From Leptospiraceae bacterium (GTDB taxonomy: Bacteria; Spirochaetota; Leptospiria; Leptospirales; Leptospiraceae): 38,747 nucleotides of DNA. A program made the translations under genes and the position numbers. Below are positions 1 through 38,747 of the stretch, in pieces. Position 1 is the stretch's first letter, and every line of letters starts with the position of its first letter. The DNA lies in contig CANGZW010000022.1 of assembly GCA_947458405.1 (NCBI GenBank), forward strand, positions 1 to 38,747. The letters run 5' to 3'. Below the pieces are notes generated by a model, which had not been told where the DNA came from, searched no databases, and saw only the letters and a list, made by a program, of their open reading frames with translations.

Positions 1-505
1 CCCCCATGGATTCTGCTTCTTTTGCCCAGTCAAGGGCTTCCCTTCCTGTTTCAGTTCTACCACCATGCAAAAAAACTTCATATCGGCTTCTATCTTTGTG
101 ATACTTTACATCAATTGCTACAACTATACATTGAGATCCAAATACCTCACTAGCTTCCTTTAAAATTTTAGGATTTTGAAATGCCGCTGTGTTTATAGAT
201 ACTTTATCCGCCCCTCTAGTTAAAACAGCCCTTATATCTGTGAGATTTTTGAGTCCTCCTCCAACTGTAAATGGAATAAAAATCTTACAAGCTATTTCCT
301 CAACTAAGTGAATTAATATATCTCTCTTATCACTAGATGCAGTAATATCCAAAAAACATAATTCATCTGCTATTTGTTTTTCGTATGTAATTGCACATTC
401 AACTGCATCACCCGCATCTTTTAAATCAATAAACTGGATACCTTTTACTACTCTTCCATCTTTAACATCTAAACATGGTATCACACGTTTTGTTAATTCT
501 ATCAT
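1..505 (-). CDS. hisF: Imidazole glycerol phosphate synthase subunit HisF (3' end outside window)
   Basis: HisF is the cyclase subunit of the HisH-HisF complex in histidine synthesis; it turns PRFAR plus ammonia into IGP and AICAR. I translated the 168 visible N-terminal residues by hand. They show the TIM-barrel start with [12 protein letters not shown] (Asp13, equivalent to catalytic Asp11 of the family), FLDITAS near residue 51, the phosphate-binding VGGG near 81, and AIDVK with Asp132, equivalent to catalytic Asp130. The usual length is about 255 residues, so roughly the last third is missing off the left edge. The ATG at 505 overlaps the gatA stop as ATGA, so translation is probably coupled to gatA. 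No other his gene is visible; linkage to gatCA is unusual but fits neighbouring use of glutamine amide nitrogen. Confidence 0.95.
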
Positions 506-1944
506 TTTATATCTACCGGTAGAGGGATTGAGAATTTTTTTTCTTCAGAGATTTTCTTTACTAATGCAAGTAGTCTTCCTTCTTCAAAAAAAGGTGCCGT
601 AATTTGCATTCCAATAGGTAAACCAGAATCATCGAGTCCAGCAGGAATGCTGATAGCGGGAACTCCAGCAAGATTTACACTGGTCGTAAGGATATCCGCT
701 TTGTACATTTGAACTGGATCCTTTGTTTTTTCTCCAATTTTAAACGCTGTTGTTGGGGAGGTTGGTTGGAGAATGAAATCTACTTTTTTAAAGTATGATT
801 CATAGCCTTTTCTAATAAGTGCTCTGGCTTTTTGAGCTTTTCCGTAGTACGCATCATAGTAACCACTAGAAAGTGAAAATGTTCCTAATAGAATTCGTCT
901 CTTTACTTCTTTTCCAAATCCCTGAGAACGGGAATCGAGATACAATTCTTCCAGTTTTTTCCCTTCTTCGTTTCTAAAGCCATATCTAATACCATCAAAT
1001 CTCGATAAATTGGAAGAACATTCTGCAGTTGCAATTACGTAATACACTGGAATTGAGTATTCATTTAAAGAAAAATCAAGTTTTTCGAGGTTTGCACCTT
1101 TACTTTTTAAGTAATCAATCATTTCGGAATATTTTTTCTTTATTCCTTCAGACCACTCTTTTCCTTCTTCCATAATTCCAATTTTTAGTCCTTTAATTTC
1201 TAAAGTATCATTAAAATCAGGAGAAGGATTTTTCTTAGAAGTTGCATCATGTATATCACTTCCAGAAATAACTTTCATAACATCTTCTATCCCCTCCGGA
1301 TCATTAGAAAAAGGTCCTATTTGATCGAGGCTCGAAGCATATGCAATTAATCCATACCTGGAAACTCTTCCATAAGTTGGTTTTAAACCATAAACTCCGC
1401 AGAGAGATGCTGGTTGACGAATAGATCCCCCTGTATCACTACCTAATGCTATTGGAAGCATTGAGGATGCTACTGCAGCAGCAGAACCCCCACTTGATCC
1501 ACCGGGTATTCTATTTGTATCAAAAGGATTTTTACTTATGTGATAGGCCGAATTTTCAGTTGAGGATCCCATAGCAAACTCATCCATATTTAGACCGGCA
1601 AATAAAATAAATCCTTTTTGAAGAAGTTTCTCTATTACAGTGGCATTATAGGGTGATACGAAATTTTCCAAAATCTTGGAGCCAGCAGTAGTACGTTCCC
1701 CTTTGATACATATATTATCTTTTATTCCAATTGGAATTCCATCAAATTCACTTAGAGGTTTGCCCTCTTTTCTTCTTATATCAGATTGTTCTGCCTGTTT
1801 GAGAATATTTTCTTTATTGAAATGAATAAAGGCAGATACTTTGGGTTCGCAGGCTTCAATTCGTCTTATGCATTCGTTAGTTACTTCTAAAGGAGACATT
1901 TCCACTGAATTTAATGCTTTTTTTATTTCTGAATAAGTTTTCAT
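502..1944 (-). CDS. gatA: Asp-tRNA(Asn)/Glu-tRNA(Gln) amidotransferase subunit A
   Basis: GatA is the glutaminase/amidase subunit of GatCAB. It releases ammonia from glutamine to convert Glu-tRNA(Gln) or Asp-tRNA(Asn) into the amidated form. The 480 residues match the family length. The amidase-signature catalytic triad is complete: Lys75 in GIPIGIKDN, cis-Ser150 in PGGSSGGSA and nucleophile Ser174 in [13 protein letters not shown]. The start ATG at 1944 overlaps the gatC stop as ATGA, and its own stop overlaps the hisF start the same way. gatB is not in this window and must lie elsewhere. Confidence 0.97.
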
Positions 1945-2228
1945 GTTTCAATTACCCTCGGAACAACCACAAATCCATTTTCATAACGGGGAGCTATTTT
2001 AGATATTTCATCCCGTAAAAGGGAAGAACCAATCTCATCTTTTCGTAATGAATTTTCTACTAAATTAGGGTATAAATCTTCTTCTGTAATTGAAGATGTG
2101 TCTAATTCTTTAATTGAATCAACATATGACATTATTTTATTCAAATCATTGACGAATTCATCAATTTCTGATACATCAAATCTTAATCGGGACAAATAAG
2201 CAATTTCTTGCAGTTTTTTGGAATCCAT
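1941..2228 (-). CDS. gatC: Asp-tRNA(Asn)/Glu-tRNA(Gln) amidotransferase subunit C
   Basis: GatC is the small clamp subunit that holds GatA and GatB together. The frame is open from 2264, but I prefer the ATG at 2228 ([15 protein letters not shown]), which starts at the usual place relative to the conserved LSRL helix and has a GGAATAGT stretch just upstream. This gives 95 residues, normal for GatC. The C-terminal segment beginning LRKDEI and ending near FVVVPRVIE matches the family's typical ending. It is the first gene of gatC-gatA-hisF; the 273-base AT-rich gap upstream must hold its promoter. Confidence 0.93.
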
Positions 2229-2501
2229 ACTATTCCAGAATAGAAATTCTATTCTTAAAATCAAATCTGATTTTTTGAGATTTTAAACGTCTGACCCTTA
2301 AATTTAAACTTTAAATTTCTACTTTTTAGCTATGATAACTTGAATTAAATTCTTATAATTTATACTATAATTTCAAATGAAAATAATAATAATTTTATAA
2401 GTAAAAATATTATTATAAAATTTTTAAAAAAAATTCAAAAATGCAATAATTTGTCCTGAATTCAAATATTATAAGTGATACTAAAAAATATTGGAGGAAA
2501 A
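2229..2501. other. AT-rich divergent intergenic region
   Basis: This 273-base gap between the divergent gatC and SLOG-like genes is almost entirely A and T. It contains imperfect AT-only repeats, including 9-base inverted arms ATAATAATA (2383-2391) and TATTATTAT (2408-2416) separated by 16 bases. I see no convincing ORF or RNA gene. It presumably carries promoters for both flanking genes, but no -35/-10 pair stands out from the AT background. Confidence 0.4.
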
Positions 2502-2891
2502 ATGAAAGTAGGATTTACGGGAACCAGAAAGGGTTTAACCGATAAACAAAAGGAACTTCTCACTGAATTTTTTAAAAATAATATAATCACAGAGTTACAT
2601 CATGGTGATGCTCCCGGTTCGGATACTGAAGCACATGTAATTTTTTTAAGTATTTACCCAAATGCTAAAGTTGTTCTTTATCCTAGTGATTTAGAAAGAG
2701 CAAATAATAAAGCACCAAATTTAATTGAATATCGTCCAACTCCACCCTTAAAACGAAATGAGGATATAGTTAGAAATTGTAATTTACTTATCGTGTGCCC
2801 TAAATCAGAAAAAGAAGAAAAAAGAAGTGGAACATGGGCAACTTACCGACACGCAAAAAGCATCAATAAGTCAATTAAAATCTTAGTTTAA
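2502..2891 (+). CDS. SLOG-family (DUF2493-like) small nucleotide-binding protein
   Basis: A 129-residue protein with the compact Rossmann-like pattern of the SLOG/DUF2493 group: N-terminal strand and glycine loop VGFTGTRKG, then HHGDAPGSDTEAH, YPSD, and the late strand LLIVCPKSEKE followed by SGTWATYRHAKS. Family members bind nucleotides or nucleotide-derived ligands, and the ligand cannot be read from the sequence. An upstream GTG at 2475 is in frame, but the GGAGG at 2493-2497 sits at ideal distance from the ATG at 2502, which decides the start. It is a single gene, divergent from gatC and convergent with fcl. SLOG proteins occur both in housekeeping and in conflict systems, and nothing nearby indicates a defence role. 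Confidence 0.8.
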   Translation: MKVGFTGTRKGLTDKQKELLTEFFKNNIITELHHGDAPGSDTEAHVIFLSIYPNAKVVLYPSDLERANNKAPNLIEYRPTPPLKRNEDIVRNCNLLIVCPKSEKEEKRSGTWATYRHAKSINKSIKILV

Positions 2892-2930
2892 GGAATAATT
2901 AATATTTAAATAAATATATAGTATTATTGT

Positions 2931-3866
2931 TTAGTATCTAATATTTCCTTTTATAAAGTCGTCATAGGCTATTTTTAAACCTTCTTCTAGTTTAGTATTT
3001 GGTTTCCATCCCAATGACTGTAATCTATAAGTATCTAGTAATTTTCTCGGTGTTCCATCAGGTTTACTAGAATCAAAAATAAGGTTTCCACTGTAATTTA
3101 CAACTTTTTGAATTGTTTTAGCTAAATCTAATATACTTACTTCCTGACCGCTTCCAACATTTATTGTTTCATTAGATAAATACTCATTCATTAAAAAAAT
3201 ACATGCATCGGCTAAGTCATCAACATATAAAAATTCACGAAGAGGTTTCCCCGTTCCCCATATTACAACTTCTTTTGCCCCAGTGATTTTAGCTTCATGT
3301 ATTCTTCTGATTAAAGCAGGTATGACATGAGCATTCATTGCATTGTAATTATCACCTTCCCCATAAAGATTAGTTGGCATAGCAGAGATAAAATTAGTAT
3401 GGAACTGTTTATTATAAAATTCGCACATTTTTACTCCTGCAATTTTTGCAATTGCATATGCTTCATTAGTTGGTTCCAATTTTCCGTCTAATAAATAATC
3501 TTCTTTAATAGGTTGTTGAGCAAATTTAGGATAAATACAGGACGATCCTAAAAATAAGAGTTTTTTTACTCGAAATACATATGAGCTATGTATTATATTG
3601 TTTTGAATCTGCAGATTATTATAAATAAATTCTGCAGGGTATGTACTATTAGCATAAATACCTCCTACTTTTGCTGCTGAAATAAAAACATAATCCGGTC
3701 TTTCTGATTTGAAAAAATTTTCAACATCTGTTTGACGGGTTAAATTTAATTCTCCCGAACTATGTCCGACAATGTTGGAATAACCTTTTTCTATTAGTAT
3801 TCTCTTAATAGCTGATCCCACCATTCCATATACACCGGCTACAAAAATTTTTGCATTTTTTTCCAT
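2931..3866 (-). CDS. fcl: GDP-L-fucose synthase (GDP-4-keto-6-deoxy-D-mannose epimerase/reductase)
   Basis: An extended short-chain dehydrogenase that makes GDP-L-fucose for surface glycans from GDP-4-keto-6-deoxymannose with NADPH. The 311 residues match the family. Visible landmarks are the N-terminal dinucleotide loop [10 protein letters not shown] (usually GHRGMVGSAI), FLGSSCIYP with Ser108 and Cys110, Tyr137-x3-Lys141 in AYAIAK, and His180 in [11 protein letters not shown]; these correspond to E. coli Ser107, Cys109, Tyr136, Lys140 and His179. AGGAAC lies just before the ATG. It follows the putative lipoprotein gene by 8 bases. The partner GDP-mannose 4,6-dehydratase (gmd) is not in the window, though the two genes are often adjacent. 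Confidence 0.92.
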
Positions 3867-3874
3867 AAATGTTC

Positions 3875-4519
3875 CTATTTTTTTACTTCTTTTTTGAGCT
3901 GTTCTTTGATCTCATCCTTAGAGGCTGTTCCTTCTAATTGCATATAATATGTTACCATATATTTAGTAATAGTAGGTTCGGGAGTTTTGTGTTCAATCTG
4001 CCATCTGGTTGAATCATTTTGAATTACTTTAGAGAGATCACTTATCCTGGGAAGTCTATTACCATTATTTACATTTTCCAATTTTCCAGATTTTGGATGA
4101 AGTTTGGCTATTATAACCCCATCATCAAGAAAATTAATCTTACCGTCATATTTAGAAATATCTTCAATAATTAAAGCATCGCCACCAGAATCTGGTTTTC
4201 TATTTAAATATTTAGAGTATCGAATTTGTCTTACGATATATTTCTTACCAGTAATTAAAACTCTAAAAGTTTCTAATGGATCCTTGGAAGGTTTTTTGAA
4301 ATACTCAAAATCTTCATCTGTTATACTTACAATATTTCCATTTTCATCTAGAACTTCTTCAGATTCTCCTGCTGGAAAATACCTTTTTAAATTATCAGAC
4401 TTTTGGTTCTTTTCAGACAAATGATCCATTTGAATGCTTTGATTTGAATTGATTTCAGTCTTTTGTGATCCCGAGCAATTAATAAAAAAAATGAATAAAA
4501 TAGATAAAAAGTAATTCAT
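3875..4519 (-). CDS. Putative lipoprotein of unknown function
   Basis: A 214-residue protein with an N-terminal hydrophobic segment ending in FINCSGS around residue 15, a plausible loosely specified lipobox of the spirochaete type, so it is probably an exported lipoprotein. A charged, low-complexity linker follows (about 17-60), then a soluble domain with many strands and a Lys/Glu-rich C-terminal helix. I do not recognise the family. It lies 8 bases upstream of fcl on the same strand and is probably co-transcribed. No strong ribosome binding site precedes the ATG. Confidence 0.7.
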
Positions 4520-4593
4520 ATAAAAAGTAAATTTTATTGGGACTCGAGAGGCAATTAATTTTTATAAAAAGTTTTGGAATTATATGTAGTAAT

Positions 4594-5964
4594 TTATAAA
4601 AATACACTCGCCAAGCCTAAAAAACAAAAGAATCCAAACATATCTGTACAGGCAGTAACGAAAATAGAAGAAGCAATAGCTGGATCTATTTTTAAAAATT
4701 TTAACAATAATGGCACCGAGGAGCCTACGAATCCTGCCAATGTAAGATTTATAAGCATAGCCAAACCTATAACTCCAGAAATATTTATATCTCTTTTTAA
4801 TATATAGGTTACAACAATAGTAACTGTACCAACAACCATTCCATTTATAAAACCTAAAATCATTTCTTTTCTAATGGCAGGCCCCCAATTATAGTCATTA
4901 AGTTCTCCTGTTGCAAGACCCCTAACCATAACCGTTATTGCCTGTGTTCCAGCATTTCCTCCCATCCCGGCTACAATTGGCATGAGTGATGCAAGTACAA
5001 CTATTCTTTGTATTGTATCCTCAAAAACTGTAACTACCGATGTAGTTAGCATTGCTATTGCTAAATTTATAACTAACCAAAGCATTCTACCTTTTACAGA
5101 TTCCCATATCGAAGATGTAAGGGTTTCTTCTTCACTTACCCCTGCCATACGTAGAATATCTTCTGTTGCCTCTTCTTCTACAATATCTAAAACGTCATCA
5201 ACTGTTATACGTCCTATCATTTTGTTATTATCATCTACAACAGGAGCAGAAACTAAATTATATTTTTTAAAAGTTAGAGCAACTTCTTCTTGATCTGTTG
5301 AATAATGAAATGATTGAACAGGTTTTGTTAATTTTTCTACGTTTGTTCTCGGATTAGCAATTAATAAATCTTTAAGATGAACTAATCCTTTTAATATTCC
5401 AAATTTATCAGTAACATATATTACATAAATATCATCAATTTCTTTTGCTATTTTTCTCAACACCTGAATTGCTCTTCTAGCATTGTCCGTATCACGTATT
5501 ACGGCAAATTCTAGATTCATTAGTCTTCCAGCAGAATTTTCTTCAAAATTTAATTGTGTTCTGATTTTATCAGATTCTTCTTTTTCAATTGTGTTGAGTA
5601 ATACTTCAGCCGTATTTTTATCTAAATCAGAAAGTAAGTAGGTTACTTCATCCGATTCTAGATCTTCAATAATTCTTGAAATCTCTTGAAGGCTTAAATT
5701 TTCAGCCAGGATTGATTTTATTTCATCACTTAGCTCTACAAAAATTTTTCTCTGATTTTCAAATTCACATTTTCGAAATAAGTAGATGGAATCATCAAGT
5801 TCCATCCTTTCCATCATCTCAGCAAGGTCAGCAGGGTGCGAAACTAGGATCAACTCAGATACAATTTCCTCCTCTCGATTTTTAATCTTGTCATGAATAC
5901 CATCCCATTCAAGAACAGAGGGGTTATTATGTATATTTTGTTCTTTTTTTCGCACTTCTTTCAT
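4594..5964 (-). CDS. mgtE: Magnesium transporter MgtE
   Basis: An Mg2+-selective channel-type transporter of 456 residues, typical length. Order: N-terminal helical MgtE_N domain (about 30-130) with the repeated phrase LLSDLDKNTAEVLL; two CBS domains (about 135-260) with IVEEEATEDILRMAGVSEEE as the connecting plug region; then five membrane helices. The pore signature MPIVAGMGGNAGTQA and the last-helix TDMFGFFCFLGLA, carrying the conserved Asp near residue 441, are present. It starts 5 bases after the rarA stop, with only a weak ribosome binding site, so it is probably coupled to rarA. No M-box riboswitch is seen upstream; regulation would be by Mg2+ binding to the N and CBS domains. Confidence 0.95.
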   Translation of the reverse strand: MKEVRKKEQNIHNNPSVLEWDGIHDKIKNREEEIVSELILVSHPADLAEMMERMELDDSIYLFRKCEFENQRKIFVELSDEIKSILAENLSLQEISRIIEDLESDEVTYLLSDLDKNTAEVLLNTIEKEESDKIRTQLNFEENSAGRLMNLEFAVIRDTDNARRAIQVLRKIAKEIDDIYVIYVTDKFGILKGLVHLKDLLIANPRTNVEKLTKPVQSFHYSTDQEEVALTFKKYNLVSAPVVDDNNKMIGRITVDDVLDIVEEEATEDILRMAGVSEEETLTSSIWESVKGRMLWLVINLAIAMLTTSVVTVFEDTIQRIVVLASLMPIVAGMGGNAGTQAITVMVRGLATGELNDYNWGPAIRKEMILGFINGMVVGTVTIVVTYILKRDINISGVIGLAMLINLTLAGFVGSSVPLLLKFLKIDPAIASSIFVTACTDMFGFFCFLGLASVFL

Positions 5965-5969
5965 ATTAT

Positions 5970-7232
5970 TTAGTCTTTATAAGATTTTTTACCTGATTTT
6001 TCCCAAATTGACTTTAATCTGTCTTTAAGCAGTTTATCATTTCCCCTGTCAGTTGGGAAATAAAATTGAGGAGGATTCTTTTTTAAATTATCGGGAAAAT
6101 AATTTTCATCTATAAATCCATTTTGAAAATCATGAGGATATTTATAATCTTTGGAGTTTCCCTCTTTTTTGTGAAGAAAAGTGGGTGCATTTCTTAAATG
6201 CAAAGGAATTGAAATTTCAGATCCATAGTTTTTTTGAAATAAATTTGCATCCTCATAGGCTTTATAGGACGCATTGGACTTAGGACAACCTGCTAAAAAT
6301 ACAGTGACCTGTGCAAGAATAATTCTACTTTCCGGCATGCCAATTTTTTGTATTAAATCAAATGCAGAAGATACAAGTTGTAATGCACTGACGGAAGCAT
6401 TTCCTATATCTTCACTGGCAAAGATTGCGAGTCTTCTCATTATAAACAATGGATCTTCTCCACCTTCTAGCATTGCACTCAAATAAAATAGCCCCGCATC
6501 CGGATCGCTTCCCCTGATAGATTTAATAAATGCGGATATAAAATCATAATGGTTATCCCCAGATTTATCAAATTGTATTACCTGTGAGGATAAAATTTCT
6601 TTTGCAGTGCTTAAATTTATATTTGTTTCCCTTGAAAATAATTCTTTAAATAGTTCAATAATACCTATAAACTTTCTAGCATCTCCTCCAGCTGTCTTTA
6701 GAAAATAATTTATAACTTCATTGTCAAAATCTGGAATACTGAGATTATTCTTGATATTATCTAATAATTTTTGTAAGTCATCATTTTCTAATTTTTCCAT
6801 TTTAAATATTTGAGTTCTTGAAAGTAATGCACGATTAATTCTAAATGCAGGATTTTCTGTTGTAGCACCAATTAAAATTAATTTACCAGTTTCTACTGCA
6901 TCCAATAAACTATCCTGTTGAGATGAGGAAAATCTATGTATTTCATCTAAAAAAAGACAAAATGTTCCTGATTTATCTGCTTCATTTATTAAATCCTTAA
7001 TTTCTTTGACCCCACTCGATGTTGCACTCAAAAATTTATAGGATAATTTCCATGTACTACATAAAATTTTAGCAATAGATGTTTTACCGGAGCCGGGTGG
7101 ACCATAGAAAATAATAGAAATAGGATTTTTTAATTTTTGTAAGATAGGAATTAATTTTTTCTGTCCCAAAATTTCATCTAAAGTATTGGGCCTTAAAAGA
7201 TTTGCCAGGGGCTCCTTATTATTAAAGAGCAT
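5970..7232 (-). CDS. rarA: Replication-associated recombination protein A (MgsA/WRNIP1 family ATPase)
   Basis: A clamp-loader-like AAA+ ATPase acting at stalled replication forks and on single-stranded DNA ends. The 420 residues match the family. Visible: N-terminal PLANLLRPNTLDEILGQ, Walker A GPPGSGKTS (about 44-52), Walker B LFLDEIHRF (about 93-101), sensor 1 IGATTENPAF, the C-terminal tetramerisation segment with GGEDPLFIMRRL, and the LRNAPT and YKYPHDF motifs typical of RarA. GGAG lies at good distance before the ATG. The start overlaps the end of the upstream small Cys-rich gene by 11 bases, and mgtE follows 5 bases downstream. Confidence 0.96.
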   Translation of the reverse strand: MLFNNKEPLANLLRPNTLDEILGQKKLIPILQKLKNPISIIFYGPPGSGKTSIAKILCSTWKLSYKFLSATSSGVKEIKDLINEADKSGTFCLFLDEIHRFSSSQQDSLLDAVETGKLILIGATTENPAFRINRALLSRTQIFKMEKLENDDLQKLLDNIKNNLSIPDFDNEVINYFLKTAGGDARKFIGIIELFKELFSRETNINLSTAKEILSSQVIQFDKSGDNHYDFISAFIKSIRGSDPDAGLFYLSAMLEGGEDPLFIMRRLAIFASEDIGNASVSALQLVSSAFDLIQKIGMPESRIILAQVTVFLAGCPKSNASYKAYEDANLFQKNYGSEISIPLHLRNAPTFLHKKEGNSKDYKYPHDFQNGFIDENYFPDNLKKNPPQFYFPTDRGNDKLLKDRLKSIWEKSGKKSYKD

Positions 7233-7461
7233 TTTTTGACTCCAATTCTTTTTTTATATCATCGAGGCAATTTATAATGGTATCATTACAAACTTCACAT
7301 CCCCCATGACAACAGATGAGTGAATTTTCACTTCTCTTTCCCTCTAAAATTTGGGAAATATAAATATTTGCAAATTCAGGAAGAGAATATTTCGATATAT
7401 ATTTTTGAATAATTTCATCTTTACTCGGGGGAAATAGTCTGAGCTCTTCTGAATTTTTCAT
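7222..7461 (-). CDS. Small Cys-rich protein of unknown function, first gene before rarA
   Basis: A 79-residue protein if started at the ATG at 7461 (MKNSEELRLF); the frame stays open to a TTG at 7497, but that TTG coincides with a -35 box, so the ATG is preferred. The C-terminal half has a compact cysteine cluster, CCHGGCEVC followed by NC about eight residues later, suitable for a metal or redox site. No known family is recognised. There is no Shine-Dalgarno sequence; the proposed promoter would start transcription at or within two bases of the ATG, implying a leaderless mRNA. Its stop overlaps rarA by 11 bases, so the two are probably translated together. Confidence 0.7.
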   Translation of the reverse strand: MKNSEELRLFPPSKDEIIQKYISKYSLPEFANIYISQILEGKRSENSLICCHGGCEVCNDTIINCLDDIKKELESKNAL

Positions 7462-7468
7462 AATGAAA

Positions 7469-7497
7469 AAAATATTGATTTTAAAAATCAATGTCAA
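7469..7497 (-). promoter_or_regulatory. Promoter TTGACA-17-TATTTT for the Cys-rich protein/rarA/mgtE run
   Basis: Reading the minus strand, a perfect -35 hexamer TTGACA (7497-7492) is followed by a 17-base spacer and the -10 TATTTT (7474-7469), four of six matches. The ATG at 7461 begins 8 bases past the -10 box, so a normal start site would give a leaderless or nearly leaderless transcript. This fits the absence of any Shine-Dalgarno sequence. Confidence 0.6.
7474..7492. promoter_or_regulatory. Perfect 19-bp palindrome in promoter spacer, candidate operator
   Basis: Plus-strand ATTGATTTTAAAAATCAAT: two 9-base arms around one central base with no mismatch. It fills the spacer between -35 and -10 and overlaps each hexamer by one base. 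A dimeric repressor bound here would block RNA polymerase. The TTGAT/ATCAA half-sites resemble FNR/CRP-type half-sites, but the inner spacing is 7 bases rather than 4, so the regulator is unassigned. Confidence 0.55.
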
Positions 7498-7672
7498 GCT
7501 AATTTAGAGCTTGTATTCTTAAAATATTTATTTAAGAAAAATCAAATAAAAATAAATTCGAAATAGAATAAATAACTTTATTGTATATTTTTCTCTTAGA
7601 TTATTTAATTAATTTTTATATACTAAAAAAGCCTGATATTTTTAGATATTGGTAAAAAAAATTTGGATTAAA

Positions 7673-8116
7673 ATGAAAAATCAAATAGAATTTCCAGAGG
7701 ATATTAATTTTTTTTTCAGTCAAAAAGAATTGGAAAAAATTTTAGTAAAATTATTTAAATTCTTACTTAAAAATAAAAAAGTTTATTTAAGCATAAGGAT
7801 TGTTGATGATAAAAATATACAAGAAATTAACAAACAATCAAGAGGAAAGGATAAATCCACAGATGTACTATCTTTTCCGGCTCCGAGTATTCCCTCCCCA
7901 TTTATGAATTTGGGTGAAATAGTAATATCATACGAAACATTGTTACGTCAGGCAATAGAGATCGGGCACTCAAAAGAAGATGAATTTTATAGGTTACTAG
8001 TGCATGGAGTATTACATTTATTAGGATATGATCATGAAATTTCAGAGAAAGAAGAAAAGAAAATGCAAAAAAAAGAAGATGAATGTCTGGAATATCTATA
8101 TTCGTTTCAAAAATAA
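7673..8116 (+). CDS. ybeY: Endoribonuclease YbeY (rRNA maturation factor)
   Basis: A zinc-dependent endoribonuclease acting in 16S rRNA 3'-end maturation and ribosome quality control. It has 147 residues from the ATG at 7673; a TTG at 7649 is also in frame, but the ATG has a GGAT just upstream and gives the usual N-terminus. The signature [11 protein letters not shown] supplies zinc ligands His111, His115 and His121. STDVLSFP and GEIVIS, both conserved in the family, are at about 62-85. It is followed after 36 bases by the serine hydrolase gene on the same strand. It is divergent from the Cys-rich gene. Confidence 0.95.
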
Positions 8117-8152
8117 TAATATTTACTTAAAACTAAAATTAGGAGATTTATA

Positions 8153-9538
8153 ATGAGTAGATTAAAATTAACTTTAATATCTTTGGTGGTAGTAGTATTT
8201 TCAGTTGCATTTTATTTTTTAAATTCTGCATTTCCAATTGGAACGGGATATACCGCAAAATATATATGTTCTCATGTTTTTTTAGCCAATAGGGAGCCCA
8301 AATCACTCTTTCAAAGGGAAATTAAGCCTACTCATATTTTATTTTCATTAGTTAGCTATGAAGTGGACTATGATAAAAAAATAGTTACCACTAGAGCGTT
8401 AGGGTTTTTAAAAAAAACAATTGCTTTATATAGAGAAGGTGTTGGTTGTACTTTAGTTATTGATTCATCCATTGAGGAACTAAACGAATCATCAAAAAAT
8501 ATAATACAAAGAAATCATGAAAGTGATACATTTCCCTTTCTAGAAAATGAAAAAAATAAATCCACTTTAATATTTGATAAAGATAAATTAGATGAGATTT
8601 TGAATAATTATTTTTTAGAACCAACACAAGATTCTAATCGAAATACAAGAGCAATTCTTGTTTCTCAAAATGGAGAAATTATTAAAGAGAAATATTCTGA
8701 TGGATTAGATGAAAAAAGTGTTCTATTGGGTTGGTCAATGACTAAATCTGTTATTAATTCATTAATTGGAATATTAGTAAAAGATAATATATATTCAATC
8801 AATGATAATAACTTATTTTCAGTTTGGGAAAAAGATGAAAGAAAAGATATTACAATAGATAATTTACTTAGGATGTCATCCGGTCTGGAATTTGAAGAAG
8901 TATATGGGCCCTTAAAAGATGCTACTTATATGTTGTACGATTCTAAAAGTTGTTCTGATTATGCTATGAATAAAAAATTGATTTATAGACCCGGAAATTT
9001 ATGGTATTATTCGAGTGGAACAACTAATTTATTGAGTAGATTAATTTTTGATAAAAATAAATCAAATTTAGAAAGTAATACCAAGTTTTTGAGAGAAAAA
9101 TTATTAGATAAAATAAACATGAAATCAGCTATCTTAGAATCGGATTCAAGTGGAGTGCTAATTGGTTCGAGCTATATGTTTGCTTCTGCGAGAGACTGGG
9201 CAAGATTTGGATATCTATATTTAAATGATGGGGTATTCAATGGTGAGAGGATACTACCCGAAGGTTGGGTAAAATATTCAACGGAAGTTACTAATTCCAC
9301 AGAGTCAGGTGAATATGGAGCACAAATTTGGTTAAATCGAGGAAAACCAAAAGACTCTGCAAATAGAAAATTTCCGAAATTACCTTCCGATTTATATTAC
9401 TTTGGGGGATATAACAAACAAATCGTTGCAATTATTCCATCCTTAAAAGTGGTAATTGTGCGATTGGGTGTCACAACTGATAACTCTTGGGATCATGAAT
9501 CTTTTATACTTGATGTATTGAATACTATTAAGAAGTAA
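8153..9538 (+). CDS. Membrane-anchored serine hydrolase, beta-lactamase class C/esterase fold
   Basis: A 461-residue protein with one N-terminal membrane or signal segment (about 5-24), a poorly conserved 110-residue region, then a beta-lactamase-family domain (about 145-461). The nucleophile motif is SMTK (Ser195-Lys198) in GWSMTKSV. The second motif reads YSSG (Tyr286) rather than YxN, and the third motif region is FGGYNKQI rather than a clear KTG or HxG. This is typical of the EstB/6-aminohexanoate-hydrolase type rather than a true beta-lactamase. It probably acts as an esterase or peptidase outside the cytoplasm; the substrate is unknown. A good AGGAG precedes the ATG. Confidence 0.85.
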   Translation: MSRLKLTLISLVVVVFSVAFYFLNSAFPIGTGYTAKYICSHVFLANREPKSLFQREIKPTHILFSLVSYEVDYDKKIVTTRALGFLKKTIALYREGVGCTLVIDSSIEELNESSKNIIQRNHESDTFPFLENEKNKSTLIFDKDKLDEILNNYFLEPTQDSNRNTRAILVSQNGEIIKEKYSDGLDEKSVLLGWSMTKSVINSLIGILVKDNIYSINDNNLFSVWEKDERKDITIDNLLRMSSGLEFEEVYGPLKDATYMLYDSKSCSDYAMNKKLIYRPGNLWYYSSGTTNLLSRLIFDKNKSNLESNTKFLREKLLDKINMKSAILESDSSGVLIGSSYMFASARDWARFGYLYLNDGVFNGERILPEGWVKYSTEVTNSTESGEYGAQIWLNRGKPKDSANRKFPKLPSDLYYFGGYNKQIVAIIPSLKVVIVRLGVTTDNSWDHESFILDVLNTIKK

Positions 9539-9620
9539 ATAAATTAGAAATAAAGCTGCCTGTTAATGTTAAGATTTGTTATAGAATTTAAAACCTCAAA
9601 TAATTAATTCTATAAATTTG

Positions 9621-9648
9621 TTGTCATAAATCATCTGTTTTTTATTCT
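9621..9648 (+). promoter_or_regulatory. Candidate promoter for tRNA-Phe
   Basis: TTGTCA (9621-9626) and TATTCT (9643-9648) separated by 16 bases; the tRNA begins 12 bases after the -10 box. Matches are five and four of six. The placement is plausible, but it was chosen by eye in AT-rich DNA. Confidence 0.4.
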
Positions 9649-9660
9649 GACATTGTCTAA

Positions 9661-9733
<73 letters not shown>

Positions 9734-9737
9734 GAGA

Positions 9738-9974
9738 CTAACTTTTCTTTTTTTCTCCTTCTTCCCACAACTTTAAAAACAATTCACTATCCACATCTTT
9801 GCAGAGCTCTGGCTTGTATAATTTTTTTACAACAGGCTTGGGATAGATATGTAACTCATCCATATCGGGAATGGATGTTATCATTCTTAGAATTTTATCA
9901 TCCCCTTCGATTTCATAAAGTGTATAGCTCATTCCTTTATTGGGAATTATCTGTGAACTTTCTAAATATTTCAT
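9738..9974 (-). CDS. Small conserved-looking protein of unknown function
   Basis: A 78-residue soluble protein without signal peptide or membrane segment, acidic in the middle and ending in a Glu/Lys-rich helix (ELFLKLWEEGEKKKS). I do not recognise the family. The reading frame is supported by a strong AAGGAG positioned 5 bases before the ATG. A rho-independent terminator ends about 17 bases upstream of the ATG, leaving no room for a promoter in between, so it must be expressed by read-through or from a promoter before the hairpin. The plus-strand ORF overlapping it covers tRNA-Phe and is a shadow. Confidence 0.7.
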   Translation of the reverse strand: MKYLESSQIIPNKGMSYTLYEIEGDDKILRMITSIPDMDELHIYPKPVVKKLYKPELCKDVDSELFLKLWEEGEKKKS

Positions 9975-9991
9975 TCTTTCTCCTTAAAAGT

Positions 9992-10015
9992 AAAAAACCC
10001 CAATTTTCATTGGGG
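9992..10015 (-). terminator. Rho-independent terminator after the acyl-CoA synthetase gene
   Basis: On the minus strand a 7-bp stem CCCCAAT/ATTGGGG with a 4-base loop GAAA is followed directly by six T residues. It lies about 60 bases after the synthetase stop and immediately before the ribosome binding site of the small gene at 9974, so it could also act as an attenuator. Confidence 0.85.
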
Positions 10016-10075
10016 TCATTTGAATAATTTGATTTTTTCTAAATTAAACTAAACGTATATGAAAATCAGAAAAAA

Positions 10076-11953
<1,878 letters not shown>

Positions 11954-12075
11954 AGCCACTCCATAAAAAAATAAGTTTGTTCTACCATTGTTTTTAACGT
12001 GCAATAGAATTTTCAAGGGAAAGATTTTTTTATTATTTTTTTCCGAGATTTTCTTTTCTTTTTTTTACCGAATAA

Positions 12076-12081
12076 TATAAT
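12076..12081 (+). promoter_or_regulatory. Candidate -10 box TATAAT for the DUF445 pair
   Basis: A perfect TATAAT ends 10 bases before the ATG at 12092; no good -35 box lies at 16-18 bases (TTTTCT at best). If used, the transcript would have a leader of only about three or four bases. Low weight, because the surroundings are AT-rich. Confidence 0.3.
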
Positions 12082-12091
12082 TGTAAGACTT

Positions 12092-13348
12092 ATGACCGAA
12101 CTAGCTAATTTCTATAAACAACATGAAGCTGTAATTGGACTTGTAATAATGCCATTTACATACGGATTTGTAGGGTGGTTCACAAACTGGCTCGCCTTAA
12201 AAATGACCTTCTACCCTATTAAATTTTGGGGCATTCCTCCGTTTTTGGGCTGGCAGGGAATTATTCCCAGAAAAGCGCATAAAATGGCAGCCAAATCAGT
12301 GGACATAATCACAGGACGACTTCTTAAAATAGAAGAAGTCTTTGATAAAATTGATCCAGTGGGTATTGAAAAAGAATTAAAGCCTCTAATCGAGCAAATG
12401 ATTGAGGAGTCAACTCGAGATGTAATTGACCAAATCAACCCTCTGCTCTGGGAGAAAATGCCTGACAATCTAAAAAAAGAAATTTTCAAGTCGGCTAGAA
12501 GTCAGGTTCCCGAGGCATTTAAAACTATTGTTTCTGATATTCGCATAAATATACTCCAAGTATTTGATCTCAAAGGAATGGTACTTAGGAAACTCAGCGG
12601 AGACAATGTTGTTTTAGTGGTAGATATGTTTCAAAGCATCGGGAAACCAGAATTTAAATTTATTGAAAAAAGCGGACTCTACTTTGGTTTGATTTTAGGA
12701 ATGGGTCAGATTGTAGCCTGGGTACTTTATCCAATGGGTTGGACTTTACCTCTTCAGGGTGTAATTGTTGGCTATCTTACCAATTACTTAGCCTTAGAAA
12801 TGATCTTTAGACCTTATTACGAAAAAAAATACCTAGGTGTGTTTAAATACCAGGGACTGTTCTTAAAAAGACAGGATGAAGTATCCAGACAATATTCTCA
12901 GTTCGTTGCCAAACACATTTTAAATGCAAGAAATATCCTAGAAGAAATATTGTATGGAAAAGCGGCAGATGCTGTTTTCAATATCATTCGAAATTCTGCT
13001 ATTAAAAGTGTGGAAAACACTGCAAGTATAGCTAAGCCATTTATTTCCTTAACAGTTGGGGATGAAAAATATCGTACAATGCGAAAAACCATTGTAACTC
13101 GAATGATGGAAATGGCACCTCAGTCTATTGAAAGATTAGAGGGATATGTGGGAGTTGCAATGGAATTGGAAGATACAATGTACGATAGAATGCGCAAACT
13201 CACTCCAGAAGAATTTGAATCTGTTCTAAGATCGGCTTTTCAAGAAGATGAACTTTTATTGATAATTGTAGGAGCTATTTTGGGTGCAATGGTTGGATTG
13301 GGTCAGGCCTTTTATATGGCTGGAGGAGCAGGGTTTAGATGGTATTGA
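12092..13348 (+). CDS. DUF445 family membrane protein with a duplicated N-terminal module
   Basis: A 418-residue integral membrane protein. The DUF445 signature (GxxTNxLALxMxFxP, then G...QGxxxRxxxxA) appears twice. Copy one, at about 25-65, reads FTNWLALKMTFYPIKFWGI and has PRKAHKMA further on. Copy two, at about 228-270, reads YLTNYLALEMIFRPYYEKK and has KRQDEVSRQYSQFVA further on. Helix-rich soluble stretches follow each copy, and a last membrane helix with GAILGAMVGLGQAFY closes the protein. The function of DUF445 is not established; members are linked to the cell envelope. A second DUF445 gene follows 4 bases downstream. Confidence 0.85.
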   Translation: MTELANFYKQHEAVIGLVIMPFTYGFVGWFTNWLALKMTFYPIKFWGIPPFLGWQGIIPRKAHKMAAKSVDIITGRLLKIEEVFDKIDPVGIEKELKPLIEQMIEESTRDVIDQINPLLWEKMPDNLKKEIFKSARSQVPEAFKTIVSDIRINILQVFDLKGMVLRKLSGDNVVLVVDMFQSIGKPEFKFIEKSGLYFGLILGMGQIVAWVLYPMGWTLPLQGVIVGYLTNYLALEMIFRPYYEKKYLGVFKYQGLFLKRQDEVSRQYSQFVAKHILNARNILEEILYGKAADAVFNIIRNSAIKSVENTASIAKPFISLTVGDEKYRTMRKTIVTRMMEMAPQSIERLEGYVGVAMELEDTMYDRMRKLTPEEFESVLRSAFQEDELLLIIVGAILGAMVGLGQAFYMAGGAGFRWY

Positions 13349-13352
13349 TTGA

Positions 13353-14495
13353 TTGTTTTTAATAAAAGATACCCCTTATAAAAAAAGACAGATAATTTCT
13401 CTTTCTTTATTGGGGGTTTCCCTAACGGGAATGCTTCTTCTCCATTATTTCCCTATGCCTATATATAGTAATTATCCCTCCCTATTTTTTATAATTGAAC
13501 ATGGTCTAGAAGGTGGTTTGGTCGGTGGACTTTGTGATTGGTTTGCTGTCTGGAAAACATACAATGCTATTGAAACAGATAGTAATAAAGTAGCCATTGA
13601 AATCGGAAAGTGGGTTTCAAAAGATCTCTTGAATCAAAATACTCTGCGTGCTCAACTGAATCGAATTATTGAAGAGCCCGAAAATCAAAAAGAAATTATA
13701 GCATTAATTGAAACTTACTTTGATTCACAAGAAAATACTAAAAAAATATTAGATGATTTCTGGGCTAAAATTGAATCCCCCGTTATAAATTATATTGTAA
13801 ACTATAATTTTAATTCCAAAGAAATTAGTATAATTAGTGACACTGCAAATGATAAAACAATAGTCAATACAGTAAAATTATGTATAGGTGATACACTTAT
13901 GCAAATTTCAGAAGAAGAAAAATTTAGAGAACTTTTGGATAAAACTATTCAAGAACAAAATATAATTACAAAATTTATAAGTAATTTTATAAATATTCCA
14001 GAATTAATCAGAGGGTATGGTGAAAAATTAAAATCTGGGGAAACTATAACTTCTACTGAAGAACATTATGTAGATGAAATGGTGACACTCTTATCAATAA
14101 GTGCAGATAAATATATTTTAGCATGGGATTCTCTACCCGTAGAAAAAAAGAATGAAGCTGTAAAAGCCCTTATTTTTAAAATCAAGGAATCGGTGGGAAA
14201 TATTTTAGCGAGATTTATCATTGAATATAAGAATGATTTAAAAGCTAGAAAATCATTGAGTGATTACAAGCCGGTGAGGGATTTATTTTCGTTTATAGAA
14301 GATAAAATTGATGAGAATGTATCCTCCTATATTGGAGATAGAATTTCAGAAAGATTACAAAGCCAGGATCCCAAAGATTTTAGGGATAGAATTGAATGGC
14401 AGACTAGAAATGTATTGGAAAATATAAGAATCAATGGAACTATTCTAGGTTTTTTTCTGGGTGGTTTATTGGGAATTGTACAAATTTCAAAATAA
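13353..14495 (+). CDS. DUF445 family membrane protein (YjiN-like)
   Basis: A 380-residue protein beginning at a TTG 4 bases after the preceding stop; no ATG is available before the first membrane helix, so TTG is preferred, probably coupled to the upstream gene. N-terminal helix (about 14-32), then HGLEGGLVGGLCDWFAVWKTY, the YjiN-like version of the DUF445 signature in which ADWFAV replaces TNWLAI. A long helical coiled region follows, with VRDLFSFIEDKIDENV and ERLQSQDPKDFRDRIEWQTR near the end, then a C-terminal glycine-rich membrane helix (GTILGFFLGGLLGIVQ). It probably forms a functional pair with the upstream paralogue. Confidence 0.8.
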   Translation: MFLIKDTPYKKRQIISLSLLGVSLTGMLLLHYFPMPIYSNYPSLFFIIEHGLEGGLVGGLCDWFAVWKTYNAIETDSNKVAIEIGKWVSKDLLNQNTLRAQLNRIIEEPENQKEIIALIETYFDSQENTKKILDDFWAKIESPVINYIVNYNFNSKEISIISDTANDKTIVNTVKLCIGDTLMQISEEEKFRELLDKTIQEQNIITKFISNFINIPELIRGYGEKLKSGETITSTEEHYVDEMVTLLSISADKYILAWDSLPVEKKNEAVKALIFKIKESVGNILARFIIEYKNDLKARKSLSDYKPVRDLFSFIEDKIDENVSSYIGDRISERLQSQDPKDFRDRIEWQTRNVLENIRINGTILGFFLGGLLGIVQISK

Positions 14496-14508
14496 AAAAC
14501 TTTTTATT
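14491..14508. terminator. Possible weak bidirectional terminator between convergent genes
   Basis: AATAAAA and TTTTATT arms (7 bp, all A-T) with a 4-base loop sit between the DUF445 stop at 14495 and the O-antigen-ligase stop at 14520, flanked by A/T runs on both sides. The stem is weak, so this is a suggestion only. Confidence 0.25.
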
Positions 14509-14519
14509 ATTATAAATAA

Positions 14520-16565
14520 TTAATTTACATTACATAAGTTTCCTAAATTTATAATTGGCATTTGCATTTCATTTTGCAATACGTCAATTGCTTCAAACTG
14601 AATCAGGAAATCTCTAAATAAAAATGTTTCAATATCAGTTTTTGGATATTTCGGTAAATCATCAAAAATAATTATATTTTTACCCTCTTGTAGACTGTAT
14701 TCCTTGTGATATATTTTTGATTCTGAGTGTGCTCTATATAATTGATCCTGATCAAATGCATCTCTTGATATAATATCAATAATTACTTTCTTTGGAAAAT
14801 TTAATTTTCCATTATTAATAAAAAAGGAAATAGAATATGGTATTTCACGCACTTCTAATTTTTCATGTAAATAATGCGTAAGACAACCTTCAATTTTTAC
14901 AGGATATGATAGATTTTCTATTTTAAGAATTGAAGGTTCTCCTTTTAAAGATTTTCTAAATGCAATTATATTATCTGTACTATTTGATTTTAAGGTTCTC
15001 TTAAAAACTGATTCCGGACTTTTGGATGACAGATAAAAAATATATGAAAAACAAATTATGAGGGGTATAATAAGAATAAAGAAAGCTTCCTTTAAAATTC
15101 TTTTTTGTTTGCCTTTATTTTCCGATCCTGTGGCTTCTCTAAACCATAAGTTAAGTGCATCGAGAGTATTTTTTAAAGAGATAGCTTCCACCTGGAATGC
15201 TGCACCTGCCTTAGTTTTTCGCAATTGTAGTAATCTCAAAATTCTCTGTTTTTCATTTTGTACTTCTGTGAGTGAAATTACCCTCCCACAAAATATAGCC
15301 AAAAATGCAAAAAATGGTAAGGCTACCTCATCATCCAAAAAATAACACTGAAAAAATCCTGAAGGAAAAAAAACAAGGAATCCCGAAAATAATATACTAT
15401 CTTTTTCATCCTCCGCTTCCAAAAAAAATCGAATATTCATAAACCAGAATAATAAATAGGCAATAAAACTAAAAATTCCTCCAATAGCAAATAAATGAAG
15501 TAAATCATTATGAGCATGTCCCCTTGGAGTGATAGAGAGTTCGTATAACAACTCTTGATGATCTCTGACCATATTATTAGAGTAAGCAAGATGTTCCTTA
15601 TAAAAATTTCCGGGACCCACTCCTAACAAAGGATTATCTTTAATCATATTAATAGTATTTTTAAATATATAATATCTTTGATTTTCAGTTGTATTTTGTT
15701 CAATTGATTCCGTAAAAGCTCTCTGTAATAACCAATTTTTTTTAATAAAAAATATCCCTACCAAAAATATAAATGCAAATGTTAAAAGAAAATAGATAAC
15801 TCTTTCTTTATTTATAAATTCCATTAAAAAATTATTCCATTTTTTTATCATCACAATACTGGCAAAAACGATACCTACCCAAATTGAACGACTTTGATTA
15901 TAGAAAAGTAGGATACTAAGGAGAATTATTATAAAGGAATAGAAGATATTTTTATACTCCTTTCTTTCTGGAAATTTATAAATATAATAAGCAATTAATC
16001 CAGGATAAAATAATCCTAAAAGACCGCCAAATGTTAAGTGGGTATTCATCAACCCATTCGGTAAGTAAGTTTTAAATCCGAATAATTCTCCAGCAAAATG
16101 TTGGGCTCTTGCTCCTTCTACGACTGTAAAATTATTTAAAATGTATGACGGTAATCGAAATGGAGTAAACATCGAAATTAATCCGGAAACTAGAATAAAT
16201 CCAAGTGCAAAAAAATATGCTATTTTAAAATAGTTTAGGTTTTCTCGTTCTCTGGCTAAAAAACCCAATGATAAAAATACGATACAAAACCAAATATCTG
16301 AAATTTCTCCCTTTAACAATCCGCTAATATAGTCCTTATAGGAATTTAAGTGAAAAAGATAAGATATAAAAAGAGTGAGATATACGACTACCCCCATAAT
16401 AAAAATGGGATAGGTAAATTTCCTGATTAGCTTTTTTTTATTACCAGCATCTAATATGAAAAATATACTACCCAATACTGCAAAAGTTTGGGAAATAGTA
16501 ACTGAGACAGGAATCGTGACAATGAACAAACTTAAAAACAAAACTGATAGTTTGGAAAGGTTCAT
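14520..16565 (-). CDS. O-antigen ligase/polymerase-like membrane protein (Wzy_C family)
   Basis: A 681-residue polytopic protein with about a dozen hydrophobic helices in the first 430 residues and a large C-terminal extracytoplasmic domain after a further helix (about 492-512). The PF04932 signature is clear: FYNQSRSIWVGIVFA, NPLLGVGPGNFYKEH and RGHAHNDLLHLFAIGGIFSF. The histidine and arginines are typical of WaaL/Wzy-type glycan ligases. Substrate and direction (polymerase or ligase) cannot be read from sequence. Its ATG lies only 23 bases from the start of the divergent glycosyltransferase, so the promoters must overlap the coding ends. Confidence 0.85.
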   Translation of the reverse strand: MNLSKLSVLFLSLFIVTIPVSVTISQTFAVLGSIFFILDAGNKKKLIRKFTYPIFIMGVVVYLTLFISYLFHLNSYKDYISGLLKGEISDIWFCIVFLSLGFLARERENLNYFKIAYFFALGFILVSGLISMFTPFRLPSYILNNFTVVEGARAQHFAGELFGFKTYLPNGLMNTHLTFGGLLGLFYPGLIAYYIYKFPERKEYKNIFYSFIIILLSILLFYNQSRSIWVGIVFASIVMIKKWNNFLMEFINKERVIYFLLTFAFIFLVGIFFIKKNWLLQRAFTESIEQNTTENQRYYIFKNTINMIKDNPLLGVGPGNFYKEHLAYSNNMVRDHQELLYELSITPRGHAHNDLLHLFAIGGIFSFIAYLLFWFMNIRFFLEAEDEKDSILFSGFLVFFPSGFFQCYFLDDEVALPFFAFLAIFCGRVISLTEVQNEKQRILRLLQLRKTKAGAAFQVEAISLKNTLDALNLWFREATGSENKGKQKRILKEAFFILIIPLIICFSYIFYLSSKSPESVFKRTLKSNSTDNIIAFRKSLKGEPSILKIENLSYPVKIEGCLTHYLHEKLEVREIPYSISFFINNGKLNFPKKVIIDIISRDAFDQDQLYRAHSESKIYHKEYSLQEGKNIIIFDDLPKYPKTDIETFLFRDFLIQFEAIDVLQNEMQMPIINLGNLCNVN

Positions 16566-16588
16566 TCTTGATTTTCAGGTTATTTAAA

Positions 16589-17404
16589 ATGAATGAAAAT
16601 GAAAAGAAAAAAATAAATTTTTCGGTAGCCGTTATCACTTTCAATGAAGAATTAAATATCTTTGATTGTATCGAATCCTTCCATGATATAGCAGATGAAG
16701 TCATTGTACTCGATTCATTTTCTATTGATAAAACTTTAGAAATCGCCCGACAATTTAATAAAGTAAAAATATTTAAAAATGAATTTAAGGGGCATATCGA
16801 ACAAAAAAATAAAGCCATCGATTTATGCAGTGGTAAGTGGATTTTATCATTAGATGCCGACGAGAGAATTTCCCCTGAATTAAAAAGTGAAATAGTTGAT
16901 ATTCTAAATAAAAATGAGATAGAATTTCAGGGTTACAAAATTCCAAGATTGACTTACCATATAGGTAAATTTATTAAACATAGCGGATGGTACCCACTTA
17001 AGAGATATAGATTTTTTTTAAAAGGTTATGCAAAATGGATAGGGGAAAACCCTCATGATTATATAGAGATTAGTGGAAATGGAAGCAGTTTAAAGGGAGA
17101 TATTATTCACTTTAGTTTTAAAGATCTGACCCATCAGGTAGATACCATTAATAAATTTTCATCAATAGTCGCTTATACAAGATTTATTAAAAATACGAAG
17201 TCTCCTATTTTAAAATCAATTTATAAACCATTCATAAAATTTTTAGAAATTTATATTTTTAAATTAGGATTTTTAGATGGGTATGCAGGGCTTATTATAG
17301 CAATTTCATCCTCTTACTCTACATTTTTGAAATTTGCAAAATTATATGAACTCCAAAAAGGACTAATTAAACGGCCTTCAAATTTAAGAAAGGATTATGG
17401 TTAA
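16589..17404 (+). CDS. Family 2 glycosyltransferase (WaaE/KdtX type)
   Basis: A 271-residue GT-A glycosyltransferase. The N-terminus has FSVAVITFNEELNIFDCIESF and ADEVIVLDSFSIDKT; the metal-binding DXD-type motif is LSLDADERI (about 87-95), followed by a WaaE-like C-terminus with HxGWYPLKRYRFF and the HFSFKDLTHQ region. A TTG at 16568 is also in frame, but the ATG at 16589 has AGG at suitable distance and begins at the normal site. It probably adds a sugar to lipopolysaccharide core or a similar envelope glycan. It is the first gene of a six-gene plus-strand run and overlaps the next gene by 8 bases. Confidence 0.9.
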   Translation: MNENEKKKINFSVAVITFNEELNIFDCIESFHDIADEVIVLDSFSIDKTLEIARQFNKVKIFKNEFKGHIEQKNKAIDLCSGKWILSLDADERISPELKSEIVDILNKNEIEFQGYKIPRLTYHIGKFIKHSGWYPLKRYRFFLKGYAKWIGENPHDYIEISGNGSSLKGDIIHFSFKDLTHQVDTINKFSSIVAYTRFIKNTKSPILKSIYKPFIKFLEIYIFKLGFLDGYAGLIIAISSSYSTFLKFAKLYELQKGLIKRPSNLRKDYG

Positions 17405-18173
17405 AATGATTAAAGGACTGAATAAATTTTTTAAAATTTTTAAGAAAAATAATGAAAAAACGGATGAAGATGACTTTGTAGATGTAAAGGGTCCCAGGGG
17501 ATTTGAAACAGAACTTTCTCAACTCAGACAAAAACTTTCAGATTTTTTATTAACCGGAAAAGTCAACAGTGGAATTGTAGTTGATAGAGCCACATATAAA
17601 TTATTAAAAAATGGGCCTAACTTATATAAATTAGAAGGCGCCGAAAAAGAAGGACGGAGTTATTCAATAGCAATTAGCACTGGAAGTTATTTAAATGTAT
17701 CACAAGATAAAATTACTGGAATTTTACAGGTGGAAGAAGCCGAACTTAATCGTGCAATTCAAACCGAGCATAGTACACTTGAGAGTTTTTTAAATAAATT
17801 TAAACATATACAATTAAATGAAAAAGCAATTGAAGCAATTACAGGAAGTAGAATTAAATTTCATTGGAAAGAAATTTTATTATGGGAGAGATTTTGGAAA
17901 GAGCAGGTATTAATGAGATTATCACCCAATTGTATTGCAATCCTTCTTGTATCTCAGGATGATTCATTTAAGAAATATTTTTTAGAAATAACATCTAAAA
18001 AAGTAAAACAAATTGTTCTCGATGAATTATTTTATTTGAATCAGGGGGTCAGTTCTGAACAATCTAATCCTAATACTAAAAATTATGATTTACCTTCCTT
18101 TGATAGAGCCTATTTTGATTTCAAGCGATCAGTTGAATTAGTAAGAAAAAAAAGAGACATGTCCGGTGTTTGA
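17397..18173 (+). CDS. Unknown cytoplasmic protein between glycosyltransferase and ABC ATPase
   Basis: A 258-residue protein with no signal peptide or membrane helix: a basic N-terminus, then mixed alpha/beta sequence. I do not recognise a family. Visible features are an early charged linker (KKNNEKTDEDDFVDVKGPRG), FETELSQLRQKLSDFLLTGK, and a C-terminal basic helix. The frame is supported by AAGGA before the ATG, by an 8-base overlap with the glycosyltransferase before it, and by an 8-base overlap with the ABC ATPase after it. Translational coupling to the ATPase on both sides of a compact run suggests a partner role, but none is shown. Confidence 0.7.
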   Translation: MVKMIKGLNKFFKIFKKNNEKTDEDDFVDVKGPRGFETELSQLRQKLSDFLLTGKVNSGIVVDRATYKLLKNGPNLYKLEGAEKEGRSYSIAISTGSYLNVSQDKITGILQVEEAELNRAIQTEHSTLESFLNKFKHIQLNEKAIEAITGSRIKFHWKEILLWERFWKEQVLMRLSPNCIAILLVSQDDSFKKYFLEITSKKVKQIVLDELFYLNQGVSSEQSNPNTKNYDLPSFDRAYFDFKRSVELVRKKRDMSGV

Positions 18174-18915
18174 AGCTATACATTGTAAAAACCTAAGGGT
18201 TACTGACCTTCAGGGTAGAAAATTGTTAGACAACTTCAATTTTCAATTATCAGAGGGGAAAATTCATGCTTTGGTAGGAGGCTCGGGAAGTGGTAAGTCT
18301 ACTTTTTGTTTTGCCATTCAGAATCTTTTATTGAATAATTTAAATTTAGAATTTGATGAATTTTTAATAATGGGGATTGATTTTAAAAAAATAAGCAACT
18401 GGAAAAAATGGAGGGGAAAAGAAATTTGCTACATTCCACAAAATCCTGCTGACTCATTTCATCCTTATTTTTCTTTAAAAACACAAATTTTAGATACATT
18501 TAAAGAAATTGGTGTTAGTATTTCTATATTACAAATTATTGACTTATTTGAAAAATTCGGAATAAAAAACATAGAAGAAAAACTAGAAAAAAGTCCTTTT
18601 TCTCTATCGGGAGGAGAAAGGCAGAGAGTTTTAATTGCTATTTCTTCTTTTATTCAGCCGAAAATAATAATAGCAGATGAGCCTACAACTGCATTGGATT
18701 CATTGAACGAAAGGATTGTATTAAAAGACTTAATTGAATTAATAAATGCCGGAAACACATCACTTTTATTAATTACTCATGATAGAAGAATTGTAAGAGA
18801 ACTTGCAGATGAGGTTACTGTTCTAAAAAATGGAGTTAGTGTAGAACATTTTTTTTTAAATAATAAAAGTCTAGAAGGACTTAAAGAGGAATACTCAAAA
18901 AAATTATTATTATAA
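18166..18915 (+). CDS. Orphan ABC transporter ATP-binding protein (oligopeptide/nickel-type)
   Basis: A 249-residue ABC ATPase. Walker A is GGSGSGKST (about 38-46), the Q-loop is CYIPQNPADSFHPYFSL as in Dpp/Opp/Nik ATPases, the signature is SLSGGERQRV, Walker B is KIIIADEPTTALD and the switch His lies in LLITHD. All catalytic positions are intact. The C-terminal oligopeptide-binding extension usual in DppD/DppF is absent. No permease or binding protein is encoded nearby. The start is a GTG at 18166, overlapping the previous gene, with a poor ribosome binding site. It may serve a transporter encoded elsewhere. Confidence 0.88.
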   Translation: MFEAIHCKNLRVTDLQGRKLLDNFNFQLSEGKIHALVGGSGSGKSTFCFAIQNLLLNNLNLEFDEFLIMGIDFKKISNWKKWRGKEICYIPQNPADSFHPYFSLKTQILDTFKEIGVSISILQIIDLFEKFGIKNIEEKLEKSPFSLSGGERQRVLIAISSFIQPKIIIADEPTTALDSLNERIVLKDLIELINAGNTSLLLITHDRRIVRELADEVTVLKNGVSVEHFFLNNKSLEGLKEEYSKKLLL

Positions 18916-18927
18916 CTTAATATTTTT

Positions 18928-20490
18928 ATGGATCCAATAAATTTATATATGAAACAAATACTAAATTCAGTCATACTAAACTTCTTATCAATCTTTAATA
19001 TTATAAAAAAAATTAGTTTAATTTATTTTTACATTCTCATTTTTCCTTTTTATATATTTTCATCACCTGTGGTTGAAAAAGTTGATACTTCCGATTTTCC
19101 TAAAATTCAAATTCATGTAAGGGAGGAGCTCAATAAGCCGATCCAAAATGAAATTATTACTATAAGAGAAAATAGCGAAAGTATCACAGAAGATATAGTA
19201 AAAGTAGATTTGTTAAAAAAATCCTCCACCCGACCAATTCGATTGGTATTAGCTATTCAGGCTTCCTCGGCCGATGACAATTCAATATCTAGGGTTATTT
19301 CAGAAAATATTATCAAAAGTCTATCTGATGATGATAAAATTTCTTTATTTGTATATTCAAATGATGAAATGATTTTTTTAAATGATATGGATAGAATTGC
19401 AATATATGATAAATTAGCATCCCTTCCTATAGGAAAATCAAATAAGGTTTTTCAAAATTTAACTAGACTATTAAATAAGCTACCTCAGGTTAAGTCTCCT
19501 ACTTTCTTATTTCTAATATCCCCTTCTAAGGCTACAGATTCTTTAGATCCAAATAATAAATTATTTAATTTATCTGAAGAAAAACATATAAGAGTTCATT
19601 CTGTAACACAGGATGAAACTATTGGATCAATTTTTAATGAAAGAACCAATGGGAATAAGTATTCTTTTAATGATAAGCTACTCATTAATAATATTATTTC
19701 TAACTTAAATTACCTAAAAAAAAGACCTACAACTTTAGAATACACTACTCCATTTGAACTCTATGCTAAGGATTTAAATTCTCATAAAGTAAATATTAAA
19801 TTAAAAATAGGTGATTTAGTCTATAACCTTAATTATAATGTAGGTTTAATAGATATAATTGAATCTAAATTAGAAGATGTTGAGTTTGTATTTTCAATAT
19901 TAATATCTTTTTTGATATTATGCTTTTTTATATATTATTCTAAAATTAAAAATAATGAAAAAAAATTAGAAGCAGTTATAAAGAACAAAAGAGAAAGTAA
20001 ATACAAAGCAGATCTTTATTATCACGAAAATAATGCATTTCATGAAGGAAATAAAGTAGCAGTTCTATCTACTTCTTCTTTTTCACAAGATGATGATGAT
20101 GATTTTTTACTACAAAATGAAGAAAATTTTAGATCTTCCATAGATTTGATTCAACCGGCCTCATCCCCTAAAGGTTTACCTAGAGGAGAAAGGTATGACA
20201 CTGCATTTTTAATTCAAAAAGAAGGACCAAATCCTGGAAGACAATTCAATATTACAATGGATGAAATTGAAATTGGAAATTCGACTTCTAATGATTTAAT
20301 TTTAAAAGATATTACAATTAGCAATAAACAAGCAAAAATAAAAAAAATTAATGGAACTTATTATATTTATGATTCAGTATCACAAAGAGGAACATTTGTG
20401 AATGGCAAAAAAATTCTTAAACCTAAAGCATTAAGAGATTTTGATGAAATAAGATTAGGAAGAACTCTTCTTTTATTTAGAGGAAAGTGA
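18928..20490 (+). CDS. VWA-like, single transmembrane, cytoplasmic FHA domain protein
   Basis: A 520-residue protein: N-terminal signal/anchor helix (about 25-46), extracytoplasmic VWA-like domain (about 103-265), second membrane helix (about 320-337), charged linker with a run of Asp (388-392), and a C-terminal FHA domain (about 425-520). The VWA metal site is degenerate: the expected DxSxS reads Gln111-Ala-Ser113-Ser-Ala115. The FHA fold pattern is present (NDLIL, GTFVNGK), but the phosphothreonine-contact positions are changed, with GR reading Gly450-Asn451 and SRxH reading Ser465-Asn-Lys-Gln468. An internal ATG at 18949 is an alternative start. The gene is followed after 1 base by the SET gene. 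Confidence 0.8.
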   Translation: MDPINLYMKQILNSVILNFLSIFNIIKKISLIYFYILIFPFYIFSSPVVEKVDTSDFPKIQIHVREELNKPIQNEIITIRENSESITEDIVKVDLLKKSSTRPIRLVLAIQASSADDNSISRVISENIIKSLSDDDKISLFVYSNDEMIFLNDMDRIAIYDKLASLPIGKSNKVFQNLTRLLNKLPQVKSPTFLFLISPSKATDSLDPNNKLFNLSEEKHIRVHSVTQDETIGSIFNERTNGNKYSFNDKLLINNIISNLNYLKKRPTTLEYTTPFELYAKDLNSHKVNIKLKIGDLVYNLNYNVGLIDIIESKLEDVEFVFSILISFLILCFFIYYSKIKNNEKKLEAVIKNKRESKYKADLYYHENNAFHEGNKVAVLSTSSFSQDDDDDFLLQNEENFRSSIDLIQPASSPKGLPRGERYDTAFLIQKEGPNPGRQFNITMDEIEIGNSTSNDLILKDITISNKQAKIKKINGTYYIYDSVSQRGTFVNGKKILKPKALRDFDEIRLGRTLLLFRGK

Positions 20491-20491
20491 T

Positions 20492-21025
20492 ATGGATTAC
20501 AATAGGGAGCTTCTCAATACTATTAAATCAGAAAGTTATGTTAGTAAAAAAGTAATAAGAAAAGATTCACCAGGAAAAGGTGCGGGACTCTTTGCAGTTG
20601 AAAACATAACTAAAAATGAGATAGTAAGTATTTCAGGTGGGTTAATAATAGAAGCAAGAGAATGGTCAACTTTTCGAGAAAAATATGGTGATTATGCTTA
20701 TTTTATTGAAAGTAATTTTTTAATAGCTCCCTTAAATCCTAAAGACCCCAGTGATGACTGGAGAATGAATCACTGTTGCCATCCTAATTGTGGTATTAAA
20801 GGTCAGATAGTGTTTGTAGCCCTCAAGGATATACAGGTCGGGGAAGAGCTTACATTCGACTATGCCATGACCGAGTCAGATCCTGATTACTCTGTTCAAT
20901 TGAATTGTGAGAAATCAGAATGTAGAAAAAAATTTACAGGGAATGATTGGAAATCAAAAGAAATCCAATCTAAATATTCCGGATATTTTTCTCTCTATAT
21001 TCAGGAGAAAATAAATAACTCCTAA
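20492..21025 (+). CDS. SET-domain protein (putative protein lysine methyltransferase)
   Basis: A 177-residue bacterial SET protein. Visible: GKGAGLFAVENITKNEIVSISGG (N-terminal SET motif, about 28-50), RMNHCCHPNCGI (91-102, equivalent to NHSCxPN, which forms the cofactor-binding knot) and GEELTFDYA (117-125, with the catalytic Tyr124). A cysteine-bearing tail NCEKSECRKKF resembles a post-SET zinc segment, although it has fewer cysteines than usual. The family transfers methyl groups from S-adenosylmethionine to protein lysines; the target is unknown. AGAGGAAAG precedes the ATG and the gene starts 1 base after the VWA-FHA stop, so it is probably coupled. Its 3' end overlaps the inferred pgsA start by 11 bases. 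Confidence 0.88.
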   Translation: MDYNRELLNTIKSESYVSKKVIRKDSPGKGAGLFAVENITKNEIVSISGGLIIEAREWSTFREKYGDYAYFIESNFLIAPLNPKDPSDDWRMNHCCHPNCGIKGQIVFVALKDIQVGEELTFDYAMTESDPDYSVQLNCEKSECRKKFTGNDWKSKEIQSKYSGYFSLYIQEKINNS

Positions 21026-21610
21026 AATAGCTCAAAAGCTAAAAGAAGAAAAAATCCTAACCATACCTAATTTTATTTCTACAATTCGTGTATTCATCCT
21101 ACCTTTTTTCTCCTTTTATGGTAGGGAGTTTTCTTTTGATATAAAAAATTATTATTTATTAACATATACGTTATTAATATATAGTATTTGTGTTTTGAGT
21201 GATTTTATAGATGGATATATAGCCAGAAGATTTAATTCGGAATCTATTTATGGAAAATACTTAGATCCGGTATGTGATAAAATTTTTACAATTGTTGGAA
21301 TTTTATTAATATCTTATTATTATAATTATCCAATTCAGATATTATATTTAATTGTAGTACGTGAATTTTTAGGAGTTATTATTGGGACATTCTTATTTTT
21401 TAAGAGAGGGTTTCAGGGAGAACCGAATATTTTTGGAAAACTAGGAGTTGTTTTAGTAAATATTAATATAGCTTTTTATATTTTGGCAAAAGCAATAAAC
21501 CTTAATCAAGATAGTTACTTATTTTTATTTCCAGCAGAGCTTTTGGTAATAGTATATTTGGTGGGGATGTTAACTTATTTGAATAGCTACTATAATGATT
21601 TTAGAGAATT

Positions 21611-21629
<19 letters not shown>
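21015..21629 (+). CDS. pgsA: CDP-diacylglycerol-glycerol-3-phosphate 3-phosphatidyltransferase, non-standard start
   Basis: A CDP-alcohol phosphatidyltransferase making phosphatidylglycerol phosphate at the inner membrane. The catalytic signature DG-x2-AR-x8-G-x3-D-x3-D is complete in DGYIARRF, GKYLD and VCDK. The first standard start in frame is TTG at 21195, but the conserved N-terminus (LTIPNFISTIRVFILPFF) lies upstream in the same open frame, which runs back to a TAA at 21012. No ATG, GTG or TTG exists in that 180-base stretch. The best-placed candidate is ATA at 21015, 7 bases after AGGAG; an assembly error is possible. The last six codons and stop lie inside the opposite-strand tRNA-Leu. 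204 residues as drawn; product call firm, start uncertain. Confidence 0.8.
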
Positions 21630-21692
<63 letters not shown>

Positions 21693-21739
21693 GTACTTCC
21701 ATTTTTTTTTTGAATCTTCTATTAGCAAGAATCTTTCTA

Positions 21740-22903
21740 TTAAAAATTCCACTTTATTCCCAAATCATACTGAGAATTTAGGGGCAATCCCGGTCCAAAT
21801 GATTGTATTTTGTAATCCGTAATAATTTTAAATCCAGTGGCATCCTGTTTTGGGGTTGAATTCAAAAAAATTGCATCTAAAAGGTTTACCAAATAGATTA
21901 TTTCAATTCCGATTGCAACTTGAGATGCTTTACTAGCCCTGTAAACTGAATCAGAATAATTTGATTCATTCTGTAAATAATTATATAGAATTAAACTTCC
22001 AGCTCCAGTACCTTGGTATGTTCCGAGTAACAATCCTAAATTAGAAGAATTTTCAAAATTTGATTTTGCTTGGTTGTAATCTTTATATAATGTATTAAAA
22101 TAAACTAAGCCAGAAAAAAAAGTTGTAAAATATATTATGGATTTTACCTTCTCCTCTTTGTAATACTGCCCCCATCCTGGGATAAGAGCTGATCTCCATC
22201 CTGCATTGAATCTCATTGAACTTGAAATTAAATTATTTTTTTCAAGATTGACTATATCAGATGAGGGGGCTAATTCTTGAATTGCCCTTTGATTAGAACT
22301 AATAATTTCATCCTTTTTTTCTATAATAGATAAAAATTCGGTTATATGTATTTTTTTATTTCTGGGATTTACTAAAACCAAATCATACTTCCCAAGGGAA
22401 TTTTGATTAATTGAAATATTTAAAAGAATTTCTTTTTCGTTATTAACTACAAATGATTTAATTATATTATGATCATGTTTAGATTTAAGGAATATTTTTA
22501 TATCCGAAGAAAAATTATTTCCTTTAATAGTAATCGACTGGTTTTCAGGATTTGGAATAAGATTTATGTTTTCACTTTTTACCTCTGGAAGATATACCTT
22601 ACTGACAACAATTTTTTCCCATTCGGAAAATCCAGAAATTTTTCCAAATTTATTATATACACCTAATCTCTCCTCATAAACTCCTTCAGGGAGTTTAATT
22701 TTATATTTATTTTCATTTATCTTTTCATCAATGATTACTTTTTTGTTAGAGTTTCTAATTTGAACTTGATAACCTTTTGAAAATTTGACTTCTTCCCATT
22801 CTAAAATATTTTCTAAATTATTGGATTCATCATCAGCAATTATTGCCAATGTAAAAAATAAAAACAAAATTACTGTAAATTTTAATATTATATTATTCAA
22901 CAT
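21740..22903 (-). CDS. Exported membrane protein: Fn3-like module plus DUF5683-type domain
   Basis: A 387-residue protein with a signal peptide (about 1-23), an Fn3-like module at about 30-95 (ILEWEEVKFSKGYQVQI, LPEGVYEERLGVYNKFG), a second beta domain at about 105-195, and a C-terminal membrane region from about 235. The SALIPGWGQYYKEEK motif with following helices is typical of DUF5683. Function of the family is not established. The first module closely resembles the repeats of the upstream FecR/Fn3 protein, whose 3' end it overlaps by 11 bases. It is probably the last protein gene of the long minus-strand run, followed by tRNA-Leu. Confidence 0.75.
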   Translation of the reverse strand: MLNNIILKFTVILFLFFTLAIIADDESNNLENILEWEEVKFSKGYQVQIRNSNKKVIIDEKINENKYKIKLPEGVYEERLGVYNKFGKISGFSEWEKIVVSKVYLPEVKSENINLIPNPENQSITIKGNNFSSDIKIFLKSKHDHNIIKSFVVNNEKEILLNISINQNSLGKYDLVLVNPRNKKIHITEFLSIIEKKDEIISSNQRAIQELAPSSDIVNLEKNNLISSSMRFNAGWRSALIPGWGQYYKEEKVKSIIYFTTFFSGLVYFNTLYKDYNQAKSNFENSSNLGLLLGTYQGTGAGSLILYNYLQNESNYSDSVYRASKASQVAIGIEIIYLVNLLDAIFLNSTPKQDATGFKIITDYKIQSFGPGLPLNSQYDLGIKWNF

Positions 22904-25052
22904 AAAACTTCTTCTGCGATTTAGCTAATGGTATTACAGGCTTATCAGATAATGTAATTTTAAAATTACCATTTAATTTATTTGAAAATGATTCAATTTC
23001 TCCTTTTTTATAAATAGATTGAATATTCCATGAAAATGATCCTTCTTCTAATTTACTAATATCTTTAAAAATATAATAATTATTATTAGTTTTTGTGGAT
23101 TTTACAATAGATCTTCCATAAGAGTCATTAATTTCGATTATATATAAATATGCTTTGGGATCTTTTTCCCATTTTAGAGTTAACTCTTCAGTCTTGGACA
23201 TATCAACTTTTTCATTTTCTTTAGGAGAGATAATTACAGGATCTTTTATATTGTCTAAAGAATAAGAGTAAACGTCACTTTTGCTTAGATCGATATTATC
23301 TTCGCTTATCAATCTAACTCTCCAAAAATAATCCCCTTCTTCTTTAAATTTATAGGAAGCCTGATAAGAATTTAGCTTTGTAGAAAATATTATATTTTGA
23401 AAATTTTCATCTTTTGAAATCTCAAAAATAAAATTTGGTATGGCCTCAATTTTTTTCCATTGGAATACAGTATTTTCATCTATAAATTTATTTAGAGACT
23501 TATTGTTTGGAGATATTATTTCAATTTTATCAATTTCTTTAAGTTCAAAACTAGATATTTCTGAAAATTCAGAGTTTTTACCATCTTTTGAGTGAGCACT
23601 AACTCTCCAAAAGTATATTCCCGGTGGAGCTTTAACCTGAGGTTTAGTTTGATTTCCAGAAAGTTTATTATCATAAATTATTTTATCAAATTGTTTTGAG
23701 GAACTAATTTGAATGTTATACTCTTTTATTTCTGGATTATCTTTCCATTGGAAAAGAGAAAATCCTTTTTCAAAATATAATTTAAATATCTTTTGTCCAT
23801 TAGAAGGAGAAGCCAGGATAGGTGATTCAGGTATGGCTGTAGATTCTAAATTAATAGAAATCGGAGCCGAAGTTTCAGAGGAAATCTCGGCACCGATTGG
23901 AAATGCTGTCACTCTGGCAAAGTATTTGCCTTCAGGTAAATTATCAATTGTAATGTGATTTGAAGATGTTAGGGATTTTTTAATATTATCTGAAAAATTA
24001 CTATCTGTGGATAATTCAAAAGAGTATTCTTTATACAACTCGTTTTTTTTCCATGTAAATTCAATCAATGGGGCAAATGCAGAAAATTTATATGTTTTAC
24101 CATCTTCGGGTGATACAATCGATGGAGGTGATACAGAAAAAATTTGAAATTTTCTTAGATTACTAATTTCTCTACTTTTTTTATCTTTCTTAACTGCAGT
24201 CAGTCTCCAATAATATGAACCGCTGTCTAGATTCACTTGAAGGGTATTATTTCTTTCGGGATATTTTCCAACCAGGCTTGAAAATTTTGAATCCTTTGAT
24301 ATCTCTAAATAAACATTTTCTGAGCCATCTGTTGTACTCCACTCAAAGTTTACGGGTGTTTTGGTTGTTTTTGAGTAAAATTTTTGATAATCTAATGGTA
24401 GTGATGGAAATAATGTAACCTCTGAAACTTCAATACCATCGTGACTCATATTGGCAACTTCGTTTTCTTTGAGTTCAGTTTCTTTTCCATTTGATATAAT
24501 TTTTGCTTTTCCAGAAGTTACCTGTAATTTTAAATCTTCTTTCCCTGATTTCTCTAAATTTATAGAGGAGTTTCCAATTTCTAAGACTTTATCTCCAGCA
24601 GTTATTTTAAGGTCTTTTAGCATACCTCCCCCATCTCCACCTTTGGTAGTACCCCCTCCCCCTCCGCCACTATTATCTTCTGATCCAACAAGTGATAAAG
24701 ACCCATATGCAAAATCAATAATTGCAGAATCTGAAAAATCTAAATAGATCATACTGTTTTCATTGATATTAATTTTAGATTTATCAACTAATGTCAATAG
24801 AGCATCTGAATAATCTCCAGTTCTAATTGTATCACGATTTCTAATTTCAACTCCTGATTCAACCTCATCCCAGATAACCTCTGAATCAAATTTTCTTTGA
24901 ATTAATTTATTTTTAAAAGTCAACATTCCAATAATTGGATTTTCACCTTCTTTTGAAAAACGAGTCATATTTTTAAATAATCTAAAAGAAAAAAATATTA
25001 TAATTAATACTAGAAAAATGATATATAAGTATGATTTATCTTTTGATTGCAT
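22893..25052 (-). CDS. FecR-domain protein with five Fn3-like repeats, membrane-anchored
   Basis: A 719-residue protein with one N-terminal membrane helix (about 8-24). A FecR-type beta domain follows at about 40-205 (RNRDTIRTGDYSDALLTL, then INENSMIYLDF), interrupted by a Gly-rich loop at about 129-143. Then come five repeats of about 85-100 residues, each with a W near its start, a central E/Q-[IL]-[SN]-x-D/S strand and a closing G-x-Y/F-x-[WA]-R/N (for example GSYYWRL, GKYFARV, GIYFWRV, GDYFWRV). The FecR fold here is a periplasmic structural or ligand-binding unit; no sigma factor is adjacent. It starts 5 bases after the adenylate cyclase with no clear ribosome binding site, so it is probably coupled. 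Confidence 0.82.
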   Translation of the reverse strand: MQSKDKSYLYIIFLVLIIIFFSFRLFKNMTRFSKEGENPIIGMLTFKNKLIQRKFDSEVIWDEVESGVEIRNRDTIRTGDYSDALLTLVDKSKININENSMIYLDFSDSAIIDFAYGSLSLVGSEDNSGGGGGGTTKGGDGGGMLKDLKITAGDKVLEIGNSSINLEKSGKEDLKLQVTSGKAKIISNGKETELKENEVANMSHDGIEVSEVTLFPSLPLDYQKFYSKTTKTPVNFEWSTTDGSENVYLEISKDSKFSSLVGKYPERNNTLQVNLDSGSYYWRLTAVKKDKKSREISNLRKFQIFSVSPPSIVSPEDGKTYKFSAFAPLIEFTWKKNELYKEYSFELSTDSNFSDNIKKSLTSSNHITIDNLPEGKYFARVTAFPIGAEISSETSAPISINLESTAIPESPILASPSNGQKIFKLYFEKGFSLFQWKDNPEIKEYNIQISSSKQFDKIIYDNKLSGNQTKPQVKAPPGIYFWRVSAHSKDGKNSEFSEISSFELKEIDKIEIISPNNKSLNKFIDENTVFQWKKIEAIPNFIFEISKDENFQNIIFSTKLNSYQASYKFKEEGDYFWRVRLISEDNIDLSKSDVYSYSLDNIKDPVIISPKENEKVDMSKTEELTLKWEKDPKAYLYIIEINDSYGRSIVKSTKTNNNYYIFKDISKLEEGSFSWNIQSIYKKGEIESFSNKLNGNFKITLSDKPVIPLAKSQKKFYVE

Positions 25053-25057
25053 ATATA

Positions 25058-27205
25058 TTATTTATGTGTTCGGGTATAAACCCCATCCCAATCAACTGCA
25101 GGAGGAATTTTTATATATTCTTCACAACGTTCTATGAGCATTTTAGCTGACTTATCTTTATATCCCCGGGCTTTAATCGAATCATTTAAGAGAGAAATTG
25201 CTTTTGCAAAATCTCGTTTTAAATAAAACTTAAATGCTTCTTCATACATAGGTGTGGATTCAGAAAGATTTTTGGGTATATTTGAGGAGGTACTTATTAA
25301 TTCAAATAACTTTACCGGTTCATTTTTACCTTTTACCCTAACTAAATCTAATTCTCTGATAAAAAAATTATTACCAATGTTATCTTTAATCATTTCTGAA
25401 ATTAATATATTTACACCATAATCTTTTCCAGCCGCTTCAAGTCTTGCCGCTAAATTAACTGTATCACCCATCATGGTAAAAGATCCCATATTATCGGTAC
25501 CCATAAATCCTACTTTTGCCGGACCTGTATTGAGACCGATTCTTACATCCATTTCCTGTGCTTCTTTAGAGTATAAATTATTTGATTTCCAATAATGTCT
25601 TAAATCCTTAAGCTTTGCAATCATCTCAATTGATGCATGACATGCCTTAATACTGTGATTATCCACATCTACTGGTGCACCAAATATTCCTACAATAGCA
25701 TCCCCAATATATTTATCTAATACACCATTTCTTTTTTGTAATATTATAGTCATTGCGGATAAATATTCATTTAATAAAGATGCTAATTCTACTGAGGTTA
25801 ATTGTTCCGAAATTGTTGAAAAAGACGCAACATCTGAAAAGAATGCTGTGATTGTTTTTTCACTTCCACGTTTAAGAGCAACCAGGTCAATCATCGCTTC
25901 CTGTACAACCACCGGATCAATCATACTTCCTAAAATACTTTTTACTTTTTCTCTTTCTTCCAGACCTTTTGCCATTGTGATAAAATAATCTGTTAAAACT
26001 CCCACTTCATCATTAGTACTTCTTGTAATACTTAATTTGAAAATACCTTTTGAGATATTTACAGTTTCAGAGAGTAAGCTTAAAATTGGTGTTGATATTG
26101 ATTTAGCAAAAATAACTATAACGACTAATGAGATACACAAGGAGATTACCATAATATAAATATTTCTCTCTTGAATCTCATAAACTGCTTCGAAGGCTTT
26201 GTCTTCGGGAATAGTTGAAATAATTCCAATATTTGTAAATCTATACTTTAGTTTTTGAAATGATCCTAAATATCTCTTTCCACTTTCTCCTTCAAATGAT
26301 TGTTGACCATTTGTTGTGGGACTTGCGAGCATAGCTCTAACTATTGGTGAATCTACAAGATTTTTACCTGACAATACTAGCTTTGAATCATGATGAGCTA
26401 TAACCGTACCATCTCCACTAACCATAAATGTTTCTGTAATACCAGACTTTTTAAATGCATCCAATATTGTTTCTAATTTGACCATTATTACTAATATGAA
26501 ATCGTTAGTAGTGTCATCATCCTCTAACGGTGGAATTGAGATACAAAGTATTGGCTCTTGAAAACCCTGACTGGTATTCAAGAGTATAGATGAGCCTGCA
26601 AATGATTTAAGAAACTCAGATTGGTTTTTATTTATTATATCATAAATCTCATTTTCATCCACTGAGATTTTTTTCAAGTAATCAGAGTTAAATAATGTTT
26701 CTACGGGAATTAGCTTTGAATCTTTTTGTTGATAGACTCCTAAATAAATAAAGCTATGATCATTCTTAAAAAATTGTTCCAAAAAGAATTCTTTCTGTTG
26801 TTTATATTTGAAATCTTGTTTAAGTGTAAGGGCTAATTGCTTTCCCTTATCGACTACCGAATTTAAATCTGCTCTAACTTTTAACTCAACTACCCTAACT
26901 AATTCAAGGTTTGTTTCCATAATTCTAACTTTGTTATCTGATTTAAAAAAATAAGTTGCTAGTGCAATTATAGACGAGGTTGTGATTGCTAAAACGCTTG
27001 AGATAACTAGCATCATTTTAAATTGAATTGAATAAATTGGCTTTTCTTTTGATGATTTATCTTCTTTATTATCTGTAATTACATCTTCCGTTTCATTATT
27101 AATAAGTTCTCTATTTTGAATTGGTTCTGATTCTGATTCAGGTATAGGAATGGCATATAATGTTTGATTTTCATCTTTATTAGAATCATTATTAATATTT
27201 CCCAT
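25058..27205 (-). CDS. Sensor class III adenylate cyclase (dCache-HAMP-cyclase)
   Basis: A 715-residue membrane cyclase: charged cytoplasmic N-terminus with a Glu/Asn-rich tail (1-57), membrane helix (about 63-88), extracytoplasmic dCache-like sensor (about 95-340; GITETFMVSGDGTVIAHHD near 255-273), second helix (about 348-368), HAMP (about 369-420), then the catalytic domain (about 450-640). Catalytic residues are all visible: metal-binding Asp458 (FFSDVASFS) and Asp502 (GDAIVGIFGAP), adenine-selecting Lys498 and Asp581, transition-state Asn584 and Arg588. It should therefore make cAMP. A helical tail of TPR-like character follows. It precedes the FecR/Fn3 gene by 5 bases and follows the Sua5 gene by 44. 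Confidence 0.93.
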   Translation of the reverse strand: MGNINNDSNKDENQTLYAIPIPESESEPIQNRELINNETEDVITDNKEDKSSKEKPIYSIQFKMMLVISSVLAITTSSIIALATYFFKSDNKVRIMETNLELVRVVELKVRADLNSVVDKGKQLALTLKQDFKYKQQKEFFLEQFFKNDHSFIYLGVYQQKDSKLIPVETLFNSDYLKKISVDENEIYDIINKNQSEFLKSFAGSSILLNTSQGFQEPILCISIPPLEDDDTTNDFILVIMVKLETILDAFKKSGITETFMVSGDGTVIAHHDSKLVLSGKNLVDSPIVRAMLASPTTNGQQSFEGESGKRYLGSFQKLKYRFTNIGIISTIPEDKAFEAVYEIQERNIYIMVISLCISLVVIVIFAKSISTPILSLLSETVNISKGIFKLSITRSTNDEVGVLTDYFITMAKGLEEREKVKSILGSMIDPVVVQEAMIDLVALKRGSEKTITAFFSDVASFSTISEQLTSVELASLLNEYLSAMTIILQKRNGVLDKYIGDAIVGIFGAPVDVDNHSIKACHASIEMIAKLKDLRHYWKSNNLYSKEAQEMDVRIGLNTGPAKVGFMGTDNMGSFTMMGDTVNLAARLEAAGKDYGVNILISEMIKDNIGNNFFIRELDLVRVKGKNEPVKLFELISTSSNIPKNLSESTPMYEEAFKFYLKRDFAKAISLLNDSIKARGYKDKSAKMLIERCEEYIKIPPAVDWDGVYTRTHK

Positions 27206-27249
27206 TTAATCTTTCCCGAGTTTTCATTATTTTTATTTTCAATTCTTTC

Positions 27250-28215
27250 TCATTTTTTAGATACTGCTTTATAAAGTCTATTTAAAAGTGAAAAAGAATC
27301 TTCATCTTCTATAGGTTTTTGGCAGTAAATTATTTCTATTTTTTCTCTTTCGCATTGAATAAAAAAAGAGTATAATTTATTAATATAATCTTTATTATTT
27401 TTTACAATTTCTATTTTTGTTATTTTTGGAATAATTTTAAATCCTATAAATGCAGAATTGTCATAATTATCAATTTGATCTTCATTTTCAATTACTAATA
27501 CATTACACTCAGGTGAATAATGTCTGTATTTTGTTCCGGGACTTTTATTTTGTTCTTCACTATAATCAATCTTTAAACCATCTAGGCTTTTTGTAATTTC
27601 CTGAATGGAGAGTAAACCGGGTCTCAAAATTTTCGGATGTGATACGCTTAGGTCTATGACTGTCGATTCGATACCACCCACACAATCTCCTCCCTCTAAT
27701 ATACAATCAACTTTTCCTATAAAGCTAATCTTGATATCTGAAATCTTCGTAATGGATGGTTTTCCACTTAGATTAGCCGATGGAGCACTCACAGGACCAG
27801 AAATTTTTAACATTTCTTGTGCTATTTTATTAGACGGAATCCTAACACCTATTGTTGGAAGTTCGGTTGAAAAAATTTCTTTTTTCTTTTTTAAGATATA
27901 ACTTATAGGTCCAGGACTTAGTTTTTTTATAATTGAAATAATTTCAAATGTAAGATGTGCATACTCTTCAATTTCATCGATTGAAGAAAAATGTATTATA
28001 AATGGATTGTCAGAGGGTCTATTTTTTATTTTATAAATATTCTTACATGCATATGGTATAAGAGAAGATGCTCCTATACCATATACTGTTTCTGTTGGAA
28101 ATATTACAACTTTTCCACTCTTAAGATATTCTCCTGCTACTTTTGGAATATCTGTTATTTCAGTTTTCAGAATCTCCCTTATTGGGAGGAAGTGATTCCG
28201 CTCTAAGTTCATCAT
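27250..28215 (-). CDS. L-threonylcarbamoyladenylate synthase, Sua5 type
   Basis: Makes threonylcarbamoyl-AMP from threonine, bicarbonate and ATP for the t6A37 modification of ANN-decoding tRNAs. The YrdC domain (about 22-205) has SGKVVIFPTETVYGIGA, IRIPSNKIA-like sequence and SAPSANLSGKPS. The C-terminal Sua5 domain starts after the SPGTKYRHYSPE linker (about 223-234), marking the longer Sua5 form rather than short TsaC. At 321 residues it is slightly short for Sua5. The ATG at 28215, preceded by GAGGAA, overlaps the GH18 gene by 56 bases; no later standard start exists before the domain. Confidence 0.92.
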   Translation of the reverse strand: MMNLERNHFLPIREILKTEITDIPKVAGEYLKSGKVVIFPTETVYGIGASSLIPYACKNIYKIKNRPSDNPFIIHFSSIDEIEEYAHLTFEIISIIKKLSPGPISYILKKKKEIFSTELPTIGVRIPSNKIAQEMLKISGPVSAPSANLSGKPSITKISDIKISFIGKVDCILEGGDCVGGIESTVIDLSVSHPKILRPGLLSIQEITKSLDGLKIDYSEEQNKSPGTKYRHYSPECNVLVIENEDQIDNYDNSAFIGFKIIPKITKIEIVKNNKDYINKLYSFFIQCEREKIEIIYCQKPIEDEDSFSLLNRLYKAVSKK

Positions 28216-29695
28216 TATACTGTTCCTCAGTATTTTTTACCATCTTTGTAGGATCAATTTCGATTTGTTTTACCGGGGGTAATTTATTGGTTACTAGAAG
28301 TCCCAAATAATCATTGATGGATGGATCATTTTCACTTAGGAGTTGCCAAAAAGAAAAACCTGCAAGTTCATATTTTCTAAGTAAATTCATTTTTTCTTCA
28401 AAGGCTTTTTTGTTCATGAAAAATGCTACCCTATCGCAACCCTCAGAGTGATACCAAATACTTGGGTCTTCATAAATTTTATTCTCGTGGATGTATAAAA
28501 ACTTGGTTAAATTTTTCCATGACTTGGAATTTTTATGCTCACTTAAAATCTTAGAAATATTAGTGGGTTGGTACATAGTATGCTGATTATTTCTTATCTT
28601 TGTGGCTGTATCCCAATATACAGCTTTTGCTCTGGTATTACAATTTAATGCCCAATCATATCCATAGGTGGGAATTGCCATATACAATTTATTTGCGGGA
28701 ACTCTGGCTTTTGCATATTCAATGATAGATTTTAACCAAACGTTAGGTGCTTGAGGGCCGGGACCGGGATTTCTGTACTTTCTGGGATGTAATTCGTATG
28801 CCATTATTTTTACCCGATCTGCATATTTCGCTAAAAAGGCATAGTCATGAGTCATCGGACCTCTCCAATTTTCTGAAAAGTCCATTACAATTGGCTTGGA
28901 AAGTCCATTACAACTTGAATTTTTAATTTGTGAAGAAGAAGTTTTAGGGTGTACTGCAACTGAGAGTAATTTTTTTCTAGCTTTTAATTCTTTGCTTAAA
29001 AGAACAATAAACTCTTCAAATTTTTCTTTTTTATTACATGTCATACCTTCGTAATCAATATCAATCCCATCATATCCATAAGTCATAACTTCATTTACAA
29101 TCTCATTTATATGCTTTTCTCTAATATCTCCCCTTCCATTCATACCTATGTTTTCAGATATTTTTTCTTTTGGATTTTCCCATCGAAAAATGGTTGGTAT
29201 TATAAGAACATTTGGATTTAATCTTCTCATTTCTTCGGTTCTTTCTTTCCGACTTGTCTTACTCCAAACACTAATTAACTCTCCAGTGTTTGTAAGACCA
29301 CCTTTCATTGTATATATAAAGGGATGAACTTCATGGTAATTTTTAATATTTTTTACCATTGCAGAATAATCAGAAAACCAGGTAGATGCCCTAAATTTAC
29401 TATTTTTGTCTATACCAATAGCTTCTTCCGCAATTGGAGATTCTACTGATTCGGGGCTCGGTTCTAATTTTTGTTCCTCAGGAATTATAGGGTTTTCAGG
29501 AGTTCTTTCTGCCTCATTTTGAGTTTGTGTTACAGGATTAATTTTCTCTGATTGTAATTGAGGTGGCTCACCATTTCCATGAAAATTTCCCGATAGTAAT
29601 TGAAAACCGGTTAAAAAAAGAATAGTAGATATAAAAGTAGCAGAGGCTAGAATTTTAATTTTAAATTTTGACTCGTTAGACAAGTTGAACTCCAT
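28160..29695 (-). CDS. Membrane-anchored GH18-family glycoside hydrolase
   Basis: A 511-residue protein with an N-terminal membrane anchor (about 13-35), a Pro/Glu-rich linker (about 41-95) and a GH18 TIM-barrel domain (about 100-455). The catalytic DxxDxDxE motif is intact as DGIDIDYE (Asp209 to Glu216), and the barrel-end FSFWQLLSEND is typical. The closest style is the YaaH/chitinase-like branch that acts on peptidoglycan or other N-acetylglucosamine polymers. It begins 2 bases after gspN and so belongs to the secretion gene run. It could be a substrate or an envelope-remodelling helper for assembly; anchoring favours the second. This role is inference. Confidence 0.88.
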   Translation of the reverse strand: MEFNLSNESKFKIKILASATFISTILFLTGFQLLSGNFHGNGEPPQLQSEKINPVTQTQNEAERTPENPIIPEEQKLEPSPESVESPIAEEAIGIDKNSKFRASTWFSDYSAMVKNIKNYHEVHPFIYTMKGGLTNTGELISVWSKTSRKERTEEMRRLNPNVLIIPTIFRWENPKEKISENIGMNGRGDIREKHINEIVNEVMTYGYDGIDIDYEGMTCNKKEKFEEFIVLLSKELKARKKLLSVAVHPKTSSSQIKNSSCNGLSKPIVMDFSENWRGPMTHDYAFLAKYADRVKIMAYELHPRKYRNPGPGPQAPNVWLKSIIEYAKARVPANKLYMAIPTYGYDWALNCNTRAKAVYWDTATKIRNNQHTMYQPTNISKILSEHKNSKSWKNLTKFLYIHENKIYEDPSIWYHSEGCDRVAFFMNKKAFEEKMNLLRKYELAGFSFWQLLSENDPSINDYLGLLVTNKLPPVKQIEIDPTKMVKNTEEQYNDELRAESLPPNKGDSEN

Positions 29696-29697
29696 AG

Positions 29698-30630
29698 TTA
29701 GGGGATTTTAGGGGGATCAGGTAATACATTCGATTCCTCTTTCCCCGGTAAGTTGATATTTATGTTTATTTGAGGATCGGATAATGTCCCCTGAAGAGGT
29801 ATACATGCCTCTTTTCCATCTTTCGCTAAAAGACTCAAGGTGTCTGACAAATCTTGTCTTTCAATGATAAATTCTTTGGAAAGTTTGGGACAAATTTCCA
29901 TATCCAGTCTGGATGCTTTAAAAATTGGAGAAATATCCATCCTTCCTTTTAAAGTTATTTTCGCAATTGATAGATCAAATATCGCTTTTTCAAATGAGAT
30001 TCGATTACCATTTTTTTTCATATTTAGATTTATAGATTTTATACTGGTTCCGGATAAATCACCTAGAATTGGGAAAGAGGGAATTTTAGGAATTTTTCCT
30101 CCTACAATGGAGATCGTTAAACCACCATTGAGTACAGGATTTTCTCTTTCAGACAAAATTAGATTTATATCGGTTTTTAAAGATTTAGCATTTAGAAGAA
30201 GGTCATCAGTTTCTAAAACAAATGAGAGTGCTTCCATTTGTGTGAGTATATTTCCTTTGTAGAGCTCTGGAATATCCACATCAAATTGAATTTCTTCTGA
30301 CTTGATTTCAATGTTATCCTTAGTGACCATATATAAGGAATCGACAGATTTTGTACCGAGAATAGGAAAATTCAATTTTTTGAAATCAATAATAAATCCT
30401 GAATTTTGAGTATTTTTTGTGATAAAGAATCGAATTATTTCTTCAATAGGAAAAAGTAAGACAACAAACAAAAAAAGTCCCAAAATTCCGCCCAAAAAAA
30501 GCATTGTGATTTGTTTGTATGATAAGGAATTGTCATAATGATCTGAATCATCTTCGATGAAATCTTCTTTGGGAAATAATTCATCAACTGGTTCTTCTAC
30601 TTGTTCTAATTCTTTTTCAGGCTCAGCCAT
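29698..30630 (-). CDS. gspN: Type II secretion system protein N-like
   Basis: A 310-residue bitopic inner-membrane protein: acidic cytoplasmic N-terminus (about 1-40), one membrane helix (about 45-67) and a periplasmic beta-rich domain similar to GspN/AsmA-like sequence (GGLTISIVGGKIPKIPSFP, LKGRMDISPIF). Position after gspM supports GspN more than the sequence alone. The ATG at 30630 overlaps the gspM stop by 8 bases; an in-frame TTG at 30642 is less likely. A Pro-rich end (NVLPDPPKIP) closes the protein. Confidence 0.7.
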   Translation of the reverse strand: MAEPEKELEQVEEPVDELFPKEDFIEDDSDHYDNSLSYKQITMLFLGGILGLFLFVVLLFPIEEIIRFFITKNTQNSGFIIDFKKLNFPILGTKSVDSLYMVTKDNIEIKSEEIQFDVDIPELYKGNILTQMEALSFVLETDDLLLNAKSLKTDINLILSERENPVLNGGLTISIVGGKIPKIPSFPILGDLSGTSIKSINLNMKKNGNRISFEKAIFDLSIAKITLKGRMDISPIFKASRLDMEICPKLSKEFIIERQDLSDTLSLLAKDGKEACIPLQGTLSDPQINININLPGKEESNVLPDPPKIP

Positions 30631-31147
30631 TTTTCTTACCAATTTTACTATAGGAAGAGAGCTTTAAATTAACATCATATACTTCTTTTCCAGCGATTGG
30701 TTTTCTAAAACTTATGTAATCTATTTTGCTATTAATTTGTTTGTTCATTTCTACATCATAAATTAACTTAAAAATATCCTGCAAGGGAACTGAGCGAAAA
30801 GTAATATCTATGGTAGTTCTATTGTAATTTTTTAAAATCATAGAGTTTGTATCTTTCATAGTTTGGACTCTATCTTTTAAAGAATACCTTAACATTATAG
30901 TGTCTAATTTTGCATAAATATCACTAATCTTCTCCTCATCTCCGGATTTTAGTGATCTATAATAATTATTATCTTGAATCGCTTTTTCTAGTGCGGGAAA
31001 ATTACTTCTAGTTTCAATCACCTGTTGACTAAGCTCGACCCTATACTGGTAAAGGGAATTTATAATATTTAAAAATAATAATAATAAAAGAACTCCAACT
31101 CCCCCGAATAATAGAAGTCTTTCTCTCTCATCAAGTTTATTCAGCAT
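30623..31147 (-). CDS. gspM: Type II secretion system protein M-like
   Basis: A 174-residue inner-membrane protein of GspM/PilO style: short cytoplasmic N-terminus (MLNKLDERERLLLFGG), one membrane helix (about 12-32), a coiled segment, and a ferredoxin-like periplasmic domain with ITFRSVPLQDIFKLIYDVE. The frame is open to 31195, but the ATG at 31147 has an AAGGGGG ribosome binding site at 7-11 bases and begins at the family's usual place. It overlaps gspL by 11 bases and gspN by 8. GspM binds GspL and anchors the inner-membrane platform. Confidence 0.75.
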   Translation of the reverse strand: MLNKLDERERLLLFGGVGVLLLLLFLNIINSLYQYRVELSQQVIETRSNFPALEKAIQDNNYYRSLKSGDEEKISDIYAKLDTIMLRYSLKDRVQTMKDTNSMILKNYNRTTIDITFRSVPLQDIFKLIYDVEMNKQINSKIDYISFRKPIAGKEVYDVNLKLSSYSKIGKKNG

Positions 31148-32789
31148 TTGAATCCCCCTTTGATTCCTTTGGGCTTTTTTCGGAGCCGCTGGCAATCTCT
31201 AATTTAATTTTAAAACTCACTCTTAGTTTTGTAACACCCTGTATTAATCTTTTGTTCTGAACATCTATGTTTTTAAATAATTTACTTCTTTCTAACGAAT
31301 TTTGAAGAGTTCCCAGGTCGCTAAACTCATCAACCTTTCCATAGATATGAATTTCATTTCCATCATAAGTAAATTGTTCTAATACAAAATTTAATTCATC
31401 CTTAGGGGGAAATAAATTGGTAATTTCGAAAATAAGATCCAGAATACTCTCTTTACCCAAAAAGAGTCTGACTATTTCTGATTTTTTTTGTTCTTTTTTT
31501 ACTTCGGAGAGAGCTTCTGCCATCACATCATCTTCTTCTGCGAGTTCTCTACCAAATCCCTGTTTGAATCTTTCTCTTAAAACTTCTTCTTGGGATTGAA
31601 TTTTCTTTTTATCATTGAGAATACTCAATAAGAATACAGAGGAAAGTATTCCTAAGGAAATTCCTAGTATAATAATATGAGTTTTAAAATCAGAAAATTT
31701 AAAATTATTTTTATTTAACCTCTTAGAAAACTCATCTGTTAAAAAATTTACCTGCTCTTGTTTTCTGAGTCTATAATGATAACTCATAGAAACACAGTTG
31801 TTATACAACTCATCATTAATATCTAAAAAGTCATATCTTTTATAGACAAAACCTGTTAAATCAAAAAGGAATTTTTCTGTATCGGAAAATAAAGAACCGC
31901 CACCGGATAAATAAATAGTTAAGGGCCTTTCCGAAGATCTAATTGTATGGATACTTTTTAATACTTCATTGGCTATTTCTTTGATGGACTCTTTGATTAC
32001 ATTAAAAATTTCTATTATATTTTCATTAGATATAATAAATCTTTTTCTTAAATTTTCTATTTCTTCGGGTGTGGGATCATAGATACTAAAATTGATGGAG
32101 TGTTTAAAATCTTCAGCTTCTTCAGAGCTCATTCTAAGGAGTTTTCTAATTTTATCCGTGATAAAATCTCCCCCTCCCGCAAAGAATCTGGAATGAATCA
32201 ATCTTCCCCTTTCTAATATATTAAAAATACTTACTTTCCCGCCTATATCCAATTGACCATAATGAGAATCATGAATAGTCTTTGTATAAAAGTATTTACC
32301 CGAAGCACTCAGTGTAATTGGGTCGGTACTCATACATTTTAATGAAATATCTGACCTAGAAAATGGAACCGCCGATTTTTCAACATCTATATTGTGCGAG
32401 GAAAATGTAATTACTCTTGTTGCTTCAGCTTCTATTCTACTAATTGTTCCCTGTACTACCATATCTTCAATAGGAAAAGGTACTACATTTTCCACTTCAA
32501 ATGGTATGACTTCCCTAACTGCTTTCTCATTCCCTAGGGGTACTACAATGTCTCGAATAAAAATTTTATCTAAGGGTATATTTATAATAAATGTTGATTC
32601 CTCTGGAAAAAAACTTTGAATAAACCTAACTATGTTGTATTCATATTCATCACCCTCATCGGATTCAAAACGAACTAATTTTAATGATTCCGATCTGAGA
32701 ATTGTAACACTTCCGAGAATTTCTTTATACAATACACCTTTAATGTATGAAGTTCCATAATCAATTGCTAGATATTGCTCGTATATCAC
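31137..32789 (-). CDS. gspL: Type II secretion system protein L / PilM-like (actin-like cytoplasmic domain)
   Basis: A 550-residue protein from the GTG at 32789, which immediately follows the gspK stop and has GAGGA 5-6 bases upstream; the open frame reaches 32834 but would run into gspK. The cytoplasmic ASKHA-fold domain (about 1-340) begins YLAIDYGTSYIKG and has the nucleotide-loop phrase IYLSGGGSLF. A membrane helix at about 370-392 and a periplasmic ferredoxin-like domain follow. GspL links the GspE ATPase to the periplasmic parts. No gspE is in the window. Confidence 0.85.
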   Translation of the reverse strand: MIYEQYLAIDYGTSYIKGVLYKEILGSVTILRSESLKLVRFESDEGDEYEYNIVRFIQSFFPEESTFIINIPLDKIFIRDIVVPLGNEKAVREVIPFEVENVVPFPIEDMVVQGTISRIEAEATRVITFSSHNIDVEKSAVPFSRSDISLKCMSTDPITLSASGKYFYTKTIHDSHYGQLDIGGKVSIFNILERGRLIHSRFFAGGGDFITDKIRKLLRMSSEEAEDFKHSINFSIYDPTPEEIENLRKRFIISNENIIEIFNVIKESIKEIANEVLKSIHTIRSSERPLTIYLSGGGSLFSDTEKFLFDLTGFVYKRYDFLDINDELYNNCVSMSYHYRLRKQEQVNFLTDEFSKRLNKNNFKFSDFKTHIIILGISLGILSSVFLLSILNDKKKIQSQEEVLRERFKQGFGRELAEEDDVMAEALSEVKKEQKKSEIVRLFLGKESILDLIFEITNLFPPKDELNFVLEQFTYDGNEIHIYGKVDEFSDLGTLQNSLERSKLFKNIDVQNKRLIQGVTKLRVSFKIKLEIASGSEKSPKESKGDSNAE

Positions 32790-32790
32790 A

Positions 32791-33870
32791 TTAGTCCTCG
32801 GAATAGAAAAGTATTTGATCGTTTGGTAAATCAAATAGACAGGTGACTCTTCTCATAGCTTTTCCAAATTTTCCCACACCCACAATTCTATAAATCTCAC
32901 CTTTAGTTTTTACTCTTCCACCGGATACAGCAGTTCCATCCCCGGCTAATTCACTATAGAGAGTAAATCCACTTGCAGTTTTAGTTTGAAATTCGGCAAA
33001 TTTTTCAATGTCTTTCAATTCTTTTATATAACCGCCTTTTTCAAGTTTAAACTTTAACAGCTTCATTGCCGCCTGTTTTGTCATATACTCAGAGAGTGAC
33101 ATGACAACATGATAGGGGGCGGCATTTATATTTATCCTATCATCACTGGTATCCCTATATGGAAGGTAGGCAGTGATATTATTAGATAGCACAAAATCAA
33201 GATCTGTAACAAGAAGTTTTTCCTCTTCAGTGAGAAAATCCTTAGAATTATTTTTATCATAATCAGAAGATTTTAAGGATTCGTATATGAGCTTTCGGTT
33301 ATATCCTTTGACGGAAGTTAGCTCGGATAGTGTAAAAAGAGGACCATTTTTTATTTTTCGTGGAGGTTTTAATCCATTGTAGTAAAAAATTTCTGCCCCA
33401 TTTCCGATCTCCTCTGAATTTTCATCGATCCAATCCATGATGGGAAAAATTTTTTCTCTCGGAATTGACAATTGTTCATAAAGTTTTTGGAGCATCTCCT
33501 GAACTCTCAAATTCGGTTGTTGGTCATAAGCTCTTATCAAGTAGTTAATATTTATTTTTCCATCTTCGGGAGAAATTTTGTAAAAGATTGTCCCATTACC
33601 CAGAGGAACGGGGGGTGGATTGAATGCGATTCCGGATTGGTATAAAACTTCTTCGGGGATTTTTTTAAGGGCTCCCAAACCCCCCTGCATGCCCGCCCTG
33701 GCGAGTAAAAAAGCTTTGTAGCCCTGAGCATTGGTTTTGGATATTTCGTACTCTGTTGCCATTTCCTTGAAGTATGTTATGGATGTAAAAAAGGAGGCAG
33801 ATCCAATGCTAACGACAAGCATAATTATGATCATACCATTTTTAGAAAATAAATTAGGATTTATTTTCAT
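32791..33870 (-). CDS. gspK: Type II secretion minor pseudopilin GspK
   Basis: A 359-residue pseudopilin, the largest of the tip complex. A short leader ends in Gly12, followed by MIIIMLVVSIGSASFF; the Glu usual at position 5 of pseudopilins is absent, as expected for GspK. The long globular domain contains the family phrases IFPIMDWIDEN and DDRININAAPYHVVMSL (compare NiNTAP). The ATG at 33870 overlaps the gspJ stop as ATGA. Its stop abuts the gspL GTG. The prepilin peptidase needed for maturation is not in the window. Confidence 0.92.
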   Translation of the reverse strand: MKINPNLFSKNGMIIIMLVVSIGSASFFTSITYFKEMATEYEISKTNAQGYKAFLLARAGMQGGLGALKKIPEEVLYQSGIAFNPPPVPLGNGTIFYKISPEDGKININYLIRAYDQQPNLRVQEMLQKLYEQLSIPREKIFPIMDWIDENSEEIGNGAEIFYYNGLKPPRKIKNGPLFTLSELTSVKGYNRKLIYESLKSSDYDKNNSKDFLTEEEKLLVTDLDFVLSNNITAYLPYRDTSDDRININAAPYHVVMSLSEYMTKQAAMKLLKFKLEKGGYIKELKDIEKFAEFQTKTASGFTLYSELAGDGTAVSGGRVKTKGEIYRIVGVGKFGKAMRRVTCLFDLPNDQILFYSED

Positions 33871-34577
33871 TTGAAAAATATTCCCGGATAGGCAAGAGAT
33901 TCATATTTCATTTCAGTATCACCTACAACTGCGATTATTTCAATCCTAATTAGTTTCGGTACTTTTTTTACGTCTTTGGTGTCCCACTCGTCCTGCCATT
34001 TGTCTCCCCTCTGGGAGTATTTTAATTGAAAGCTGGTTACATGTTCCAACAGAATATGCTCTATTCCACCATTTAAGGGATCCTTATCTACCATTTCATC
34101 TTCACGTCGAATCAAATTAAATTCTTCCTGCTTATTTTCCATGGGCTTCAAAAAAAAAGATACTTCTCGAATGGCGGGAGATCCAATTTCTTCTGAATTG
34201 GGATGATTTGCCGCAAAGATAATTTTATCCCTCCTTGCACCCTGCACCCCATCTGTTTTTCCTATAAAGACTAAGTTTCTATGTCCATCTACATAATAGG
34301 TTTGAGAGATTGTAGAACGCACATTTTCAAGTGCAAAAAAAATATTCTGTTTAGATGTCCCTCCCTTGGGAGCTGTATTACGAGAGATTTTTAGTGCAGT
34401 GTAATATGTAGAAAAGATTCCAGTGAAAATAACTCCCAAGAGAGCTACTACTATGGATAATTCAATTAATGTTAAACCAGTTCTTAATTTTAAAAATAGA
34501 TTACTGTTTTTATTTTTAGTATTATCAGGAAAAGATAATTTATTAATTTTTGAGTGAAGACAATATTTTGCAATCAA
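33867..34577 (-). CDS. gspJ: Type II secretion minor pseudopilin GspJ
   Basis: A 236-residue pseudopilin with the prepilin cleavage pattern RTG/LTLIELSIVVALLG (Glu at +5 present) after an unusually long leader of about 34 residues. The rest resembles GspJ (RDKIIFAANHP, ISQTYYVDGHRNL). No ATG lies upstream of the cleavage site in frame; the TTG at 34577, with AGGG 6 bases before it, is the likely start. It is the first gsp gene in transcription order, 36 bases after the small exported protein gene. gspG, H and I, which usually precede it, are not present. Confidence 0.88.
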   Translation of the reverse strand: MIAKYCLHSKINKLSFPDNTKNKNSNLFLKLRTGLTLIELSIVVALLGVIFTGIFSTYYTALKISRNTAPKGGTSKQNIFFALENVRSTISQTYYVDGHRNLVFIGKTDGVQGARRDKIIFAANHPNSEEIGSPAIREVSFFLKPMENKQEEFNLIRREDEMVDKDPLNGGIEHILLEHVTSFQLKYSQRGDKWQDEWDTKDVKKVPKLIRIEIIAVVGDTEMKYESLAYPGIFFK

Positions 34578-34613
34578 TGGTAACCCTAAATTTGAAGATA
34601 TTCAAATTTCATA

Positions 34614-35084
34614 TTATTTTAATACTTCATCGAGGGATGTAGATTCGAATGAGTCGAGAAGGTAGATGGGTTTATTCATGGGGCTAAATTTATTTTCATT
34701 AGTGATTTCAGCTTTTTTTTGTATTTGGGGAGGATGAAAGTTTTTTTTTGATTTTTCATCATAATTTAAAATAATTCCAAAGAACCTTCCTTTTATTCTG
34801 TAGGCCTGTCCTACAAAAAGACCAACTATTGTATTTTCTGCTTCTCTGTCTAAATGATCCCTTCTGTATTTAAAATATACCTCCTGACCATCTAAGTCAT
34901 AAAATACAACATAATCCGAGTCTTTTCCCTTATAAAAAAGTTTCCAATCATTGGGAAAATTTGATTCTTTTTTGAATTCTAAGACTCTTTTTTCTTTAAA
35001 ACTTATATCTTTTTCATATCTTTGGGAGTTTATAGAGAATGAAAAAAAAAATAGATTTATGAATAGTAAATAAATAATTTTCAT
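34614..35084 (-). CDS. Small exported protein of unknown function upstream of gspJ
   Basis: A 156-residue protein with a signal peptide ([20 protein letters not shown]) and no further membrane segment. The mature part is rich in aromatic and charged residues, for example KLFYKGKDSDYVVFYDLDGQEVYFKYR and GRFFGIILNYDEKSKKNFH. I do not recognise a family. It overlaps the HEAT-repeat gene as ATGA and precedes gspJ by 36 bases, so it may be tied to secretion, in the way some small GspC-like or pilot proteins are. That is a guess from position only. Confidence 0.65.
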   Translation of the reverse strand: MKIIYLLFINLFFFSFSINSQRYEKDISFKEKRVLEFKKESNFPNDWKLFYKGKDSDYVVFYDLDGQEVYFKYRRDHLDREAENTIVGLFVGQAYRIKGRFFGIILNYDEKSKKNFHPPQIQKKAEITNENKFSPMNKPIYLLDSFESTSLDEVLK

Positions 35085-36280
35085 TTTTTTGTATCAGGAA
35101 AGGTGGGTGTACCGGAATCAGGAGTTGGCGTATTACGTTTTTTTAGATCTTCAAGAGCTTTTTTAGCTACTTCCTGAACTTTTTTACTTGGATCACGTTG
35201 TGCTTTGTATTCCAATAATTCTATGACTTCCTTGTTATCAATTTCTCCGAGCTGCTTAACTGCTCTCAATCTAACGTTGGCATCGTCATCTTTTGCATAG
35301 CTGACCAAATCCTTTAAAATTTCCGTATCACCGAGAATCACGAGGGCGGCAATGGAATAAATTTTTAGATTTGAAAGTCTTTTAATATCGAGTTTACTTT
35401 TTGATTCATTTATTTTATCTAAAATAGATTTAATTTTAGGAATTGATTTTTGAGAATTCATCTTACCGAGAGCGTTCACAGCAAATGCACGTGTCATTGG
35501 TTCTTCATTTTCGTCTAAGGCAACATCGATAAGAGCGGACTCTGCCCTTAGATCCTTTACTTTTCCGAAAAAGAGGGCTATTGCCGAGCGAATATTTGTG
35601 TGGGTACTTTTTTCTTTGAATTTTTCTTCTAAAAATTCAGCTGCCTGCTTTCCGTTGTTCAGCTCACTGAGTGCAGTGATTGCACTGGCGGTTATGGCTT
35701 GGTTTTTGGAAAAGTCCTGGTTTTTGATGAAATTTAATAATTCTGGAGTAGCTTCTTCAATTTTTAGACGTTGGACGGCGGAAATTGCGGCTTCCTTGAC
35801 ATCTTCATTTTTATCGGAGAGAGTGGAAATAATGTTTTGTGTATCCTTATTGTACTCAACTTCGGCAAGGGTGCGAAGACAAAAGACTTTCACCCCCATA
35901 TCATTTTCATTTGCAAGTATAGTCGATATCGCTTTGTAAAGCTCTTCAGCATGTTCCCTTGGAAAATGAATGACTTCCCGCATGGCTTCTTTTCTTTCCC
36001 GATTGCTTCCAAATTTTAGGATTTTTTCGATGATTTCTTTTTTCTTAAGAATTTGATCATTTGTTAGGCCTGAGGGTGCGGCCTGTTTCTTTTTTTTTCG
36101 GGATGATTCCGGTTCTTTGGAAGTTTCTACATCTCGAATAAATTCAGAGGATTCGGAAGTATTCTCGTTTTCTGGGGAAGTAGTTGTAGCTACCCCTGCC
36201 TTTTCGATTGAAAAAAGGGAGGTATTTAAAATAACAAATAGGAAAAAACTAGGTAGGTTTTTTAAGACTATTATTTTCAA
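35081..36280 (-). CDS. Exported HEAT-repeat protein
   Basis: A 399-residue protein from the TTG at 36280 (reading [15 protein letters not shown]), which places a signal peptide (about 1-24) at the N-terminus; the open frame reaches 36454, but that part overlaps the response regulator and looks like noise. A low-complexity Glu/Ser/Lys linker follows, then about eight HEAT-type helical repeats such as [52 protein letters not shown] and [18 protein letters not shown]. It ends in a Pro/Thr tail. Such repeats make protein contacts; the partner is unknown. It overlaps the response regulator gene by 32 bases. Confidence 0.8.
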
Positions 36281-36737
36281 ACTCGAGTTCTTGTATTTTT
36301 TTGTTAAGCTCTCTAAGCATGTGTTGATTTTCAAGATTTTGACGAAATTTGTTGATAAGATCTTGGATATCACGACTGAGTAGGTCGATGTTCCAGGGTT
36401 TTTCCACATAGCGGTTGAGTCCCCCATAATTAATGGCACGGATGGCAGAATCAAGTCCTGCCTGTCCTGTTAGTAAAATTTTGATAGTATCCGGAAGTTT
36501 TTTATGAATTTCTTCCAGAAACTTATCGCCTTTCATTCCGGGCATTACTTGATCCGAAATGATAACTTCGATAACTTCTCCACTTTCCTGGACATCATCA
36601 ATAAGACTAAGAGCAACTTCAGCACTGTCTGCAATTTCGATATAATGTGTATTTTGAAATCGTTCCCTTAATTGTTCTTGAAGAGTCTCTAGAACACTGG
36701 AATCGTCATCTACACATATCATATATCCCTTGGTCAT
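36249..36737 (-). CDS. Single-domain response regulator with coiled-coil tail
   Basis: A 162-residue CheY-like receiver. The acidic pocket is Asp10-Asp11-Asp12, the phosphorylation site Asp62 ([14 protein letters not shown]), the switch Thr90 ([16 protein letters not shown]) and Lys113 in VEKPWN. The [11 protein letters not shown] form is typical of receivers attached to or serving HD-GYP and similar outputs. After the receiver a helix (about 128-160; [12 protein letters not shown], then [17 protein letters not shown]) forms a coiled coil, but no output domain. AAGGAG lies before the ATG. It heads the long minus-strand run; no histidine kinase is in the window. Confidence 0.92.
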
Positions 36738-36756
36738 CTAAATCTCTCCTTATTTA

Positions 36757-36772
36757 TGTTATGTTTATAACA
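36757..36772. promoter_or_regulatory. Inverted repeat upstream of the response regulator, candidate operator
   Basis: TGTTATGTTTATAACA: perfect 6-base arms around a 4-base loop, beginning 20 bases before the ATG at 36737 and just upstream of the ribosome binding site. A minus-strand TTGACT (36788-36783) lies 10 bases further upstream and could be a -35 box, which would put the repeat over the -10 region. Regulator unknown. Confidence 0.4.
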
Positions 36773-36817
36773 GGATAAATTTAGTCAAATGAAAGGATAT
36801 TTGAAAATTTGTAAGCA

Positions 36818-37504
36818 TTAAAAATATCTCTTTAAAATTTCCATACCCCTTTCTTTGTAAACCTGATCCTCAATTTTGTGCTCTGGTTTACAATCCTTAT
36901 CAATCATCCATTCCAGCTCTTTTTTCGCTTTATCCCTAATTCCGATGTCTATATATAATTCGGCAAGATAGAGTCGATTATTGAAAAAGTCCGGACCAAT
37001 TTCTACTGCTCTCTCTAAATGATGAAGAGCTTTCGTTTTATTTCCCACCGAAATAGGCCATCCGGGGGCCATATGATAAAGTCTCCCTAGAGCTCTATGG
37101 GGACCGCCTAAAAAAAAGTTTTCATTTTCTTTTAGAACGACCTCATAACTTTTTTTCATGGGATCTACGGATGCAAGCGATGCCATCATTCCCCTGCACA
37201 TTCCAAGCATTCCAACATTCGAAGCATACCAATAATTCCCATAGATTGCTCTGGGATTTAAAGTTGTAGCTTCCTTCCCATAATTTACTCCATGTTCATA
37301 GTAGTCTTCCTGCTTTTGAATATCATCAAGTTCTAATAATCCTTTATAAAAATAGGCACTGGAGAGTTTTCCATAGATGATATCTTCATTAGGATATTCT
37401 GCTTTTAACTTCATCAATTGGTTGATGGCAATGTCTAGATTACCGGGGGTTTCCCTTAAATCTAGATGTACGCTTATATCTTTTAATAAATCCTTATTAA
37501 ACAT
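36818..37504 (-). CDS. TPR-type helical protein, TatT-like
   Basis: A 228-residue protein made of helical hairpins, with no signal peptide visible. Repeats are seen at about 40-60 (DIIYGKLSSAYFYKGLLEL), 65-90, and 150-205 (ALHHLERAVEIGPDFFNNRLYLAELYIDIGIRDKA). The middle section, NYWYASNVGMLGMCRGMM through GGPHRALGRLYHMAPGWP, resembles the TRAP-transporter T-component (TatT) group, usually a periplasmic lipoprotein, although no transporter genes are near. It starts 6 bases after the glycogen phosphorylase stop, so the two are likely co-transcribed. Confidence 0.75.
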   Translation of the reverse strand: MFNKDLLKDISVHLDLRETPGNLDIAINQLMKLKAEYPNEDIIYGKLSSAYFYKGLLELDDIQKQEDYYEHGVNYGKEATTLNPRAIYGNYWYASNVGMLGMCRGMMASLASVDPMKKSYEVVLKENENFFLGGPHRALGRLYHMAPGWPISVGNKTKALHHLERAVEIGPDFFNNRLYLAELYIDIGIRDKAKKELEWMIDKDCKPEHKIEDQVYKERGMEILKRYF

Positions 37505-37510
37505 AAATTT

Positions 37511-38747
37511 TTACCTGATTATATTTAGATCTGTAGGTTTTGAAATATGCATTTTTTCTACCTTCCAAATATCTTTTGCATATTCCAAAATTGTCCTATC
37601 GCTAGTAAATTTACCCATTCTGGCAACATTTAAGATTGATTTTTTTACCCAAGTTTCACGATCTAAAAAGTCAGAGGAAATTCTATTTTGAATAGAAGCA
37701 TAAGATTCATAGTCAGCTAATAACATATAGACATCGTCATATAATAGATTGTCATGTATTGGCATAAACAAATCCTTGTTACCATTCGAGAAGAATCCTT
37801 CCCTAAGCAACGTGAAAATTCTCTGTAGTTCAGCGCTTTTATTGAGTTCTCCAGCTGGATGGTATCCTCTTTTTTTCCACTCTAAAACTTCTGGGGTTTT
37901 TAATCCGAAAATATATATATTCTCCTCCCCCACTTCTTCCATAATTTCTACGTTAGCACCATCTAAGGTTCCAACAGTTAGGGCTCCATTCAAGGCAAAC
38001 TTCATATTTCCCGTTCCACTTGCTTCTGTTCCTGCAGTGGAAATTTGTTCACTTAAATCACTGGCGGGAAATATTTTTTCCGCTAAAGAAACTCTATAGT
38101 TGGGCAAGAAAACTACCTTAATTCTTCCATTGACAATTTTATCATTATTAATAAGATCCCCTACTGAAGTAATAAGTTTAATTATTATTTTTGCCATGAA
38201 ATATCCGGGAGCAGCCTTCCCACCAAAAATAAACGTTCTCGGAACGATCTCCAAGGCTGGGTTTTGTTGAATCCTTGTATAAATACCAATAATATGCAAG
38301 ATATTAAGTAATTGTCTTTTGTATTCATGAAACCTTTTTATTTGAACATCAAAAAGGGAGTCTGGATCCACGATAACATTCGATGTATCCTTAATGATTT
38401 TCGCTAAGGCAATTTTATTTTCTTTTTTAATTCTATGCCAATCATCTCTAAAATTACTATCTTCAGTATATTTTTCCAGGTCCTTTAATTTATATAAATC
38501 CGTTACAAAATTATCCCCAATTTTTGAATGAATGAGAGATGTTAATTTTGGATTGGCTTTAATCAAAAATCTTCTATGTGTAATACCATTTGTTTTATTA
38601 TTAAACTTATGGGGAGTGTACTTATAAAAACCAGGAAATACAAGGGTTTTTAATAGCTCGGTATGCAAGGCGGCAACTCCATTGATACTATGACTTCCAA
38701 TTATAGAAAGATTTGCCATTCTAACTTTTTTATCATTGCCCTCTTGA
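37511..38747 (-). CDS. glgP: Glycogen/starch/alpha-glucan phosphorylase (5' end outside window)
   Basis: Releases glucose 1-phosphate from glycogen using pyridoxal phosphate. Only the C-terminal half is present; the frame remains open to the right edge, reading EGNDKKVRMANLSIIGSHS at its visible start, which is internal sequence of the family and not a true start. Signatures include GSHSINGVAALHTELLK, NKTNGITHRRFL, QIKRFHEYKRQLLN, FIFGGKAAPGY and the cofactor-lysine motif EASGTGNMKFALNGA. About 411 residues are visible of roughly 830. The C-terminal end is complete. Confidence 0.96.
   Translation of the reverse strand, partial: QEGNDKKVRMANLSIIGSHSINGVAALHTELLKTLVFPGFYKYTPHKFNNKTNGITHRRFLIKANPKLTSLIHSKIGDNFVTDLYKLKDLEKYTEDSNFRDDWHRIKKENKIALAKIIKDTSNVIVDPDSLFDVQIKRFHEYKRQLLNILHIIGIYTRIQQNPALEIVPRTFIFGGKAAPGYFMAKIIIKLITSVGDLINNDKIVNGRIKVVFLPNYRVSLAEKIFPASDLSEQISTAGTEASGTGNMKFALNGALTVGTLDGANVEIMEEVGEENIYIFGLKTPEVLEWKKRGYHPAGELNKSAELQRIFTLLREGFFSNGNKDLFMPIHDNLLYDDVYMLLADYESYASIQNRISSDFLDRETWVKKSILNVARMGKFTSDRTILEYAKDIWKVEKMHISKPTDLNIIR

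Follow-up and report, generated by a model that had tools for sequence, protein, structure and literature searches.

Leaderless transcription is well described in Leptospira interrogans, which provides the closest counterpart of the promoter considered here. In the transcription start site (TSS) map of this species, most primary TSSs lie 0–10 nt from the translational start, about 440 leaderless mRNAs are mentioned in the discussion, and the dRNA-seq data gave no strong −35/−10 motif besides that of sigma-54 (PMC5243855).

Our analysis was based on a window of 38,747 nucleotides (the whole stretch of DNA that was analyzed), in which a gene of 79 amino acids is followed on the minus strand by rarA, mgtE and a 214-aa lipoprotein-like gene, and is preceded by an intergenic region of 202 nt with 15% GC. 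The features, in window coordinates, are:

7492–7497, minus strand: −35 hexamer TTGACA, perfect consensus by sequence
7475–7491, minus strand: 17-nt spacer TTGATTTTTAAAATCAA, a perfect palindrome of 8 pairs and a centre
7474–7492, no strand: perfect 19-bp palindrome ATTGATTTT-T-AAAATCAAT, with 9-base arms and no mismatch
7469–7474, minus strand: −10 hexamer TATTTT, 4/6 match to consensus
7461–7468, minus strand: predicted transcription start, at or a few bases from the A of the ATG
7222–7461, minus strand: small gene, 79 aa, with CCHGGCEVC; belongs to a family restricted to the lineage, in which C50, C51, G54, C55 and C58 are invariant
5970–7232, minus strand: rarA/mgsA, AAA+ ATPase, sharing 11 bases with the 3' end of the small gene (Pfam MgsA_C, 4e-58)
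4594–5964, minus strand: mgtE, Mg2+ transporter, 5 bases after rarA (Pfam MgtE, 4.5e-33)
7664–8116, plus strand: ybeY, divergent neighbour (Pfam YbeY, 5e-39); TTG at 7649 is also a possible start

Probable promoter and predicted start of the small gene

Along the minus strand, TTGACA, the spacer, TATTTT and the 7-nt stretch TTTCATT lead directly to the ATG at 7461–7459, ahead of which there is no Shine-Dalgarno (SD) sequence. An earlier sequence-only reading had reported the two boxes at a distance of 17 bases and the lack of an SD sequence, both of which were confirmed by direct reading, while the 8 bases it gave between the −10 box and the ATG should be corrected to 7. The arrangement is that of a leaderless sigma-70 promoter, with a spacing within 16–18, a −10 box that ends about 5–8 nt from the ATG and the lack of an SD sequence. 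With a match of 10/12, it presents the best sigma-70-like score on the minus strand of the intergenic region.

The true promoter could also lie farther upstream in the AT-rich intergenic DNA and yield an mRNA with an untranslated leader, in which case TTGACA/TATTTT and the palindrome would be incidental. The composition of the region is in line with such an option, as the number of promoter-like matches in the whole intergenic region (13) is that of shuffled sequences (14.2). However, none of the other minus-strand candidates exceeds 8/12, a leadered start would have no SD sequence to rely on, and leaderless-type pairs in the same genome show a spike 5–8 nt before the ATG, as described below. 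We consider an upstream promoter quite improbable.

This spike was characterized in a genome sample of 1.92 Mb of stretches, in which 1,726 ORFs were called mechanically. Exact TTGACA-N16-18-TANNNT pairs occur 31 times in the noncoding DNA of the 1.92 Mb, as compared to 11–17 in Markov simulations. Before genes, 8 of the 14 exact pairs lie 5–8 bases from the ATG (background, 0.4 per 4-base bin), with the distance between the −10 box and the ATG peaking at 6–7 bases, and once a 5/6 match is allowed in the −35 box, 23 pairs are found at 5–8 nt versus a background of 3.7. Certain permuted hexamers likewise occur at 5–8, notably CATTGA (10), which overlaps TTGACA by a two-base shift, and TGTCAA (7). 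For the whole genome, the number of leaderless-type patterns is 27 versus 10 in the reversed control, and most genomes of the taxonomic class, of which 48 were compared, show a comparable excess. Nearly all of the leaderless-type genes lack an SD sequence, and SD-like sequences stand ahead of only about one third of the genes in the genome. Genes that lack an SD sequence and have an exact TTGACA/TANNNT 6–7 bases before the ATG are found at L131:12315-12923, L058:17688-18032, L149:5323, L150:7017, L161:18280, L162:2110 and L119:9719, and the translations of the leaderless-type genes include some that read, by eye, as LexA and ArsR-type.

Given this genome-wide positional class and the fit to the L. 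interrogans map (PMC5243855), the promoter and the leaderless start, taken together, are likely, in support of what the sequence-only reading had proposed. The small-gene promoter is one member of a class that is already known from Leptospira.

The four-cysteine protein and its neighbours

The small Cys-rich gene proposed in that reading is borne out as encoding a conserved protein. The family is real and restricted to the lineage, and its CCxxGCxxC is invariant, with the four cysteines and Gly 54 unchanged across members. Convincing scores were obtained in 4 of the 48 genomes of the taxonomic class, all belonging to one family, and a weak match in G038 (E 0.003) covers profile positions 5–54 in a 389-aa frame. 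Searches of Pfam, NCBIfam and PDB sequences gave nothing significant, no relatives were found in viral contigs, and the AlphaFold model (three helices, pLDDT 75.8, from a four-row alignment) had no Foldseek match of E <1.

The tie of the small gene to rarA is tight, as claimed, since the gene lies directly upstream of rarA in every member found. For mgtE, the claimed tie is only partial: rarA and mgtE are linked in three of the five rarA loci (the window, G004 and G005, with G004 and G005 judged by sequence). G004, the fifth rarA genome, has rarA and mgtE without the small gene, and G001, G006 and G007, three of the eight family genomes, lack the small gene as well as any RarA match at E<=1e-40. 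In the window, mgtE is probably on the same transcript as rarA. The lineage-restricted CCxxGCxxC protein, being tied to rarA, is a possible RarA partner.

The small gene and rarA are kept together in G002, G003 and G005, all of other genera, with RarA 54–60% identical; the named relatives comprise one Leptospirales MAG and two Leptospiraceae MAGs, which suggests that the source genome is from an uncultured member of the Leptospira lineage. In G002 and G003, the small gene overlaps the gene upstream and is preceded by a purine-rich SD-like sequence, while no SD-like sequence is found in the window or in the one relative where the small gene has an intergenic region.

The palindrome in the spacer

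That a palindrome with nine-base arms fills the spacer and touches both boxes was correctly noted in the sequence-only reading. Its outermost A/T pair sits inside the boxes, where TTGACA contributes its last A and TATTTT its first T, so that the spacer itself adds just 8 pairs. By itself, the palindrome is unremarkable. The window contains 4 perfect 9-arm palindromes with a loop of 0 or 1, as compared to 0.8 expected (order-1 Markov), the probability of one such palindrome in a 202-nt intergenic region of the same composition is about 0.056, and 209 kb of noncoding DNA contain 17 palindromes with arms of exactly 9 versus 8–9 expected, a roughly twofold excess. Equally good ones occur elsewhere: two further perfect 19-bp palindromes (2237–2255 and 2300–2318) precede a gene in the same window that reads, by eye, as gatC, the first of them by 9 bases.

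The exact fit to the spacer, on the other hand, is moderately unlikely by chance. The frequency of 17-mers that are perfectly palindromic is 2e-4 in noncoding DNA and 8e-4 if only equally AT-rich 17-mers are counted, and the chance of such a spacer over 27 comparable leaderless promoters is about 0.5–2%, for a fit that was noticed post hoc. Among the 23 leaderless-type promoters of the 1.92-Mb sample, the small-gene promoter is the only one with a palindromic spacer.

Two further elements flank the main palindrome, namely a palindrome of 17 bp that spans the start codon (7454–7470) and, immediately upstream of the −35 box, a stem of 6 bp (7495–7513). Perfect loopless palindromes of 26–36 bp, far above expectation, are found in the noncoding DNA of the same genome at L138:8666-8701, L152:4826-4861, L078:9241-9268 and L081:8830-8855. 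A role of the spacer palindrome as a ybeY terminator was rejected, as ybeY transcription runs away from it.

If the palindrome were a Fur/PerR, FNR/CRP or LexA site, the operon would be part of a regulon for stress or metals. The genome does encode proteins that score above the cut-off for the Fur family (three) and the CRP family (two), and the inner 15-mer of the palindrome, TGATTTTtAAAATCA, has 7-1-7 symmetry. However, the recurrent 7-1-7 Fur/PerR-like palindrome of this genome, which served as a positive control, is TTAGAATnATTCTAA. It has five perfect copies, two of them at contig ends with the downstream gene outside view, and when mismatches are allowed, it occurs 176 times versus 122 in the control, a modest excess. 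A perfect TTAGAATTATTCTAA lies at L095:1501-1515 (G000:C3:64447-64461), about 23 bp before a sodB-like start (superoxide dismutase by eye), and TTAGAATTATTCTAA / TTAGAATnATTCTAA is a candidate Fur/PerR box of the lineage. The spacer palindrome differs from TTAGAATnATTCTAA and does not recur before metal or oxidative genes.

An FNR site needs TTGAT-N4-ATCAA, the LexA1 box of L. interrogans is TTTGN5CAAA, and MerR-type promoters have a spacer of 19–20 bp that holds the dyad. In the palindrome, TTGAT and ATCAA are separated by 7 bases rather than 4, and TTGAT-Nk-ATCAA shows no spacing preference in noncoding DNA. TTTGN5CAAA is absent at the palindrome, as it is before the genome's own recA and lexA, and the spacer of 17 bp is not of the MerR type. 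When the genome was searched for the palindrome with up to two mismatches, the near-copies were mostly inside ORFs, with few before genes, and no regulon emerged; no M-box or other riboswitch was found ahead of the operon. Fur-, CRP- or LexA-type control, and with it the logic of a stress or metal regulon, is not supported, and we regard a site of this kind as very improbable.

The same leaderless promoter might instead carry a single-target operator, at which a homodimeric repressor dedicated to it, similar to ArsR, MarR or TetR, would block RNA polymerase between the boxes. No regulon is expected for a single-target site, and the fit to the spacer favours this option, as does the richness in palindromes of leaderless-type promoters in the taxonomic class. 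The latter was examined in 146 distinct matches, which without exception belong to a different family within the order, using mononucleotide shuffles, which are lenient: palindromes were found in 8 of them at shuffle p<=0.01 (1.5 expected) and in 4 at p of about 0.003 (0.5 expected). Four of five palindromic promoters inspected head an ORF, including, by eye, an ArsR-methyltransferase fusion and ribosomal protein S16, while L180 heads only a 10-codon frame. Perfect palindromes of 24–28 bp lie over the spacer or start at L177:973-1011, L178 (minus strand, G029:C96:2092-2130) and L179 (minus strand, G019:C101:9173-9209), of which the L177 promoter, with ACATATCAAGATATCTTGATATGT in its spacer, would drive the ArsR-methyltransferase fusion. 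As the palindromes exceed the shuffles and the inspected loci include this fusion, operators inside leaderless-type promoters plausibly exist in the taxonomic class.

Against a dedicated repressor, the palindrome is absent before the small gene in G002, G003 and G005, the three relatives in which the gene pair is kept. This absence should be considered weak evidence, as the relatives belong to other genera, more distant than the close relatives to which the sequence-only reading had referred, and the small gene overlaps the upstream gene in two of them, and it is compatible with a function of the palindrome in the source genome. In addition, no second copy was found in the genome search, ahead of a regulator gene or elsewhere, and there is no regulator gene among the examined neighbours around the promoter. 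The palindrome also consists of T/A tracts, which is typical of chance palindromes, and others that are just as perfect precede housekeeping genes such as gatC. We hold the dedicated repressor as a tentative explanation, clearly short of even confidence. More generally, a local operator is possible, given the low chance of the spacer fit and the palindrome excess in leaderless promoters of the taxonomic class, and the palindrome has somewhat less than an even chance of being one. A more specific version, in which an unrecognised redox- or metal-sensing repressor would control a leaderless operon that pairs a new four-cysteine protein with RarA, is unlikely; if true, fork rescue and Mg2+ import would respond to that signal.

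In our preferred explanation, a housekeeping-type sigma-70 promoter would drive a leaderless mRNA that begins at or beside the ATG of the small gene and extends through rarA and probably through mgtE as well. Most likely, the palindrome is confined to the source genome and outside any regulon; it may have arisen by chance in a spacer that is very rich in AT, and we infer that it lacks operator function. We hold this explanation, as a whole, with about even confidence.

Comparison with known systems

The small protein resembles the Pfam family PF09791 (Oxidored-like) through a weak, sub-threshold profile match of three of the four small proteins, which plausibly arises through the Cys cluster. 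With a best E value of 0.17, the match falls short of the curated cut-off, and PF09791 has no match above the cut-off in any of the eight family genomes and none at the small gene in the genome scan. Like the 7-1-7 Fur/PerR box, the palindrome is of odd length with TGA...TCA ends, but it is unlike the genome's own recurrent box and comes without a regulon. As at the ArsR-type promoter of L177, the locus has a leaderless-type gene with a perfect palindrome in the stretch from TTGACA to its ATG. At L177, however, the gene is itself a regulator and the palindrome measures 24 bp, while the small-gene palindrome is tract-like and the small protein is not recognisable as a DNA-binding protein.

The leaderless mRNAs of L. 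interrogans (PMC5243855) are alike in having a −10 box that places the start at or beside the ATG, no SD sequence and many genes of unknown function. The locus differs from them in its perfect TTGACA and in that its start is predicted from sequence. The leaderless promoters of this lineage appear to have a strong TTGACA, a sequence signature that is not mentioned in the part of the published map that we consulted (PMC5243855).
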